A DNA stretch of 64,000 nucleotides from Acidobacteriota bacterium (GTDB lineage: Bacteria > Acidobacteriota > Terriglobia > Bryobacterales > Bryobacteraceae). The stretch is from assembly GCA_025350695.1 (NCBI GenBank), contig JANXXI010000386.1, positions 62,001-126,000 of the forward strand. The letters run 5' to 3'. A program made the translations under genes and the position numbers. The notes under the pieces were generated by a model that saw only the letters and a program-made list of their open reading frames with translations, did no database searches and was not told the origin of the DNA. The number at the start of each line of letters is the position of its first letter. The stretch's first letter is position 1. Shown here piece after piece: positions 1 to 64,000 of the stretch.

Positions 1-585
1 GACATGGCCCGTGAACTGGCCCGCAAAAATATCGACGCCGTTCCGGCCGATAGCTTCGACGCAATCATCACCAACGCCGCGGGCTGCGGTTCCACTCTAA
101 AAGAGTACGATGAGCTTCTGGAGCACGATTCGGCATATTACGAAAAATCGAAGAAGTTCATAGCGAAGATGAAGGACGTCACTGAATTCCTCGCGGCCAT
201 CGATTTGAATCCGAACATGGGGAAGCTCGAAACCAGCATCACCTATCAGGATTCCTGCCACTTGGCTCATGGTCAAAAGATCCGCACCGCGCCGCGTAAG
301 TTGTTAAACGCGGTTCCCGGAGTCACCTTCAAAGAGATGCCGCTATCGGATCTATGCTGCGGAAGCGCCGGAATCTACAACGTGGTCCATTCGGAAATGG
401 CCAGCCAGCTACTCGAAAACAAGATGGTCTACGTTAATGGGACAAAGGCCGATTGGATCGTCACGGCCAACCCAGGCTGCATGATTCAGTTGCAGGCGGG
501 GGCGGCGAAGCACGGATCGAATCAGCCAGTGTATCACGTCGTCGAAGTGCTTGACCAGGCTTATCGCCGTTTTGGCGGTAAATAG
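1..585 (+). CDS. glcF: Glycolate oxidase iron-sulfur subunit, C-terminal part (partial at left edge)
   Basis: This is the C-terminal ~194 residues of a protein that begins before the window; the frame is open to base 1. In the glycolate oxidase complex (GlcDEF), GlcF carries electrons through iron-sulfur clusters from the flavin subunits at the membrane. Two cysteine-rich CCG-type segments are visible: AAGCGS with a later DSCHLAH, and CCGSAGIYN followed by NPGCMIQLQAG, the last two being close matches to GlcF proteins. The N-terminal ferredoxin-like half is off the window. Its last 25 bases overlap the end of the convergent esterase gene. A related CCG-domain oxidoreductase subunit is possible, but the NPGCMIQ context favours GlcF. 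Confidence 0.88.
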   Translation, partial: DMARELARKNIDAVPADSFDAIITNAAGCGSTLKEYDELLEHDSAYYEKSKKFIAKMKDVTEFLAAIDLNPNMGKLETSITYQDSCHLAHGQKIRTAPRKLLNAVPGVTFKEMPLSDLCCGSAGIYNVVHSEMASQLLENKMVYVNGTKADWIVTANPGCMIQLQAGAAKHGSNQPVYHVVEVLDQAYRRFGGK

Positions 586-2081
586 CGGTCGAACTGCTGT
601 TTCATTTCCTGGTCGATCCGCAACGCCAGCCCGTCTTTGTATGTTTCATAGGGTAGGTACAGGTCTCCGTGGTCGCGACCGGGCACAATCTCACAGGCGT
701 CTTCCCTGCCCTTCGACTTCAGGAATCCACACAGCATTGTGGCCGCTTCTTCCAAGTGAAAAGTGTCTTGCGATCCGACAACCAAACGAATTTTTCCGCG
801 TAACTTTGGCCCAAGCGTGGCCCAGTTCTCCTCTACAATTCGACGAATATCGTAGCGCTTCCAATACTCCTGTACAACGGGATCTTGCACGCCAGTCACC
901 CGATTGAACAACTGCATCGGCCGTCCATCTGGCCCCTTAGGGCTGAACGCCCAATCAAAAGAAGCAAGCTGCCCACCCACGGGGCCCGCCACTTCTTCTT
1001 GGCGTAAAAACTCTTCAAAGGTGGCGACATCCTTGCCCTTGTCGCGCACCAACCAGACCGGTTTGCCGTCCAGCTTTTGAAAGGCGAGCTGAGCTGAACC
1101 AGGAGTAGCGTCAATGCCTGTGAAGCTATGGAAATCAACTGGATCTGGGGCCGTTGGCCATGTGCCTCCAAAGAAATCAGGATACGCAACCTGCAACCAG
1201 AGCGTGGACCAACCACCGGACGAATGCCCCGTCAGGAACCGTGCGCCGGGGTTTGGAACCAGCTTGTACTTCTTTTCGAGGTAAGGAATGAACTCCGTGG
1301 TGAGCGCCGCGCCCCAGGGACCATTGTTTACCGAATCGGCAAAGACGTGATGCCCTGTTGGAAACGAAGCATTCAAAAACACGTGAACCATTTCGGCATA
1401 CTTACCTTCGCCAATCTGTTTGCGAATATTGCCGCCTTGATTCCACGCCGCACGGTGGTTACCGCCGAAGCCGTGAACACGATATACGGTGGGGTAACGA
1501 GTCTTCGGGTTCTTACCATAATCCGGTGGCAACACCACGCCAGCCTGAATCATAATGGGCCGTCCCCAGAATGCAGTCAGCAGGGGGCTCTCGAATTCAA
1601 CGAGTTCGATGCCTTCCACTTCCTTCGGTTGAGACCGCGGCGGGGTAACAATGGAAAGCTTCAACGCAACCGGTTGAACAGTGGCCGGATCCCACTCCTT
1701 AACTCCGACCACTTCGCTTTGAAGATCTCCGGCATCCTGTCCGCCGCTGGCGAAACTGTGATTAGGGTCTAGCAGCGCCATGAACTCCCACGCGCCCGCA
1801 GGAGCCTCCGAAAAGGGTTTAGGATAAGCTTTCAAGTCAGGGTCGAACGTCACTGTCTGCCCAGGCGCGATGTGTTCAAACTCCATTGCCGCAAACCATG
1901 TGGCTCCGGGCACAAAGCTGGTGGATATGCGCGAGCGGTCTTTAACGCCCTTGGCCATCAACACGAACAACCTGCCCGAGGCCCCTTTTGGAGCAATCGC
2001 CGGATCGAGAGTAATTTGAAATAACGGCTTGGCTTCGGAGAAGCTAAAGGAAAAAAGTAATAAGGATAATGCCGGGCGCAT
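561..2081 (-). CDS. Secreted alpha/beta-hydrolase esterase (enterochelin-esterase-like)
   Basis: A 506-residue protein with a short hydrophobic N-terminus (about residues 1-17, ending SEA) that fits a signal peptide, so probably exported. Residues ~20-150 form a beta-rich N-terminal region. From ~170 an alpha/beta-hydrolase domain follows, with HGFGG (oxyanion region, ~203), the nucleophile elbow GHSSGG (Ser ~287), a likely acid in GSQD (~438) and the likely catalytic His in GRDHGD (~471). This layout matches putative esterases of the enterochelin esterase/esterase D kind; the natural substrate is unknown. It starts 22 bases after the 202-residue HEAT/biotinyl-like gene and is probably co-transcribed with it. 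Its 3' end overlaps glcF convergently by 25 bases. Confidence 0.8.
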   Translation of the reverse strand: MRPALSLLLFSFSFSEAKPLFQITLDPAIAPKGASGRLFVLMAKGVKDRSRISTSFVPGATWFAAMEFEHIAPGQTVTFDPDLKAYPKPFSEAPAGAWEFMALLDPNHSFASGGQDAGDLQSEVVGVKEWDPATVQPVALKLSIVTPPRSQPKEVEGIELVEFESPLLTAFWGRPIMIQAGVVLPPDYGKNPKTRYPTVYRVHGFGGNHRAAWNQGGNIRKQIGEGKYAEMVHVFLNASFPTGHHVFADSVNNGPWGAALTTEFIPYLEKKYKLVPNPGARFLTGHSSGGWSTLWLQVAYPDFFGGTWPTAPDPVDFHSFTGIDATPGSAQLAFQKLDGKPVWLVRDKGKDVATFEEFLRQEEVAGPVGGQLASFDWAFSPKGPDGRPMQLFNRVTGVQDPVVQEYWKRYDIRRIVEENWATLGPKLRGKIRLVVGSQDTFHLEEAATMLCGFLKSKGREDACEIVPGRDHGDLYLPYETYKDGLALRIDQEMKQQFDRYLPPKRR

Positions 2082-2103
2082 GTTCTATATTGTCATCCAA
2101 AAG

Positions 2104-2712
2104 CTATTTGCGGCGACTCCGTATTTTTTGGCAGGCTGCTTGTGTCCCCACCGAATATTGGGGAAAGGCCCTGGCCAGTGACTCAAGCTCCTCGGCATCG
2201 GACTGTTTTCCAACTAACCCGATCGCATCAATCGCCTCTTTCACCTCGGACTCGGCGGGTACGATTTCAGCCACGCGATGCCCAAGTTGATAGCCCCCAG
2301 ACTGCGGCTCATAGAAACGAAGGACTTGACCGGAAATCGGGCTTCGAAGCGGCGGCTGCCCACCTACGATCGCAATCACCTGCCCTGCCCTCACCGTTGC
2401 GCCCGGTCTCTGCCGGACTTCAAGGGTGCCGGTCCCTGTGGAGAAAATCGTTTGAGGATAGAGCGAAGCGACCAGGGCCGAACGGCCGGAAGCATCCTTG
2501 ATTTGAGCCAAGCGCACGGCGGCAGTCCGTCGCAGATCAGCATCAGGTTGATCAAGAAATGCCCGCAACTCATCGGGGCTGGAGGAGGAAATTGCTTGAG
2601 CAATGTTTCTCTGTCGTTGGCGAAAATTGATCTCCTCGGCGAGAAAATCACGCTTCATCCACCCGAGTGCGCAAACACCCAAGACCACCACCAACAACAA
2701 CCCTCGCTTCAA
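2104..2712 (-). CDS. Membrane-anchored protein with HEAT-like and biotinyl/lipoyl-like segments
   Basis: A 202-residue protein read from a TTG codon at 2712-2710. This start is chosen because GGAGG lies about 7 bases upstream and the first residues form a signal anchor (LLLVVVLGVCALGW). A longer reading would run through the rpsU terminator into rpsU. After the anchor and a short helical part, residues ~45-85 look like one HEAT repeat (DADLRRTAAVRLAQIKD). Residues ~95-155 resemble a barrel-sandwich biotinyl/lipoyl fold (RQRPGATVRAGQVIAIVGG, then SPISGQVLRF) without the biotinylated Lys motif, as in efflux adaptor proteins. No family name is certain. It lies downstream of rpsU and 22 bases before the esterase gene. 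Confidence 0.65.
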   Translation of the reverse strand: MKRGLLLVVVLGVCALGWMKRDFLAEEINFRQRQRNIAQAISSSSPDELRAFLDQPDADLRRTAAVRLAQIKDASGRSALVASLYPQTIFSTGTGTLEVRQRPGATVRAGQVIAIVGGQPPLRSPISGQVLRFYEPQSGGYQLGHRVAEIVPAESEVKEAIDAIGLVGKQSDAEELESLARAFPQYSVGTQAACQKIRSRRK

Positions 2713-2730
2713 ATTCGCTCCTCCAAAATT

Positions 2731-2766
2731 GAAAAGGGCGCCTGAGCTTGAATGCTCCGACGCCCT
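2731..2766 (-). terminator. Rho-independent terminator after rpsU
   Basis: On the minus strand the arms AGGGCG and CGCCCT (2735-2740 with 2761-2766) extend inward by further pairs through GGAGC/GCTC around a six-base loop. TTTTC follows. It lies 40 bases past the rpsU stop codon and before the start of the 202-residue gene, so it should separate the two genes at least partly. Confidence 0.75.
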
Positions 2767-2806
2767 AAATTCGCCCCCTGCGATTACAGGAGGGTAGGAA
2801 GGATCT

Positions 2807-3007
2807 CTATTCGATCTCCTTGCTCCGACTCTTCTTCCGATTGCGTTTCCGCGCAAGGGCTTCCTTGGTGCGGCGCTTTTCGCCTGGCTTCAGGTAAAAA
2901 GAATGACGCTTTATCTCTTTGATAATGTCTTCCTGCTGTACCTTCCGCTTGAAGCGGCGCAGAGCGCTTTCAAGAGTTTCCCCGTCTTGCACGAGTACTT
3001 CAGCCAA
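2807..3007 (-). CDS. rpsU: Small ribosomal subunit protein bS21
   Basis: A 66-residue basic protein with the typical bS21 pattern: EVLVQDGETLESALRRFKRK, a central helix, then an Arg/Lys-rich tail (KRRTKEALARKRNRKK). In the 30S subunit bS21 sits near the 3' end of 16S rRNA and helps initiation. The length is that of the family. The start codon is TTG (3007-3005), supported by GAGGTG about 7 bases upstream; no in-frame ATG gives a better start. A small hairpin lies in the 5' leader and a terminator follows the gene, so it can be an independent unit. Confidence 0.95.
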   Translation of the reverse strand: MAEVLVQDGETLESALRRFKRKVQQEDIIKEIKRHSFYLKPGEKRRTKEALARKRNRKKSRSKEIE

Positions 3008-3045
3008 TCGTATTCACCTCGCAATCGTGGTTAAAGTTGAAATGC

Positions 3046-3062
3046 CTTGCCGAAACGGCAAG
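3046..3062 (-). promoter_or_regulatory. Hairpin in the rpsU 5' leader
   Basis: A perfect 7-bp stem, CTTGCCG with CGGCAAG, closed by a three-base loop, about 40 bases upstream of the rpsU TTG start. It has no T-run, so it is not a terminator. It could be an mRNA control element for ribosomal protein synthesis, but only the inverted repeat itself is seen. Confidence 0.35.
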
Positions 3063-3100
3063 TAGATCCACCAAAATATTAGGATACCAGAATTGACGCG

Positions 3101-3985
3101 CTAGCGCGACTTGGTAACCTTAGGCGTCGACAAATACCCGATGATCACGTCCTTACGAACTTCATTCACCACGATTTCATAAGGCTGGCCAGCCTTTGAG
3201 GTATAGAATTGCAGAGGCTCGTTAATGGAACGATCTTTCTTTTCGGTCATCTTGTCGTCCGCATGAAGCTCAACCGAGAATTTGTTCTTCTTCGGATCGG
3301 TCTTCTTTAGCAACAAAGTAATATCGCCTACCTTCTGCGGTTCCTTCGTTTTGCCAAGCTTGAACTCAAAAATGTTCCGCTCACCAAGCAAGCGTAGTTG
3401 TGCGATTTCCGAACCGTTGGTTGCTACCTTCTGAGTGGTGCCGTCCAAATCGCCCTTCACCGATTTCAGATACACGTTAGTTTTGTCCAACTCTGTTTTC
3501 GTATTCCCCAGGTCGGACTTAACTGAGCCCACCTCGGTTTTCACCACGCCAACCTCTGTCGAAACAGCGCCGATGGCGGCTTTTGCTTCCGTGGCCGTTT
3601 CGCCAATCTTAGTGGTCAGAGCGGCTTCGGCCTTTTTCTGTTCCACTTCAAGCTTCTTTGCCAGGCCTTCGGCATAATGCTCAGCATCCACTTTGGCTTG
3701 GCCTGTGGCCATCGTTGCTTGCCGACGGGCGCCTTCAAGTTGATCCTGCAGCTGCACTAGCTGCTTTTTGCTAGTGGCCTGGGTAATGGATGAGGCTTGG
3801 CGGACAGTGGAAATCTCTTCAGCGAAGGACTCCTTCACGTGGGTTATGTCTTCCCGGGTCTTGTCTAGCTGCAGATAGAGGTAGACATTCGAGGCGATAA
3901 GCGCCAAAACAGCCCCGAACAGGATGGGGATTTTGACTCCGCCGGATGGCGGCTGGGGATAGACGGGAATTGGATTTTCACTCAC
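3101..3985 (-). CDS. Membrane-anchored coiled-coil protein, unknown function
   Basis: A 294-residue protein read from GTG at 3985-3983, which has AGGA about ten bases upstream; a further upstream ATG would add 29 residues without membrane or family support. It begins with a proline-rich cytoplasmic tail and one membrane segment (ILFGAVLALIASNVYLYLQL, ~18-37). A long coiled coil (~40-195) rich in Lys, Glu and Ala follows, with repeats such as EVGVVKTEVGSVKSDLGNTKTELDKT. A beta-rich C-terminal domain of about 90 residues ends the protein. No known family was recognised. It is divergent from the ABC importer operon and ends about 90 bases before rpsU. Confidence 0.7.
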   Translation of the reverse strand: MSENPIPVYPQPPSGGVKIPILFGAVLALIASNVYLYLQLDKTREDITHVKESFAEEISTVRQASSITQATSKKQLVQLQDQLEGARRQATMATGQAKVDAEHYAEGLAKKLEVEQKKAEAALTTKIGETATEAKAAIGAVSTEVGVVKTEVGSVKSDLGNTKTELDKTNVYLKSVKGDLDGTTQKVATNGSEIAQLRLLGERNIFEFKLGKTKEPQKVGDITLLLKKTDPKKNKFSVELHADDKMTEKKDRSINEPLQFYTSKAGQPYEIVVNEVRKDVIIGYLSTPKVTKSR

Positions 3986-4188
3986 TGAAGCAGTATCCTT
4001 TCGCAAAAACCTGTACGGGTTAACGAGACAGGTTCTGACGCATTTGGGGGTACTAATCAGTGTACCACCCACCTATATGTATGCGAGGGACGCGAGTTGG
4101 GTTTCAATCGTTTCAAAGGCGGAAGGCGATAGGGAGCCAAAAAGCCAAACACTACAGAAGCAACAACATTCAGCCGATAGCCATTCGT

Positions 4189-5052
4189 ATGGCCTTTTTG
4201 CGGACATTAGGTCGGGTTGCGCTGGTAGTGCTGGTAGGTGGCTTGCTGGCTCACGCCCTGATTGTATTCGCACCAGGCTATAGCGCCGACGAACGGGAAT
4301 TGGATCCAGGTCTAACCGCTGAAACCCGTGAGGCGATGCTGAAGGAAAAGAGTCAAGATTCCAGGTTGATTTCGAGCTACAGCCGTTTTCTATTGGGCCT
4401 CAGTCACGGCGACTTCGGCACTTCCCGGTCACTTGGGCGTCCGGTACGGGAACTGCTGAGTGACCGGCTTCCCACCACTTTGACCACGATCGGAAAGGCA
4501 GTTGTACTCGGTTGGTTACTGGGCCTGTCCCTCGCACTTGTGTGCTGTTTCAAAACCGGCTCGCCAATTGAAAGCGCCGGTATCATGACATCAAACCTTT
4601 TACTATGCGTGCCAGCTGCTGTCTTGGCGCTACTTTTGCTGATTTGGGTTGACTCACGAGCGACGGCCGCCGTGTGGGTGGTGGCTTTGGCCTTGACTCC
4701 CCGAGTGTTCCGCTACAGCTATAACCTTCTGCGCCAGTCCTATGATTCGCCACACATTCTCCTGGCCAAGGCTAAAGGGCTCGGCCCGCTTCGGATCCTC
4801 TTTCATCATGTACTTCCGCCGGCTGCGGGCCAATTGATTGCCTTGGCCGGCGTCTCGGTTAGCTTGGGACTGAGCGCCTCTATTCCAGCCGAAGTCATCC
4901 TTGATGTTCCAGGAATCGGACAATTGGCTTGGCAGGCAGCCTTAAGCCGGGACCTTCCCCTGCTCGTGAGCCTTACGTTCTTTGTCGCGCTAGTGGGCAC
5001 TACGGCGAACGCGATGTCCGACCATTTGGTGGAACAGGAGGCTTCCTCGTAA
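4189..5052 (+). CDS. Peptide-type ABC transporter permease (DppB/OppB family)
   Basis: A 287-residue polytopic permease, first of the two membrane subunits of a peptide/nickel-type ABC importer. I chose ATG 4189 because the first membrane helix (GRVALVVLVGGLLAHALIVF) follows at once and DppB proteins start this way; an upstream ATG at 4060 would add 43 residues of non-membrane sequence. Three to four further hydrophobic stretches are visible. The inner-membrane EAA-like loop is at ILLAKAKGLGPLRILFHHVL, near the end. It is slightly shorter than typical DppB (~300-340). The next gene begins at the base after the stop codon, so the operon is translationally tight. Confidence 0.88.
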   Translation: MAFLRTLGRVALVVLVGGLLAHALIVFAPGYSADERELDPGLTAETREAMLKEKSQDSRLISSYSRFLLGLSHGDFGTSRSLGRPVRELLSDRLPTTLTTIGKAVVLGWLLGLSLALVCCFKTGSPIESAGIMTSNLLLCVPAAVLALLLLIWVDSRATAAVWVVALALTPRVFRYSYNLLRQSYDSPHILLAKAKGLGPLRILFHHVLPPAAGQLIALAGVSVSLGLSASIPAEVILDVPGIGQLAWQAALSRDLPLLVSLTFFVALVGTTANAMSDHLVEQEASS

Positions 5053-5862
5053 ATGAAACGTTTACCTGAAATCCTTCTGGCGGTCTTGGTGCTGGTCATG
5101 CTTTGTGCGCCTTGGCTTGCGCCCAACGGATATGAAAAGCAGTCCCGTGATTTCATCGCGGTCGGCCCAACCAAAGACTTCCTATTAGGGACAGATGCGT
5201 TGGGACGTGACCGCTTCGCCCGGCTATTGTTTGGCAGCCGTCTCTCCCTACTGCTTGCGCCCGCCGCCGCGGCTGTCTCCGTCTTCCTCGCGGCTGTAAT
5301 TGGGGCATTAGCCGCTTTTTCCGGCAAGCGATTGGAATCTGCAATCATCTTTTTCAGCGATGTGGCGTTGTCGCTACCCTGGCTGTTTCTGCTCCTAACC
5401 ATTCGCGGGGCTATGCCACTAGACATTCGGCCAGAGGTTTCGATCGTCATCACATTTCTCGTTCTCGGGCTGCTTGGCTGGGCGGGGCCAGCCCGGATCG
5501 TTCGCGCCGGTGTCCGGCTAATCCTTAAGTCGGATTACATTTTTCAAGCCAAAGCCATGGGAATCGCCCCATCTAGGACGTTCTTTCGTTATATCCTGCC
5601 CAATATCAAACCCCTTCTTATTGCTCAGTTTTGGATCTCGCTTCCGGTGTTTATTCTTAGCGAAGCCAACCTGGGCGCGTTGGGCTTAAGCGTTTCAGAG
5701 CCAATGCCAAGTTGGGGAAATCTCCTGAAAGAATTGGAATCGCAGACTAGTGCGCTTGAGCACCCTCTAGCCAACTGGCAGTTGCTCGCGCCAATAGTTT
5801 TGCTTGTTGCTGTAGTTAGCCTTTTGCAGTTGTCTCAACAAAGGTTGAAAGGATCCTCATGA
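5053..5862 (+). CDS. Peptide-type ABC transporter permease (DppC/OppC family)
   Basis: A 269-residue second permease of the same importer. The N-terminal helix is followed by the family's GTDALGRDRFARLLFG signature (about 50-66), where DppC proteins carry G-T-D-x-x-G-R-D. Several membrane helices follow. The EAA loop is at YIFQAKAMGIAPSRTFFRYILPN (about 166-188). It starts immediately after the DppB-like stop codon and overlaps the binding-protein start by four bases (ATGA), so the subunits are probably made in fixed ratio. Confidence 0.9.
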   Translation: MKRLPEILLAVLVLVMLCAPWLAPNGYEKQSRDFIAVGPTKDFLLGTDALGRDRFARLLFGSRLSLLLAPAAAAVSVFLAAVIGALAAFSGKRLESAIIFFSDVALSLPWLFLLLTIRGAMPLDIRPEVSIVITFLVLGLLGWAGPARIVRAGVRLILKSDYIFQAKAMGIAPSRTFFRYILPNIKPLLIAQFWISLPVFILSEANLGALGLSVSEPMPSWGNLLKELESQTSALEHPLANWQLLAPIVLLVAVVSLLQLSQQRLKGSS

Positions 5863-7490
5863 CCCCGTTTTTACTCGCTTTCTTCCTTGCGGCCAGCCCG
5901 GCCGAGTTGACCCCGGGCAAGATACAAACCGGTGGTGAACTCCGCTTCGCCGTACCGTCTGAGCCAAAGGCGCTCCACCCGCTGCAGGTCACCGATGAAT
6001 CAAGCGAGCTCGTTCGTTATTTAATATCAGGCTCATTGGTCCGTCTGAACCGGGTTACGCAAAAAATTGAACCAGAATTGGCGGAATCCTGGAAAGTAAC
6101 GGATAGCGGGCTTCAGATTACCTTTCAATTGCGCAAAGGCTTGAAGTTCTCCGATGGCGCGCCGTTTGACGCGGCTGATGTCATCTTTACCATAAACAAA
6201 CTAATGGACAAGAGTTTGGTTTCACCCATCGCCGAATCTTTTCGACCGGCAGTTGGATCTGTTATTACCAAAGCCATCGGACCTAACGTGGTCAGTGTCC
6301 GATTCCCGGTTTATGTGGCTGGCATGGAGAGACTATTTTCTGGCCTGTCCATTCTTTCTTCGCGTTCCCCTTTGAAGGAAGCCGCTGGGCTTGGTCCTTT
6401 CATGGTTGCCGAATCGAAGGCAGGGGCTCATATTCGCCTCGCCAAAAACCCGAACTACTGGCGCAAGGATGCATCGGGACGTCAGATGCCATATCTCGAC
6501 GCTATCCGCATCGAATTCTTGAAGAACCGCGACATCGAACTACTTCGGTTTCAAAAAGGCGAATTTGATTTCGTCAGCAATATTGAGCCGGAAGCGTACG
6601 AGAAGCTGAAGGCCAACCCTACTGTCACGGCTCTCGATCTGGGGGCGTCACTCGATACACAGCAGATCTGGTTCAATCAGACTCCCGCCGCGCCTATCGG
6701 AGCGCATAAAAAGGAATGGTTCACTTCCCAGTCCTTTCGCCTTGCTATCTCTGAGACCATCAATCGCAAAGACATGGCGCGCGTCGTCTACCACGGATAC
6801 GGAGTACCCGCGGTAGGCCCCGTTTCCCCGGGGAACTCATTTTGGTATGCGAGCAAACTGAAACCCGCTGAATTTCAACCACAAGCGGCACTCGCACGTT
6901 TGCAAAAAGATGGATTCAAAATGTTCGGGGACCAATTGAAAGACAAGCAAGGCAATGCTGTCGAATTCACGATCGTCACCAATGCCGGAAATAAAGTTAG
7001 AGAACGTTTAGCTGCAATGATTCAGGCTGACCTTCGGCAAATCGGCATTAAGGTAACCGTGGCGGCCATGGACTTCCCATCCCTCATTGAACGGATCATG
7101 CGCACATTTAATTACGAAGCGTGTTTGCTCGGCCTTGTGAACCTCGATTTGGACCCTTCCTCTCAATCGAACGTCTGGTTAAGTTCGGGGTCAAGTCACG
7201 CTTGGAATCCAAATCAAAAAACACCTGCCTCGCCGTGGGAAGCAGAGATCGACAAATTGATGCGGCAACAGGGCAGCGAGGTTGATCCCAACAAGCGAAA
7301 AGCCTCGTTTGACAGGGTGCAGGAAATCGCCGCTCAACAAACGCCAATTATCTACCTGATAAACAAACATACGCTGGTGGCCACATCTCCAAAATTAAAG
7401 AATCTCAAACCAGCAATCCTATCACCGCACATGGTTTGGAATATTGAAGAACTATATTTTGCCGAGGGAGCGCAGCGAGCCGCCAAGTAG
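5859..7490 (+). CDS. Peptide-type ABC transporter substrate-binding protein
   Basis: A 543-residue family-5 solute-binding protein (DppA/OppA type) for a peptide or similar solute. A short hydrophobic N-terminus (LLAFFLAASPAEL) fits a signal peptide; no lipobox Cys is evident. Family hallmarks are GGELRFAVPSEPKALHP near the N-terminus, LAESWKVTDSGLQITFQLRKG (~75-95), and FSDGAPFDAADVIFTINK just after. Late segments ADLRQIGIKV and IVTNAGNK are also typical. The length is normal for the family. The substrate cannot be named from sequence. It overlaps the DppC-like gene by four bases and is followed by the ATPase gene after an 18-base gap. Confidence 0.9.
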   Translation: MTPFLLAFFLAASPAELTPGKIQTGGELRFAVPSEPKALHPLQVTDESSELVRYLISGSLVRLNRVTQKIEPELAESWKVTDSGLQITFQLRKGLKFSDGAPFDAADVIFTINKLMDKSLVSPIAESFRPAVGSVITKAIGPNVVSVRFPVYVAGMERLFSGLSILSSRSPLKEAAGLGPFMVAESKAGAHIRLAKNPNYWRKDASGRQMPYLDAIRIEFLKNRDIELLRFQKGEFDFVSNIEPEAYEKLKANPTVTALDLGASLDTQQIWFNQTPAAPIGAHKKEWFTSQSFRLAISETINRKDMARVVYHGYGVPAVGPVSPGNSFWYASKLKPAEFQPQAALARLQKDGFKMFGDQLKDKQGNAVEFTIVTNAGNKVRERLAAMIQADLRQIGIKVTVAAMDFPSLIERIMRTFNYEACLLGLVNLDLDPSSQSNVWLSSGSSHAWNPNQKTPASPWEAEIDKLMRQQGSEVDPNKRKASFDRVQEIAAQQTPIIYLINKHTLVATSPKLKNLKPAILSPHMVWNIEELYFAEGAQRAAK

Positions 7491-7508
7491 CAAGCCTACG
7501 GATCCAAA

Positions 7509-8309
7509 ATGGGAATCATTCCAGTCTTGTCAGTCATGTTGAATGTCGACTACTCCGGTAAAGGCAGAGTATTGAACGGAGTGTGTCTCGATCTAGCGCC
7601 TGGGGAGATTCTTGGGTTGGTCGGGCAAAGCGGATCTGGTAAAAGCACTCTGGCTCTATCCATACTGCGCTTACTCAGCTTCAAGGGTGGATCGGATTCG
7701 GGTAGCATTCTGTTCCGAGGCAACGAACTACTTGGCGCCTCTGAGAAGCAAATGCGAAAGCTTCGCGGCAACCAGATCAGTTTGGTGTTGCAAAGTCCAC
7801 TCGCGTCCCTTAATCCTTCCATGCGAATTGGCCGGCAGCTATTCGAAGCCTGGGGCGCCCATTCAAACGAAAACGGCGCCGCGACGATTATGGAAACTCT
7901 GCGGCAGGTTAATCTGCCCACCGACGAAGCATTCCTCAACCGGTATCCCCGGCAACTGAGCGTCGGACTCGCGCAACGGGTTTTGATTGCCATGGCGGTG
8001 CTGCATCGTCCAGCCGTGTTGCTTGCCGACGAACCCACTAGCGCCCTCGACGCGCTCACCCAGGCCAGCATTTTGGACTTGTTCCGCAAAGTGAACCGCG
8101 AATATGGAACCGCGATGCTTTTTGTGTCACACGACCTGCTCGCGGTTGCCTCGCTGTGCCATCGAATCGCCATCCTGCACGAAGGACAGATTGTTGAAAC
8201 GGGTACTCCGCGGGAGATCTTCGAAACCCCACGGCATGAATACACGAGGACCTTGGTAAACGCCATTCCAACCCTCCGCTTTGAAACCCCGGAACGGGTG
8301 CAAGTCTGA
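7509..8309 (+). CDS. ABC transporter ATPase (DppD-like) with altered signature motif
   Basis: A 266-residue ATPase that should power the importer encoded just upstream. Walker A is GQSGSGKST (about 37-45), the Q-loop is around LVLQSPLASLNPSM, Walker B is LLADEPTSALDA, and the switch His is in FVSHDL. The signature loop reads QLSVGLAQR where DppD proteins normally have LSGGM/Q, so the first Gly is Val. The protein is shorter than usual DppD (~320-330) and lacks the C-terminal oligopeptide-transporter extension, ending soon after HEYTRTLVNAIP. No second ATPase (DppF) is present, so it may act as a homodimer. Its stop codon overlaps the next start by one base (TGATG). Confidence 0.88.
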   Translation: MGIIPVLSVMLNVDYSGKGRVLNGVCLDLAPGEILGLVGQSGSGKSTLALSILRLLSFKGGSDSGSILFRGNELLGASEKQMRKLRGNQISLVLQSPLASLNPSMRIGRQLFEAWGAHSNENGAATIMETLRQVNLPTDEAFLNRYPRQLSVGLAQRVLIAMAVLHRPAVLLADEPTSALDALTQASILDLFRKVNREYGTAMLFVSHDLLAVASLCHRIAILHEGQIVETGTPREIFETPRHEYTRTLVNAIPTLRFETPERVQV

Positions 8310-10750
8310 TGGAGAAGCGGCCCATCCAAGCCGGCAGACTATTCGTCACAGCAGTGATCCTGGTGGGGAACTTTGTGCTCGGTACCGGTCTGTCCACGTG
8401 GAGAGAAACAGACTTCGCGCGCCTATTAACCTATGCCCTAATCTGCATCGTTGCCTCGCGCATTAAGATCAGTCTTCCCTCAGTTAGAGGGATACTTCCG
8501 GCCGGTTTCGCAATCGTATTCCTGGCTATCGTGGAGCTCAGTCTTACTGGCGCTCTGTTGCTTGGAGTTGTCTCGGTCGTCTCCCAAAGCTTCTTCCCGA
8601 GAAGATCGAAAAACTACCAGATTGTGTTTTCCGTGGCGAACACTTGCACCTGCATCTCCGTCGTCTACTGGATTCACAACTTGCTGATTCATAAGTTCGC
8701 GTTCGTTGGCACACCGATCCTTTTCACCATATCGGCGGCGATCTTCTTTGTGTTAAACACATTTCCCGTCGCCGCCGCGATTGGCCTCACCGAATCCCGT
8801 CCCATATTACCGTTGTGGAAGTTAAACTACGGGTGGTCCGCGCCCCTCTATCTGGTGGCGGCCTGCCTTGCCGGCCTCATTCATTACACATCGATCGCGC
8901 TTGGTTGGCAATCCGCGTTGCTATTGCTCCCACTGATTTGGCTATCCTACAAGTCCTATTCAGGTTATGTCGGGCGCATGGAAGACGGAAAGAACCACGC
9001 CGAACAGGTCAACTCCTTGCACCTGCGTACGATCGAAGCGCTGGCTCTTGCGATTGAAGCCAAGGACCAATCGGTCCACGCGCACCTGCGGCGGGTTCAG
9101 GTATACGCTGTCGAACTTGCCAAAGATCTCAACCTCGATTACGAACAGGTGGAAGCGTTACGAACAGCCGCCATCCTGCACGATATTGGAAAACTTGGAG
9201 TACCCGAACACATCAGCTCGAAATCAGGAAAACTGACCCCCGAAGAATTTGAAAAAATGAAGATCCATCCCATAGTTGGTGCGGAGATTCTCGACCGTGT
9301 CCAATTCCCCTATCCCGTAGCGCCCATCGTCTTGGCGCATCATGAAAAGTGGGATGGAACAGGTTACCCCTACGGACTAAAAGGGGAACAAATTCCCATC
9401 GGCGCGCGAATCCTTTCGATCGTCGATTGTCTCGATGCGCTGATGACCGAAAAGGATTACCGGCCGGCCGTAGCGCTCGAAGACGCAATGGCCATGATTA
9501 GTAAGGAATCGGGCAAAAGTTTCGATCCAAAGATCGTGACGCTGCTCCATAGTCGATACACCAGCCTTGAAGCCCTGGCAAAAGAAAACGATTCAGCCCC
9601 GTCGGAGTCTCCAAGAAACGAAGGAGAAGTGGCAAAATTACGCTTTCAGTTCGAGTACGAAACCCCCAGAGTTTTCCTTGCTGAAGAGCCCGCCAACATC
9701 GATTTTCTTTCGTCCATTTCCGCTGCCAGACAGGAGGCGCAAAACCTGTTCGAACTCTCTCAGGAACTGGGCACCTCTCTAAGTCTGAGCGAAACCCTAT
9801 CCCTGATGGCCTCCCGTTTGAAGAAAATGGTGCCCTTTGACGCCCTCGCTCTGTTCACGCTCCACGAAGGCCACCTAACCCCGGAATACGTGGAGGGGAC
9901 CAACGCAAAGCTACTGGAACAGCTACATATTCCCGAAGGCTCCGGTATCTCCGGTTGGGTCGCCGCTAATTCAAAGCCAGTGATCAACGGCAATCCGGTA
10001 CTCGAACCAGGGCTCGCCCCCGCCCAAAGCCTCGCGTTCAGCTTACGCAGTGCATTGGCCGTGCCATTACTCGGGGTAAGCGGCACTGCGGGCGTCATTA
10101 CCTTATACCGCGAGCAAGCCGAATCCTTCAGTCGGGATCATCTCCGAATCCTGCAAGCAATTGCCGGCAAACTTGCTTTCACCGTCGAAAACGCCAGAAA
10201 GTATAAACAAGCGGAAACTTCGGCGTCCATCGACTACCTCACCGGATTACCGAACGCCAGAGCCATTTTCCAACGCGTTGATGCGGAACTGGCGCGCAGC
10301 AGCCGTAACAGAGAAACTCTTACGGTGATGGTTTGTGATCTTGACGGTTTCAAGAAAGTGAACGATCTTTTCGGACACTTGACCGGAAACAGCATCTTAC
10401 AAATGTTCTCCGCCAACCTGCGCGAACTCTTCCGTCAATACGATCTTGTGGGCCGTCTGGGAGGCGATGAATTCGTAGTCGCGTTGCCTGGCATGACCAA
10501 CGAGGATGCCAACCAGCGGGTCAGGGAAATTGAAGCCATGGCAAAGGCCGTGGGCAAGCAAGTTACCGGTACTGAACACCTTTCAATCAGCGTGGGCATT
10601 TCCATTTATCCGCAAGATGGGGAGACGGTTGAAGGTCTTCTTTCCGTGGCTGATCGAAGAATGTACCAAAACAAACGGGCCAATAAACCCGATGGGCAAG
10701 TCGCGGCGACAGTCGCTCCGCAATCCCCTAACCGCGAAGTTGCCGGTTGA
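8309..10750 (+). CDS. Membrane HD-GYP/GAF/GGDEF protein (cyclic-di-GMP turnover)
   Basis: An 813-residue inner-membrane signalling protein. About seven hydrophobic segments occupy residues 10-215. An HD-GYP phosphodiesterase domain follows (~235-420) with HD in ILHDIGKLGVPEH (291-292) and HHEKWDGTGYP (344-354), both intact. A GAF sensor domain spans ~475-630. A GGDEF diguanylate cyclase domain (~640-800) has an intact GGDEF (718-722) and a product-inhibition I-site RQYD five residues before it. Both synthesis and breakdown of c-di-GMP are thus possible in one chain, though which dominates cannot be told. It overlaps the transporter ATPase gene by one base. It overlaps the convergent ypdA gene by 23 bases at the 3' end. 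Confidence 0.92.
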   Translation: MEKRPIQAGRLFVTAVILVGNFVLGTGLSTWRETDFARLLTYALICIVASRIKISLPSVRGILPAGFAIVFLAIVELSLTGALLLGVVSVVSQSFFPRRSKNYQIVFSVANTCTCISVVYWIHNLLIHKFAFVGTPILFTISAAIFFVLNTFPVAAAIGLTESRPILPLWKLNYGWSAPLYLVAACLAGLIHYTSIALGWQSALLLLPLIWLSYKSYSGYVGRMEDGKNHAEQVNSLHLRTIEALALAIEAKDQSVHAHLRRVQVYAVELAKDLNLDYEQVEALRTAAILHDIGKLGVPEHISSKSGKLTPEEFEKMKIHPIVGAEILDRVQFPYPVAPIVLAHHEKWDGTGYPYGLKGEQIPIGARILSIVDCLDALMTEKDYRPAVALEDAMAMISKESGKSFDPKIVTLLHSRYTSLEALAKENDSAPSESPRNEGEVAKLRFQFEYETPRVFLAEEPANIDFLSSISAARQEAQNLFELSQELGTSLSLSETLSLMASRLKKMVPFDALALFTLHEGHLTPEYVEGTNAKLLEQLHIPEGSGISGWVAANSKPVINGNPVLEPGLAPAQSLAFSLRSALAVPLLGVSGTAGVITLYREQAESFSRDHLRILQAIAGKLAFTVENARKYKQAETSASIDYLTGLPNARAIFQRVDAELARSSRNRETLTVMVCDLDGFKKVNDLFGHLTGNSILQMFSANLRELFRQYDLVGRLGGDEFVVALPGMTNEDANQRVREIEAMAKAVGKQVTGTEHLSISVGISIYPQDGETVEGLLSVADRRMYQNKRANKPDGQVAATVAPQSPNREVAG

Positions 10751-11732
10751 TTGCCTGGGCAATCTGCATCCCGTGAAAACGTCCATTTTCGATGAAAATT
10801 TCGTTAGTGTGGACGCCCGCCACCACCACTCCAGCTAAAAACATACCGTCCCGTTCGGTCTCAAGCGTTTCCTTATTCAAGCGAGGACGTTGCGTCTCCG
10901 GATCTAATTCAATTCCATGACGGCGCATAAATTCAAAATCAGGCCGGTATCCGGTCAAAGCGAAGACAAACTGATTTTTGATTTCGCGCACGCCCTCTGG
11001 CGTTTCAATGACCACGAAATCCTGGTCCACCCGCAACAAGCTCGACGACAGGTAACCCGTGATCTCGCCGCTCTTAATGCGGTTCTCAATATTCGGCTTG
11101 ATCCAGTACTTGACGTTTTGATGAATCGCGGCGCCACGATGCACCAGCGTCACGCGAGCCCCAGTCCAGAAAAGTTCCAGCGCGGCGATCGCCGCTGAAT
11201 TCTTACCGCCCACCACCATCACGTCGTGGTTGTAGTAGGGATGCGGCTCTTTATAATAGTGAATCACCTTCGCCAGATCCTCACCCGGCACATTCAGCAT
11301 ATTCGGAATGTCATAATAGCCTGTCGCAAGGATAACTTTCTTCGACCGGTAGGAAACCGAACGACCGTCCTGCCCGTTCACCAGAGTCAGGAAAGAACCA
11401 TCCGCCCCTTCAATCGATTCCACTTTTTGATATTGCCGGATATCTAAACCGTAGTGGTCCGCTACTCGCCGGTAATATTTCAACGCTTCGGTGCGCCCCG
11501 GCTTCTCGTTCAACGAAGTCATGGGAATGCCCCCGATTTCGAGTAGTTCCGGGGTCGTGAAAAAAACCATGTTGGTCGGGTAGTTGTACAGCGAATTGAC
11601 AACACAACCCTTTTCGATCAACGTCGCTCGGATGCCCAGCTTTCCGAGCTCAATGCCACATGCCAATCCAGTAGGTCCAGCCCCAACGATTATGCAGTCC
11701 GTGTCGGTGTCTGAATTCCGCTCCAGACTCAC
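10728..11732 (-). CDS. ypdA: YpdA-type FAD/NAD(P) oxidoreductase (putative bacillithiol disulfide reductase)
   Basis: A 334-residue thioredoxin-reductase-like flavoprotein. The FAD-binding motif is VGAGPTGLACGIELGKLG near the N-terminus, and the NAD(P) motif is VVGGKNSAAIAALELFWTGA (~173-192). The stretch SLYNYPTNMVFFTTPELLEIG is diagnostic of YpdA. As in that family, the CxxC redox pair of thioredoxin reductase is absent. YpdA reduces bacillithiol disulfide in the cytosol, which implies that this bacterium makes bacillithiol. It starts at GTG and overlaps the alaS stop codon by four bases, so it is translationally coupled as the last gene of the aroF-alaS operon. Its 3' end overlaps the convergent GGDEF gene. 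Confidence 0.85.
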   Translation of the reverse strand: MSLERNSDTDTDCIIVGAGPTGLACGIELGKLGIRATLIEKGCVVNSLYNYPTNMVFFTTPELLEIGGIPMTSLNEKPGRTEALKYYRRVADHYGLDIRQYQKVESIEGADGSFLTLVNGQDGRSVSYRSKKVILATGYYDIPNMLNVPGEDLAKVIHYYKEPHPYYNHDVMVVGGKNSAAIAALELFWTGARVTLVHRGAAIHQNVKYWIKPNIENRIKSGEITGYLSSSLLRVDQDFVVIETPEGVREIKNQFVFALTGYRPDFEFMRRHGIELDPETQRPRLNKETLETERDGMFLAGVVVAGVHTNEIFIENGRFHGMQIAQAINRQLRG

Positions 11733-14368
11733 AACATCGCCTCAACCGAGGCATAGACCTGCTCCAAAGCCCCGGCTAACGCCGCCACATCCTTGCCGCC
11801 AGCTTCAGCCATATCCGGACGCCCGCCGCCCTTGCCACCAACCGCCTGCCCCACCGACGCAGCCAGTTTCCCGGCATGCACCTTCGCGCTCAGATCTTTG
11901 GTCACCGCCGAAATAATTGCAATGTTGCCACCTTCCACGGCAGCAAGCACAATCACGCCGCTCTTCCATTTATTGCGCAAGGAATCAGCCAAGCTTCGCA
12001 TCTGGTTGCGGTCCAAGCCGTCCACTTGCGCCGAAAGAACGGATACATCCTTGATCGTCCGCGCCTTGCCTTCCATACTCCCCAACTGCCCCTGAGCAAC
12101 CTTTTCTTTCAATTGCTCCAATAGCTTTTCCATGCCGCGTTGCTGATTCATCAGCTTCTCAACTTGTTCCACCAATTCGGGCTCCGTGGTATGCGTCAAT
12201 TGCGAGACCCGCGCCAGCGCTGAAGTCGCGCCTTGGAATCGCTCCAACGCACCTGCGCCAGTCAATGCCTCAATTCTCCTTACGCCCGCGGAAATGCTGC
12301 CTTCAGCCACTACCTTACACAGCCCGATATCGCCGGTTCTCGACACGTGGATTCCACCGCATAGCTCACGGCTGAATCCAGGCACGGTCACAACCCGGAC
12401 TTTGTCGGCATACTTCTCACCGAACAGAGCCATGGCTCCGGTGGCAACCGCATCATCCAGTTCCATAATGTCGGTTGTCACGGCGGTGTTCAGCAGGATC
12501 TGCTCGTTCACCAATCGCTCCACTTCCACCAACTCGTCTTCGCTCATGGATGTGTAGTGAGAAAAGTCGAACCTCAGCCGGCCCGGGTCAACCACGCTGC
12601 CCGCTTGCTTGACGTGCGTTCCCAAAACCTGTCGTAACGCCGCATGCAACAAATGGGTTGCCGTATGGTTGCGTCGAGTCGAGTCGCGCAAAACGCCCGA
12701 AACGCGGCACTGCACAACGTCGCCAACATTCAAGGAAGCCGCCGCGACAATTTTGTGCACGGTCAAACCAGGAACCGCCTGATGCGTGTTCTCAACACTC
12801 GCCACCGGATCGCCACTGGCGTTCAACAAGCGGCCCTTATCGCCAACCTGGCCACCGGATTCGGAATAGAAGGCGGTTTGATCCAGCACCAGCTCCGCTT
12901 CGGTTCCCTTCTCTACAGCGTCCACGGGCTTCTGGTTTACAATCAGAGCGACAATCTTTCCTGCCGCCTCCATTTGCTCATAGCCTACAAATGTTGTTCG
13001 CCCCAATTTCTGCTTCAGTTGCTGATACACCGGAGCAACTTGCGCCTTGTCAGCACCCTTCCAACTGGCCCTGGCCCGTTCGCGCTGCTTCTCCATTTCA
13101 CTGTCAAAACCGTCGCGATCAATGTTCAATCCATGCTCACGCGCCATCTCTTCCTGCTCGTCCAGCGCAAGGCCGTAAGTGTCATACAGCTTGAACGCAG
13201 CCGGTCCCGGCAACACCCCTCCAACGGTTTTCTTAGCTTCGTCAGCGAAGAAACGCTCCGCCACAAGGAAGGTCGTCGCGTACCGGTGCTCCTCTTCCTT
13301 CACAACACGGGCAACGCGACCCACGCTCTCCAGCAATTCCGGGTAAGCCGGCTCCATCAGCTTGGCCACAAAGCCGGTAATCTCGTGCAAGAACGTATCC
13401 TGAATGCCAATCATCCGGGCATTGCGCATCGCCCGCCGCATGATCTTGCGCAGTACGTAACCACGGCCTTCATTCGTGGGAATCACACCGTCGTGAATCA
13501 GAAATGCCGAAGCCCGCGCGTGATCGCTGATAATGCGCAGCACGGTGTCCACGCGCGGATCGGCGCCATATTCCACACGGAATCGCGCCGCGGAATGATC
13601 AATAATTGGGCGCAAAAGATCGCATTCAAAATTGGAAATCTTGCCCTGTAGAATTGCCGCAACCCGCTCAAGGCCCATGCCCGTATCAATTGAAGGGCGC
13701 GGCAACCAGCTCATGATTCCATTGGCCCCACGGTCAAACTGCATGAATACAAGATTCCAGATCTCGACGAATCGGCCTCCGCCATCCAGCGGAAATTCCT
13801 CGCGCTCGTGGCCTTTGTCCGCCGCCCCCGGTCCCAAATCGTAATGGATTTCCGAGCATGGACCGCAAGGCCCCGTATCGCCCATCTGCCAAAAATTATC
13901 TTTTTCGTCCAAGCGGAAAATCCGGCTCTTGGGAACCCCAGCCACTTTTTGCCAAAGTTCTTCCGCTTCGTCATCTTCCCGAAACACGGTAATGTAAAGC
14001 CTGTCTTTCGAAAATCCAAATTCCTTGGTCACCATTTCCCAGGCAAACTCAATCGCTTCCGCCTTGAAATAGTCGCCAAAGGAAAAGTTGCCGAGCATTT
14101 CAAAAAATGTGTGATGCCGCCGCGTGTATCCAACGTTTTCTAAATCGTTGTGTTTTCCGCCGGCGCGAACACATTTCTGGGAACTCGTGGCGCGCGTGTA
14201 ATCGCGCTTTTCCATGCCCAGGAAGACATCCTTGAATTGATTCATCCCGGCATTATTGAATAGCAAAGTAGGATCGTTTGCCGGAACCAGGGAAGAGCTG
14301 CGGACAACACGATGTCCGCGATTGGAAAAATAATCCAAAAACGTTTTACGAATCTGATGGCCAGTCAC
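11729..14368 (-). CDS. alaS: Alanyl-tRNA synthetase
   Basis: An 879-residue full-length class II synthetase charging tRNA-Ala. The N-terminal aminoacylation core has VRSSSLVPANDPTLLFNNAGMNQFKD and later GCGPCSEIHYD-like sequence (TGPCGPCSEIHYD). The editing domain carries the zinc motif HTATHLLHAAL and the second site CGGIHVSRTGDIG. The usual bacterial form of the latter is CGGTH, so Thr is replaced by Ile here; the Cys and His ligands remain. The C-Ala region ends with GGKGGGRPDMAEAGG, typical of the family. It starts at GTG, five bases after the pfkB-type kinase, and overlaps ypdA by four bases. Confidence 0.97.
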   Translation of the reverse strand: MTGHQIRKTFLDYFSNRGHRVVRSSSLVPANDPTLLFNNAGMNQFKDVFLGMEKRDYTRATSSQKCVRAGGKHNDLENVGYTRRHHTFFEMLGNFSFGDYFKAEAIEFAWEMVTKEFGFSKDRLYITVFREDDEAEELWQKVAGVPKSRIFRLDEKDNFWQMGDTGPCGPCSEIHYDLGPGAADKGHEREEFPLDGGGRFVEIWNLVFMQFDRGANGIMSWLPRPSIDTGMGLERVAAILQGKISNFECDLLRPIIDHSAARFRVEYGADPRVDTVLRIISDHARASAFLIHDGVIPTNEGRGYVLRKIMRRAMRNARMIGIQDTFLHEITGFVAKLMEPAYPELLESVGRVARVVKEEEHRYATTFLVAERFFADEAKKTVGGVLPGPAAFKLYDTYGLALDEQEEMAREHGLNIDRDGFDSEMEKQRERARASWKGADKAQVAPVYQQLKQKLGRTTFVGYEQMEAAGKIVALIVNQKPVDAVEKGTEAELVLDQTAFYSESGGQVGDKGRLLNASGDPVASVENTHQAVPGLTVHKIVAAASLNVGDVVQCRVSGVLRDSTRRNHTATHLLHAALRQVLGTHVKQAGSVVDPGRLRFDFSHYTSMSEDELVEVERLVNEQILLNTAVTTDIMELDDAVATGAMALFGEKYADKVRVVTVPGFSRELCGGIHVSRTGDIGLCKVVAEGSISAGVRRIEALTGAGALERFQGATSALARVSQLTHTTEPELVEQVEKLMNQQRGMEKLLEQLKEKVAQGQLGSMEGKARTIKDVSVLSAQVDGLDRNQMRSLADSLRNKWKSGVIVLAAVEGGNIAIISAVTKDLSAKVHAGKLAASVGQAVGGKGGGRPDMAEAGGKDVAALAGALEQVYASVEAML

Positions 14369-14373
14369 TGAAC

Positions 14374-15363
14374 CTATTTTAACTCAGTAGCTTGGCTAAC
14401 CTCATTGGAGTCGAGAAACTTCAGAAACTCATCTCTGGAAGGAATCCCCGTGCTCCCCCCGAGGCTGGTGACATTCAAGGCCCCGGCGGCATTCCCCCAA
14501 CGCGCGGCCCCGGTCAAATCAAATCCGGCATGCAACCCGGCGAGGAAACCGCCAACGAAGCAGTCTCCAGCCCCAGTGGTATCCAGGACGTCTACCCAAA
14601 AGGCGGGAATGTTCACAGAAGGATCGGAACCGAAAACAGCACAGCCATTGCTTCCAAGCTTCACCACCACGCTACGCACACCGCGCTCCATAAAAAACGC
14701 CGCCACCGTCGCCGGGTCTCCGCTCCCGGTCAACATCCGCCCTTCATCCTCGTTCACGAACAGCAGGTTCAGATGCGGCAAACAGGGGCCAAGAACGGTC
14801 ATCCATTCCCCTTTTGAATCCCATCCGGTATCAAGCGAGGTGCTTAGGCCCGCCGCCTTCGCGCGGCGTAAAGTCTCTCCACCGTGGGCGCGCAGCCCCG
14901 GTAGTCCAAAAATATTGGCTAGATGAAAATGCTTATGCTTGGCAATCAAGTCCGCATGAAAGGGAATTGGAGCAAGAAACACCTCACGGCTTGCGCCGGG
15001 GCAATGTTGAAAACTTCGCGCCCCAGCGGCATTCACCAACGCCACACTGGTCGCCGTTTGCGAAGAGGCTTTGGTCACTCTGCCGGTATCGCAACCAGCC
15101 TCGCGTAAAATATCCAATGCGAAGCGGCCAAATGGATCGGGCCCCACCGCCCCCAAGAGACGCACAGGTACTTTCAGCCGTCCAAGCGTTACCGCCGTGC
15201 TTGCGCCGTTCCCTCCAAGGTGGGGCTCAATCCGCTCCACCCAGGTCGTCGAGCCCCAACGGATCTCTTCCATAGGGCGCACAAGAATGTCGTAAACAAT
15301 GTTGCCGGCGCAAAGCACTCCCGCCGAAAGATCAACTTCGCCGGAACTATCAGACGAAGCCAT
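14374..15363 (-). CDS. PfkB-family carbohydrate kinase
   Basis: A 329-residue ribokinase-like sugar kinase. The N-terminal substrate region is LCAGNIVYDILVRPMEE, followed by GGNGASTAVTLGRL (the family's GG motif). The C-terminal signature DTTGAGDCFVGGFLAGL contains the anion hole and catalytic Asp. These make ATP-dependent phosphorylation of a sugar or nucleoside very likely, but the substrate cannot be assigned. It lies three bases after the unknown membrane-anchored gene and five before alaS, inside the operon led by aroF. The functional link to its neighbours is not evident. Confidence 0.9.
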   Translation of the reverse strand: MASSDSSGEVDLSAGVLCAGNIVYDILVRPMEEIRWGSTTWVERIEPHLGGNGASTAVTLGRLKVPVRLLGAVGPDPFGRFALDILREAGCDTGRVTKASSQTATSVALVNAAGARSFQHCPGASREVFLAPIPFHADLIAKHKHFHLANIFGLPGLRAHGGETLRRAKAAGLSTSLDTGWDSKGEWMTVLGPCLPHLNLLFVNEDEGRMLTGSGDPATVAAFFMERGVRSVVVKLGSNGCAVFGSDPSVNIPAFWVDVLDTTGAGDCFVGGFLAGLHAGFDLTGAARWGNAAGALNVTSLGGSTGIPSRDEFLKFLDSNEVSQATELK

Positions 15364-15366
15364 GGT

Positions 15367-16293
15367 CTAGAAGCGACCGCCTATCAGAGCTTCAAGAAAG
15401 GCTCTTTCAAGAGTCCAGCGGCCAACCACCTTCTTCGTCTGGCGGTCAAACTTGCCGTGAATCAGAATGCTGCCCAAATCAGCTGGCCCTGGCTTCTGTT
15501 TTGCCCGCTCCAGATATTTGCGAAATACGTCGGTCACTCCTTGCAGTTGGCTCTCCAGGGACACCGCTGCCGATTCAGTAGGACAGTACGCTTCAAGAAT
15601 AGCTTGCGGCGCGCCGCCGGCAGCTGTGATTGAAAAAACCGTGGAATCAGCTGCCTCCAAAGCCTTGGCGAATAGCTTCGTTCCATCCGGCAGATCGGCT
15701 GACTTTTGCCAGTAAGCGCGCGGGGCCATCATCCACAGCGGGGCATTTGGAATTTCATAGTTTACGGCTCCGGTCTGCGGTCGCATCAGTGCGTATGCGG
15801 CTTGTTCATCCTTGCTGCTGGCCCATCCCACAACGTTTTTCCGTAACGGCACAAAGGAAACAAAACGTTCCCCCCGGTTGCTGCTAAGACTGCATAGGCC
15901 GTTGTAGCATCGGCCTCCATGCACAATAACGTAATTTTTCAGCGCTTGAAAATCGAACCTTCCGACTGCCAAAGCATATCGGTCTTCCCCCACCAAGGAG
16001 AGAATCACTTGATCCAAATCGGTCCGATAGTCAAACGCCGTTTCGTGAACAAATCGGCGATACTCTTCCTCTTCAACAACCGGTGAGCCGGCGATAACGC
16101 TAAGCATTTCCGATGCCTTTAAACTTCGGAAATCCACTTGGATAACCAGCCCGTCCCCCTTCGGTAAACGGTCGTAAAGATCATTTGCCGAAGTAGGAGA
16201 TCGAAACCGCCAATAGTAGACGGTGGATAATGCCACGGTCACAAACAGAACCAGCCCCAGAAACAGAGTTCTGATTTTCCAATTTTCACTCAC
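15367..16293 (-). CDS. Single-pass membrane-anchored protein of unknown function
   Basis: A 308-residue protein starting at GTG with GGAGG nine bases upstream, so the start is well supported. A signal anchor (TLFLGLVLFVTVALSTVYYW, ~8-27) precedes an extracytoplasmic domain containing LPKGDGLVIQVDFRSL, two nearby cysteines (RCYNGLC) and GKFDRQTKKVVGRWTL close to the end. I recognise no domain; the pattern of an opening 'LYDRLPKGDGLV' resembles anchored proteins seen in acidobacteria, but that is a recollection, not a match. It sits 21 bases after aroF and 3 before the pfkB-type gene. Confidence 0.7.
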   Translation of the reverse strand: MSENWKIRTLFLGLVLFVTVALSTVYYWRFRSPTSANDLYDRLPKGDGLVIQVDFRSLKASEMLSVIAGSPVVEEEEYRRFVHETAFDYRTDLDQVILSLVGEDRYALAVGRFDFQALKNYVIVHGGRCYNGLCSLSSNRGERFVSFVPLRKNVVGWASSKDEQAAYALMRPQTGAVNYEIPNAPLWMMAPRAYWQKSADLPDGTKLFAKALEAADSTVFSITAAGGAPQAILEAYCPTESAAVSLESQLQGVTDVFRKYLERAKQKPGPADLGSILIHGKFDRQTKKVVGRWTLERAFLEALIGGRF

Positions 16294-16314
16294 TATAAAC
16301 AGCCTCCGCCGGCG

Positions 16315-17364
16315 CTAGGCCGGCACTGCCACCCCGGCTCTCGACGCTTTCCAAAGTTGGATGTACGGTTCCAGATCTTTCATCATCGCGTGGTATTGAG
16401 GAATGTCCAGGGATTGGGCGCCATCGCTGACGGCCTTGTTCGGGCACGGATGAACTTCTAAGATTACGGCGTCGGCCCCAATTGCCACGGCCGCTCTGGT
16501 CAATGCAGGCACCAAGCTCCGTTTTCCCGTCGCATGGCTGGGGTCAAGAATTACCGGTAGGTGCGTCATTTCATGCAATACTGCCACCGCGACAATATCA
16601 CAAGTGTTACGCGTCACGGTCTCAAACGTGCGGATTCCCCGTTCACAAAGCATCACGTTAGGATTGCCATGCGCCACAATGTATTCCGCCGACATCAATA
16701 ATTCCTTGATCGTTGAACTCAATCCGCGCTTCAGCATGATCGGCCGTTTTGATTTCCCCAGCGTTTTTAGCAAGGCGAAATTCTGCATGTTGCGCGCGCC
16801 GATCTGAAGAATGTCGGCATAGTCGCCAACTAAATCCACATCCCGGTCCGACATTACTTCGGTGACAATAGCCAGCCCCGTCAAATCGCGCGCCTTGGCC
16901 AGCAGCTTCAATCCTTCTTCTTCCATTCCCTGGAAATCGTAGGGAGAAGTGCGCGGCTTAAACGCGCCGCCCCGCAGCACTCGCGCACCGCCTTTGGCTA
17001 CTTCCTCGGCCGTTTCAAGAATCTGCTTTTCCGATTCCACCGAACAAGGGCCAGCCATCATCACAAACTCATCGCCGCCAATTTCAAGCGGGCCGCGTGG
17101 TGTGTTGATCCGGATAATCGTCTTGGTATCGCGAAACTCGCGGCTGACGAATTTGTATGGGGCGGAAATCCGCATAGCTTTCTCCACTTGGGGTAACGCT
17201 TCAAGCGACTCCAGGCAATTGGTGACATCTCCAACTCCAACCGCGCCTATCACGCAACGTTCCTCCCCTTCAATGGCATGAATCTTATATCCATGCTCAC
17301 GGATATGTTCGCAGACTTCTTCTATTTCAGCCTTGGTGGCGTGTAATTTCATTGAGATGATCAT
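16315..17364 (-). CDS. aroF: 3-deoxy-7-phosphoheptulonate (DAHP) synthase, type I-beta
   Basis: A 349-residue enzyme condensing phosphoenolpyruvate and erythrose 4-phosphate, the first step of aromatic amino acid synthesis. The N-terminal ~75 residues form the ferredoxin-like regulatory domain seen in Thermotoga-type DAHP synthases ([15 protein letters not shown], then [11 protein letters not shown]). The catalytic barrel has [58 protein letters not shown] and [13 protein letters not shown]. All metal- and substrate-binding segments appear intact. The start ATG at 17364 follows an aromatic-rich leader peptide and terminator hairpin, so control by attenuation is likely. It is the first gene of a five-gene operon. 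Confidence 0.96.
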
Positions 17365-17395
17365 AGCGTCTACTTTCTTCGACTCCCTTAGGAGT

Positions 17396-17426
17396 AAAAA
17401 TAAAAACCCACTCGCTCGAGTGGGTT
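17396..17426 (-). terminator. Attenuator terminator hairpin upstream of aroF
   Basis: Perfect 10-base inverted repeat: AACCCACTCG (17426-17417) and CGAGTGGGTT (17414-17405) in minus-strand reading, so about 8 bp after allowing a real loop. It is followed by TTTTT, one A and TTTTT down to 17396. It stands 32 bases before the aroF start codon, not after a gene, and downstream of a short aromatic leader reading frame. This placement is that of an attenuator rather than an end-of-operon terminator. Confidence 0.82.
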
Positions 17427-17456
17427 GGTTCAGAACTTTGCTTCAAACGGCGCCAA

Positions 17457-17465
17457 CGCCACTCA
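17457..17465 (-). promoter_or_regulatory. Anti-terminator arm overlapping the leader stop codon
   Basis: The bases TGAGTGGCG, which begin with the leader peptide stop codon, repeat the GAGTGG of the terminator's 3' arm. They can pair with CCACTC (17423-17418) in its 5' arm. A ribosome resting at this stop codon would hide the segment and let the terminator form. A ribosome stalled on the aromatic codons 15-30 bases upstream would leave it free. The pairing is visible; the role is inferred. Confidence 0.55.
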
Positions 17466-17519
17466 GGTTTTTGGTAGGGACCAAAATCGAAACCAATAAT
17501 TGGACGCGACGGGCAGCAT
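17463..17519 (-). CDS. Aromatic leader peptide of the aroF operon (18 residues)
   Basis: An 18-codon reading frame giving MLPVASNYWFRFWSLPKT. Five of six consecutive residues from 8 to 13 are aromatic: Tyr8, Trp9, Phe10, Phe12 and Trp13, the three end-products of the pathway whose first enzyme is encoded next. Codons 12-13 lie in a 7-bp hairpin (TTTTGGT with ACCAAAA, 17486-17469). The stop codon is part of the anti-terminator arm, and a terminator with a T-run lies between this frame and aroF. A weak AAGGG lies 15 bases before the ATG; a promoter-like TTGCAT with TACACT just upstream could also give a nearly leaderless peptide. No homologue search was possible, so expression is inferred. Confidence 0.7.
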   Translation of the reverse strand: MLPVASNYWFRFWSLPKT

Positions 17520-17771
17520 GAACTCAAAGTGTAACCCTTACAGTTCGCGAAATGCAAGCTTTTTTTCAAGGAGAACTAACCACCTGCGCGTGGTGACAAT
17601 CAGCCAGTTAACGACAACTATTGTAGCTGACCTAACACGGTGTGAACCCACCCATCTCATTGCATATATTTGAAATTCCCCGCGTTTTTGCCACCCACAC
17701 TTGCCCCCATCAACCCGCCGGCTAAAGTGACACGTCGGCCACCTGTTTTTTCATGCGCTTTTCAAAACCAG

Positions 17772-17777
17772 TACAAT
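17772..17777 (+). promoter_or_regulatory. Probable -10 element of the DUF1844 gene
   Basis: TACAAT, five of six matches to the sigma-70 -10 consensus, lies seven bases before the ATG at 17784. No good -35 is present at 16-18 bases. If it is used, transcription would begin at or very near the start codon, giving a leaderless or nearly leaderless message. Confidence 0.35.
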
Positions 17778-17783
17778 AGAAAG

Positions 17784-18137
17784 ATGAGCGAGTCCAATTT
17801 TCCTCTACCCCCTCCAACTTTTGAGTTCCTCGTTGTCAGCCTCAAGATGCAAGCTGAAATGCAGCTCGGCTTGCTCAAGTTCGGCGACGATCAGGATAAG
17901 TCGGAAGTCAATATCCAGGGCGCCCGTCACACCATCGATCTGCTTGCCATGATCCAGGAAAAGACAGTAAATAATTTGAGTTTGGATGAGAAACGGCTGA
18001 TCGACAATTCCCTCACCGAGCTTCGATTTCGATTCATACAAGCCGGTAAATCCGCTGCTAGCGAAACCACAATTGAGGATGCTATCGGCGACAATTCCCA
18101 CGACGAGCCCAAAGTGGATGGCGCGGCCCAGGCCTAA
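17784..18137 (+). CDS. DUF1844 domain protein
   Basis: A 117-residue cytosolic protein of the DUF1844 family: FEFLVVSLKMQAEMQLGLLKFG, then ARHTIDLLAMIQEKTVNNLSLDEKRLIDNSLTELRFRFI, ending in an acidic Ala-rich tail. The family is common in acidobacteria and some other phyla and has no established function. I chose ATG 17784 because the conserved domain begins shortly after it; an ATG at 17670 would add a 38-residue proline-rich stretch that looks non-coding and would run over the probable promoter. It is directly followed by the MBL-fold gene with no gap, so they share an operon with ribF. Confidence 0.82.
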   Translation: MSESNFPLPPPTFEFLVVSLKMQAEMQLGLLKFGDDQDKSEVNIQGARHTIDLLAMIQEKTVNNLSLDEKRLIDNSLTELRFRFIQAGKSAASETTIEDAIGDNSHDEPKVDGAAQA

Positions 18138-18941
18138 ATGAAAGTGCTACCAGCCGGAACTCTTCGGCTTACAGTGCTTGGATCTGGCACCAGTGTTGGC
18201 GTCCCAAGCATTGGGTGCCATTGTAGCGTCTGTACTTCTACAGACCCGCGGGACAACCGCATGCGCCCCTCCGTTTGGATTGAATATCAAGGGAAGAGCG
18301 TCGTCATTGATACGACTCCCGATTTCCGCACCCAAGCCCTCAGGTCCAACATGCCCCGGCTCGACGCTATCTTGATTACTCACCCCCATGCGGACCACGT
18401 CATGGGGCTTGACGATGTTCGTCCTTTCAACTTTCGCCAAGGGGGTGCTATTCCCGTGTATGGCTCCGGCGAAAGCATTTCAGCCATTCGCCGCTGCTTC
18501 CCTTATGTGTTCGAGGTTGCGGCCAGCGAATCCACCAGGCCCAAGCTTTACACCCACATCTTGCGCGATGACGAGCCATTCGATCTGCTCGGTATTTCGG
18601 TCGCACCAATCCTGCTGCACCACGGCCAAGGACGCGTGTTTGGATTCCGCTTCGGAAAACTCGCATATCTAACAGACCATAGTGAGATCCCGGCCGAATC
18701 GATGGCAAAACTCCATGGGCTCGATGTTCTATTTCTTGACGCCCTGCGTTACAAGCCGCATCCGACTCATTCCACCGTCCAAGAATCTTTGAAGATCGTG
18801 GAAATCCTGAAACCAAAGCAAGCGTTCTTCACTCACATTTGTCACGACCTTGAACACGAGAGAACAGAGAGCATGCTCCCGGCGAACGTGCGCTTGGCCT
18901 ACGATGGGCTGGAAGTTGTGGTCGAGGGTTTTCTAGGATGA
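18138..18941 (+). CDS. MBL-fold metal-dependent hydrolase (PhnP-like)
   Basis: A 267-residue metallo-beta-lactamase-fold hydrolase. It opens with LTVLGSGTSVGVPSIGCHCSVC, then has THPHADHVMGLDD (HxHxDH metal site), LLHHGQ, and AYLTDHSEIP (~180-190), ending with THICHDLEHE. This layout matches the branch containing phosphoribosyl 1,2-cyclic phosphate phosphodiesterase (PhnP) and related phosphodiesterases, but no phn genes are nearby, so the substrate is open. It starts at the base after the DUF1844 stop codon and overlaps ribF by four bases (ATGA). Confidence 0.85.
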   Translation: MKVLPAGTLRLTVLGSGTSVGVPSIGCHCSVCTSTDPRDNRMRPSVWIEYQGKSVVIDTTPDFRTQALRSNMPRLDAILITHPHADHVMGLDDVRPFNFRQGGAIPVYGSGESISAIRRCFPYVFEVAASESTRPKLYTHILRDDEPFDLLGISVAPILLHHGQGRVFGFRFGKLAYLTDHSEIPAESMAKLHGLDVLFLDALRYKPHPTHSTVQESLKIVEILKPKQAFFTHICHDLEHERTESMLPANVRLAYDGLEVVVEGFLG

Positions 18942-19843
18942 TTCCGCGGTCCCTGACTATTGGCAATTTTGATGGGGTTCATTTAGGACATCAAAGACTA
19001 ATCGACAAGGTTCTGGAAGTTGCCGATGAAAACGGGTGGCGGCCGGCCGCAATCACTTTTCATCCGCACCCCATTCAAATCCTCGCCCCCGAGCGAGCAC
19101 CGCAGCTGTTAATGCCGATTGACGAACGCATCAGTCAAATGAAGCAGTACGGAATTGAAGAAGTCATCTGCCTTCCCTTCAGCAAGGAAATGGCCTTGCT
19201 TACACCCGCGCAATTTGCGGAACAAATTCTAGCGCAGCAATGCGGCGCGCGAGCCGTCATCGTTGGAGATAATTTCCGGTTCGGGAATCGCCAGGCCGGA
19301 GACGTTAAAACGCTAAGGGATTTGGGCCAGCGCTTGAACTTCATCACGAATGTGGTTGGCGCGGTAACTAGCCGTGGACAAATCGCAAGCTCCAGTTGCA
19401 TCCGGAAGCTATTGAGGGCTGGCGAAGTAAGCAAGGCCTGCCGCTTGTTGAACAGGCCTTTCTCCATTCACGGCCCAATCGTAAGCGGCCATGGCATCGG
19501 ATCAAAGCAAACGGTGCCTACCCTAAATCTGGAGACGAAAACCGAAGTGTTGCCGGCAAACGGCGTCTACGTCACAAGCGCGATTCTACCCGGCGCATGC
19601 ACGGCAACGCCGTCGATTACAAACATCGGAATGCGCCCAACGTTCGGTGGCGATAAGCTAACGATCGAGACATTCTTACTCGACGGAATTTCCACGCAGC
19701 CAGATTCCATCACCCTGCGGTTTCACCGCGGAATCAGAGAAGAACGGCTATTCCCTTCCCCCGAAACATTGAAGGCTCAAATCATGAAAGACGTGGAACG
19801 CGCCAGGGCCTTCTGGCGCCACTACGAGGCTCTAACGCTATAA
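18938..19843 (+). CDS. ribF: Bifunctional riboflavin kinase / FAD synthetase
   Basis: A 301-residue cytosolic enzyme turning riboflavin into FMN and then FAD. The N-terminal adenylyltransferase domain has GNFDGVHLGHQRL (~8-20), ITFHPHPIQIL and VGDNFRFGNRQAG. The C-terminal kinase domain (from ~180) has GPIVSGHGIGSKQTVPTLN, the family's G-x-x-x-G-x-P-T-x-N pattern, then ANGVYVT and NIGMRPTFGG. The length is the usual one. Translation is coupled to the MBL-fold gene by an ATGA overlap. No FMN riboswitch was recognised upstream, as expected for an internal operon gene. Confidence 0.96.
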   Translation: MIPRSLTIGNFDGVHLGHQRLIDKVLEVADENGWRPAAITFHPHPIQILAPERAPQLLMPIDERISQMKQYGIEEVICLPFSKEMALLTPAQFAEQILAQQCGARAVIVGDNFRFGNRQAGDVKTLRDLGQRLNFITNVVGAVTSRGQIASSSCIRKLLRAGEVSKACRLLNRPFSIHGPIVSGHGIGSKQTVPTLNLETKTEVLPANGVYVTSAILPGACTATPSITNIGMRPTFGGDKLTIETFLLDGISTQPDSITLRFHRGIREERLFPSPETLKAQIMKDVERARAFWRHYEALTL

Positions 19844-19903
19844 TGGTGGAACACCTTCTTTAGTAATTAAAGCTTTAGCAACCCAGGAGAATCAACCAGA
19901 GAA

Positions 19904-20905
19904 ATGTCTTTATCCAAAGGAAAACTGAACCACCTCAAGGCACTGTCCAACAGCGCTGGCGTTATCGCCGCCGCTGCCATGGATCAGCGCGGCAGCTTGC
20001 AGAAGTCCATTGCGGCGGCCAAGGGCGTGGATCCTAAATCCGTTACCCAAGAGCAGATGGAAGAGTTCAAAGTGGCCGTGGTCAAGGTGCTGACCCCGCA
20101 CGCAAGCGCCATCCTGCTCGATCCGGAATTCGGTCTGCCGGCAGCTAAGAAACGCGCCAAGAACGCCGGCTTGCTGATGGCTTACGAAGCCTCCGGATAT
20201 GACAACACCCGACCCGGCCGGCTTCCTGATCTGCTTCCCCACGTCTCCGCGAGGCGCATCAAGGAAATGGGCGCCGATGCCGTCAAAATCCTCATCTACT
20301 ACACTCCGTTTGACGACCCGAAGGTCAACGACATCAAGCACGCTTTCTGCGAACGCATTGGTTCGGAATGCGAAGACAACGAAATTCCGTTCTTTCTGGA
20401 ATTCATTGGCTATGACCCCAAAGGCGGCGATGAAAAGGGCCTGGAATACGCCAAGATGAAGCCCAAGATCGTAATTGGAAGCATGAAGGAATTCACCAAG
20501 CCGCGCTACAAAGTGGACGTTTTGAAAGTGGAAGTTCCCGTCAATGCCGAATACGTAAAAGGCTCCAGCGTGTTCAACTCAAAAGGCGAGGTAGCCTACA
20601 CACGCAAGCAAGCTCTCGATTTGTACCGCAAAGCGGCCGATGTTACCACTAAGCCGTTCATCTACCTAAGCGCTGGCGTAAGCAACGCGCAGTTCGTGGA
20701 ATCTCTCAACATGGCCTCCGAAGCCGGCACCGATTACAGCGGTGTTCTCTGCGGTCGCGCCACGTGGAAAGAAGGCATCCCCGTTTATGCGACAAAGGGT
20801 GTCAAGGCTTTGGAAGACTGGCTGGCCAAAGACGGCGTCAAGAACATTAACTGTGTGAACGACGCCATCAAGTCCGCCAAGCCATGGAAGAAAAGACTTA
20901 AGTAG
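19904..20905 (+). CDS. lacD: Tagatose-1,6-bisphosphate aldolase (LacD-type class I aldolase)
   Basis: A 333-residue class I aldolase splitting tagatose 1,6-bisphosphate (or a related ketose bisphosphate) into dihydroxyacetone phosphate and glyceraldehyde 3-phosphate. Family segments visible are AAAMDQRGSL near the N-terminus, ASAILLDPEFGLPA, ADAVKILIYYTPFD, DVLKVEVPV (probable Schiff-base Lys, ~205) and PFIYLSAGVS. It starts at an ATG with AGGAG about 14 bases upstream. No lacABC or galactose genes are present here, so a general sugar-phosphate aldolase role is equally possible. A strong hairpin terminator follows within 35 bases of the stop. Confidence 0.87.
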   Translation: MSLSKGKLNHLKALSNSAGVIAAAAMDQRGSLQKSIAAAKGVDPKSVTQEQMEEFKVAVVKVLTPHASAILLDPEFGLPAAKKRAKNAGLLMAYEASGYDNTRPGRLPDLLPHVSARRIKEMGADAVKILIYYTPFDDPKVNDIKHAFCERIGSECEDNEIPFFLEFIGYDPKGGDEKGLEYAKMKPKIVIGSMKEFTKPRYKVDVLKVEVPVNAEYVKGSSVFNSKGEVAYTRKQALDLYRKAADVTTKPFIYLSAGVSNAQFVESLNMASEAGTDYSGVLCGRATWKEGIPVYATKGVKALEDWLAKDGVKNINCVNDAIKSAKPWKKRLK

Positions 20906-20936
20906 TTCGAGGTTGTAGGAGTTGTTGTCGTATAGG

Positions 20937-20980
20937 AAATAGGGGCAAGCGCCCGCACGCTTGCCCCTATTTTATTTCGA
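20937..20980. terminator. Bidirectional terminator between lacD and the convergent monooxygenase gene
   Basis: Arms AAATAGGGGCAAGCG (20937-20951) and CGCTTGCCCCTATTT (20958-20972) are perfectly complementary over 15 bases around a six-base loop. The sequence continues TTATTT on the plus strand, and an A-run gives T-rich sequence on the minus strand. It sits between two convergent genes and can end both. Confidence 0.88.
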
Positions 20981-20984
20981 ATTG

Positions 20985-22244
20985 CTATCTATTCTGAGCG
21001 GTAACGGCTGCGGCCTGCGGGGCATCGTAGTAGCTAATAAACCCCACCAACATTTCCTCTTCCGTGCCTTCACCCCACCGAATTTCCTTCAACGGCTTGC
21101 TTGGATTCTTCGGATTCGATTCGGAGTTGTTGTAGTAAGCCACAACATCCACCTTGGTCCCGGCAGGCAACAGGAAAGGCTCTTTATAAACATAGTTGGT
21201 CTGCCAATTAAAGTCGTAGGGCTTGGCCCAAACCAATTCTTTCTTTGTGCCATCGGGCAGCGTGGCGGTCATCTTCATTTCGTGGCCAAGCAAATGCATG
21301 TGCGGCAATACGCTGGTGACAATCACATTCTTGCTAAACCTATAGGAAGCACGTTCTTCATGGTGCGCGTCACCGGCTGGAATCCTAATTCCGATATTGG
21401 CGACAATGGCGCTCTTTGCGATATGCTTCACCGGAACTTTGTTCAGATAAATACCAAGCTCGCTTTGATCCATCTCAGTCAAACCGTTCTTGTGATAGTG
21501 CACCTCAATCACAACGTCTGAGCTTTTCGGGAAAAGGGCGCCAGTGTCTTCGGCCCGCAAATCCGTGATTAAACCAGGAGCCCAGCCGCCGATGGCGATT
21601 CGCTTGTAGGCTTGCGTCATGCCAAGAGAGCAATCGAACCCAGGAGCCGGATCAGCCTCGTCTAACTTACGAGCTTGCCCGGTGGTATCGGCGAAGGTGC
21701 GAACGTGATGCACTATCTTCCGGTTTCCCGGCCGCACTTCCATGCCCCGAATGTACTTGTCTTCCGTGAGTCCGGATGGGACCACGAAGCATCGGTAAAC
21801 ATCCACGCCATTGCCGGCCAGCGTAAACGGCTCGAGCATCTTATAGGAAAGATCCGGTGGACCAAGCGCCCAGCCATCGTTGAACACTCGCGCCGGAGGC
21901 AGATCCTTCGCGTTTCCCATCGGGGCGCCCGCGTCAGCCCAACGAGCCAGCGTCGCGATTTCTTCGTCGCTGATGCGCCGTTCGTTTTTGAAGTCCCCAT
22001 GCCCGGGCACAGCCGACCACGGCGGCATAATGTGGGCAGTAGTCACTCGTTTGATTTCTGCCTTAAAGGCGCTAACCTCCTTATAGTTGGTTAGTGAAAA
22101 AGGGCCGATCTGTCCAGGTCGGTGACAACTCTCACAATTCTTTTGAATGATTCTGGAAACTTCCTTTGCGTACGTGGGGGCAGCCACGTCTTTGGAAGCT
22201 GCGAATAAGCTGGCGCAGGATAGTGTGGCGAAAAGCAAGCGCAT
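20985..22244 (-). CDS. Secreted haem/copper protein: cytochrome c motif plus Cu type II monooxygenase-like domain
   Basis: A 419-residue exported protein. The start ATG at 22244 has GGAGAGG nine bases upstream and opens a signal peptide (RLLFATLSCASLFAAS); an upstream frame extension of 32 residues has no such support. An N-terminal c-type haem motif CESCH is followed by HIMPPW and a planctomycete/acidobacterium-type cytochrome pattern. The C-terminal ~270 residues resemble copper type II, ascorbate-dependent monooxygenases: IVHHVRTF, VIEVHYHKNG and LPHMHLLGHEMKM carry the His/Met ligands. The reaction is not known. It is divergent from the giant DUF3857 gene. Confidence 0.82.
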   Translation of the reverse strand: MRLLFATLSCASLFAASKDVAAPTYAKEVSRIIQKNCESCHRPGQIGPFSLTNYKEVSAFKAEIKRVTTAHIMPPWSAVPGHGDFKNERRISDEEIATLARWADAGAPMGNAKDLPPARVFNDGWALGPPDLSYKMLEPFTLAGNGVDVYRCFVVPSGLTEDKYIRGMEVRPGNRKIVHHVRTFADTTGQARKLDEADPAPGFDCSLGMTQAYKRIAIGGWAPGLITDLRAEDTGALFPKSSDVVIEVHYHKNGLTEMDQSELGIYLNKVPVKHIAKSAIVANIGIRIPAGDAHHEERASYRFSKNVIVTSVLPHMHLLGHEMKMTATLPDGTKKELVWAKPYDFNWQTNYVYKEPFLLPAGTKVDVVAYYNNSESNPKNPSKPLKEIRWGEGTEEEMLVGFISYYDAPQAAAVTAQNR

Positions 22245-22429
22245 AAGGCGATACCTCTCCTCTATCTTAATCCAATCCGCGAGGTTCCGATTTTTGGATT
22301 TCCTCAGCGCCACAGTTGAATGGCGGCGGTCATATTCCACTGATGATGCAGTTAATCCGACTAAGTAATGGACCTGACGGCGGCGGCTGGTAGAACTAGT
22401 ACCGGCCCCGCCGTACTCTTAGAGTGTTC

Positions 22430-22470
22430 GGGTTTCACGGCTATTCTGTAGTTGCCGTGAAACCCTTTTT
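22430..22470 (+). promoter_or_regulatory. Terminator-like hairpin over the start of the DUF3857 gene
   Basis: A perfect 12-base inverted repeat, GGGTTTCACGGC (22430-22441) and GCCGTGAAACCC (22454-22465), with a 12-base loop, followed directly by five Ts. It has the form of an intrinsic terminator but overlaps the translation start region: the most likely start codon (GTG 22457) is inside the right arm. It may block the start or end transcription early. Only the structure is seen; the function is inferred. Confidence 0.6.
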
Positions 22471-25400
22471 CATTCCGCTCCTCCTTGCCACTTTCGCTGT
22501 CGCGCAAAGTTCCTCCATTGAGATCCCAGCACCGTTCTCCGCTACTCCCGCGGAGTTACAGGCATTAGCTCAAAAGGTAAAAACTCCGGAGGGCGTAGGA
22601 GCAAAAGTTGTCTTCGATGACACTTCCTATTCCTTCGACATCAAAGGGCGAATGACCCACAAGTGGCGGAGGGTGTTTCAAGTTTTGAATGAAGAGGGCG
22701 CTAAGGATTGGACCTCGCTTAGTTGGGAATGGATGCCCTGGCATCAATCAAAACCGATTCTGAAGGCAAGGGTTATCGCCAAAGATGGGACCATCTATCA
22801 ACTGGATCCCAAGACGATTGCCGATGGCGCTGCGCGGGACGATTCGCAAGACATCTACAGCGACCAGCGAGTGGTTCGGGCTCCTTTGCCGGCAATCGCT
22901 CCGGGCTCGATCGTTGAACAAATTGTTGAAATGCAGGATACGGCTCCGTTCTTCGACGGCGGCACGCTGAACCGTCTCTATCTATCTCAGTCTGTCCCTG
23001 TCGGACGTTCGCGTTTGAAGCTGGAGGCGCCAACCAGCCTCAATCTGCAGTACAAGCTCTACCGGATGGTGTCAGCGAAACCGGTTCGTACAGAGGCGAA
23101 CGGAATCACTCGTGTCGTAATCGACGAAGGCCCTTTCGAGGCCGTCAAAGTCATTCAACCGCTACTGCCGCCAAACGCCGCGACGTTCGCAACGGTTGAT
23201 TTCTCCGTCGGCAAATCGTGGCGAGATTTGGCCAGCCGCTATGCAGTCCAGGTCGATTCCCGCCTTCAATCAGGTGGCTTCGAACACCTTATTAAGGATG
23301 CCGCCGCCGCGAGCACGAGAGAGGATAAGATCGCCACCGCGCTGGCCCGTTTGCACAAAGAGGTCCGTTACACTGGCGTCGAATTTGGCGAGGCTGCGCT
23401 TGTGCCTCATCAACCCAAGGATGTTCTGGAACGTCATTACGGCGACTGCAAGGACAAGGCAACATTGCTGGTGGGCATGCTTCGCAAGATGGATATTCCG
23501 GCCTACGTCGCGCTGCTGAGGACGGGACCGTCCCTCGACATTGACCCGAGCTTGATAGGCATGGGCATGTTCAACCACGCCATTGCCTATGTTCCGGGCT
23601 CGCCCGATTATTGGATTGACGCGACAGCGGAATTTGCTCCGTTGGGTGAGTTGCCCACGATGGACCGCAACCGCTGGGCGATCGTAATCCGCCCCGATGC
23701 TGACGGACCGGTCAAGACTCCGGCGCTCACCTCGGCGAGAAACGTGACCATCGAAACTCGCGAATTCTACCTCGCCGAAATCGGGAAGGCGCGGCTGGTT
23801 GAAACCACCCAGTACAGCGCCCATGCCGCAATTCCGATTCGATCAAATTACGCCTCACCCGATCCGGTGAAACTGAAGAAGGATCTTGAGGGGTACCTGA
23901 AAAACTACTACGGAGCCGAGAAACTGACCAAGGTGGATTACTCGCCAAGCAACGATTTGAAGCAGCCTTTCCGCCTGACGCTCGAATCGGACAAAGTGCA
24001 ACGAGGCATGACCGATCAGACGGTAGCCACCGTCGCGATCTTTCCGGCGAATCTCATGGAGAACCTCTCCGCCTACTTCCGCGATCAGGATGAAGAAGGC
24101 GCGGCGGTTGAGCCGCGCACGGAAAGCTTCGTAATCTCAAGTCCGTTCGTCAGTGAATGGCGCTACAAGATAGTCCCGCCTGCTGGATTCAGGACTCGGA
24201 AATTGCCGGACAACAGCAAGCTAACACTGGGACCGGCCTCACTCGAACGCAAATTCGAGACGGCTAAGGATGGGGTCGTTATGGCCACCCTTCGATTCGA
24301 TTCCGGCAAGGCCGACTTGACTCCGGCTGAGGCTAAAGCATTGCGCGATGGCGTGAAGGGATTCGCAAAAGGCGAACCCGTAATGCTGAATTTCGACCAG
24401 ACCGGCGAGTTGTTTTTGTCCCAAGGCAAGGCTAAGGAGGCGTTGGCGGAGTTTCAATCCTTGCTCAAACTTGATCCTAAAAACGGACTGAATCAAGCTC
24501 GGATTGCGCGCGCCTTATTAGCCTGCGGCTTAGGGGCGCAAGCTCGTAAGGCGGCGGAGGCGGCAACGAAGCTGCAACCTGATTCGGCTGAAACATGGCG
24601 AAATTATGGCTGGATTTTGCAGCACGACATGGTGGGCCGCTTGCGGCAACCTGGCTTCGCGTTGGACGCGGCGATCGCGGCATATCGCAAGGCCAAGGAA
24701 CTTGCGCCCACGGATTTCGGAATGTCCGGCGACCTCGGCATTCTGTTGGAACACGATGCCACGGGCTTCCGCTACAGTCCCAAAGCTCGCTTGACCGAAG
24801 CGATCCAAGTCTACAAGGACGCCGGTGACAAGTTGGAACAATACGGGCTTTCCGACAACCTGCCATTTGCCTTGCTTTATGCCGGCCGCTATGATGAGTT
24901 GGCCAAGCAATTGGAAAATGCAAAAGCTACGGCAAATCACAGGGCCTTGAAAATCGCCGTCATCGCGCTGAAATCCGACGTTGCCACGGCTGTTGCCGAG
25001 GGGAGTAAGATCACTTCCGATGCCGACCGCCGGGCAGCATTGGCCCTGGCCGGCAACATGCTTTTAAGGACTCGGAGCTACGCAAAAGCTTCTGCATTAC
25101 TCACGGCAAGTGCGCAGGGATCGCCCAACGGAACAGCGGTCCTGAACGCAGCTCGGATAATCGCCAACACGAAAAAGCTGGAAGAGTTGAACAAGATCGA
25201 CAATACTCCGATCGGGCTGGTGCTTGAAGTGATGACAAAACTGCTGGGACCCGAAGAAAGCAGCGTCGCTCAGATTGTTGATCTTATGGCAAAGGATTTG
25301 AGTAAGGGCGAGGATCCGGAAGAAATCAGAAAGACATTCCAACAGCAAAAGACGCTAGCCCAGAAAGGTGGCGCAAAGCAGGGGCTACCGGGCGCTGTGA

Positions 25401-26557
25401 TTTTAGACATCGGCTTTTCGGCGGCGCAATTGACCTCCGACGGAGACGACGCGCTAGGTCACCGGGTAAAGATGCGGTTCGCCGCCGAGGACGGCGCGAA
25501 GAACGAAACCTTTTTCGTCTTCAGAGAAAATGGCAAATACAAACTGGGAGCTTCAAGCAATTACTTAAGCGGATTGACGCCGGAGATTCTCCGTCGTGCG
25601 GACAAAGGCAATTTGGCGGGGGCTCGCAAGTTGCTTGACTGGGCGCGGGAACTGGTGGAGCGAAGTGGCGGAGATGATCCGCTGGGTGGCAGTATTTTTC
25701 CTCGGATGTGGGAACGAGGAACGGAAGGGGGAGTTGACGTGATTCGAGCCGCGGCGGCCAGCCTTGATCCCAAGACTTCACTTGATCTACTGAAGAAGCT
25801 TCGGGCAAAAACCACTGACACGAACATGAAATTTAATTTGGATTTGGCGGTCGGTCAAGCAGCGATTTTGAACTGGGAGCCAAAGACGCTTCTTGAAGCA
25901 TCGCGTCGGATGCTTGCGGCGCATCCCAATTCGGAACGGGCATTTACGTGGGAGCAGTCGGCGCTGATGCAACTTCGTTTGTTCAAAGAAGCTAATGAAG
26001 CCGTGGAAAAGCGACTAAAGCGGCTGCCCGAAGATGCGGTTGCCTTGCGAGCTGGGGTGAGCCTCGGGATGGCTCAAGACCAATGGCAACAGATTCGTGA
26101 ATACTCGGCGCGTCTTGAAAAGGCGGGCAAGGAAAGCGGCAAAGACCTCAACGCTCTGGCTTGGTCCGTGTTCGTGGAAAAGGGCGGAACAGAGGAGGCC
26201 ATCCAACATGCGCAGAAGGGCTTGATGCTCCTGAAGAACGACTTCGGATTACTGCACACGCTGGCGGCGGTGATGGCCGATGCGGGACGCACGGCCGAAG
26301 CGCGGGAATATCTATTACAGGCGATGGACGCCGCCGGAATGGAAGCAGCAGAACAGGAGACGAGCGATTCCATCAAACTTGTGCTCGGCGTAATGGCTCA
26401 GCATCTTGATTTGCCTGAGGCTGCTAAAGAATACTATTCGCAAATGAAACCGCCCAAAACCAAAACTGAGAGTATGGAGTCCTCAGGGTCGAGTTATGCC
26501 ATCGCACAGAAAAGATTGAAGTCACTTTGGTTGGGGTCCTTGAGGTTGTTAGAATGA
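22457..26557 (+). CDS. Large secreted DUF3857 / transglutaminase-like / TPR protein
   Basis: About 1366 residues. GTG 22457 is preferred because the protein then opens with a clean signal peptide (VKPFFIPLLLATFAVAQ); GTG 22424 would add 11 residues. No good ribosome-binding site precedes either. Residues ~40-280 form a DUF3857 domain. A transglutaminase-like core follows with all three expected residues visible: Cys in HYGDCKDKATLL, His in MFNHAIAYVPG and Asp in YWIDATAE. The C-terminal half is rich in TPR-like helical repeats (QGKAKEALAEFQSLLKLDP, PDSAETWRNYGWIL). Such proteins are frequent in acidobacteria and Bacteroidetes; the substrate is unknown. The start lies in a hairpin. Confidence 0.86.
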   Translation: MKPFFIPLLLATFAVAQSSSIEIPAPFSATPAELQALAQKVKTPEGVGAKVVFDDTSYSFDIKGRMTHKWRRVFQVLNEEGAKDWTSLSWEWMPWHQSKPILKARVIAKDGTIYQLDPKTIADGAARDDSQDIYSDQRVVRAPLPAIAPGSIVEQIVEMQDTAPFFDGGTLNRLYLSQSVPVGRSRLKLEAPTSLNLQYKLYRMVSAKPVRTEANGITRVVIDEGPFEAVKVIQPLLPPNAATFATVDFSVGKSWRDLASRYAVQVDSRLQSGGFEHLIKDAAAASTREDKIATALARLHKEVRYTGVEFGEAALVPHQPKDVLERHYGDCKDKATLLVGMLRKMDIPAYVALLRTGPSLDIDPSLIGMGMFNHAIAYVPGSPDYWIDATAEFAPLGELPTMDRNRWAIVIRPDADGPVKTPALTSARNVTIETREFYLAEIGKARLVETTQYSAHAAIPIRSNYASPDPVKLKKDLEGYLKNYYGAEKLTKVDYSPSNDLKQPFRLTLESDKVQRGMTDQTVATVAIFPANLMENLSAYFRDQDEEGAAVEPRTESFVISSPFVSEWRYKIVPPAGFRTRKLPDNSKLTLGPASLERKFETAKDGVVMATLRFDSGKADLTPAEAKALRDGVKGFAKGEPVMLNFDQTGELFLSQGKAKEALAEFQSLLKLDPKNGLNQARIARALLACGLGAQARKAAEAATKLQPDSAETWRNYGWILQHDMVGRLRQPGFALDAAIAAYRKAKELAPTDFGMSGDLGILLEHDATGFRYSPKARLTEAIQVYKDAGDKLEQYGLSDNLPFALLYAGRYDELAKQLENAKATANHRALKIAVIALKSDVATAVAEGSKITSDADRRAALALAGNMLLRTRSYAKASALLTASAQGSPNGTAVLNAARIIANTKKLEELNKIDNTPIGLVLEVMTKLLGPEESSVAQIVDLMAKDLSKGEDPEEIRKTFQQQKTLAQKGGAKQGLPGAVILDIGFSAAQLTSDGDDALGHRVKMRFAAEDGAKNETFFVFRENGKYKLGASSNYLSGLTPEILRRADKGNLAGARKLLDWARELVERSGGDDPLGGSIFPRMWERGTEGGVDVIRAAAASLDPKTSLDLLKKLRAKTTDTNMKFNLDLAVGQAAILNWEPKTLLEASRRMLAAHPNSERAFTWEQSALMQLRLFKEANEAVEKRLKRLPEDAVALRAGVSLGMAQDQWQQIREYSARLEKAGKESGKDLNALAWSVFVEKGGTEEAIQHAQKGLMLLKNDFGLLHTLAAVMADAGRTAEAREYLLQAMDAAGMEAAEQETSDSIKLVLGVMAQHLDLPEAAKEYYSQMKPPKTKTESMESSGSSYAIAQKRLKSLWLGSLRLLE

Positions 26558-26592
26558 TATTTCCGACCTAACCTAAGGAGACCTCACCCCTA

Positions 26593-28782
26593 ATGAAATA
26601 CCTGCGCGATTTGTGGGACGAATCCGTAGCCTCTGCGCTGCCTGACGAACTGGAGCTACTACGCTATCGTTCCAACCTGCTGGGAGCCGACCTGCGCATC
26701 ACCAATTTTGGCGGCGGCAATACCAGCTCCAAAATCACCCTGGCCGATCCGTTCAACGGTAAGCCCACCGAAGTGCTTGCGGTAAAGGGCAGTGGCGGAG
26801 ATATAGGCAGCATTAAGCGTGAAGGCTTCGCGCTGGTCTACATGGACCGCCTGATTCAGTTGCAATCTGTCTATAAGGGTGAGGCTCACGAGGATGAAAT
26901 GGTGGGTTATTATCCGTTGGCGGCCTTCGGCGACAACCGTGTTGCTGCTTCGATAGACACCCCTTTGCACGCGTTTCTTCCGTTCCCACACATTGACCAT
27001 CTGCACCCCGATTGGGCCATCGCCATTGCGGCGTCGGCCAACGGGCGCGAAAAGATGGAAGAGTTCAACAAACAATTTGGGCACAAGATGGTTTGGTTGC
27101 CTTGGCAGCGTCCGGGGTTTGAGCTGGGTCTGATGCTGCAGAAAGCGGTTAAGGATAACCCGGGTTGCGATGGTATTTTTCTGGGGAGCCACGGGCTATT
27201 TACTTGGGGCCTGACACAGCGCGAGTGCTACCTGAATTCGGCCACAGCTATTGATCAGATGGGCCAGTTTGTGATGAAGCATCAAAAGGCGAAGGGCAAG
27301 ATGCTGTTCGGAGGCTCGAAGGTTGAAGGGCACAAGACTCCAGATCAAATCGCCACTGCTATTTTTCCTTATCTGCGCGGCCAGTGCGCGACCACTCGAC
27401 GCAACATCGGCCATTTTGATCGCAGCCCTGAGGCGTTAGCATTTGTCAACTCGGCGGACGCGAAGAAGTTGAGCGCGCTTGGAACGAGCTGCCCGGATCA
27501 CTTCATTCGCACCCGCATATGCCCGTTCTACGTGGAGTGGAATCCGCAGACCGGCACGATAGATCAATTGAAGAAATCGATTTCGACGGGCTTGGTTGCA
27601 TACCGCGAAAACTATTCCGTCTACTACAATAAGTTCGCCACTGCCGATTCGCCAAAGCTGCGCGACTCCAATCCGAGCGTGGTGCTGATTCCCGGAATCG
27701 GCATGTTCACGTTCTCGCGCAATAAGAAGGAAGCGCGGATTACTAGCGAGTTCTACCGCAATGCGATCGGTGTGATGGCCGGCGCGACGAGCATGGATGA
27801 TGGCAGCAAGCCTAAGATTCTGCCTCAAGCTAAGACTTCCTCCGCGAACAAAGGCTTTGCAAGCTACAGCAATTATGTTTCGCTGCCGCCGCTTGAAGCG
27901 TTCCGCATTGAATATTGGGCGCTGGAAGAAGCGAAGATTCAGCGCATGCCGGCCGAAGCGGAATTTAGCCGCAAGGTTGTGTTGGTGGTAGGCGGAGGCA
28001 ATGGAATCGGGCGGCTGGTTAGCTTGATTCTAGCCAAACAAGGCGCGCATCTTGTCATCGCGGATCGTGACTTGAAAGCGGCAGAGGCCGTAGCGGCGGA
28101 AACAAAACTGGGCGAAGCGGTGCATGCCGTGGCTCTTGACCTGGTTAACCGCAAGAGCATTCGTGCCGCTGTTGACGCAACGGTCCTGAAGTTTGGCGGG
28201 ATTGATTCCATCATCAATACGGCGGCGGTGTTTTTTGCGCCTGACACGGCGGGCAATCTGCCGGACGAACAATGGGGACTTACGTTCGACATCAACGTTA
28301 CGGGCAACTACTACCTGGTGGATGAGGCTCGTTCGGTTTTGACCGATCAAGGAATTAGCGCCTCTGTGGTGCTGACCAGTTCGGCGAATGCGGTTGTGGC
28401 GAAACGCGGGAGCGAGGCTTATGACGTTTCAAAATCCGCCGTCAACCACCTGATTCGTTCATTGGCTGTGGGTTTGAAGCCGCATGTTCGGGTGAATGGG
28501 ATTGCCCCAGCTACCGTGGTTGAGGGTTCGACCATGTTCCCACGCGACCGGGTGATTGCTTCGTTGGCGAAGTATAACATTCCGTATTCAGAGGACGAGA
28601 CTACCGAATCGCTGCGTGAGAAGTTGGCTCGATTCTATGCCAAGCGGACGTTACTTGATGCGGCCATTCGTCCTCAGGATTGCGCTGAGGCGATTGTTTG
28701 GTTGGCTAGTGATCGTAGTTCGCGGACAACGGGGCATGTGATTCCTGTGGACGGCGGATTGAATGAGGCGTTTCTGCGGTAG
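26593..28782 (+). CDS. Bifunctional class II aldolase / short-chain dehydrogenase (rhamnulose-phosphate aldolase/lactaldehyde dehydrogenase type)
   Basis: A 729-residue fusion. The N-terminal half is a class II aldolase domain with FGGGNTSSK near residue 40, the zinc ligands in HIDHLHPDW (~137-145) and GSHGLFTWG (~198). The C-terminal ~270 residues are a Rossmann SDR with VVGGGNGIGRL (~464) and the catalytic pattern TSSANAV plus YDVSK. This is the architecture of bifunctional rhamnulose-1-phosphate aldolase/alcohol dehydrogenases, joining cleavage to lactaldehyde with its oxidation or reduction. No other rhamnose genes are near, so the sugar is inferred. AAGGAGACC lies about 11 bases before the ATG. 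Confidence 0.92.
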   Translation: MKYLRDLWDESVASALPDELELLRYRSNLLGADLRITNFGGGNTSSKITLADPFNGKPTEVLAVKGSGGDIGSIKREGFALVYMDRLIQLQSVYKGEAHEDEMVGYYPLAAFGDNRVAASIDTPLHAFLPFPHIDHLHPDWAIAIAASANGREKMEEFNKQFGHKMVWLPWQRPGFELGLMLQKAVKDNPGCDGIFLGSHGLFTWGLTQRECYLNSATAIDQMGQFVMKHQKAKGKMLFGGSKVEGHKTPDQIATAIFPYLRGQCATTRRNIGHFDRSPEALAFVNSADAKKLSALGTSCPDHFIRTRICPFYVEWNPQTGTIDQLKKSISTGLVAYRENYSVYYNKFATADSPKLRDSNPSVVLIPGIGMFTFSRNKKEARITSEFYRNAIGVMAGATSMDDGSKPKILPQAKTSSANKGFASYSNYVSLPPLEAFRIEYWALEEAKIQRMPAEAEFSRKVVLVVGGGNGIGRLVSLILAKQGAHLVIADRDLKAAEAVAAETKLGEAVHAVALDLVNRKSIRAAVDATVLKFGGIDSIINTAAVFFAPDTAGNLPDEQWGLTFDINVTGNYYLVDEARSVLTDQGISASVVLTSSANAVVAKRGSEAYDVSKSAVNHLIRSLAVGLKPHVRVNGIAPATVVEGSTMFPRDRVIASLAKYNIPYSEDETTESLREKLARFYAKRTLLDAAIRPQDCAEAIVWLASDRSSRTTGHVIPVDGGLNEAFLR

Positions 28783-28798
28783 TCGTGAACTGACGTTT

Positions 28799-28839
28799 CC
28801 GGGGTCCGCTTGCTTACGCGCGCGGCTCGCTGGTCCCGG
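28799..28839. repeat. GC-rich imperfect inverted repeat (REP-like candidate)
   Basis: CCGGGGTCC (28799-28807) and GGTCCCGG (28832-28839) flank a block containing TTACGCGCGCGGCTCG. The 10-mer GGGGTCCGCT within it recurs at 42726-42735 in another intergenic hairpin. Such GC-rich intergenic units often are dispersed repeats, but only these two copies can be compared here. Confidence 0.35.
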
Positions 28840-28926
28840 AGATGTTCTGGATGTAGACGCAGTTTTCCCACTCGCCGTTGTGGCTTTCGAAATTCGAACC
28901 AGTGCGGGTCGGCTGTATTTCACTGA

Positions 28927-28952
28927 GTGAAGCCACCGCCCAGCGGCTTCAC
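28927..28952 (+). terminator. Possible terminator of the aldolase/dehydrogenase gene
   Basis: Perfect 8-bp stem GTGAAGCC / GGCTTCAC with a ten-base loop, followed by TTGTTTCC, about 145 bases after the stop codon. The weak T-run makes this uncertain. Confidence 0.3.
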
Positions 28953-29192
28953 TTGTTTCCATACAACCAACCCCACCGATTATTTTTTAGCTTCCTGAAT
29001 CGATCCAAGAGCTGGCTCCCCTTGCGGGAAGCACTTCTAAAAAGAGCATTCTGGCCAGAACTTTATCTCTCTGCTTAAAACATAGCAGAGCGAATGGATA
29101 GTTCCGTTTGCCTCACGGACGTTAAGCTGTTGATTTGGATGGCTCAAATGATTTAATTTGTGCGGGGAATAGCAAATTCACCATAATGAGGA

Positions 29193-31250
29193 ATGACTCC
29201 AACAGCAATTCGTCACTCGGTTTGCGCTCTTGATTGCCCGGACACATGCAGTCTATTGGTCAATGTTGACGACGGGCGCGGCAGCCGTTTGCGAGGGGAT
29301 CCGGCGCATCCCATCACGCAGGGTTTCCTGTGCGGCAAAGTGGCGAAGTATCTGGATCGGGAATATTCGCCGGACCGGCTGCTGCACCCTTTGCGGCGAG
29401 TTGGGGCGAAAGGGGAAGGTCGATTTGAGCGAGTGTCGTGGGATGCGGCACTGGACGAAATCGCATCGCGGCTTGGGTCGACGGTCACGGAGCATGGGCC
29501 GGAATCAATCCTACCTTATAGCTACGCCGGCACCATGGGGATGCTGCAAGGATCGGGAATGGATCGACGGTTCTTCCATCGGCTGGGGGCTTCACGGCTC
29601 GATCGGACAATTTGCGCGGCGGCGGGGAGCGCTGGGCTGACCGCTACACTGGGTCTCCGTTATGGAACCGAGCCGGAGCAATTTCGCCATTCGAAGTTGA
29701 TCATCGCCTGGGGCGCGAACATTCTTGGGACAAACGTCCATTTGTGGCCGTTCATTGTTGATGCACGGCGGAACGGTGCGAGGTTCTATGTCATTGATCC
29801 GGTAAAGAACCGCACGGGCGCGTTGGCCGATAAATTCTTTCCAGTGAATCCGGGAAGTGATTTGGCTCTAGCCCTGGGGCTGATGCATGTTATCTTTCGA
29901 GACCAGCTGGAAGATGCCGATTATCTTGCGCAGCATACCAGTGGGTCCGATTCGTTACGGGCTCTTGCGGCTGAGTACACGCCGGATCGGGTTGCGGTTT
30001 GGACTGGAATTGCCGCCGCGGATATTGAGGAGCTAGCCATTGAGTATGCCACTACGCGACCGGCTGCGATTCGGGTCAACTACGGCGTGCAGCGCAGCGA
30101 CCGCGGTGGGTCGGCCGTTAGGGCTATCGCAATGCTGCCGGCGGTGACTGGTTCGTGGAAAGAGATTGGCGGTGGACTGCAACTTTCCACATCGCAATCC
30201 TTTCAATTTGACCGGCCGTCGCTGGAACGGCCTGATCTGCAACAACTCTCGTCACTGGGGCGCGAGGCTCGATTGGTGAACATGTCTGGGCTAGGTTCGG
30301 CGCTGACAAGTTTGAACGAGCCGCCGGTGAAGGCGCTAATTGTGTATAACTCCAACCCCGCGGCCATCGCGCCGGATCAAAGCAAGGTTCGAGAAGGATT
30401 GCGGCGCGAGGATTTGTTCACCGTCGTGCTGGAACAATTTCAAACCGACACGGCTAACTTCGCGGATATCGTATTGCCGGTGACCACTTTCCTGGAACAC
30501 ACTGACCTCTATTTGGCCTATGGCCACTACTACATCCAAATGGCCCGACCGGCGCTTCCCCGCCCTGGCGAGGTTCGGTCGAATAATGAGATCTTTCGGG
30601 ATTTGGCAAAAAGAATCGGGTTCACGGATTCGTGCTTCGAGGAATCGGAAGATGACATGATCCGTGGTTTGCTTCAAAGCGGCCATCGCTTCCTTGAGGG
30701 GATTACGCTGGAGAGGCTGGAACGCGAACATTTTGCACGGTTGAATGTAGCCGGTGAAGGGGAAGCGTTTTTGCCATTCGCTAAAGGCAATTTCGGAGCG
30801 CCTGATGGGCGGGCCCGGCTTGATGCAACCGGCCTTGCCTACACACCGCCGGTTGAGAGTCGGCAGGGCGATCAGCTTCTTCGCGCCAGTTATCCGTTGG
30901 AATTAATTACTCCGAAGAACGACGACAGCATGAATTCCACTTTCGGCAATCGGAAGGGAGTGGATGAGCAGACGGCGTCGCTATGGCTGCACGAAGAAGA
31001 CGCGACGACGCGAAGCATCCGCACCGGGGATTTCGTTCGGATCTTCAATGCGCGAGGCTCCTTGCGTTTGCAGGCGAAGGTGGACGGGAAAGTAGCGCCG
31101 GGAGTGGTGATGTCGCCCTCCGTGCGTTGGGCCAAACTGGCCGGTGACGGAAAAAATACAAATATTTTGACATCACAGCGGCTAACAGACGTCGGGGGAG
31201 GCCCCACGTTCTACAGCTGTTTGGTACAAGTAGAAGGATGCGGAGATTAA
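29193..31250 (+). CDS. Molybdopterin-dependent oxidoreductase (DMSO reductase superfamily)
   Basis: A 685-residue molybdenum enzyme. The N-terminus has a 4Fe-4S site C11-x3-C15-x3-C19 and C47 in GFLCGK. The bis-MGD region includes RVSWDAALDEIASRL, and Cys141 in TICAAAG is a candidate molybdenum ligand. Later family segments are PGSDLALALGLMHVI, ADIVLPVTTFLEHTDLY and TPKNDDSMNSTFGN, and the C-terminal dinucleotide-binding part has PSVRWAKLAGDGKNTN. There is no signal peptide, so it is probably cytosolic. Substrate unassigned. It overlaps the lipoprotein gene by 13 bases and leads an operon of four. Confidence 0.88.
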   Translation: MTPTAIRHSVCALDCPDTCSLLVNVDDGRGSRLRGDPAHPITQGFLCGKVAKYLDREYSPDRLLHPLRRVGAKGEGRFERVSWDAALDEIASRLGSTVTEHGPESILPYSYAGTMGMLQGSGMDRRFFHRLGASRLDRTICAAAGSAGLTATLGLRYGTEPEQFRHSKLIIAWGANILGTNVHLWPFIVDARRNGARFYVIDPVKNRTGALADKFFPVNPGSDLALALGLMHVIFRDQLEDADYLAQHTSGSDSLRALAAEYTPDRVAVWTGIAAADIEELAIEYATTRPAAIRVNYGVQRSDRGGSAVRAIAMLPAVTGSWKEIGGGLQLSTSQSFQFDRPSLERPDLQQLSSLGREARLVNMSGLGSALTSLNEPPVKALIVYNSNPAAIAPDQSKVREGLRREDLFTVVLEQFQTDTANFADIVLPVTTFLEHTDLYLAYGHYYIQMARPALPRPGEVRSNNEIFRDLAKRIGFTDSCFEESEDDMIRGLLQSGHRFLEGITLERLEREHFARLNVAGEGEAFLPFAKGNFGAPDGRARLDATGLAYTPPVESRQGDQLLRASYPLELITPKNDDSMNSTFGNRKGVDEQTASLWLHEEDATTRSIRTGDFVRIFNARGSLRLQAKVDGKVAPGVVMSPSVRWAKLAGDGKNTNILTSQRLTDVGGGPTFYSCLVQVEGCGD

Positions 31251-31768
31251 TCATTGTCATGGTGCTGGTAAGCACCGTGGCTACCCTCGACAGTTGCAAG
31301 CGGCGGAAACGCGATCAGGTGGACTACATCGACGAAGGCGGCGGCCAGCTTGCGAGCTTAGTGCAGACGTCGAATCCACGGACGGCGATTCAATTGTTGA
31401 AGGGATTCCATGACGTGGAAAACAACGCGTGGCGCTGGACGGCCGGCAAGTTTTCAGTGATGCTGCGGCCACCAGGGGAAGCGGCGAAGAAGGGCGCTGT
31501 TCTGAATTTGAAATTCGTATTACCAGAGACCATTTTGGCCAAGCTGGAAGCGGTTACAATTACGGCTGCGATAGGCGGCAAACCACTGGAACCGCAAACC
31601 TACAAGCAAGCAGGTCCACAAGAGTACAAACGGCCTGTCCCGGCAGCGATGCTTGCAGGGGAGGCGGTCACGGTGGATTTCACGTTGGATAAATTCATAC
31701 CGGCTGGAACAATGGACTTGCGTGAGTTGGGAGTGATTGCGGCCTCAATTGGGTTGGAAGCGCAATGA
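31238..31768 (+). CDS. Small lipoprotein of unknown function
   Basis: A 176-residue protein with an N-terminal hydrophobic stretch (IIVMVLVSTVATLDSC) ending in a possible lipobox LDSC, followed by a basic patch KRRKRDQ. The mature part has an Ala-rich GFHDVENNAWRWTAGKFSVML segment and is predicted from composition to be beta-rich, with no family recognised. It overlaps the molybdopterin gene by 13 bases and the following membrane protein by four (ATGA), so it is clearly part of that transcript. Confidence 0.7.
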   Translation: MRRLIIVMVLVSTVATLDSCKRRKRDQVDYIDEGGGQLASLVQTSNPRTAIQLLKGFHDVENNAWRWTAGKFSVMLRPPGEAAKKGAVLNLKFVLPETILAKLEAVTITAAIGGKPLEPQTYKQAGPQEYKRPVPAAMLAGEAVTVDFTLDKFIPAGTMDLRELGVIAASIGLEAQ

Positions 31769-33630
31769 CGTTGTGGCAGCGCCTAGCCTATTGGGGGCTT
31801 GCGCCGGCCATTAGCTTAGCGCTTTATTGGCAGGGGCTGCTCTCATGGTTCCGTGAGGACGATTTTGCTTGGCTGGGACTGCACCTTAGCATTAACGAAC
31901 CGCGCGACATTTGGTGGATTTTGTTTTCGCCGATGGCGCAAGGAACGATTCGGCCGCTTAGTGAACGGCTCTATTTTTTAGTCCTTCACAAGCTGTTCGA
32001 TTTCAATGCCTTGCCGTTTCATGCAGTGGCGTTCCTGACGCAATTCCTTGCGGCTTGGCTATTGCAAGCAATTACCTGGCGGCTAACCGGATCTAGATTC
32101 GCGGCGGTTGCAGCGGCCGTTTTTTGGACGGCGAATAGCAGCCTAGCGCGGCCCATCAGTTGGGCCAGCGGGTATAACCAGATACAGTGTTCAGCTTTCA
32201 TTCTTGGCGCCTTTCTGTGTCTTCTGCGGTACTCGGAATCTGGTGAGAAGAAGTGGTTATATGGTCAGTGGGCCTTGTTTCTGCTTGGGTTCGGTTCGCT
32301 CGAACTGAATGTGGTCTATCCGGCGCTGGCGGCGTGTTGGGCGGTTCTGTTCCGCAGAGATTTACTTAGCCGGGTGGCGCCGCTGTTTCTGGTTTCCATC
32401 CTGTACACAGTGGTGCACCGCCATTTTGCGCCGGCGGAGGCTCCTGCCCTTTACAAGATGTATTTTGATTCTGATCTGGTTCGCACTTTGGGCAAGTACT
32501 TCTTGCTTGTGTTCGGTTCATTCGATGAGGGGCTCTCTGATGTTTGGTCGAAATGGGCATTGATTTCCACCGGCATCTCCGCAGTTACTTTGGCGGCATT
32601 CCTTGCTTGGCAATGTTGGCGACGGCAGTGGTTGGCGGTATTTTGCCTGGCCTGGTTTGTGGGTGTGCTTGCCCCTTTGCTGCCGCTGAAATTCCACATC
32701 ATCAGTTATTATCTGGTGATCCCAGCGATTGGCCTGGCGATAGCGGCGGGTTGGGGCTGCCAAATTGCGTGGCAAGCGGGCCGGACCTATGCGATGTGCG
32801 CCATGCTGGGGACCCTATCTTATATAGCTGGTAGCGGCTACATGGGGCATTTCGTCGCCGGATATCATGCTGAGCAAACCAAGGTCGCCAAACCGCTGTT
32901 CTTTGGAGTGCAGCAGGCGGCGCAACTTCATCCGGGCAAAATACTTTTGCTAGCCGGAATCAGTTCCGAACAATTCTGGTCGGTGATGTCCGACAGTGCG
33001 TTTCGATTGCTGCCAGGACCACCAGAGGTGTACCTGACGCCGGAAGCTGGGGCCAACATTGATCCTCACCCAGAGATCAACGACATTGCGCCATCAGTGA
33101 TGCCGTCAGCAGCGGCGCGCCGTGCGCTTGAAGCCGGCGACGCGCTTGTTTATCAACCTCAAGCGGGCAAACTGAAAAATGTCACCGCATTTTATAGAAC
33201 TTTATACCCTCAGCTTTGGCCACTAGAGGCGCCCTCCCGAATTGACGTTGGCCAGAAGTATCTTTCCGATTTTGTTGGTCCGGGATGGTACCCGATTGAG
33301 CATAATAAGCTACGTTGGATGAGCCATCGCGGGGAGTTGACAATGTCTGGGCCGGCAAAGACCGCAACCCGAATCGAGGTGACTTGCTTTCGATTCGGAA
33401 ATGATCCACGACCCGGTTCTCTGCGCTTGAAGTTAACAGTGAACGGCCATGACTTGGGTTCACAGGAAATCCCGGCGGGAGAAGCCGAACACCATCTTGG
33501 ATACGAATTGCAGGGAAGGAAATTCGAGGAATCTAAAACAACAGTTATGCTTGAGGTAACACCGGTTTATTCCTCTAAGAACGACGAGCGGGAATTGGGT
33601 CTGGTTCTGGGCAACTTGGCATGGAAATGA
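31765..33630 (+). CDS. Polytopic membrane protein, glycosyltransferase-C-like
   Basis: A 621-residue protein with about ten membrane helices in the first ~370 residues and a soluble C-terminal part of ~250 residues. Near the start, WFREDDFAWLGL places acidic residues in the first extracytoplasmic loop, as in GT39/ArnT-type lipid-linked sugar transferases, and INEPRDIWWILFSPM and SERLYFL follow. The C-terminal domain is beta-rich and could bind carbohydrate (VDVGQKYLSDFVGPGWYPIE-type segment near residue 490). The transfer reaction is inferred only. It overlaps both neighbours (4 and 10 bases). Confidence 0.68.
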   Translation: MTLWQRLAYWGLAPAISLALYWQGLLSWFREDDFAWLGLHLSINEPRDIWWILFSPMAQGTIRPLSERLYFLVLHKLFDFNALPFHAVAFLTQFLAAWLLQAITWRLTGSRFAAVAAAVFWTANSSLARPISWASGYNQIQCSAFILGAFLCLLRYSESGEKKWLYGQWALFLLGFGSLELNVVYPALAACWAVLFRRDLLSRVAPLFLVSILYTVVHRHFAPAEAPALYKMYFDSDLVRTLGKYFLLVFGSFDEGLSDVWSKWALISTGISAVTLAAFLAWQCWRRQWLAVFCLAWFVGVLAPLLPLKFHIISYYLVIPAIGLAIAAGWGCQIAWQAGRTYAMCAMLGTLSYIAGSGYMGHFVAGYHAEQTKVAKPLFFGVQQAAQLHPGKILLLAGISSEQFWSVMSDSAFRLLPGPPEVYLTPEAGANIDPHPEINDIAPSVMPSAAARRALEAGDALVYQPQAGKLKNVTAFYRTLYPQLWPLEAPSRIDVGQKYLSDFVGPGWYPIEHNKLRWMSHRGELTMSGPAKTATRIEVTCFRFGNDPRPGSLRLKLTVNGHDLGSQEIPAGEAEHHLGYELQGRKFEESKTTVMLEVTPVYSSKNDERELGLVLGNLAWK

Positions 33631-36146
33631 AATTGAGTAGAAGAGATGACCGTTCGTTTGTCCGTAGACACTGGTTTGTTACTTTGACCTTTTGCACGGG
33701 ATTATGTCTGCTCGCCTACTTGGGATCGAACACTTGGCGAGGGCGCAACAAAGCGTACACCATCGGCTACACGGCAGAGCCACCGGTGATGATTCATGCG
33801 CGAGGACAGCCTCCTAGCGGTTTTGCCGTCGAGGTGATGAACGAGGCCGCCAAGATTGCGGGCATTCCGCTTGAATGGAAGCTGGTTACGGGTGAGGACG
33901 CACTGCTTGAAAAGAAAGTCGATTTGTTGCCTTATCTGCACAACAAGAAAGGTCCGCAATCTTCCATCTACTTCACCGAACCGTGGTGGGCAACCGAATA
34001 CCGTTTGCTGAGTTTAGGGAACCCGACGGGTTTGGAAATAGGGTCGGCCGTAGTTGCGTTTATCGACACGCCTTTCAATAGGGGATTGGCTGCCGGGACA
34101 TTTCCGAAGGCCAAAGTTGTCCCGTACCAGTTGCCGGTGGCGGCATTGATGGCTCTTTGTTCCGGCGCCGTTAGTTACGCAATGTTGGAGATTTCAGAAG
34201 TGAACCGGGCGAACACACCCAGATGCGACAAGGGCGCATTGGCTGCCTACCCAGTCAACATCATCGAAACAGAAATTTCCATCGCCTCGCAGCCGGCCCG
34301 AAGTAGAGTCGCCGATCAGCTGAGAAACGCGATCGATCAAATGATCATGGATGGCCGATTGGCGGTGCTCTCTTCCGAGTACTTGCTGGCGCCCTCGGAA
34401 GAACCCATTCTTTATCGCAAGTCGATCAACGTTCAGAAACAAAACAGCTATCTAAAATTGAGCTTCGTGGTTGCGTGCGTAGCCACCTTCCTCACTTTTT
34501 TGTCGTTATGGGCAATGCGAAGAGCGAAGAATGCGGCGAGCGATCTGAATTCGAAGTTGGCGGCCGCACTTGAAAAGGCGGACAATCTGCAGCAGCAGGC
34601 CCAAGCAGCGAACGAAGCTAAGGGGCAATTCCTGGCGAATATGAGTCACGAAATCCGGACGCCGATGAACGGCATTATCGGGATGTCTGAATTACTAATC
34701 AGGACGCCGCTGTCACCAGAGCAGGCCGACTACGCGGAGACAGTACGCAATTCGGCCAACTCGCTGCTTGTGATCATCAACAGCATTTTGGACTTCTCGA
34801 AAATCGAAGCTGGAAAGTTGGAACTGGATAACCACACTTTCGACGTGGAACTGCTGTGTGCGGAAATCGCGCAGCTGTTTTGCGCGGAAGCATTCGCCAA
34901 ACGTTTGGACTTCAACTATGAATTTCACCCAGCCTTGCCGAGGATGGTGAACGGAGATTCGACCAGACTACGTCAAGTACTTTCAAATTTGTTGAACAAT
35001 GCGGTGAAGTTCACGGAGAAAGGGTTAGTTACGTTCCGGATCGATCCGCCGCGACGATCCGAACCCCCGGTAAGCGATGAGACGAGTAACTTTCTGTTTT
35101 CCGTGATGGATACGGGAATCGGAATACCGGCAGCCAAACAAGACAGTATTTTCGACAACTTTAGCCAGGCGGATACGTCAACTACTCGACGCTATGGCGG
35201 TACCGGGCTGGGCCTAGCGATTTCGAGACGACTGGTGGAGCTAATGGGCGGCAAGTTTTGCCTTAAGAGCAATCCTGGTGAGGGAGCCCATTTTAGTTTT
35301 GCACTGATTCTTCCGAAAGCCGAGGACGCCAGCGGCGAGTTCCAGATAATTAATGCATTGAACAGGAATATTTTAGTTGTCAGTGAAAGCCGCGAGCGAC
35401 GGGAATGGTTCGAGCATCTCTTTTCGTATTGGAATGCTCCTTGCCGGACGGCCTCGACCCTGGAAGCCGCAAAGGTTCTGCGCGAATCGCGGTCGGGTAT
35501 GCCGTTTGACACGATGCTGGTTGACACTTTGAGCGTGCCGATGCCTTTCGAGCGATTCCTCGACATTCTAGCGAAGCCACTGCCGAGGAATATTATCCGG
35601 ATGGCCAGGCTAGGAGGCTCGGACACATACGATGCCCCATTCGTTAGAGAACTGCAGTATCCATTCCGATTCGCGCACCTGAGAACCTTGATTACGGAGG
35701 GAACGCCACCACAAACGACCGCAGTCGTGGTGAACGATGTAGCAGATTTCCTTGGCGCAACCGTCCTGGTGGCCGAAGACAACGTGGTGAATCAGAAAGT
35801 GATTCAGGGTCTGCTAGTAAGGCTAGGTTGTGAAGTTCATATTGTCGGTGACGGAGCACAGGCTGTTGCCTTCTGCAAAGAAGTGAGTTTTGACTTGGTG
35901 TTTATGGACTGTCAAATGCCTACCATGGACGGATACGAAGCGACTGCCGTGATCCGCGGGATGGGAGGAAAGCGATTACCAGTAATCGCAATCACAGCCA
36001 ACGCGATGCCCGGCGAGCGGGAAAAATGTCTTTTGGCGGGTATGGATGATTGCCTTTTAAAGCCTATCGGCGAAAAGCAACTTCGGGCGGTGCTGCAATC
36101 GTGGTTACCGCGAGCCTCCCGAACCCACACACAGCAAAACACTTAG
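33621..36146 (+). CDS. Hybrid sensor histidine kinase with periplasmic binding-protein sensor
   Basis: An 841-residue inner-membrane kinase. One N-terminal helix (~18-36), a periplasmic SBP_bac_3-type sensor (~45-265, with YTIGYTAEPPVMI and PSGFAVEVMNEAAKIAGI), a second helix (~280-300), a short coiled coil, then HisKA with His343 in MSHEIRTPMNG, a HATPase domain (N box NLLNNAVKF, GTGLGLAISRRL), a degenerate receiver-like domain (~580-690) and a complete receiver (~714-835) with Asp763 in VFMDCQMPTMDG. It probably senses a small solute and relays phosphate through its own receiver. Its partner phosphotransferase and output regulator are not in the window. It overlaps the preceding gene by ten bases. 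Confidence 0.93.
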   Translation: MEMKLSRRDDRSFVRRHWFVTLTFCTGLCLLAYLGSNTWRGRNKAYTIGYTAEPPVMIHARGQPPSGFAVEVMNEAAKIAGIPLEWKLVTGEDALLEKKVDLLPYLHNKKGPQSSIYFTEPWWATEYRLLSLGNPTGLEIGSAVVAFIDTPFNRGLAAGTFPKAKVVPYQLPVAALMALCSGAVSYAMLEISEVNRANTPRCDKGALAAYPVNIIETEISIASQPARSRVADQLRNAIDQMIMDGRLAVLSSEYLLAPSEEPILYRKSINVQKQNSYLKLSFVVACVATFLTFLSLWAMRRAKNAASDLNSKLAAALEKADNLQQQAQAANEAKGQFLANMSHEIRTPMNGIIGMSELLIRTPLSPEQADYAETVRNSANSLLVIINSILDFSKIEAGKLELDNHTFDVELLCAEIAQLFCAEAFAKRLDFNYEFHPALPRMVNGDSTRLRQVLSNLLNNAVKFTEKGLVTFRIDPPRRSEPPVSDETSNFLFSVMDTGIGIPAAKQDSIFDNFSQADTSTTRRYGGTGLGLAISRRLVELMGGKFCLKSNPGEGAHFSFALILPKAEDASGEFQIINALNRNILVVSESRERREWFEHLFSYWNAPCRTASTLEAAKVLRESRSGMPFDTMLVDTLSVPMPFERFLDILAKPLPRNIIRMARLGGSDTYDAPFVRELQYPFRFAHLRTLITEGTPPQTTAVVVNDVADFLGATVLVAEDNVVNQKVIQGLLVRLGCEVHIVGDGAQAVAFCKEVSFDLVFMDCQMPTMDGYEATAVIRGMGGKRLPVIAITANAMPGEREKCLLAGMDDCLLKPIGEKQLRAVLQSWLPRASRTHTQQNT

Positions 36147-36162
36147 CCGGAATGTTTGGGGA

Positions 36163-36186
36163 ACACACTTGTCTGGTGAAGTGTGT
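36163..36186. repeat. Hairpin after the histidine kinase gene
   Basis: ACACACTT and AAGTGTGT form a perfect 8-bp stem with an eight-base loop, 17 bases after the kinase stop codon. No T-run follows on the plus strand, so terminator function is doubtful; a T-run is adjacent only when read in the opposite sense. Confidence 0.3.
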
Positions 36187-36388
36187 AAAAAGGACACTAG
36201 TCACAGCGGGTTCAGGAACCATTTGAAAAAAACTTTCCTCTGGGGTTGTAGTCACCTAATGTTTTTATCAAGAGCCGACGATATGTATACACGTTGTTGA
36301 AAATAATTGATTTACGTAACGACGTACGGCGAAATAAACTTGCGACTAAGTTGGATGAAGTGGTGTTCGATAGGGACAAGGGAATAAA

Positions 36389-36619
36389 ATGGCCCCAAAA
36401 TTGCTTGACAGCTATGATATGCTATTTCCGACAGCACAATCTCTTGTCAGAGCTTCAATCCTGAGCGCGTTGCCGGTCAGGATGCAGGCGGACGAGCACG
36501 AATCTTTAGTCGCCATTGCTAAGATTTTTGAAACTTTTCGTATGAATCGGCGTCTTTTCTATTGCATCCAATTGAAGGAAACAAGGATAGGAAAGATTGA
36601 AGGGGTTGGTCAGATGTAA
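36389..36619 (+). CDS. Small hypothetical protein (uncertain)
   Basis: A 76-codon reading frame with AAGGGA five bases before the ATG, a good ribosome-binding site. The peptide is helical-looking, contains RASILSALPVRMQADEHESL, and matches no family I recognise. The surrounding 580-base stretch (36147-36726) is otherwise without a gene and is AT-rich. The frame may be real or may be a chance one in a regulatory region ahead of the dksA-type gene. Confidence 0.4.
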   Translation: MAPKLLDSYDMLFPTAQSLVRASILSALPVRMQADEHESLVAIAKIFETFRMNRRLFYCIQLKETRIGKIEGVGQM

Positions 36620-36639
36620 GGCAATCCAGCCGATGCGGG

Positions 36640-36670
36640 GATTCGTAGTGTAAAGTGATTCGTACTGTAA
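36640..36670 (+). repeat. 14-base direct repeat upstream of the dksA-type gene
   Basis: GATTCGTAGTGTAA (36640-36653) and GATTCGTACTGTAA (36657-36670) differ at one base and repeat with a 17-base period. They end 56 bases before the ATG, where a promoter would be expected. This looks like a pair of operator half-sites or a duplicated promoter element; the second copy contains TGTAAT at its junction, similar to a -10 box. Confidence 0.5.
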
Positions 36671-36726
36671 TTTGAAGAACAAAAAAGGACCGCCGCAGTA
36701 ATTTAGACCAAGGAGGGACAGTAGAA

Positions 36727-37110
36727 ATGACCAAAACTGAATTAAATAAATTCCGGGAGATGCTAGAAGCCAAACAAGCTGAGCTATCTGGTTTGTTGCG
36801 TCACAAGGAAGACATCGCCATCGAGAAAAGTCCCGATGCGCTTGACGAAGTGCAACGCGCCGCTGAGCGTGAGTTGGCAATTCGCACACTCGACAGGGAA
36901 TCCAACTTGTTGCGTAACGTGCGCTCCGCACTACGCCGCATTAGTGATGGCGGTTTCGGAACCTGTTTGCATTGCGAAGAGGAAATTAGTCCGAAACGTC
37001 TAGTGGCTGTGCCGTGGAGCCCGTATTGCATCCAGTGCCAGGAACAAGCTGATCAGCATCAGGACGAGAGTAGTGACGCGTTTGACGATGTGCTTGTCAA
37101 CGCTGCTTAA
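36727..37110 (+). CDS. DksA/TraR-type C4 zinc-finger protein
   Basis: A 127-residue cytosolic regulator of the DksA/TraR family, which bind RNA polymerase through the secondary channel. An N-terminal coiled coil (~5-70) is followed by the zinc finger CLHC-x18-CIQC (about 83-108), with the family's GTCLHCEEEISPKRL and AVPWSPYCIQCQ pattern. The coiled-coil tip is not the DksA DxxDxA type, so response to ppGpp is uncertain. AAGGAGGG lies 11 bases before the ATG. A strong terminator follows and a direct repeat precedes the gene, so it is probably a monocistronic unit. Confidence 0.88.
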   Translation: MTKTELNKFREMLEAKQAELSGLLRHKEDIAIEKSPDALDEVQRAAERELAIRTLDRESNLLRNVRSALRRISDGGFGTCLHCEEEISPKRLVAVPWSPYCIQCQEQADQHQDESSDAFDDVLVNAA

Positions 37111-37142
37111 TTCAAGCTTGTAGGTTAGTCCCTCTAACATTG

Positions 37143-37176
37143 AAGAGGCGCAGCGTTTGAGCTGCGCCTCTTTTTG
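37143..37176 (+). terminator. Rho-independent terminator of the dksA-type gene
   Basis: AGAGGCGCAGC (37144-37154) and GCTGCGCCTCT (37161-37171) pair over 11 bases with a six-base loop, followed by TTTT and GC. It lies 34 bases after the stop codon and just before the 3' end of the convergent pgeF gene; on the minus strand the flanking sequence is also partly T-rich. Confidence 0.9.
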
Positions 37177-37180
37177 CATT

Positions 37181-37834
37181 CTATGTACTTATTTGCACTG
37201 CGGAAACCATTCGGCCTTCCGTTCGATTCCGACGGAAACTGTGGAAGCCGGGGGAGGAGACGGTGCAAAGCGGGGAAACGTCGACATTTGCCTGAGACAA
37301 ACCGCTGCTTAGAAGTTGGTGTAGGTTCGCGGCCTTAAGATTGACGTGAGCTTTGCCTGTTTTGCGGTCGGTAAATGGCTCGAAGTGAGTGGCCACCTCT
37401 TCCCCTACCTCAAAGCAACAATGATCGATGCCCGGCCCGATCGCGGCGAGTAACGTAGTCGGCTTTGACCCAAATCGCTCAACCATACTTGCCACGGCTG
37501 CTCTTGAAATTTGAGCAGCGGTTCCTCGCCAACCAGCGTGGACGGCTGCAATGGCGCGATTATCAGGGTCGATGAGGAGTATGGGAAGGCAGTCAGCCGT
37601 GCGGATCGAGATCCAGAGCCCAAGCGTCCGGGTAATTAGGCCATCGCCGTCATCCTGCTTTTCTCCTGATTGTTCAATAAAGAGAACATGATCCGAGTGG
37701 GTTTGATGGAGCGACGCATGAGCATCGTTTTGAACTGGTGAGCCCGTAGCGGTTCCAAACCCGTGGGACGCCCAGGGCACGGAACTGAGAACAGTTGAAT
37801 AATAAACCTGGTTCTGACCCAGAACGAAAGCCAT
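37181..37834 (-). CDS. pgeF: Peptidoglycan editing factor PgeF (laccase-domain, YfiH family)
   Basis: A 217-residue member of the multicopper-polyphenol-oxidase-like family, now known to remove wrongly incorporated L-Ser from peptidoglycan precursors in E. coli. Metal/active site residues are visible: His in HQTHSDHVL, Cys/His in VHAGWRGT and DHCCFEVGEEV. The C-terminus has FHSFRRNRTEGRMVSAVQI, typical of the family. It lies two bases after the nuoB stop codon, an uncommon pairing. A terminator from the convergent gene is immediately beyond its 3' end. Confidence 0.9.
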   Translation of the reverse strand: MAFVLGQNQVYYSTVLSSVPWASHGFGTATGSPVQNDAHASLHQTHSDHVLFIEQSGEKQDDGDGLITRTLGLWISIRTADCLPILLIDPDNRAIAAVHAGWRGTAAQISRAAVASMVERFGSKPTTLLAAIGPGIDHCCFEVGEEVATHFEPFTDRKTGKAHVNLKAANLHQLLSSGLSQANVDVSPLCTVSSPGFHSFRRNRTEGRMVSAVQIST

Positions 37835-37836
37835 GG

Positions 37837-38400
37837 CTAAACCGGCTTTTGAATCTGACCAACCATCACTTGGCGTTTGAAATTTTCAAGCATGGCTTCG
37901 TCCAGCCTTACTTCGGTGGGACGCCGGACAAGATTCGGAGTATTTTCAATTTTGTCTTGCAGCTTCAGTAGCGCATAGAATAAATTCTCTGGCCGTGGCG
38001 GGCAACCGGTAACGTAAACGTCGACGGGGACGACGCGGTCCACGCCTTGAAGCACGCTATAGGTGTTGAACGGGCCCCCGACGCTGGAACAGGCTCCCAT
38101 TGAAATGCACCATTTCGGTTCCGGCATTTGGTCCCATATACGTTTCAAAACAGGAGCCATTTTGAGAGTGACAGTGCCGGCGACGATCATCAGGTCGGAT
38201 TGCCTGGGACTGGGGCGGAAAACTTCCGCGCCAAATCGCGCAATGTCGAAACGCGAGGTGGAGGAGGCTATCATCTCGATGGCGCAACAGGCCAAGCCGA
38301 AAGTCAGCGGCCAAATTGAGGATTGCCGAGCCCAATTGAAGACATAATCCACTGAAGTGGTTACAAAGTTCTGTTCAAACTTATTTTCGAGGTAGCTCAC
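37837..38400 (-). CDS. nuoB: NADH-quinone oxidoreductase subunit B
   Basis: A 187-residue complex I subunit carrying the N2 iron-sulfur cluster next to the quinone site. All four ligand cysteines are present: two in [10 protein letters not shown], one in MGACSSVGG and one in TGCPPRPE. Other conserved parts are [22 protein letters not shown] and [11 protein letters not shown]. It starts at GTG with GGAGGG shortly upstream. No other nuo gene lies on either side; the upstream gene is a sugar epimerase and the downstream is pgeF. It could supplement a main nuo operon elsewhere or be the only copy. Confidence 0.95.
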
Positions 38401-38472
38401 CTACCCTCCAACCTCTAGGATAACCCAATATGTAAGCCCGCCCGCCAAACGGATTGGCGAGCTGGAATGAGT

Positions 38473-39417
38473 CTAAGCGGAGATGGACTTTTTGTACCAA
38501 TCGAGGGTTAGCTTTAGGGCCTTGTCGATAGGGAACTTCGGATCGTGTCCTAGTTCCTTAATTGCCAGAGCCGTATCGGCCTGGGAATCTCGCACATCTC
38601 CTTCGCGGGGAGGGCCAAAGGTTGGCGGAATATCGACGCCCTCGATTGCTTGCAGTTGCGACCAGATGAAGTTCAAAGTGTAGCGATTGCCGTTGCCGGC
38701 GTTGTAGACATTGCCTTCGACGCCTTTAGCTTTCGCGGCCTTGATGACCAGGGAAGCCACATCATCGACGTAGGTGAAGTCGCGAGATTGCTCGCCATCT
38801 CCAAATATGACCGGAGCCTTGCGCTCAATGAGGCACTTCATGAACAGGCTGAGAACGCCGGAATAAGCGCTGGATGGATCCTGCCGAGGTCCGAAGACGT
38901 TAAAGAAGCGCAAGGCAACGAATTCCAAACCAAAGCAGGAGTGAAAAACGCTGCCATAGTATTCGCCAGCCAATTTCTGAAGCGCATAGGGCGATTTGGG
39001 CTTAGGCAGCATGGTTTCCACTTTGGGAAGCACCAGTGTGTCGCCATAGGCGGAACTGGATGCGGCGTAAACCACACGTCGAACTTTGGCGTCAGATGCG
39101 GCACTAAGGACGGTAAATGTCCCGTTAATGTTCACGTCGTGCGAGGGAAGCGGATCCTGGATGGATCGTGGAACCGAGGGGATAGCCGCGAGATGGAAAA
39201 CGACATCGGTGCCCTCGAAGATTTTGCGCATGGCGGCATGATCGCGGATATCGGCGTTGTGGAATTCAATGCGATCGCGAACCTCCGTCAGGTTTTCTTC
39301 CTTACCACTCAATAGATTGTCGACCACGGCCACGTGCTTCACTCCGTCGGCCAATAGGGCCCGAACCAGGCCAGACCCTATAAAACCGGCTCCTCCGGTA
39401 ACAACAACTCGATTCAT
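38473..39417 (-). CDS. NAD-dependent epimerase (UDP-glucose 4-epimerase-like)
   Basis: A 314-residue extended SDR sugar-nucleotide epimerase. The NAD motif is TGGAGFIGSGLVRALL at the N-terminus; the catalytic pattern is SSSAYGDT with YALQK (~147). Later ALRFFNVFGPRQDPSSAYSGVL and YNAGNGNRYTLN are typical for GalE/WbpP-type enzymes acting on UDP-sugars. It starts at the base after the preceding isomerase stop codon (TAAATG), and completes the sugar-tailoring group that starts with the methyltransferase genes. An inverted repeat of about 8 bp follows before nuoB. Confidence 0.9.
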   Translation of the reverse strand: MNRVVVTGGAGFIGSGLVRALLADGVKHVAVVDNLLSGKEENLTEVRDRIEFHNADIRDHAAMRKIFEGTDVVFHLAAIPSVPRSIQDPLPSHDVNINGTFTVLSAASDAKVRRVVYAASSSAYGDTLVLPKVETMLPKPKSPYALQKLAGEYYGSVFHSCFGLEFVALRFFNVFGPRQDPSSAYSGVLSLFMKCLIERKAPVIFGDGEQSRDFTYVDDVASLVIKAAKAKGVEGNVYNAGNGNRYTLNFIWSQLQAIEGVDIPPTFGPPREGDVRDSQADTALAIKELGHDPKFPIDKALKLTLDWYKKSISA

Positions 39418-40260
39418 TTAAGTCCTCACAAGTTCATTGATTTGCGCTTCCAAATGGCGAAGCGATCCGGTGGCGATAGTTTCCGCCCCGGGCTTGAAGT
39501 CGAATGCCTCAAGCGATACCCAGCCTTTGTAGTTCAGGCACCGAAGCGTCTCGAGCAAAGATTTAAAATCATAGGTTCCAGTACCACAATACCCGCCGTC
39601 CAATTCATTAACGTGAACGTGGCGGATTTTTGTGAAGTGCCGTTCCACTAGAACCGAATGAGGCTCTGTTTCGTTGACGGCATTGTGCACATCGAACATG
39701 GTTTGGATGGCGGGGCTGCCGATTTCGTCAACATAACGGGCCGCCTCATCGAGCGAGGTGACAATGTCGGACTGTTCGACTGGCAGCGCTTCTATCAGCG
39801 CCGTAACGCCGCGCTCTTCTGCTTGCTTGGCGATGCTGGCCAAGCCGTCCACAAAACGACGGGTAGCCTCGGCGGGCGTTGAACCACCGGTGGAACTACG
39901 TTGAGATGGAGAACCAAAAACAAGGACGCCGTTGGCGCCTAGGTCGGCGCAAAGATCGATTAGATTCCGAATGTGCTGCCAGCTGCGAGCGCGAAGAGCG
40001 TCGTCGGGAGTGGTGACATGTAACCCCTTCGGGGAAACCATTAACCAATGGAGTCCAACGAATTCTAAATCCTCGGAAGCCATGATGTCGCGCAGTTCTT
40101 TCCGGCGGGCTTGGGAGACGGTTGCAGGATCTTCGGCTAGGGTGAAAGGGGCAATTTCTATCCCCGTATACCCGGCCATCCGAATGGAACGGGCGGCTTC
40201 GGCGAAATCCCATCCCTCGAAGGCTTCATTGCAAATTGCTTGTCGGTAAGTGTAAGCCAT
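39418..40260 (-). CDS. TIM-barrel sugar isomerase/epimerase (AP endonuclease 2 superfamily)
   Basis: A 280-residue xylose-isomerase-like TIM barrel. Metal-binding positions are visible as ALIEALPV (Glu), MFDVHNAV (Asp/His), HVHVNELDGG (His) and VSLEAFDF (Glu). The N-terminal MAYTYRQAICNEAFEGWDFAEA and GYTGIEIAPF are usual for hydroxypyruvate-isomerase or tagatose-3-epimerase relatives. The sugar is not known. It follows the zinc dehydrogenase by eight bases and directly precedes the NAD epimerase. Confidence 0.85.
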   Translation of the reverse strand: MAYTYRQAICNEAFEGWDFAEAARSIRMAGYTGIEIAPFTLAEDPATVSQARRKELRDIMASEDLEFVGLHWLMVSPKGLHVTTPDDALRARSWQHIRNLIDLCADLGANGVLVFGSPSQRSSTGGSTPAEATRRFVDGLASIAKQAEERGVTALIEALPVEQSDIVTSLDEAARYVDEIGSPAIQTMFDVHNAVNETEPHSVLVERHFTKIRHVHVNELDGGYCGTGTYDFKSLLETLRCLNYKGWVSLEAFDFKPGAETIATGSLRHLEAQINELVRT

Positions 40261-40268
40261 TGTTATTC

Positions 40269-41285
40269 TTAGTCTAACCTGTGCACAAGCTTAATGCTCT
40301 CTCCCGAACCGGAAATGATCGTTTCTTTGGCTTCGGCGAAGCTTCGGCGTTCAATTAGACGATTCAGCAAGTTTCTATCTAAAGCAGACAAGTCCTTGAC
40401 AGCTAATGCGAAGTGATGTGGTGCGGCATTCACGCTTCCGGCCACCACCTGGTTGCCAACGATCATCCTCAGAAACGGGATCTCTCCTGATCCATCAGGC
40501 GCACCCAGCACTACCAGAACACCCAAAGGCGCCAGACACGAAATCGCCGAACAGGCTGCGGCATTCGAGCCTACCGCTTCAATAATTACATCGGCTGAAA
40601 GATCGCTGAAGTTTACCTGATAGCTACAACCTAATTCCTGAATCAGTTGGGCGCGTGGGCTATCGGCTGCCTCACGCGAAACGATAGTTACGTCATGTCC
40701 CTTCAAACGGGCGAGCATTGCCGTTAGTAGGCCAATTGTACCAGCCCCGATCACGGCGACGCGACGCACTTCGCCGCTGACATGTAGCCTTAGTGCCAGT
40801 TCGTAAGCCTTTTCCACTACGCTCATGGGCTCGACAAGAACGGCCACATCAGCAAGTTCAGAAGGAATGGCTTGAAGGTTTGCGGCTTCATCAACCGCGA
40901 GGGGGCGGAAAAAGCCATCGAGACCTGTAATGCCGCGTTCCTGATAGTTGTTGGTAAGGCACAGATCGGAACGTCCGGCGGAGCAACTGGAACACGATGG
41001 CCGGCAACTATGCCTGACCCTTGGAACCACCAGATCGCCTGCCTTACAGGTATTTACCAATGGCCCAACTGACTTGACGCGGGCCAGCGCTTCGTGGCCA
41101 AGAATGAGATGATTCTGTCCGGCTGGCGGCTGGCCAAATCGGAATTTGGCTAGATCGCGATCAGTGCCGCAGACACCAACTTCGATTATCTCCAGAAGCA
41201 CCTCACCGGGAACCGGTTCGGTGGGTTCCGGCACATCCAAATAGTCGAGGCGACGGTATTGGAAATCTAATACTAGGGCGAGCAT
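40269..41285 (-). CDS. Zinc-dependent alcohol/sugar dehydrogenase (glucose 1-dehydrogenase-like MDR)
   Basis: A 338-residue medium-chain dehydrogenase. ATG 41285 is chosen because it gives the family start (MLALVLDFQYRRLDYLDVPEP) with GGAAGA upstream; a longer start would overlap the preceding gene. The catalytic zinc region has GVCGTDRDL and GHEALARV, the structural zinc loop four Cys (CRPSCSSCSAGRSDLC), and NAD(P) binding is at VIGAGTIGLLTAML. The stretch NNYQERGITGLDGFF resembles the glucose 1-dehydrogenase group. It sits among sugar-modifying genes, so a sugar substrate is likely but unproven. Confidence 0.87.
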   Translation of the reverse strand: MLALVLDFQYRRLDYLDVPEPTEPVPGEVLLEIIEVGVCGTDRDLAKFRFGQPPAGQNHLILGHEALARVKSVGPLVNTCKAGDLVVPRVRHSCRPSCSSCSAGRSDLCLTNNYQERGITGLDGFFRPLAVDEAANLQAIPSELADVAVLVEPMSVVEKAYELALRLHVSGEVRRVAVIGAGTIGLLTAMLARLKGHDVTIVSREAADSPRAQLIQELGCSYQVNFSDLSADVIIEAVGSNAAACSAISCLAPLGVLVVLGAPDGSGEIPFLRMIVGNQVVAGSVNAAPHHFALAVKDLSALDRNLLNRLIERRSFAEAKETIISGSGESIKLVHRLD

Positions 41286-41289
41286 TTCG

Positions 41290-42696
41290 CTATTTCTTCC
41301 GGGCCACGGCAACGATGCTTAGTCCACCCCACGGTAAGAAGCGGTCGACCCGCTGCCAGAACCAAACCGTTAGATCGAAGGCTTTCAAAGTGAAGCGGCT
41401 GATTCGATCGCTCGATAGGAGCTTCGAATTTATCCACCAAGCGCAGGCCCCGGCCTTATTCATGGTGAAACATCGCTCTACCTGGTAACCGTTGCTCTCA
41501 AGTAACCGGCTCAAATCTTTCTCGGAATAGCGGCGGAGGTAGCCCATGGAACGGTCAAGACTTCCGAAGAGCGCAGGGTTTGCGGGCGAAAGCACTACAA
41601 CACACCCATTAGGTTTCAATGTTTCCCGAAGTTTTTCAAGAGTCTGTTCTGGCCGATCCAAGTATTCAAGAATGTTCACCAATAGAGCAGTTTCGATTTG
41701 CCCTTTCAGTTGATCGAGACCATTAAGCGTGGCTGGGTCGACTCGCATCACCTCGACGCTTGGCGTACGTAGAAACCGGTTAAGAAGGGCATGCACGTAC
41801 AACGGATCATTTTCCGTGGCGACATAGCGGAGGCGCTTGGCCATTAGACGGCCTGTCAAATTCCCTATGCCAGCGCCTAACTCTAGTACGGTATCGCCAA
41901 GGAAGGGGCGAATGGTTTGTCCTAGCCAACCAAGATATGACGGCGTCCCCGTGAGGTTGTACAGATGCCCACGGTCATAGGGAGGCTTGTACAAATCATC
42001 AATCAGCCAGAAGTAGAGAATCACGCCTAGCGCCTTGACTCCGTCGCGCCAGCCTATCTTCTTCCCTTCCTCGTAAGTCCGGCCGTGATAGCTGATCGGC
42101 ACCTCGTAGATGCGTAGCTTCCTCTTGGCCGACTTCATGGTAATTTCGGGTTCGAATCCAAAGCGATCTGAGCGGATGGGGATGCTCTTGATCAGGTCCG
42201 TGCGAAAAACTTTGTAACAAGTTTCCATGTCGGTGACATGGATGTTTGAAAAGATGTTTGAAGCAAGGGTCAACGTCTGGTTGATCTTCGTGTGCCAGTA
42301 GGGCAATACTCGGCGCTGCTCTCCATTCAGGTAACGCGAGCCGAAAACTGCGTCGGCGCGGCCATCTAGCAGTGGCTTTAGAAGAGCTGGATACTCGTTG
42401 GGATCGTACTCGAGGTCGGCGTCTTGGATGAGGCAAAAATCGCCCTCTGCCAATTCGATCGCGCGGCGGACGGCGGCGCCTTTTCCTTGATTGACGTCTT
42501 GCCGATAGAGGCGGATTCTAGAGTCGGATGCGGCAATGGATTTGAGGATGTCGGAGGTGCCGTCGGTGGAGCAATCGTCAACCAGGATGATTTCCCGATC
42601 GACCCCGTCGGGCAATGGAGCGGCAAGCACGGCGGTTAGACTGCGCTCGACGACGGTGCGTTCGTTGTAGACGGGGATTAGGATGGAGAGGAGCAT
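41290..42696 (-). CDS. Fusion of GT2 glycosyltransferase and SAM-dependent methyltransferase
   Basis: A 468-residue two-domain protein. Residues ~1-235 are a GT2 (dolichyl-phosphate-mannose-synthase-like) domain: SILIPVYNERTVVERSL, IILVDDCSTDGT, DADLEYDP (DxD 92-94), and NIHVTDMETCYKVFR. Residues ~255-400 form a class I methyltransferase: LELGAGIGNLTGRLM (271-285), then VNILEYLDRPEQTLEKL. No membrane helices follow the GT2 part, except a short hydrophobic stretch (VILYFWLIDDLY). It would attach a sugar, then methylate it or the lipid carrier. The next gene starts four bases after its stop. Confidence 0.9.
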   Translation of the reverse strand: MLLSILIPVYNERTVVERSLTAVLAAPLPDGVDREIILVDDCSTDGTSDILKSIAASDSRIRLYRQDVNQGKGAAVRRAIELAEGDFCLIQDADLEYDPNEYPALLKPLLDGRADAVFGSRYLNGEQRRVLPYWHTKINQTLTLASNIFSNIHVTDMETCYKVFRTDLIKSIPIRSDRFGFEPEITMKSAKRKLRIYEVPISYHGRTYEEGKKIGWRDGVKALGVILYFWLIDDLYKPPYDRGHLYNLTGTPSYLGWLGQTIRPFLGDTVLELGAGIGNLTGRLMAKRLRYVATENDPLYVHALLNRFLRTPSVEVMRVDPATLNGLDQLKGQIETALLVNILEYLDRPEQTLEKLRETLKPNGCVVVLSPANPALFGSLDRSMGYLRRYSEKDLSRLLESNGYQVERCFTMNKAGACAWWINSKLLSSDRISRFTLKAFDLTVWFWQRVDRFLPWGGLSIVAVARKK

Positions 42697-42717
42697 TTTA
42701 CTGAGGTCTGGGGCAGT

Positions 42718-42733
42718 CGGACCAGGGGGTCCG
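42718..42733. repeat. Intergenic inverted repeat between the two methyltransferase genes
   Basis: CGGACC and GGTCCG (42718-42723, 42728-42733) with a four-base loop, in the 53-base gap between the two methyltransferase genes. The 10-mer GGGGTCCGCT (42726-42735) is also found at 28801-28810. It may be one unit of a dispersed repeat family. Confidence 0.4.
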
Positions 42734-42749
42734 CTCTACCTTGGGCTCA

Positions 42750-44195
42750 TCATAATTTTCTGGCGATTGCGGCGTAATCGAGTGCTCCGAAGAATGCTTC
42801 TCGAAAGCTTTCCGGTAATGTAGCAATAGAAGGCATCGTTTCAATAGCTGGAGAAATCCTATGTACCTCAATTCGACCGAAACCTGCTTCTTCTAGATAG
42901 AAGGACAAAAGAGCTGGAGGAATTGGCCGGACGTGGGTCGGATCCAAGTAGAAATGGGTGGCGAAGATTGCCAGGCATTCCGGATTAGGAGTCTCGAAGG
43001 CAATTACACCGCCTTTTGCGGTTTTGGCCGAGAGGAGATTGATTAGCCGTGGTATGTCCGCCGGTTTCAAATGCTCGATTACTTGCGAGCAGAACACGCC
43101 GTCGAATTCGCCGTCAGGTTGGGATTCCAGGTAGGCAAACATATCGGCCTTTTCCACCGACAGCCCTTTGGACTTGCACATTGCGATAGATTCGTCGTGA
43201 AGATCGACCCCGAGAACCGGTACGCCGAGTTCGCGCATACGTTCCAGAAATTCGCCGCGGCCGCAACCTAATTCAATAACGTTCTTGGCATCCTTGAAAT
43301 AAGGGACATAGAGTTCCAGGCCGGCGCGGACGCGATCCTCTTGCCCACGAAACTTTTCGGCGAAGTGGAGTACATCGTAGAATTCATCGCTTGCGTCGGA
43401 CCCGAGTTGGGAGGGCGCCTGAGTTTGGGGAGTTGGAGGCGCCAGGAACGCTCTTTGCCGGACTTTCCGCAACTCATGGTGGATAAGGCCTTCGTATTCA
43501 GTGCGGATCCTATCAAGGTCAGCCCATAGGCGCTGTTGGACATCCAGGTTGGAGCGGTGGAGAGCTGCTTCAAAATCGGAATGTTGAGATTTGGCAATGT
43601 CGCGGAAATTTCCTTCCATCAGGGTGGCGCGATGATTGAACGCTGCCTGCAGATCGGCCGCGCTACGCAGGAATTGTACTTCGTTGATGGACAGCTTTCG
43701 CTCCCACTCCTTGCGCCACTCCTGCCAGTGCATGCGGATATCTTTCAACTCGCGCGCCTCACCGTGGAGTTCTTCGGCGCGATCATAAATGTTCCGAATT
43801 TCGTGGCGAAGTTCGGATTGGGTGGCGGCGGTTCGTTCAGCGAGTTCCTTGAGGGCGTGATTTAAATCGTTGAGGGCTTCGAGAGTGGAATTGACGCAAT
43901 CGATTGCCCCTCGGTTGAACTCAACTTGTTCGCGGACGTGCCAGTCAAGCACGCGCGAAACAAGGCGCTTCCAGGATTGGACAATGCTGTTCAGTAACCC
44001 TCCTGCCCTGGGGTTCACCGTTCCAATGGATGCAACCTTAGCTTCAGCGGCGTCGCGGGCGTGCACCAGCGGCATTAAATCAGCCAAGCGTACGTCAAGG
44101 GCGACATGGCCTTCCGGGTATCGGGATTGGAGCCGTTCCCGGATGGCGCTGATGGCGCGTTCCAGTTCCGCTAATTTTTCGTTATCAGAGGCCAC
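42750..44195 (-). CDS. Coiled-coil SAM-dependent methyltransferase
   Basis: A 481-residue protein. GTG 44195 is chosen because AAGGG lies five to six bases upstream and the protein then starts in the coiled-coil part; an earlier frame start would run through most of queF. Residues ~1-260 are helical, largely coiled coil (NDLNHALKELAERTAATQSEL, IRNIYDRAEELHGEAREL). The C-terminal domain has motif I VIELGCGRGEFLERM (about 306-320), VDLHDESIAM, and CSQVIEHL. Coiled-coil-plus-methyltransferase proteins often accompany surface polysaccharide synthesis, which fits the neighbouring GT2 fusion. It overlaps queF by 11 bases. Confidence 0.85.
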   Translation of the reverse strand: MASDNEKLAELERAISAIRERLQSRYPEGHVALDVRLADLMPLVHARDAAEAKVASIGTVNPRAGGLLNSIVQSWKRLVSRVLDWHVREQVEFNRGAIDCVNSTLEALNDLNHALKELAERTAATQSELRHEIRNIYDRAEELHGEARELKDIRMHWQEWRKEWERKLSINEVQFLRSAADLQAAFNHRATLMEGNFRDIAKSQHSDFEAALHRSNLDVQQRLWADLDRIRTEYEGLIHHELRKVRQRAFLAPPTPQTQAPSQLGSDASDEFYDVLHFAEKFRGQEDRVRAGLELYVPYFKDAKNVIELGCGRGEFLERMRELGVPVLGVDLHDESIAMCKSKGLSVEKADMFAYLESQPDGEFDGVFCSQVIEHLKPADIPRLINLLSAKTAKGGVIAFETPNPECLAIFATHFYLDPTHVRPIPPALLSFYLEEAGFGRIEVHRISPAIETMPSIATLPESFREAFFGALDYAAIARKL

Positions 44196-44592
44196 GCTTG
44201 CCCTTCCGTTCGTAGGATGCCGTAATTTTCGAGTAAACTCCACCGCGTGGAGTGAATTCACCGATGACCGTTGCACGCACAGGCTTTGCGTAACGCACAA
44301 CATCTTCCAGAAAGCGATTGACGGCGTTTTCTTGAAAGATACCCAAATTGCGGTATGCCAGCCAGTACATCTTTAGGGACTTCAATTCCAAACAGACCTT
44401 GTTTGGAACGTATCGCAGGGTTAGTGTACCGTGATCGGGAAGGCCCGTCTTGGGACAGACGCTGGTGAATTCCGGGGTGACGATTTCGATTTCGTAACCG
44501 GCATATTGATTGGGCCACACTTCGATCTCGGGCAGTGGCGCGTCGAGACCGGCAGCAGCATGTTCGTCGGTGTAGGCTTTCTTTTTCGTCAT
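44185..44592 (-). CDS. queF: NADPH-dependent 7-cyano-7-deazaguanine reductase
   Basis: A 135-residue unimodular (type I) QueF that reduces preQ0 to preQ1 in queuosine biosynthesis. The catalytic Cys is in FTSVCPKTGLPD with its Asp, and the NADPH-binding QueF motif is LELKSLKMYW. ATG 44592 is five bases after the stop codon of the upstream gene; ATG 44613 would add seven residues and overlap that gene by 17 bases. Other queuosine genes (queC/D/E) are not in the window. It overlaps the coiled-coil methyltransferase start by 11 bases. Confidence 0.94.
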   Translation of the reverse strand: MTKKKAYTDEHAAAGLDAPLPEIEVWPNQYAGYEIEIVTPEFTSVCPKTGLPDHGTLTLRYVPNKVCLELKSLKMYWLAYRNLGIFQENAVNRFLEDVVRYAKPVRATVIGEFTPRGGVYSKITASYERKGKRGL

Positions 44593-44596
44593 TGCC

Positions 44597-45835
44597 TTAT
44601 TGTCCATTCTCAATGGCCCGGGCTAAATGGTCGAGGAACAATCCTACGTCGGTTACGACGCCGACGGCTTGTCCGGTGCCGCGGTCGCTGACCTTAGTGG
44701 CGACGGCGGGATTGATATCGACGCAAACGATCTTCACCGAACTAGGGAGCATATTACCCGCCGCGATGGCATGCAGCATGGAACTTAAGCAGAGAACCAC
44801 GCTTGCGCCATTAAGTTGCTGAGTATAGGCGTCCTGGGCCTCATTCATGTCGGTTATCGTATCGGGTAGCGGGCCATCGTCGCGAAGGCTGCCAGCCAAC
44901 ACAAAGGGAATTCCCTTTTTTACCGTTTCGTACATGATGCCTTTGGTGAGCTTCCCATCGGCCACCGCGCCCCCTATGTTGCCACTGTGGTAGATGGCGT
45001 TGATGGCGCGCATATGATTGCGGTGACCGTGCTCTTCTTGGCGGCCGTCAGATTGGCGCACGCCGAGCGAAGTACCGAGCAGGGCAGATTCAATGTCGTG
45101 CACGGCGAGGGCGTTGCCGGCAAGCAGAGCATCTACCCAACCATTGCGAATCAGCCATGAGAGAGGCGTAACACCGCCGGTATGCACCACAACGGGTCCG
45201 GCAACGACGATGATTTTCTTCTTCTCTTCCCTGGCCCGCTTCAACAAAGATACGGTTTGGCGAACGGCTGTTTCTACCTGACGTTCGGATGAAATTTCGT
45301 TACTCATGAAGGCGAACGCAAGTCGATCGCGTTCCTTCGATTCCGGAATGACCCGAATACCACGCATGCCGACGACAACCACTTCGCCCTTCTTTAGGTC
45401 TCGGAGCTTGCGGCACTCGGCTTTGCCGTCTTTCAGGATTACAAGCGCATCCATGCGTTGTTTGGCCACCGTAACCCAGGAGCCATTAATTTTTACTTGT
45501 GTTTGGTTGTTGGTGGTGGAGTAGAAATCTTCGGGGGCGCAACAATCCTTGACGGCGTCGCGCACGTCCGCATCTCCTGCATCGATTGGAGTGCAGCCCA
45601 AGCCAAGAAGCTGCGTGACGAGTTGTTCCATCAATTCACGGGTTGGAGTTTCCAGGCGAAGCCGCAAGTGGGAGTCGTCGGAATTGGTGCGCCCAATTAC
45701 AAATTTTTCAACATCGAAACGTCCCTGGAACTCGACCACGGTGTCGAAGATACTTTCCATGATGTGGGAGTCAATCAAATGACCATGCGCTTCTACTGTT
45801 TCCACGAAGGGAAGCGCCAAGTTGGGAGAGCTCAT
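44597..45835 (-). CDS. TIGR00300 / LOR-SDH family protein (archaeal-type ornithine cyclodeaminase-like)
   Basis: A 412-residue protein of the lysine-oxoglutarate reductase/saccharopine dehydrogenase-related family found in archaea and some bacteria, and related to the C-terminal domain of cyanobacterial AgrE/ArgZ. Family parts visible are EAHGHLIDSHIMESIFD near the start, FVIGRTNSDDSHLRLRLE, CCAPEDFYSTTNNQTQVKINGSW (central) and GGVTPLSWLIRNGWVDALLAGNALAVHDIE, then SNIGGAVADGKLTKGIMYE-like sequence. Ornithine cyclodeamination to proline is the best-known activity of relatives; here it is inferred. It starts after AGAGAG and runs into queF with a five-base gap. Confidence 0.85.
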   Translation of the reverse strand: MSSPNLALPFVETVEAHGHLIDSHIMESIFDTVVEFQGRFDVEKFVIGRTNSDDSHLRLRLETPTRELMEQLVTQLLGLGCTPIDAGDADVRDAVKDCCAPEDFYSTTNNQTQVKINGSWVTVAKQRMDALVILKDGKAECRKLRDLKKGEVVVVGMRGIRVIPESKERDRLAFAFMSNEISSERQVETAVRQTVSLLKRAREEKKKIIVVAGPVVVHTGGVTPLSWLIRNGWVDALLAGNALAVHDIESALLGTSLGVRQSDGRQEEHGHRNHMRAINAIYHSGNIGGAVADGKLTKGIMYETVKKGIPFVLAGSLRDDGPLPDTITDMNEAQDAYTQQLNGASVVLCLSSMLHAIAAGNMLPSSVKIVCVDINPAVATKVSDRGTGQAVGVVTDVGLFLDHLARAIENGQ

Positions 45836-45883
45836 TACTCTCTAGGATATCGGACTGGCGGGGTGTGGCGCCTAAAGAAGTGA

Positions 45884-46429
45884 TTAATGTTCGTGGATAC
45901 ACTCAGGGTATTCAGAGAGAACGGAGCCGCCTTTGTAACCCAACTCGTCCACCATGCCAGGGCGGGAAGTGTAGTAGCCATCGGCCGTCAAACTCTTCAT
46001 AGAACGAAACCAGCGCTGCTCGGGGGACTTGATCGTCCCTTCATCGACTGCTTTGCAGAGCGGAAGGAGTAACGCCAACTGGCCGTCCGACGGTAGACCT
46101 TCGAACCCTGCTCGCTGAAGCCACGCGAAGCCCTCCGTAAAGTTGCGCTGTAGATCCCTGTTGTTGGCAACAACCTGATCAATATACAAGGGCACTCCGG
46201 CACCGGAAGCCGACGGCGTCCCGGATGCGGGAATAATCAAATCGGAAATCGTTGCCAACAGCTTCAGTTCCGCGGCCTTAAAATATTTTGGAGGAGTTGG
46301 TGGAGCGGCGGCGCCGGCCGTATGAGAATGATCCTGCTGGCCGTATAATTCATCGGCCGAGAACGGAAAGGCACAGGTGGCACTAACCGCTCCGATGATC
46401 TTTAGGGCGTCTCTTCGTTCTTCAGCCAT
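45884..46429 (-). CDS. Gluconate 2-dehydrogenase subunit 3-like protein
   Basis: A 181-residue small subunit of the gluconate 2-dehydrogenase subunit 3 family, which pairs with FAD-dependent GMC enzymes in the periplasm. The N-terminus has a twin-arginine-type start (ERRDALKIIGAVSA), so the complex is probably exported folded. The mature domain shows AAELKLLATISDLIIPASGTPSA and DQVVANNR typical of the family, and ends with a His-containing tail. It overlaps the GMC gene by one base (TAATG), which supports a complex of the two. A cytochrome c subunit, often the third partner, is not adjacent. Confidence 0.88.
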   Translation of the reverse strand: MAEERRDALKIIGAVSATCAFPFSADELYGQQDHSHTAGAAAPPTPPKYFKAAELKLLATISDLIIPASGTPSASGAGVPLYIDQVVANNRDLQRNFTEGFAWLQRAGFEGLPSDGQLALLLPLCKAVDEGTIKSPEQRWFRSMKSLTADGYYTSRPGMVDELGYKGGSVLSEYPECIHEH

Positions 46430-47991
46430 TACAGTTCCCCTTTCTTGAATCTTCCAGCGATGTGATCCGCCGTGCGGGCGGCAAGCGCCATGATAGTGTG
46501 GGTTGGATTCTTTTCTGACGCCGATGAAAATACGCTGCCATCGACAACGTACAGATTCGGCACATCGTGGCTGCGGCAGTAAGCGTCGAGTACGCTGGTT
46601 TTCGGATCGGTTCCCATTCGCGCGCCGCCCAGTTCGTGATTGGTTTGTGGCTGTTCGCCAACGGCAAAAATATCGCCACCGGCACTCTTCAAAATTTCCT
46701 TCGACCAGTTGGTCATGTCCTTGAAGATCTTCATATCATTGTCGGTCCAGTTCACGTTTCGACGGGCGAGCGGCAAACCGTATTTGTCTTTTTTCTCCCA
46801 ATCGACGTCGATGAACGTTTTCGGATCGGGCAGCTTTTCTCCATACGGGGAGAAAGTGAAAACGGCGGGCATACGGTCCTTCACCGCCTTTTTGTAGTCA
46901 GCTCCCATGCCGGGCACTTGCCGGGCCCAACCAACGGAGCGGCGATTCTGATAGCCGAACTGGGCGCCGAAGCTGCGGGCGTAATCGCGCTTGCGTTCGT
47001 GCATGAAGCTGGGCAAGTAGGCGTGATCGAGGAAACCTTCGTCGGGCAACAGCGGTTTGCCGATTAGGTCGTGCAGGAACACTTGGACACCGCCGGTGAA
47101 GTGCGGAATGAAGTGTTTGCCCAAATGGCCGCTTGAGTTACCCAGTCCATTGGGATAGGCTTTCGACTTGGACATCATTAAGAGGGCCACGCTTTGGACG
47201 CAAGCGGCCGAGACGACTACGGCTTTCCCGCGGATCTCTGTTTCGGCTTGCGTGAGACGGTTGAGGGCGCGCACGCCAGTCACGCGATTTTCGGTATTGA
47301 TTAGAACTTCGGCAACTATCGAATCGGGGATTAGTTCCAACTTGCCAGTTTTCAGGGCGGGGATCATGTGGACGTCGTAGGAATTGTACTTGGCGACGAC
47401 ATCGCAACCAGCCATGCAGTTACCACAGAAGTGGCAAGCGGGGCGGCCATCCTTCGGCTTTGAGAGCGTGGATTTTCGGACGTGGATTATTTTCAATCCC
47501 AGTTTTTCCGCACCCTTCTTGACTATTTTGTCGCTGCACTTCATCGGGACAGGCGGGAGGAAAATGCCATCGGGCAGATCCTTGAGCCCGTCATAGTTGC
47601 CGCAGACGCCGACTTCGCGTTCGATCTTGTCATAGTAAGGGGCGAGGTCGGGGTAATCGATGGGCCAATCGGCTCCGGCGCCTTCGATGGACTTGCCTTT
47701 AAAATCACGGTGGGAGAGACGCCAGGCGACGGCGTTCCAGGTCTGCGTTTTGCCGCCGAGGCCTCGGGCGCGTTCACTATCGAAGCCTTGCTTACCGGGC
47801 TTTATGGTGGGGATGGCGCGGTTGGGAAACTCAAAGGGCATGGCGTGGGTGTTGAAATCGGTGCGGGTGTTTATTTTGGGACCGCCTTCGACCACGGCAA
47901 CGCTTGCTCCGGCGCGTGCGAGATGGGCGGCCATAACGCCGCCAGCGGCGCCGGACCCGACAATCACGACATCATAAATTTTTGTGGGCAT
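46429..47991 (-). CDS. GMC-family FAD-dependent oxidoreductase
   Basis: A 520-residue flavin enzyme, the catalytic subunit for the small gluconate-dehydrogenase-like protein next to it. The FAD motif is VVIVGSGAAGGVMAAHLARAG at the N-terminus with VVEGG, and ARGLGGKTQTWNAVAWR follows. A four-Cys motif CHFCGNCMAGCD (~200) is seen where related enzymes bind an iron-sulfur cluster or a metal. The C-terminus has NHELGGARMGTDP and KNPTHTIMALAARTADHI with the catalytic His. Substrate is likely a sugar or alcohol. No signal peptide is present, so export would depend on the partner's Tat signal. Confidence 0.9.
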   Translation of the reverse strand: MPTKIYDVVIVGSGAAGGVMAAHLARAGASVAVVEGGPKINTRTDFNTHAMPFEFPNRAIPTIKPGKQGFDSERARGLGGKTQTWNAVAWRLSHRDFKGKSIEGAGADWPIDYPDLAPYYDKIEREVGVCGNYDGLKDLPDGIFLPPVPMKCSDKIVKKGAEKLGLKIIHVRKSTLSKPKDGRPACHFCGNCMAGCDVVAKYNSYDVHMIPALKTGKLELIPDSIVAEVLINTENRVTGVRALNRLTQAETEIRGKAVVVSAACVQSVALLMMSKSKAYPNGLGNSSGHLGKHFIPHFTGGVQVFLHDLIGKPLLPDEGFLDHAYLPSFMHERKRDYARSFGAQFGYQNRRSVGWARQVPGMGADYKKAVKDRMPAVFTFSPYGEKLPDPKTFIDVDWEKKDKYGLPLARRNVNWTDNDMKIFKDMTNWSKEILKSAGGDIFAVGEQPQTNHELGGARMGTDPKTSVLDAYCRSHDVPNLYVVDGSVFSSASEKNPTHTIMALAARTADHIAGRFKKGEL

Positions 47992-48050
47992 TGGACTTTG
48001 GTTATTGTACAGCGAACGAGTATGGGAGATTTTCCAAGCCAGTGGCGAAT

Positions 48051-48070
48051 CCCCCGATTTTCATCGGGGG
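48051..48070 (-). terminator. GNRA-tetraloop hairpin after the Ig-like protein gene
   Basis: In minus-strand reading CCCCCGAT-GAAA-ATCGGGGG, a perfect 8-bp stem with a GAAA tetraloop, begins one base after the stop codon of the Ig-like gene. No T-run follows. It may be a partial terminator or a stabilising 3' structure between that gene and the GMC gene 79 bases further on. Confidence 0.5.
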
Positions 48071-50803
48071 CTACTGTGGGGTGGCTTGGTAGAGAGCTAG
48101 GGTTTCCTTGCCGTCTTTGTTGTAAATGTAAGCGCCGAAGTAGACCTCACCGGCTTCACCCATCGCAACTGAAAATGGCATCAGAATCCAATCGCCATCA
48201 ATCGTTTTTTCGCTGCTTCGGGCCACGACGACATCTGTGCCATTGGACTTATGGGCGAACACGCCGACAACGCCTTCGGTCATGTTGCCGACAAATGCCA
48301 CGTCGCCATTTCCGGCCGCTGAGTGCTCGTAGGAAAACACAGTGGAGAATCGCGCGCCGCCATAGATGGAAAAATCGGACGAAGTGGCGAGCGTGGATTG
48401 GCTTCCGTCAAACGTGCGCAGTTCGCGGACGTCTCCATAGTTGAGCGCGTAGTGGAATGCCTTGGCGGATGCGGCGAGTGTGCCGAATTCCTGCAAAGGG
48501 AGGTCACCAGGGCCAACGCGGTCGGTTGTGCCAATCACGCGGGTAAGATTGGACCCATCGTAGAAAAACAACGCCCGGCGGCCATTGTCGAGCGAGGAAA
48601 GGAAGGCGATGCGGCCCAGTTCATCGATCGTTAGGGGTTCATATCCGCTGAAACTTCCACCACCGGGCGCGGGGCTGCCGATACCGGCCACCAGTTTCAC
48701 TTGAGTGTCGCCGGGCTTGTAGGAAACGATTTGGTTTGTTCCGCCGAAGTTGGCCATGAACACCGCTTCGCCCTTGTTGTTAGCCGCAAGGTAGCGTCCA
48801 CGATGGGAAGGCGTGTAGTTCAAAGTGCGCTGCCCTGGTCCTTTCACAGTTCCCAAGGTGTCGATGATTGTAGTGATCTTGCCGCCGCTCAGGTAGAAGT
48901 ATCCGGAGCCATTGCGGTATCCCGCGTTGAACAGGATATCGCCATTGCGGTTGGAAGCAACTCCACCGATCCAGGTAGCGACCTCGTTATTTGGAAGTTT
49001 GGTTCCCATGCCGATCATTGTTTGAGGAACGCCTGTGGTTGCTTTCACGACTGCGTCACCTGCGCCACGGGCTGTTAGACCGGATCCGCTGGTGGCTCTC
49101 GGCAAGTAGCGCCAATCGAGGCCAATCGGAATATTGATTGGCAGAGCGTCCCCTTTTGTGAAGACCGGGGTGCTGCCGTTTGCTCCAAACATTTGAACGC
49201 GGTAATTCTCTTCGCCCGAGGCTAGGACGTTTGCAACAACATTGCCTGATTCGGTAACGGCGGCCTGCAACACGCCATTGTATGCCTGCAATTTCGTAAG
49301 CGGCTTAATGCTTGTGTCGTTGACAACTGCGAGCTGTGTGGCGGTAGAACCGCTCAAGGTTAGATCCATGGAAGCAGCAATGCTACCATCGCGTGCATCG
49401 AGAAGGAAGTGGACCCAGCTAATGGGGGTTCCGCCAAGAGGAGCGCCGCTAGTCCCGATCATCCGTGGGGCGGCAGGCGCTATTTCAGCGATGGCAACAT
49501 ACCCACTACCATTGAAGCGCGTGTAAAACTTGCCGTCATTGGATGGGACAGGGTCATCCATGCCAGCGGCGACTTTTCCGCCAATAGAATCGCCCGCGGT
49601 GAATACCTTCTTCAATTGCTTGCCATCCCAATGCGCCCAATAGGCCGAACCGGAATTTTGAAAAAGATACAACATGGCCGTCCCGGTTCTGGAGGCGACC
49701 ACCGTGCTGATGGAGCGAATTCCAGTTGCTGTCGTGGGCTGTCCGTAAACGGCGACCACCGTGTCGATAGTTCCGTCGGGCTGACGAGTCTGCACCGCAC
49801 GGCCGCGAGGAGTGTCGAGGGTGTAGGTAACCGCGCCTTCCTCGGAAATCGCCCGGCTGGGCAGAATTACAGTGCAGCTTGAAGCGATCTCAATTTCCGG
49901 CTTGTTCCACTTAAATAACAGCACCGAACTGCCGCACCACTGATGCGGAAAATCAATTTGAACCGCCGCGTCGCCCCGGCTATTGGCGGCGATGTTGACC
50001 ACGCGCAAAACCAGGCGATTAGAATTTTCAAGCATCTGGCCGGTGGCGGCAAGAACTCTTAAGTTTCCGTTCACCCACAGCAGCGCGGATTGTCCGCCCG
50101 TGGACAGCGTGGCGATGCCGGCGACTACATTGTTGCCTGGCGCTGTCACGTTACTCATTGCCACAATGGTTGCCGGAGCCGTTGTGTCGGCTGTGAGAAT
50201 CTTGCGAAGCTTGTAATCGGCTTTGCGCAACACGCGAACGATGCCGCTGGAGGAGAAGCCGAAATTTACGTTTGGAATGTCCAACTCGGCAACTACGGAA
50301 ACAATTCCCTCGGCGATTGGAGTCAAAGAGCCGTCGGTGGAAACGGTGGCGATGGCGGGATCGACTGTGCGGAATTTGAACTTTGCGCTGGAAACTATCT
50401 TGCCGTCAGCATCGTACGCTTTGGCCGAAAGCTTGACGGTCTCCCCTACCCTGATCTGCAAATCAGCGGGTTCAATTTCAATTCGTGATGGAAGGATTCT
50501 GAATCGTAATTTTGACGAAACACCACTATTCTGGTCCCGCACCGTCAAATCCACAGTACCGAGTCCAACACCGCGAATCTCTCCGTCTTGATTCACTTGA
50601 GCAATGGAGGGATCAGAAGAGGTCCACTGCAAACGTGCGTTTTCGGCGGGAGTGCCGTCAACATAAAGAGCTTGTGCCTGCACCGTGAGCGTGCGTCCTG
50701 AGACAACGTATTGTTGCTGAGCGTTCACGCTAATTACGCCAACCTGGTTCAAGTCGGCGAAGAAGAATCCGAGGAGGAGATTAGAAAAGGCGTTCAGCCA
50801 CAT
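48071..50803 (-). CDS. Secreted protein with two Ig-like (BIG2-type) domains and NxxG repeats
   Basis: About 910 residues. ATG 50803 is chosen because it opens a hydrophobic signal-like segment (MWLNAFSNLLLGFFFADLNQVG); it overlaps the upstream paralogue by 23 bases. Residues ~30-110 and ~110-200 are two BIG2-type Ig-like domains (LQWTSSDPSIAQVNQDGEI, KFKFRTVDPAIATVSTDGSL). The remaining ~700 residues contain repeats of the form [ND]-x-x-G-[DE]-x-x-[FV] such as NRNGDILFNAGYRNG, NNKGEAVFMANFGG, DELGRIAFLSSLDNG and GEAGEVYFGAYI, probably blades of a propeller-like fold. It is a paralogue of the preceding gene. Function unknown; cell-surface or secreted role inferred. Confidence 0.78.
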   Translation of the reverse strand: MWLNAFSNLLLGFFFADLNQVGVISVNAQQQYVVSGRTLTVQAQALYVDGTPAENARLQWTSSDPSIAQVNQDGEIRGVGLGTVDLTVRDQNSGVSSKLRFRILPSRIEIEPADLQIRVGETVKLSAKAYDADGKIVSSAKFKFRTVDPAIATVSTDGSLTPIAEGIVSVVAELDIPNVNFGFSSSGIVRVLRKADYKLRKILTADTTAPATIVAMSNVTAPGNNVVAGIATLSTGGQSALLWVNGNLRVLAATGQMLENSNRLVLRVVNIAANSRGDAAVQIDFPHQWCGSSVLLFKWNKPEIEIASSCTVILPSRAISEEGAVTYTLDTPRGRAVQTRQPDGTIDTVVAVYGQPTTATGIRSISTVVASRTGTAMLYLFQNSGSAYWAHWDGKQLKKVFTAGDSIGGKVAAGMDDPVPSNDGKFYTRFNGSGYVAIAEIAPAAPRMIGTSGAPLGGTPISWVHFLLDARDGSIAASMDLTLSGSTATQLAVVNDTSIKPLTKLQAYNGVLQAAVTESGNVVANVLASGEENYRVQMFGANGSTPVFTKGDALPINIPIGLDWRYLPRATSGSGLTARGAGDAVVKATTGVPQTMIGMGTKLPNNEVATWIGGVASNRNGDILFNAGYRNGSGYFYLSGGKITTIIDTLGTVKGPGQRTLNYTPSHRGRYLAANNKGEAVFMANFGGTNQIVSYKPGDTQVKLVAGIGSPAPGGGSFSGYEPLTIDELGRIAFLSSLDNGRRALFFYDGSNLTRVIGTTDRVGPGDLPLQEFGTLAASAKAFHYALNYGDVRELRTFDGSQSTLATSSDFSIYGGARFSTVFSYEHSAAGNGDVAFVGNMTEGVVGVFAHKSNGTDVVVARSSEKTIDGDWILMPFSVAMGEAGEVYFGAYIYNKDGKETLALYQATPQ

Positions 50804-53528
50804 ATGCCACGTATTCGTCCTGATAACTGAGCGATAGAAAGTAAATAGTACCGTCATCCCGCAGATCGATCTGATCAACGGAGCGGAGAAAGTCCCCGGT
50901 TTCTTGCGGATCGGCGAAATTAGCTACAGTTCGCCATTCGCCTTTTGAGTAGCAAAGAAGCAAGGTTGTACCGGCGCCGCTGACGCGCACGGCAACGTCG
51001 CCCTTGCTGTTGACATCGAAAGTGCTGACCCCATCAATCACGTTTCCGGAAGGTAATTGGTCAGAGCGAGTGAGCAAGGAAACCCATTTGCCATCGCGCC
51101 ATTCAGCAATCACGGGAATGCCGCCGAACAGGGTGAGGTAGGCGTAGAATTTTTCGCCTCCGGTGCGAATCAAATTAATGGCAGTGACTGCGCGACCCAG
51201 CATTTCGCTCTCATTGAGTTTGAGGATGTTGGTCCAGGCGCCGTCCGCGTAAATGAATAATCCGGATGGCCCATTGTTGGCGCGGATGTTGGCCAATACG
51301 CGTCCGCCTTCATCGATTAACACGTCGTTGAGCGCCTCAAAATTTCCACCAGAAGGGCTGTCGGTTTTGTAACTAGGATTGGTGGAGCCGAAGTGCGCCA
51401 GCAAAACCGGTTGCCCGTTGTCCCATCGAACCAAACGATTGATACCAACGGAAGTAGTGTGGCCCGTAACCAGCAATCCTTTAGAAGTAGCCGCGTGGGT
51501 GAAAGGGGCGTTGATGGTGATGGAACCCATGCGCGCCGGGAAGCGGCTGATTAGCGTGGCCGAGTTATCTGATCCAAGCCGGTGCAAGCTGCTACCCGTG
51601 GTGACGTACAAATCACCATTGGCAGCCTTGCGCGGTGTGTACCCGGCTTCGTAGAAACCTCCGTCCGGCAAGCGGTCGCCAAGCATTACTTTCGGCAGCA
51701 AGTTTGATCCGGAAACTTCCATGATGCTGCTAGAGTTGCCGCCGGTTAACAGGTGAGCCGGGCCAACACGCGCGCCTTGGGCAAAGTTTAGGAAGACCGG
51801 ATTGGCGGTGGCGGCAATTCGAATGCCCGATTGGAAGACCAAGCTGGTTTTGGGTGAGGCTTTAGCGACAACGAACAAGTTATTGGATGTGCGAGCTTGC
51901 GCGTAAACTTCGCCGGCTCCATTGATCCCGGCAGAATCGAACTCGACGAACAGCTCTCCATTTGGGGCGGGATGATTGATGATGAAAACATCTTTAAGCG
52001 TAGTGCCGTCCCAAGTATAAATTCCCGTACCCGGTGCATAGTCGCCACGGAAAACAACTGTACCGGAGGGACTAATGCCAAGCAAACTGTTGGCGGATAC
52101 GTTTACAATTTTGGGATCAGGGTCATCCTTCTTGACTGAAACCACATAAGCGTAGTTGTTTGTGTTTACGTAGTAAGCAAAATGGCCGTAGGGGGACACC
52201 GTTATGTTGGAAATGCGCGTGATTTTTTGGTTTAAGACCTGGTAGTCGTCGCCAGCGCCAAGCATGCGAACCAATTGTCCGGTTGCATCCTTCTTGTAGA
52301 GGTTCCGTAGTGTTCCATTGGTGGCCAGAAAGTAAATGTTCGATTGATTGTCGATACCGAAATCAGTGTCAAGACTGATGGTCCCTTCTAAGCCGGGCAG
52401 TTTTCGGTCGGTTGCATATTCAAGAATTAATGCACCGTCGGCAGTGCGGCGGAACAGCCCAGTGTTGGTGGTGGTCATTCCTTCATAGCGGAAAGTTGCC
52501 CGGAACAGAATCTCTCCGTTATCGTTGAGCGAATATCGAGTAAGGGTAATGCCGGTGATGTTCTCATAGCCACCCTCGCTATAGCTGTTCAGAAGAATCC
52601 ATTTGTTGCCGGAACTGTTGGCCGACAACAAGCTAGTGCCCAATCCATAGCCATTGCACGCAGCTACCACATCTCCTCGATTGTTCAGCGCTGGTTCACC
52701 GCAATCGTATAGAAAGGTTCCGGGAATCAAGGTTGGAGTACCGGAGGATGCCAATACTTTGACTACATTTTGGTCCCACAACATGAGCCCCGCCGCAAAG
52801 CCTTCGAGCGATCCCATGAAGGCGATCTGACCCGATTCATTCACGCTCATCCGCAAATTTCTGCGCGGAAGAAGCAAGGAACTGTTGCGAACATCGCTCG
52901 TGCCGACAACGCGGCTCAATCGCCATTGCTTGGGGGACTTAACGCGCAGTGCGGCAGTGCCGAAGAACTGCGGGATGAACTGCCCAGGGCCTGCTGAGTA
53001 GGACACGTAGGCTCGCACCACGAAGGTTCCGACCGCGAAAGAGCTAAGCTTGCCATTGCGGTCAATTCCAACAGAGACGGTGGAAAACCCATCGGCTGCG
53101 ATAGTACCCCAAGTGAACGTAACATTGGGGATCGTCTGACCCTTCAGGTCCAAAGCTTTCGCCGTGAAGGTAATGTTGTCGCCCACCATGATTTCTGTGT
53201 CACCGGGTGTGAGCTCAATACTTTGGGGTAGAACCTGAATTCGAACAGTTGATCGAACGTTCGAGGAAACCGCGGCGATGTCGGCAATGCCAAGGCCCTT
53301 GGCGGTCACCACACCGGCCTTATCAACAGAAAGAATGGCGTCACTCGAACTGGACCAGGTAATCACTGCGTTGGGCATGACGTTTCCGCTGGCATCGGCA
53401 GCCGCGGCCGCAAGGGTCATGGTTCCGCCGGAGGTAAGGCGTGAATCAGGAGCAGTGACATAGACTGACCTGACCTGACCGATTGCCGCGAGAGCGCCGG
53501 CCAGGAAGATGATGGCCAAGCGGGTCAT
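50781..53528 (-). CDS. Secreted Ig-like/NxxG-repeat protein, paralogue of the downstream gene
   Basis: A 915-residue protein with a signal peptide (LAIIFLAGALAAIGQVRS). Two BIG2-type domains follow (ITWSSSSDAILSVDKAGVV, ~25-100, and VTFTWGTIAADGFSTVSVG, ~100-200). The rest has at least ten [ND]-x-x-G repeats: NESGQIAFMGSLEG, NNRGDVVAACNG, NDNGEILFRATF, NGAGEVYAQART, DEGGRVLANIRA and NSKGDVAVRVSG among them. The architecture equals that of the next gene, so a tandem duplication is likely although many repeat bodies have diverged. It lies one base after the DUF1501 gene and probably shares its transcript. Confidence 0.8.
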   Translation of the reverse strand: MTRLAIIFLAGALAAIGQVRSVYVTAPDSRLTSGGTMTLAAAAADASGNVMPNAVITWSSSSDAILSVDKAGVVTAKGLGIADIAAVSSNVRSTVRIQVLPQSIELTPGDTEIMVGDNITFTAKALDLKGQTIPNVTFTWGTIAADGFSTVSVGIDRNGKLSSFAVGTFVVRAYVSYSAGPGQFIPQFFGTAALRVKSPKQWRLSRVVGTSDVRNSSLLLPRRNLRMSVNESGQIAFMGSLEGFAAGLMLWDQNVVKVLASSGTPTLIPGTFLYDCGEPALNNRGDVVAACNGYGLGTSLLSANSSGNKWILLNSYSEGGYENITGITLTRYSLNDNGEILFRATFRYEGMTTTNTGLFRRTADGALILEYATDRKLPGLEGTISLDTDFGIDNQSNIYFLATNGTLRNLYKKDATGQLVRMLGAGDDYQVLNQKITRISNITVSPYGHFAYYVNTNNYAYVVSVKKDDPDPKIVNVSANSLLGISPSGTVVFRGDYAPGTGIYTWDGTTLKDVFIINHPAPNGELFVEFDSAGINGAGEVYAQARTSNNLFVVAKASPKTSLVFQSGIRIAATANPVFLNFAQGARVGPAHLLTGGNSSSIMEVSGSNLLPKVMLGDRLPDGGFYEAGYTPRKAANGDLYVTTGSSLHRLGSDNSATLISRFPARMGSITINAPFTHAATSKGLLVTGHTTSVGINRLVRWDNGQPVLLAHFGSTNPSYKTDSPSGGNFEALNDVLIDEGGRVLANIRANNGPSGLFIYADGAWTNILKLNESEMLGRAVTAINLIRTGGEKFYAYLTLFGGIPVIAEWRDGKWVSLLTRSDQLPSGNVIDGVSTFDVNSKGDVAVRVSGAGTTLLLCYSKGEWRTVANFADPQETGDFLRSVDQIDLRDDGTIYFLSLSYQDEYVAYVAERLF

Positions 53529-53529
53529 A

Positions 53530-54876
53530 CTAACCGAACACCTCGTCTATGCTTGAATACGTGCCTTGCACAGCATAGGGAACGTATTCGAACTTGCGTC
53601 CGGAAGGGGTTTCCGCGATGGATTTAGTCCAATTGATCCCGAGGGCCGAATAGATGGTGGAGGCGATGTCTTCCATGAAAATGGGACGATTCATGCTCCA
53701 ACCGGGAGTGATGACCTGAGCTCCATCTTTATCAGACTCGCCAATAGCCCTGCCGCCTTTGATTCCGCCGCCCATCATGGCCGCGGCTTGCAGGAATTTG
53801 TGGTGATCGCGGCCGCCACGTGGGTTGAGCGAACCCGGGGTGCGTCCAAATTCCCCCATCATCACGATTAAGGTCTTGTCGAAGTCGCCAGAGGCCTTCA
53901 GATCCTGAACCAGATTGCCAATGCCACGATCTAAATCGTTACATAGCGTATACATGTTGGGAGCGTAGTTCGTATCGTACATGAACTGATGCGTATCCCA
54001 ACCGAAGGAATGCAGGTTGATGAAGAAAACTCCAGCCTTGGCCTTGATCGCATTACGGGCAACGATGCAGGCGCGTCCGAAATTCGTATTTCCGTACCGG
54101 TTGTTTTCGTCGGTGGAAAACTTGAACACGTTGGAGATGGTTTGGTTATACATCAACCTTTTGGCCGCATCGTAGAAATCGGCGTGACTGGCCATTTCCT
54201 TGCCCAGTGGGTTTTTACGAAGGTTGTCGTCAAGGGCCAAAAGCATCTTGAACTTTTCTTCAAAACGCGATTGACTAGCGGCCGCGTAATAGTTGTGCTC
54301 AAGCGTGGTCAGGCCATTGGCACTGGCCGGGGCGAGCATCGGCTCATTCACGCCGCCCATGAACTTCGAGCCCTGGAACAATGTGCCACTGGTGTTTAAA
54401 GCCAAAAAGGGAGGCAAAGGGCCGGGCGCGCCTTTCTCCATGGCGACCACTGAGCCGATGTGGGGTGATTCGGAAATGAAAGCTGGATTTTGAGGATGCG
54501 AAGTCTGCACGTAGAACGCGCCACGCTCGTGCGCCGCCTCCCAACTTTGAACCGAATGGAGCAGCAACAAATCGTTTGAAAGTTTGGAAAATTCAGGGAA
54601 TAGCGTACGGGAAAGGAACATGCCTTTGCCTAACTGTTGAATGTCGGCATCATCGGCGTTCCACGGTCCGTCCTTCGCGTCGAACGTATCTAATTGGCTT
54701 GGCGCGCCGCTCATATTGACGAAGATTACGGTCTTCGCCGTATTGCGGGGTTTCACGTTCAGCGCCGTAGTTTCAGCGTCCCCACGAGCAGCCAGAGCAA
54801 AATAGGCCGCAGCCTGGCCGCCACCAAACATCAGACGGCGGCGCGAAACTTTATGATCGACTCCATGGCAAAACAT
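53530..54876 (-). CDS. DUF1501 secreted protein
   Basis: A 448-residue protein of the DUF1501 family, alkaline-phosphatase-superfamily-like secreted proteins abundant in planctomycetes and acidobacteria. A twin-arginine-type signal is visible (VSRRRLMFGGGQAAAYFALAARG, about 9-31). Family segments are TVIFVNMSGAPSQLDTFDAKDG (metal Asp region), GRACIVARNAIKAKAGVFFINLHSFGWDTH, VMMGEFGRTPG and NPRGGRDHHKF. The GRTP and RDHH parts fit a metal-binding hydrolase core. The start has GGAGG about seven bases before the ATG. It follows the DUF1549 gene by 18 bases, the usual order for this pair. Confidence 0.9.
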   Translation of the reverse strand: MFCHGVDHKVSRRRLMFGGGQAAAYFALAARGDAETTALNVKPRNTAKTVIFVNMSGAPSQLDTFDAKDGPWNADDADIQQLGKGMFLSRTLFPEFSKLSNDLLLLHSVQSWEAAHERGAFYVQTSHPQNPAFISESPHIGSVVAMEKGAPGPLPPFLALNTSGTLFQGSKFMGGVNEPMLAPASANGLTTLEHNYYAAASQSRFEEKFKMLLALDDNLRKNPLGKEMASHADFYDAAKRLMYNQTISNVFKFSTDENNRYGNTNFGRACIVARNAIKAKAGVFFINLHSFGWDTHQFMYDTNYAPNMYTLCNDLDRGIGNLVQDLKASGDFDKTLIVMMGEFGRTPGSLNPRGGRDHHKFLQAAAMMGGGIKGGRAIGESDKDGAQVITPGWSMNRPIFMEDIASTIYSALGINWTKSIAETPSGRKFEYVPYAVQGTYSSIDEVFG

Positions 54877-54894
54877 ATAGACAGCCTCCGAATT

Positions 54895-56706
54895 CTAATG
54901 GTGGAAAACAAAGTCCAGTTTATTGAGTAGCGCCCACTGTACGTCGGCCATCCACTGCTCGCGGTTGCCGGTGCGGGTCTTCATGATGGAATCAATCTCA
55001 TTGTCACTTGGAAAGCGCGTGAGTGTGGCCAGGAATAGTTGTTCAATTGCCAACCGGTCAGAGACGCCCGATTCAAGCAAAGTGGCGACACGCGTTGGCC
55101 GTCCTCCGTCCTTATTGGCGAAGGTACGGTAGTTGACCGTAGTGTCGTTCATCACGAACAATACTTGAAGAACAGTGCTGGTGAACGTGCGAGGATTTTG
55201 CCACCAATCGCCACGGCCGAAGTTCGACAGGAAGTTTCGAACGTTGGCGTCGTTGCGAGGTTCAGTCGGGTCGGGCAACTGGTTTGCGTACATTACCGGC
55301 AAGGCGAAACCCTCAACTGCCATCGGCGTTTCCGTGTCCGTGGCGATAGACATGGCATCGTAAATCTGTTCCGCGGTTAAACGACGCGTATAGTGGCGGG
55401 CAAAATAACGGTCATACTCTGGACGCCACGGGCCGGGGTGCTGGCTTGAGAGTTGATAGCTGCTGGAGGTGGCAATCAGGCGGATTAGCTTCTTCACGCT
55501 ATAGTTGCCGCGGATGAATTCATCCGCCAAGGATTCCATTAATTCCGGATGCGATGGCTGAATAGTCCAAGGAGCAGGCGGTGGGTTATTCGGGTCAATA
55601 CGGGCCAGATCCCAACCGTCGACCGGATCCACGATTCCTTGCCCGTACATGGCCGCCCAGATATAGTTCACCGCGGTGCGGGCAAACTGGCGGTCGGCGG
55701 TGATCATTTTGCCTAACTCTTTGCGCCAATCATTTGATTGCGGCTTTTGGCCGTTGAACACGTAAACAGGCTCATAAGGTCCACCGGTACGAGCCGGGCG
55801 TGGACCAGGGCTTCCAGAGTTCACCAGGGAATAATAGCCGCCATTAGGACGGTCGAAAATCACGTTGCGAATCTGGCGCGAATAAGAATCAAGCGGCGTT
55901 TGCTGAATTTCCATGCGCGAAAAGAATGCCGACATGCCCCAGAACTCTTGCCGCTTGCGCTTGGTCAAATAGAGATTAATTTCGTCCAGATGCCGGCGAC
56001 CGTCATGGCAGGAGATGCATTCGCTTTTCATCCCCAGAAAACGAACCGTAGTCCGATCAGTCAGCGTATCCCAGGTATCTTGGATTGGGTCACCTTGCTG
56101 GAACCCGCGGACAAGGAAATTAGGTGGACCAGACAGGTGGGCGTCCCCGCTGGCGGAAACGATTTCGCGGGCGACGTCGGCGTACGAACGATCCTTTGAA
56201 ATGAAGTCGCGAAGGTATTGATTGAAGCGATTACGCCCCTGTACGGAAACGTAGTTGTAATAGCGGCTGGTGATCTCAAACAAGTTGGAATAGAAGAACG
56301 ACCACTGATCGACGAAAGCCTCGGATGCCATCAGTTCGTCAATAAGCGCTTGCCGCTTACTTGAATTCTCGTCGGACAGAAACTTTCGAGCTTGCTCAAT
56401 CGTTGGAATGCGTCCAGTCAGATCGACGAAAACACGCCGAAGAAATTCTTCATCCGAGGCGATAGCCGCCGATGGAACCCCGTCGGCTTCCATTTTCCCG
56501 AAAATACCGGCGTCTATGAGGTTCACGCGATCAATCGCGGCCTTGATGCGAACTTTTGAAGTTCGCTTAGAAAAAATATCGAATGAGGATTCCCGCGCGC
56601 GAACTGCGTTGTCGAGCTCCCTTTGCGGAATTGGGTAGCCAGGACAATGCGGATCAGTGGCCCAAAGTCCGTGAATGGCGAAAAGTGTTAGGACTAGCTT
56701 CTTCAA
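54895..56706 (-). CDS. DUF1549 (DUF1553-like) secreted protein
   Basis: A 603-residue exported protein starting at TTG with AGGAGG five bases upstream; the signal peptide is KKLVLTLFAIHGLWATDP. The DUF1549 part has SDEEFLRRVFVDLTGRIPTIEQARKFL and a haem-like CISCHDGRRHLDE (~235). The C-terminal DUF1553 part has TAVNYIWAAMYGQGIVDPVDGWDLARIDPNNPP, SYQLSSQHPG and LFLATLTRFPSDNE. These pairs are common in planctomycetes and acidobacteria and have no proven function, though links to degradation of sulfated polymers have been suggested. It is the first gene of the DUF1549-DUF1501-Ig-Ig operon. Confidence 0.9.
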   Translation of the reverse strand: MKKLVLTLFAIHGLWATDPHCPGYPIPQRELDNAVRARESSFDIFSKRTSKVRIKAAIDRVNLIDAGIFGKMEADGVPSAAIASDEEFLRRVFVDLTGRIPTIEQARKFLSDENSSKRQALIDELMASEAFVDQWSFFYSNLFEITSRYYNYVSVQGRNRFNQYLRDFISKDRSYADVAREIVSASGDAHLSGPPNFLVRGFQQGDPIQDTWDTLTDRTTVRFLGMKSECISCHDGRRHLDEINLYLTKRKRQEFWGMSAFFSRMEIQQTPLDSYSRQIRNVIFDRPNGGYYSLVNSGSPGPRPARTGGPYEPVYVFNGQKPQSNDWRKELGKMITADRQFARTAVNYIWAAMYGQGIVDPVDGWDLARIDPNNPPPAPWTIQPSHPELMESLADEFIRGNYSVKKLIRLIATSSSYQLSSQHPGPWRPEYDRYFARHYTRRLTAEQIYDAMSIATDTETPMAVEGFALPVMYANQLPDPTEPRNDANVRNFLSNFGRGDWWQNPRTFTSTVLQVLFVMNDTTVNYRTFANKDGGRPTRVATLLESGVSDRLAIEQLFLATLTRFPSDNEIDSIMKTRTGNREQWMADVQWALLNKLDFVFHH

Positions 56707-56744
56707 TTGCCCCTCCTGATGGAGCTATCGATAGACTCGCATCT

Positions 56745-56773
56745 AGTTTACACGATTCTCTTAATAATGTTAA
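56745..56773 (-). promoter_or_regulatory. Sigma-70-type promoter of the DUF1549-DUF1501-Ig operon
   Basis: In minus-strand reading the -35 is TTAACA (56773-56768), one mismatch to TTGACA, and the -10 is TAAACT (56750-56745), with an ideal 17-base spacer. Transcription would start about 56738, leaving a 30-base leader with AGGAGG before the TTG start. Confidence 0.65.
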
Positions 56774-56803
56774 TAGAGCAAACGGATATTCTCGAGAAAA
56801 GTG

Positions 56804-58522
56804 CTAGAGCGTTGGGTTTTTATCCAGCGGAAGCATGATTTTCCGAACCAACTTCAACGGCATCGGGCCGACTTTGATGAATGCGTCATGAAAATTAATG
56901 AGAGAGTATTCAATCCCCTTAGCCTGCCGGTAATCCTCTCGCAACTTGTAGATTTGCAGTTTCCCCAGCGTGTAGTAAAGATACGTGGGATTGTAGGTCC
57001 CACGACGCGCCTCTTCAAAAGCATTGGCTCGCTCCTGGAATCCTTTTTCCATGAATAGCTTCGTGGCCTGTTGAACCGTCCAGCCCTCGGTATGGAGCTT
57101 GATTCCAGCTATGTAGCGACAATCGCGAAGCAACGCTTCGGACAATTGCGCTAACGCCAATTTCGGATCATTCAACCCGTAGCCTTCCTCAACCATCATC
57201 TGTTCGGCGTAATGAGCCCAGCCTTCGGCGTTGCTCGATGTGAACAGCAACTGACGGATCTTGGTGGGATATTGCTTGGAAAACAAGAACTGCGTGAAGT
57301 GCCCTGGGAAGACTTCATGAATAGTGATCACGTCCATCACGGGCTTGTTATACAGTCGCAAGTGCTCTTCCGTGTGCTTGGCGTCCCAATCCTTTTCCGG
57401 CGGCGTGACGTAATAGAAAGCTTCGTTGGCTTTGGCTTCAAGAACACCAGGGGAATCCATGGAGGCAAAGCTCCCATTCCGGGCGAAAGGCGGCGTCTCC
57501 CGGACAATCGGCAATTGCTCGTTCGGCAGATTGAGGATTTTCTTATCGACCAAAAACTTACGAATTCCGGCAAGAGTCTGCTTTGTGGCGGGGAGTAGCC
57601 GCTCAGCGGAAGGGTGCTCGCTGGAAAGAGAAGCCATCACTTGGGCCGGGGTTTTCTTCGGATCTATTCTGTCGGCGACTTCCAAAAATTTGCGATAGTC
57701 CTTTTCAAGATTGGCCTCCCCGATGGCCAACAATTTATTCAGCGGAATGTCTACCATCTCTTCGTAAAGCAGCTTTTTCGAGAAGGCATCCGCCCCGATG
57801 GAGTAGTCGCCTTTGGACGCGGCCTTTAGATCGCTGGACAACCAAGCAGCAGCGGTCTTCAACGCTGTCAGGGCGGCCTCATCGGCTTTTTTGAATTCGG
57901 CAAGAGCGGTGGCATCGCCGGAGGACGCTTCGGTTGCCCAGGCGGCCACGTCCTTTTCCAGGAACTGAACCGTGCCTTTAGTCATGCGAATAGCAAGATC
58001 GGTAAACTCCTTAGGAGGATTTGAAACGTTAGCCTGCATCGCCTCATAGGCGGATGGCAACTGTTTTAATCGGGCGGTAACCAGTTGCAGCCTTGCCTGC
58101 GGTGGAGCAAAATCGCGCTTCATCAATCCGTCCACGGCCCCACCGGCCAGTTCGATGTAGTGCATCGGATTTCGCTTCCAAGTCTGAAGGGTTTCGAGAT
58201 CATAAACCTCGGCCTTGATCTGCGACGCTAGAAATTCAGCGTCCACCGCATCGTCAGCCGTTTGCGTTTTAACAGCCGCAAGCCTAGCTTGAAAAGTTTT
58301 CAGTTTTGCGATTCGATTGGCTACCGCCGTAGCGGAAAGGTCATCCAGCTTTGCGTCGTATGTATGAAGCCCAGCCGCCGTTGCCGCCGTGGGGCTGTAT
58401 TCAAACATGGCCAGGAAATAGTCGTTGGTAAGGTCCGCGAAAGGGTTGGTGATTTCACCGGTGTGCGGACCCGGTTGGGTGCATCCCACGAATAAGAGAG
58501 CCAATACGAGTACAAAACGCAT
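56804..58522 (-). CDS. DUF885 lipoprotein (putative zinc metallopeptidase-like)
   Basis: A 572-residue protein of the DUF885 family. The N-terminus has a lipoprotein signal (VLVLALLFVGCTQPG) with lipobox FVGC, so it is probably anchored to a membrane outside the cytosol. The family's core motif HEVFPGHF (about 415) is intact, and EVYDLETLQTWKRNPMHY and RGTYNPTYLYYTLGKLQIYKLRE are also typical. The HExxPGH pattern suggests a metal site of the gluzincin type, but activity has been shown for few members. It is followed 97 bases later by the DUF1549 gene's promoter region. Its start faces the tRNA-Arg gene. Confidence 0.9.
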   Translation of the reverse strand: MRFVLVLALLFVGCTQPGPHTGEITNPFADLTNDYFLAMFEYSPTAATAAGLHTYDAKLDDLSATAVANRIAKLKTFQARLAAVKTQTADDAVDAEFLASQIKAEVYDLETLQTWKRNPMHYIELAGGAVDGLMKRDFAPPQARLQLVTARLKQLPSAYEAMQANVSNPPKEFTDLAIRMTKGTVQFLEKDVAAWATEASSGDATALAEFKKADEAALTALKTAAAWLSSDLKAASKGDYSIGADAFSKKLLYEEMVDIPLNKLLAIGEANLEKDYRKFLEVADRIDPKKTPAQVMASLSSEHPSAERLLPATKQTLAGIRKFLVDKKILNLPNEQLPIVRETPPFARNGSFASMDSPGVLEAKANEAFYYVTPPEKDWDAKHTEEHLRLYNKPVMDVITIHEVFPGHFTQFLFSKQYPTKIRQLLFTSSNAEGWAHYAEQMMVEEGYGLNDPKLALAQLSEALLRDCRYIAGIKLHTEGWTVQQATKLFMEKGFQERANAFEEARRGTYNPTYLYYTLGKLQIYKLREDYRQAKGIEYSLINFHDAFIKVGPMPLKLVRKIMLPLDKNPTL

Positions 58523-58565
58523 TCATTGAGACTAGCATGCAGTACTTCGTTTAGACTATAGATAG

Positions 58566-58642
58566 GGGCGCGTAGCTCATCTGGATAGAGCACCGGCCTT
58601 CTAAGCCGGTGGTAGCAGGTTCGAGTCCTGCCGCGCCTACCA
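58566..58642 (+). tRNA. tRNA-Arg, anticodon TCT (AGA codon)
   Basis: A 77-base cloverleaf with encoded CCA. The acceptor stem is GGGCGCG with CGCGCCT (one G-T pair at the end), the D arm is GCTC...GAGC, and the anticodon stem CCGGC/GCCGG holds the loop CTTCTAA, so the anticodon is TCT. The T arm is GCAGG-TTCGAGT-CCTGC. The gene is single, in an otherwise minus-strand region. Confidence 0.97.
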
Positions 58643-58658
58643 CTCCCTAGGCTGAGTT

Positions 58659-59582
58659 TCAACCTTTTGGAATAAACTGCCGCAAGTAATTGCGCGCAGT
58701 TCGCAGCGCTGTTTTCCGTAATTCCAGACTGCCTTCGTACGACCGGTCCTCCACTTCAATGCAGACAGGTCCCTTGTATCCCGTCTCAGTCAAAGTTGCA
58801 AAGAAACAGGGCCAGTTCACATCACCCATGCCAGGAAGTTTCGGAGTGTGCCACAAGTTGGGGTACGCCAGAATTCCGTAATCGTCCAGTTTCTCCTGGT
58901 CTACGTGCACGTCCTTTGCGTGAATGTGGAACAGCTTGTGCTTGAACTCACGCATGGCCTTCAGATAATCCATTCCGAGCCAAATGAAGTGCGAAGGGTC
59001 GAAATTCAGGCCAAAGTTTTCGCTGGGCAGATCGTTGTACATGCGTCGCCAGATGGCGGGGGAATAGGCAAGATTTTTGCCGCCTGGCCACTCGTCACGC
59101 GTGAAGGTCATGGGGCAATTTTCGATGCCAATGCGGATGCCGTTGTTTTCAGCATGTTTCAGAATGGGTTTCCAGGTCTTCAAGAATCGAGGCCAATTTT
59201 CGTCAATGGACTTGGTGTAATCGCGGCCAACGAATGTGTTCACAACGCCAAGCCCTAACAGACGGGCGGCGGTGATCACCTTCTTCAGATGCTCGGCGTA
59301 GACCGCAGCCTCGGCCAAATCTGGCGCAAGTGGATTAGGATAATAGCCAAGTCCGCTGATCTTCACGCCAGCCTGAGCCATCATTTCATTCACACGCTTT
59401 GCGTCATCCGACTTGAACCCGGCTACGTCGATGTGGGTGATGCCGGCATAACGCCGGTCGGCCTTGCCCTTGGGCCAGCACATCACCTCTACACAATCGA
59501 ACTCATTTGAGGCAGCGAAGGCGGCCACTTCTTCCAAGCTCAACTCCGGCAGGATGGCCGTTACGAATCCAAGTTGTAACAT
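58659..59582 (-). CDS. TIM-barrel sugar phosphate isomerase/epimerase
   Basis: A 307-residue protein of the xylose-isomerase-like TIM-barrel superfamily. Metal ligands are seen in [10 protein letters not shown] (Glu), [13 protein letters not shown] (Asp/His), [13 protein letters not shown] (His/His) and [12 protein letters not shown] (Glu). An N-terminal [16 protein letters not shown] and a [10 protein letters not shown] segment support this. It is a distant relative of the 39.4 kb gene, with no close sequence identity seen. It lies two bases after the acyl-CoA synthetase gene. The substrate is unknown. Confidence 0.87.
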
Positions 59583-59584
59583 AT

Positions 59585-61159
59585 TTACTTTCCTCTCAAC
59601 TCTCTACGCAAAAACTTTCCTGACGCGGTCTTTGGAATCTCCGAAACGAATTCAACAATTCTCGGATATTTATACGATGCCATGCGATCGCGGGCAAAGG
59701 TAATGATTTCTTCCGAGGTGACGCCGGCAAACTCCGCTTTGAGGGAAATAAAGGCTTTCACCGTTTCTCCGCGATAGGGGTCAGGCACACCGACCACCGC
59801 AGCTTCGCGAACGCCTGGATGCTGATAGAGCACGTCTTCCACATCGCGCGGCCACACCTTGAATCCCGAAGCAACGATCATGTCCTTCTTGCGATCCACA
59901 ATGTAGAACCAGCCTTGTTCGTCCATCACCGCCACGTCACCAGTTAGAAACCAGCCATCGTGATAAGCCTGTGCGGTTGCTTCCAGCTTGTTCCAATATC
60001 CGGCAAAGAGAAAGGGGCCGCGCAGGGCAATCTCACCGGGCTCGCCGCGGGGAAGTACTTTTGACGGGTCAACCATATCGACAATGCGAGCATCACAACC
60101 CGGAATGGGCAGTCCGATCGCGAGTGCTCCCGAGGCGGGATCCACCGGCCCCGAACTTCCTAGCGGAGTCAGATGGCTGGGCGAATTGCTTTCCGTTAGT
60201 CCGTAGGTATTGTGAATCCGCACACCGAACCGGCTGTAGAATTCCTCTACAACAGAAGGCGCAACCGGCGCGCCACCTGTGCAGCATTTCGTAAACGAGG
60301 AGCAATCATGCTGGCCGCCATGCTTTAACAACGCAATATAAGCGGTGATAGCGGCTACAGCCATCGTTGCCCGATGCTTTTCGATTAAGCGGAATGTTTC
60401 GGCCGGGTCAAACCGGTGGTAAAGGATGACTGGAACTCCCGCCAAAGCAGATAGAGCCATCTGCGCCACAATGCCAGTGATGTGGAACAGCGGCGCGATG
60501 CCCAGAATCACATCGCCCGGCCCTATTTGGAACCAAGTCCGGAACGTATTCGCATTGTATGCAATGTGTCGATGAAGGCAGATGGCGCCTTTCGGGGACC
60601 CGGTGGTGCCTGAGGTGTAGACCAAATAAGCCACATCATCGGGCGTGACATTGAGTCTCATCGAAGCATCGTAACCGACGTTTTCGATTGCCTGATGGAA
60701 CTCACTCAGCGCCAAAACTTGTTGGACGGCAGTTTCCCTCAATACCGCTCGTGCTTGGCTTTCAAGGATGGCGTCTTCAGCGACGTAAACCTTCGCGCCG
60801 CAGTCAGCCAACTGGTAGCCGATTTCGTTCTGTTTAAACATAGGGCTTAGGGGGACGACGATGGCGCCGCGCTTCCAAGCCCCGTATTGGACGATCAGAA
60901 ACTCGGGGTCATTTTGAACTGACACCGCGATGCATTCGCCATGCCCAACACCCCATTTCGAAAGCAGCGCCGCGAAGCGCTCTGCTCTTTCGTTGAGTTC
61001 GCCAAACGTAATGGTCTTGTCAAAGTGGAAAATGGCTGGAGAGTCAGGAACCGTTGCCGCTGTCTGCTCAAATATGTCGATCATGCTCGACTGAGGCAAC
61101 GGGAGTTCCGCAGGGACAAAATCAGAGTATTGGTCGAGCCAAGGCTTGGTGGAGTGCAT
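59585..61159 (-). CDS. AMP-forming acyl-CoA synthetase/ligase
   Basis: A 524-residue adenylate-forming enzyme that activates a carboxylic acid, probably a fatty acid, through an acyl-AMP. The start ATG 61159 is retained although it overlaps the upstream gene by 38 bases, since the N-terminus [21 protein letters not shown] is typical of long-chain acyl-CoA synthetases. The P-loop motif is [16 protein letters not shown], and [31 protein letters not shown] and [11 protein letters not shown] (conserved C-terminal Lys) are intact. The length is normal. It is coupled to the YfhO-type gene and followed by the sugar isomerase. Confidence 0.93.
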
Positions 61160-63464
61160 CGAGCCCTACGAGTTTATCGCAACCTTGGGATGCCCCCGCA
61201 ACCCTTGAACGCCGCTGTAGCAGCCCGCCAAGCATGCCTCCAAACAAAACGAACGCAATTCCGGCACGAATCGATCCGCCCCAGTCAACTTCATAGCGCA
61301 ACTTCACCAGGTTCGCAGAGCCTGGAAGGGTAAGCAGCACTCGGGAAAACTTGTCTGGCCGAGTCTCCACGCGTTGGTTATTAGCATAGGCCACCATACC
61401 CGGGCGCCAAAGATAGTTCACCATAATTTCTTCGCCGGCCAAGCCACCGCCACCCACAACGACCTCGCCACTATAAATCTTTACGGGCAGGCTGGCTCCG
61501 TCGCTCCGGCGTTTGGCTAAGGGGTCGCTACCCTCAAGAGCATAGAGCGAGGCCTTTCCCCCGACGAACAATGCTTTTCGTTCGGCGGCGAACTGGCTAA
61601 GCTTGGCGGTCCACTCGGCGGGCATTACCTCGTACGGACTTCGGTCCTTATCTTTGGGCACAATCGGATGGATCACAGAATCATGAATTAACACGCGCGT
61701 CACGCCGTAAGTGCGCAGTGTCCCAAGATAGTCGTCGACGAATGCATTTTGAAAGTCCTTGTAAGGGCTCTTGGATCTCCAAAGCGGCTCGTAGCCGTCA
61801 ATCGATTGCACTTGAACCAACGTACCGATATTAAAAAGAAGATTGGAAAGAAACTCCGGTTGCGGCCCTCTCTGCGGAGCAGCGGGGAAAATTCGTTCCT
61901 GTCCGATGCCGTTCAACAGGCCGGTCGATACCTTAAAGTCAGGCCGGTCACCGTAAAGGTAGAAGGCTTCGGTGGCGATAGAGGCGTGATGAAACATCGA
62001 AGCAGCGAGGAGCCCAAAAACCCCGACAGCAGCCAGTCTTCGCTGCTCAGTACGGCTGCAAAGCCATTGCACGAACAAGGCTCCAATCAGCAAAGTAAAC
62101 AGATGGGTGTATGGAAGAAACTTCGCCGGTTGAGAAAATCCGCTCAGCACGGGCAGCTTCGTCTGAATCACCCAGACCCCGCCGTTCTTTCCCAGGGCGG
62201 AGAGAAAAGCAATGACCGATAGCGAAAGGAGAGGATTCGCACGAAACGCCTTAAGCCCCCCGTTGCCGACACAAATCACCACGATCCCTATCAACCAAGC
62301 GAACGTGAACAGCCCACCAGCATAGTAGAATTGACCGCTGGGACCATCAAAACCCGATCCCATCTTATTGAAGATCAAAGAATTTACCAGCGGATTCGGC
62401 AATAGTAATGAGAACAATCCGCGCTCAATCCCCTCGCCAAACGATTGCCGGATTAGGCCAGCTGTCACTTTCCATTGCGGGATAAGCAACGGCAAGCTCA
62501 AACCCACGCCAATCAACAGTCCCGGAGCGGCGACGGCTAATCCCCTCCAATCCCACTGCTCTTTCCACATGCGCAGCAGAATCACAATCAACAGGAAACT
62601 CAACCCGTAGAAGCACATTTGCGCATTGCCGGAATGGAAGTAGAGACCGACGCACGCGCCTAACGAAGCTGTCCACCCCCATCGGAATCGTGAACGTTCA
62701 AAGCGAAGGCCCAGCAACATCAATAAAGGCAGCCACAAGGCAGTGGGAGTCATATAATACCAACTGCGTCCCGCGATTAAGGAATAACCACTCAAGGAAA
62801 AGCAGATAGCGACAGCAGCCGCAATAGGTCCCCACAATCGCATTTGACGGCCCAAAAGGTAAGCTGCGCCCGAGCCTAACACCAGATGGAACCAACAAAA
62901 CACATCCAACACCCTCATCTCGTCGCCCAGCAGAAATTTCGCGATCCCAAAGCTGAAGTAAGTGATAGGATAGGTGAGCGCGTACGTTCCCAAGTCAGCC
63001 AAAGGCATTCCCATCATCTGATACGGATCCCAGTTGGCGAATCGTCCGGCAAATGCTTCCCGGCACCCATAGACAATTCCTGGTAAGAACTCTGAAAAAT
63101 TGTCGTCTTGCACAAAGTAGTAGCGCCGCGCGGACTCGGCGATTCCCAAGCCAATGGCAGTCGCCGTCATCGCCAAAGTCAGCCAAACCCAGCCCACCGA
63201 GGTTGGCCGGGCAAATTCGCTCTCCAATCCGTTAATGCCGAACATCGAGGCCGCATCGTGCCCGGTTGCCTTCAAGTATCTGGCCACAGCAAACATCAGC
63301 AATCCGAAGAACACGATGAACGGAGTCAGCGGTGTTTCCCTCATCGCCAAAAATACCTTATTGAAATCCTTCCATACTGAGAAAAAATCCAGTTGGAAAA
63401 CACAAATTAGACTCCACAAAAAGAGCTGGATCCAAAGAATGACGATCTTGCGGGCAGGACGCAT
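61122..63464 (-). CDS. Large polytopic membrane protein (YfhO-like)
   Basis: A 780-residue membrane protein with about 11-12 predicted helices in the first ~520 residues and a large extracytoplasmic C-terminal region ending in another helix (RAGIAFVLFGGMLGGLLQRR). The segment QDDNFSEFLPGIVYGCREAFAGRFANWDPYQMMGMPLADLG follows the YfhO pattern of lipid-linked sugar transferases (glycosyltransferase-C fold; YfhO adds GlcNAc or other sugars to teichoic acids in Bacillus). Here the acceptor is unknown. A promoter-like element is just upstream. Its 3' end overlaps the acyl-CoA synthetase start by 38 bases. Confidence 0.82.
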   Translation of the reverse strand: MRPARKIVILWIQLFLWSLICVFQLDFFSVWKDFNKVFLAMRETPLTPFIVFFGLLMFAVARYLKATGHDAASMFGINGLESEFARPTSVGWVWLTLAMTATAIGLGIAESARRYYFVQDDNFSEFLPGIVYGCREAFAGRFANWDPYQMMGMPLADLGTYALTYPITYFSFGIAKFLLGDEMRVLDVFCWFHLVLGSGAAYLLGRQMRLWGPIAAAVAICFSLSGYSLIAGRSWYYMTPTALWLPLLMLLGLRFERSRFRWGWTASLGACVGLYFHSGNAQMCFYGLSFLLIVILLRMWKEQWDWRGLAVAAPGLLIGVGLSLPLLIPQWKVTAGLIRQSFGEGIERGLFSLLLPNPLVNSLIFNKMGSGFDGPSGQFYYAGGLFTFAWLIGIVVICVGNGGLKAFRANPLLSLSVIAFLSALGKNGGVWVIQTKLPVLSGFSQPAKFLPYTHLFTLLIGALFVQWLCSRTEQRRLAAVGVFGLLAASMFHHASIATEAFYLYGDRPDFKVSTGLLNGIGQERIFPAAPQRGPQPEFLSNLLFNIGTLVQVQSIDGYEPLWRSKSPYKDFQNAFVDDYLGTLRTYGVTRVLIHDSVIHPIVPKDKDRSPYEVMPAEWTAKLSQFAAERKALFVGGKASLYALEGSDPLAKRRSDGASLPVKIYSGEVVVGGGGLAGEEIMVNYLWRPGMVAYANNQRVETRPDKFSRVLLTLPGSANLVKLRYEVDWGGSIRAGIAFVLFGGMLGGLLQRRSRVAGASQGCDKLVGLDALHQALARPIL

Positions 63465-63507
63465 GTCTACCCGATTCTAAAGGTAATAGCGAATTAAAGG
63501 AATAGGA

Positions 63508-63534
63508 GATATACCCCAGCATTACCTAAGTCAA
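63508..63534 (-). promoter_or_regulatory. Possible promoter of the YfhO-type gene
   Basis: In minus-strand reading TTGACT (63534-63529) and TATATC (63513-63508) are spaced by 15 bases, slightly short of the usual 16-18. It lies about 45 bases upstream of the ATG at 63464, so transcription could start near 63501. Confidence 0.35.
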
Positions 63535-63543
63535 AAGCCCAGG

Positions 63544-64000
63544 TTACTCACTGAACCAGTAGGTTGGCAGACCCTTTTTGGTCTCCCGAAGGATCTCTAG
63601 AACCGCGCGACGGTCCGAACTTGTTAACGACCTGAAATCGGGACCGTTATCCTTCCCGGAAAGCACCTCCCAAAGGCGTCGCAGAATGTAATTGCGGGCG
63701 TCAGCGGGGATCGCATCAAAGGCCTCGGAATAGACCAGGTAACTGCACGGATAAACAAAAGTTTTATGCTGCAAATCAAGGTCACGCAACGAACGGCCTC
63801 TTAAATCTCGCGGTCCGGCCTCGGCGAACATCTTTTCGAATCCGGACGTCCCCTTCACCGGAGCCTTCAGTTCCGGCTCTTCCACAAACAGCATATAGCG
63901 CAACAGCACTTCGGAGGGAGAATGAATCCGCCTCTTGGTGGAATCGCTCCATTCGCCTTTCGGACGGCCAAGCGCCTTGTTCATTTCATCTTGCGTGCGT
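63544..64000 (-). CDS. Unrecognised protein, C-terminal part (cut by the right edge)
   Basis: The frame is open to the window edge, so the start is outside; the visible ~152 residues are the C-terminus. It contains FVYPCSYLVYSEAFDAIPADARNYILRRLWEVLSGKDN and ends ILRETKKGLPTYWFSE. The hydrophilic, charged composition suggests a soluble protein. The conserved-looking YPCSYLVYSEAFDAIP block resembles tails of longer exported proteins in planctomycetes or acidobacteria, but I cannot name a family. Its stop codon is about 80 bases before the start of the YfhO-type gene, separated by a possible promoter. Confidence 0.6.
   Translation of the reverse strand, partial: RTQDEMNKALGRPKGEWSDSTKRRIHSPSEVLLRYMLFVEEPELKAPVKGTSGFEKMFAEAGPRDLRGRSLRDLDLQHKTFVYPCSYLVYSEAFDAIPADARNYILRRLWEVLSGKDNGPDFRSLTSSDRRAVLEILRETKKGLPTYWFSE

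Follow-up and report, generated by a model that had tools for sequence, protein, structure and literature searches.

Does a short reading frame rich in Tyr, Trp and Phe codons that lies ahead of the DAHP synthase gene aroF serve as the leader peptide of a transcription attenuator, as a preliminary description of this acidobacterial DNA had suggested, or is the gene controlled in some other way? The window, i.e. the whole stretch of 64,000 nucleotides that was analyzed, holds the parts expected of an attenuator: an open reading frame with aromatic codons, a terminator between this leader and the gene, and an antiterminator that engages the left arm of the terminator (Table 1). The leader frame comprises 18 codons, from the ATG at 17519–17517 to the stop codon TGA at 17465–17463, and its direct reading agrees with the described Tyr, Trp, Phe, Phe and Trp at positions 8, 9, 10, 12 and 13. 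The stop codon is embedded in TGAGTGG, the left arm of the terminator contains CCACTC, and the pairing proposed for these two motifs turned out to be the real core of the antiterminator. The latter is longer, however, since GAGTGGYGTTGG and CCAACCCACTC form 11 instead of 6 base pairs, with one bulged base, and it shares an arm with the terminator. The first two bases of its 5′ arm, segment 2, are the last two of the leader stop codon. The hairpin and U-run noted ahead of aroF are likewise present, but the stem consists of 9 pairs rather than ten; it closes a loop of 4 nucleotides, is followed by TTTATTTTTA and represents the sole terminator-like site in the scanned region. Upstream of the aroF promoter region, a gene for a DUF1844 protein (17670–18137, plus strand) is oriented divergently from aroF. 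The named relatives of the DAHP synthase protein identify the source of the DNA as an acidobacterium.

Table 1. Features of the aroF leader region in the window.
Feature	Position	Strand	Basis and remarks
Candidate operator palindrome TCACC-N8-GTGGT	17579..17596	-	Pattern match upstream of promoter
Predicted -35 element TTGCAT	17552..17557	-	18-nt spacer to -10
Predicted -10 element TACACT	17528..17533	-	Ends 8 nt before leader ATG
Leader peptide ORF MLPVASNYWFRFWSLPKT with stop TGA	17463..17519	-	Read directly
Control codons Tyr8 Trp9 Phe10 Arg11 Phe12 Trp13	17481..17498	-	Direct read
Segment 1, CGTCGCGTC, within leader codons	17503..17511	-	Folds; can pair with segment 2, weakly in the window
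Segment 2, GAGTGGCGTTGG, antiterminator 5′ arm	17453..17464	-	Pairing, covariation
Segment 3, CCAACCCACTC, partner of segment 2 or segment 4	17418..17428	-	Pairing, covariation
Segment 4, GAGTGGGTT, terminator right arm	17405..17413	-	Whole hairpin 17426–17405
Terminator U-run TTTATTTTT	17396..17404	-	Direct read, terminator scan
aroF, DAHP synthase (3-deoxy-7-phosphoheptulonate synthase) with ferredoxin-like N-terminal domain	16315..17364	-	NF006421, PF00793, PF18152

Very probably, these parts constitute a ribosome-mediated transcription attenuator upstream of aroF. The transcript would begin with the leader ATG or immediately ahead of it, and the leader would be translated by a ribosome that follows the polymerase. 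A shortage of charged Phe-, Tyr- or Trp-tRNA would stall this ribosome at codons 8–13, where it would cover segment 1 and leave segment 2 free to form the 2:3 helix before segment 4 is made; the terminator would then be blocked and aroF transcribed. With plentiful Phe, Tyr and Trp, the ribosome would instead proceed to the stop codon and, as this codon overlaps the beginning of segment 2, cover this segment, whereupon the 3:4 terminator could form and transcription would end near 17396. The hairpin by itself is unremarkable, as shuffles of the terminator region contain a mean of 0.6 terminator-like sites, and the weight of evidence is carried by the relatives. The fold of the leader RNA in the window reaches a z-score of -2.52 against shuffles, with 1 of 200 shuffles being as good.

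A DAHP synthase match was obtained in 146 of the 150 genomes of the family. The orthologue set comprises the 124 upstream regions of the best matches, with at least 63% identity plus four at 53–54% (L007, L125–L127); G111, with just 43 nt before its match, was excluded, as were 21 further genomes that had lower matches only, among the matches listed. For the leader counts, two upstreams (L025 and L107, with 47 and 113 nt) were dropped, leaving 122, and dinucleotide-preserving shuffles in 20 rounds served as background. A leader with at least five aromatic codons in a window of eight codons precedes 73 of these 122 orthologues, compared with a shuffled mean of 0.4 and a maximum of 1. At a threshold of at least four aromatic codons, the count rises to 93 (shuffled mean 5.25), and at least six are still found in 34 (shuffled mean 0). 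Strict terminators lie upstream of 91 of the 124 orthologues, and a leader with at least four aromatic codons is combined with a strict terminator in 80 of 122, representing 42 of 65 genera. Among these 80 leaders, Phe occurs in 80, Tyr in 75 and Trp in 71. The earlier proposal that one leader reads all three aromatic amino acids thus holds for 66 of the 80 leaders scored, but not for the remaining ones.

Other DAHP synthase genes provide the controls. Second copies that are 51–55% identical showed leaders in 0 of 11 cases at all three thresholds (at least four, five or six aromatic codons) and strict terminators in 0 of 11. Likewise, leaders with at least five aromatic codons were found in 0 of 20 upstreams of other copies (L269–L288, i.e. 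19 from other families and the second copy of the window genome), and one of these 20, a long open reading frame in L288, reached at least four. A search with the leader DNA alone gave matches in 8 of 41 genomes, including that of the window itself; hence, conservation of the leader becomes visible only via the gene. In the window genome, no aromatic leader was recognized by eye in the 250 nt upstream of the prephenate dehydratase gene and of a TrpE/PabB-like gene, and no trpE was found above its cut-off. This absence says little, because the upstream stretches look at least partly coding for the preceding gene and trpE was not found over its cut-off.

Covariation was followed in two alignments. 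The first (A1) consists of 67 rows picked for a good 2:3 duplex, so that its 96.3% paired positions in helix 2:3, compared with 32–46% upon sliding the partners by 1–3 columns, are a biased figure; it shows 22 double-changed cells in this helix versus 5.0 in shuffles. The second (A2) was generated with a model that was itself built from A1 and holds helices 1:2 and 3:4 only, not 2:3. Its search set combined 94 of the 124 family loci with L142, L148, L158, L162 (the locus of the window itself), L171 and L184, while 30 loci had been omitted by eye (no or doubtful leader, too little sequence, or near duplicate). The best 97 of 111 matches, one per source, became rows, and 14 were dropped as antisense, repeated or weakest (including L034 and L112). 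Helix 2:3 is 92.3% paired in A2 and displays 34 double-changed cells, a count reached by 0 of 500 shuffles (mean 10.4, maximum 19). Helix 1:2 is 86.9% paired with 27 double-changed cells versus 9.1 in shuffles, in an alignment fitted to this helix, and helix 3:4, also part of the model, has 51 versus 17.7. Covariation in 1:2 and 3:4 hence leans toward the alignment model, and 2:3 in A2 is the better test. Since the rows are kin, none of these cell counts is a count of events.

A more demanding pattern follows from the architecture. As segment 3 pairs with both segment 2 and segment 4, the switch must change in three places at once. Such joint changes in segments 2, 3 and 4 are indeed found, namely U-A-U to C-G-C in L086, L101 and L111 (genera g42 and g43), and A-U-A to G-C-G in L079, L087, L103 (g67) and L119 (g57). 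The rows concerned are related and therefore stand for a few events, not seven; segment 1 has retained its ability to pair in them. In the family, segment 1 carries the motif CGCCARCTCG, whose partner in segment 2, with a single bulge, is CGAGYGGCG, and the leader codons before the aromatic run commonly specify Tyr-Ala-Ser/Asn-Ser. Much of the non-aromatic conservation of the leader in this part is thus structural, as segment 1 pairs with segment 2. Segment 1, which lies within the leader, completes the 1:2 / 2:3 / 3:4 attenuator in the family, with a pairing that is weak and not dominant in the window. Altogether, the comparison with relatives that the preliminary description had called for, namely a search for retained aromatic codons and for covarying pairs in the two helices, came out positive, and the leaders of the orthologues, the covarying helices and the joint changes in their arms support its candidate attenuator.

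How the position of the ribosome may steer these helices was modeled for 77 of the 80 sequences by folding what remained once the RNA had been cut away as far as 12 nt beyond the first base of the codon in the A site. Before segment 4 exists, the computed probability of 2:3 averages 0.46 in ribosome-free RNA, compared with 0.88 for a ribosome stalled at the first aromatic codon and 0.26 for one with the stop codon in its A site (n=77 each). The stalled state exceeds the stop state by more than 0.1 in 66 of 77 sequences, with the reverse in 2 of 77, and exceeds the ribosome-free state by the same margin in 42 of 77. For the window, 2:3 is part of the best structure with any of the five aromatic codons (8, 9, 10, 12 and 13) in the A site, and the 5′ arm of 2:3 is covered with the stop codon in the A site. 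Once segment 4 is present, the terminator is 1.3–3.9 kcal/mol better than the antiterminator at equilibrium in the window, even with a stalled ribosome, and read-through would therefore depend on the order of folding. Without a ribosome, the terminator fold (-35.7 kcal/mol) and the antiterminator fold (-35.1 kcal/mol) of the window are so close as to be ambiguous, and the best structure includes 2:3 until segment 4 is made; given this and the family mean of 0.46, termination by default is not clearly built in. The distance between the stop codon and segment 2 varies as well. The stop precedes the segment by 1–3 nt in 36 of 77 sequences (1 nt in the window) and by 5–16 nt in 32 of 77, where a ribosome at the stop masks segment 2 less well, and it lies beyond the segment 2 start in 9 of 77.

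The region upstream of the leader bears on how its translation starts. A -10 hexamer precedes the leader ATG in 77 of 79 sequences (shuffled mean 30) and ends 8–10 nt before it in 58 of these 77; a -35 element with at least four of six matches accompanies it in 64 of the 77. Shine–Dalgarno-like tetramers, as raw counts without shuffles, occur at positions -16 to -5 of 2 of 79 leaders and at positions -20 to -5 of 65 of 79 aroF genes. From the spacing of the -10 element and the missing Shine–Dalgarno sequence, the predicted transcript start coincides with the leader ATG or lies only a few nucleotides away from it, which suggests that the leader is translated from a leaderless transcript. Leaderless genes have been predicted for three acidobacterial genomes, at an average of 13.3% (PMC3160421). 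In Sinorhizobium meliloti, the 5′ end of the trpL transcript is the leader ATG (PMC7298713); the arrangement considered here would be similar, with a leader frame at the transcript start, although its 5′ end is a prediction and trpL belongs to a trp gene of an alphaproteobacterium.

A palindrome upstream of the aroF promoter offers an alternative to attenuation. The pattern NCACC-N6-9-GTGGT occurs in 32 of 135 upstreams (shuffled mean 0.78), a denominator that includes 11 paralogues, 0 of which have it. ACACC-N5-9-GTGGT, a narrower form that excludes the site in the window, is found in 24 of 135 (shuffled mean 0.14). Single-nucleotide shuffles were used for these counts, as well as for those of the promoter, the pairing at the Arg codon, the -10 elements at aroF and the leaders in outside phyla. 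Upstreams with the palindrome include those of the window, L022, L045, L054, L070, L078, L085, L095, L104, L105, L109, L110, L114, L117 and L118. The palindrome is possibly the operator of a regulator of the aromatic pathway. Conceivably, a DNA-binding regulator at CACC-N8-GTGGT could even be the chief control of aroF, with the attenuator being minor or decaying. Besides the sites in the window and in the other upstreams, genomes without the leader lend some credit to this idea.

By the looser criterion of at least four aromatic codons, the leader is missing from 29 of 122 orthologue upstreams. Among the 33 upstreams without a strict terminator, 15 carry a -10-like TAnnnT that ends 5–13 nt before aroF (shuffled mean 5.7, maximum 12 in 200), compared with 0 of the 80 upstreams having leader and terminator. 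In these 15 genomes (L022, L045, L070, L073, L078, L085, L092, L095, L100, L104, L105, L109, L114, L117 and L118), aroF itself may be leaderless, as judged from this spacing. The palindrome is present in 12 of the 15, where it starts 86–100 nt ahead of the aroF ATG, much like the 87–89 nt between its start and the leader ATG in seven genomes with the attenuator. The pattern looks like a loss of the leader with retention of the promoter, a direction of change that we infer, and genus g65 includes both states (leader with terminator, and -10 element at aroF). Of the other 18 upstreams without a strict terminator, 13 still have a leader with at least four aromatic codons (L020 and L052 being doubtful); the strict terminator test thus undercounts. 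Against the regulator as chief control stand the combination of leader and strict terminator in so many genera, the similar leaders in other families and the presence of the site, by the same pattern, in only 17 of the 80 attenuator upstreams. We grant this alternative a small chance. Genera that lack the leader and show a promoter-like element at aroF provide natural pairs for asking what the attenuator buys.

Further alternatives concern the leader peptide itself. The core of an aromatic residue, Arg and another aromatic residue could act as a dual sensor that combines starvation for Phe, Tyr or Trp codons with a contact of the nascent peptide, on a transcript that starts with ATG and is loaded by 70S ribosomes. 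Read-through into aroF would then report the aromatic supply together with the state of leaderless initiation, yet this reading appears slightly less probable still than the preceding one. Very unlikely is a purely peptide-based arrest, in which the same core stalls the ribosome via the exit tunnel, possibly by sensing free aromatic amino acids in the way that the leader peptide TnaC senses tryptophan, and the RNA only relays the signal. In 74 of the 80 leaders, an aromatic residue follows a conserved Arg, for which the codons CGA, CGG, CGC, AGA, CGT and AGG are used, and the motif recurs in other families as FRFW, YRFW and YRFT. RNA pairing was considered as the sole reason for the conserved Arg codon, and this was only partly borne out, as a helix of at least 5 bp involves this codon in 28 of 71 leaders versus 12.7 in shuffles. 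By contrast, the distance from Arg to the stop codon scatters and peaks twice, at 6 codons (18 of 71) and at 9 codons (20 of 71), whereas a single main peak, at 29 nt (23 of 71), marks the distance between the Arg codon and segment 2. As the latter looks steadier, RNA geometry is favored over a tunnel contact. Moreover, Phe, Tyr and Trp interchange at several positions, which suits the reading of codons.

The terminator might also be constitutive and the short frame incidental, or the hairpin might merely insulate aroF from upstream transcription. The frequency of chance hairpins with a U-run given above would allow for this, but the enrichment of leaders, the covarying helices and the joint changes in shared arms speak against it, and an always-on stop between a gene and its own promoter would be useless; we consider this explanation scarcely credible. 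A T-box riboswitch or another tRNA- or ligand-binding leader can practically be dismissed, since the T-boxes that precede the same gene in four Firmicutes-type loci (L204, L210, L253 and L265) among 16 scanned have no counterpart in 17300–17700 of the window, where RF00230 gave no match at E ≤ 5.

Ribosome-mediated attenuation, as favored here for aroF, has well-studied relatives. The attenuators of E. coli pheA and trp comprise a leader peptide, a stop codon at segment 2 and mutually exclusive 1:2, 2:3 and 3:4 helices. The leader peptide and the helices recur in the system described here, in which the placement of the stop codon relative to segment 2 is variable. It differs from them in the target gene, in the three amino acids, in that most leaders of the family have no visible Shine–Dalgarno sequence, and in the Rfam matches, which are not significant: for 17300–17700, Phe_leader (RF01859) scored 19.7 bits, below the gathering score of 55, and Trp_leader gave no match at E ≤ 5, a search in which an irrelevant viral family did match. 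In Corynebacterium glutamicum, the aroR leader precedes aroF and contains Phe-Tyr-Phe, and stalling under Phe limitation is reported to enhance transcription (PMC11802643, PMC4046766, PMC3890552). Both systems thus place an aromatic leader peptide upstream of a DAHP synthase gene. Unlike aroR, with its short Phe/Tyr cluster and its origin in another phylum, the leaders described here mostly combine Phe, Tyr and Trp, and we class the two as alike in their way of working. Attenuation was also hypothesized for E. coli aroF, as mentioned in a study (PMC8632094) whose entry on uORFC-13-1 describes a computational candidate upstream of aroF in Acholeplasma with 24 representatives, otherwise from unknown environmental sequences. 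This candidate shares with our locus an upstream frame (with at least one Phe codon) beside a terminator before the same gene, whereas the leaders observed here form a family, are rich in aromatic codons and come with an antiterminator that covaries.

With regard to the phylum, a 2010 survey states that hardly any of the attenuators it predicted for phyla like Acidobacteria could be linked to a function. To its authors' knowledge, Proteobacteria and Actinobacteria were the only phyla with demonstrated leader peptide systems before their own Firmicutes case, the atypical ermC leader aside (PMC2965389). In keeping with the preliminary description, we found no account of attenuation of this gene in acidobacteria in the open-licence literature. 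The kind of attenuator is therefore known from trp, pheA and aroR-aroF, while this family and its occurrence in this phylum appear to be new. For Acidobacteriota, this would be an attenuator of the leader-peptide type whose switching helices are backed by comparison among relatives. It concerns the first step of the shikimate pathway, at which a single leader can take all three end products into account. The ferredoxin-like domain of DAHP synthase is allosteric, and the attenuator would add a transcriptional layer to the gene of an enzyme with such a domain.

The spread of the element extends beyond the family. When 299 genomes of the class were searched with a covariance model, 141 gave a match at E ≤ 0.001, a count to which weak matches in family f11 contribute. 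Among the best 30 matches, aroF lies downstream in 28. Family f6 accounts for 12 of these loci, with aroF downstream in 10 and, in an eleventh, the first 21 aroF codons before the contig ends. For 20 further loci, aroF was found in 17 (f7 11/11, f8 2/2, f3 1/1, f6 1/1, f1 2/3, f11 0/2), or in 15 of 17 outside f1. The two weak f11 matches that were examined (E 1e-7 to 1e-3 for f11 among the matches listed) and a second weak match in an f1 genome have no adjacent aroF and were treated as chance. Leaders with at least four aromatic codons in eight occur in 11 of 12 loci of f6, 11 of 11 of f7, 2 of 2 of f8 and 0 of 1 of f3, as exemplified by MVFAYASSFGYRFWGFTPKR (f6) and MIRNAYSYWFRFWVPPK (f7). 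Among the named relatives, leaders of this type are carried by, for instance, L190, a Bryobacterales genome, and L197, an acidobacterium labelled gp2.

Elsewhere, among 68 named loci with enough upstream sequence, 5 leaders with at least five aromatic codons in eight were found (0.35 expected), and 7 with at least four (3.15 expected). The former five (L221, L230, L233, L235 and L264) belong to Pirellulales, two Clostridia-type bacteria, Lentisphaerae and Acholeplasma. These leaders in outside phyla may represent separate origins of the same control, and the one from Acholeplasma probably corresponds to the published uORFC-13-1 motif. Taken together with the T-boxes of the Firmicutes-type loci, these leaders suggest that the kind of leader RNA controlling the DAHP synthase gene differs between phyla.

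Two genomes of genus g61, L185 and L186, deviate in the enzyme. Their DAHP synthase match starts only at residue 72 of the window protein, and by eye the frame of L185 seems to be without the ferredoxin-like domain. Nevertheless, inspection by eye shows an aromatic leader, SYRFWYWYF, and a hairpin with GCCCACTC ahead of the DAHP synthase in both; the automatic leader count missed this leader because the upstream sequence was trimmed. The gene 3′ of aroF in the window (15367–16293, minus strand), for which no Pfam or NCBIfam match was obtained at E 0.001, resembles, again by eye, the gene that follows aroF in L185.
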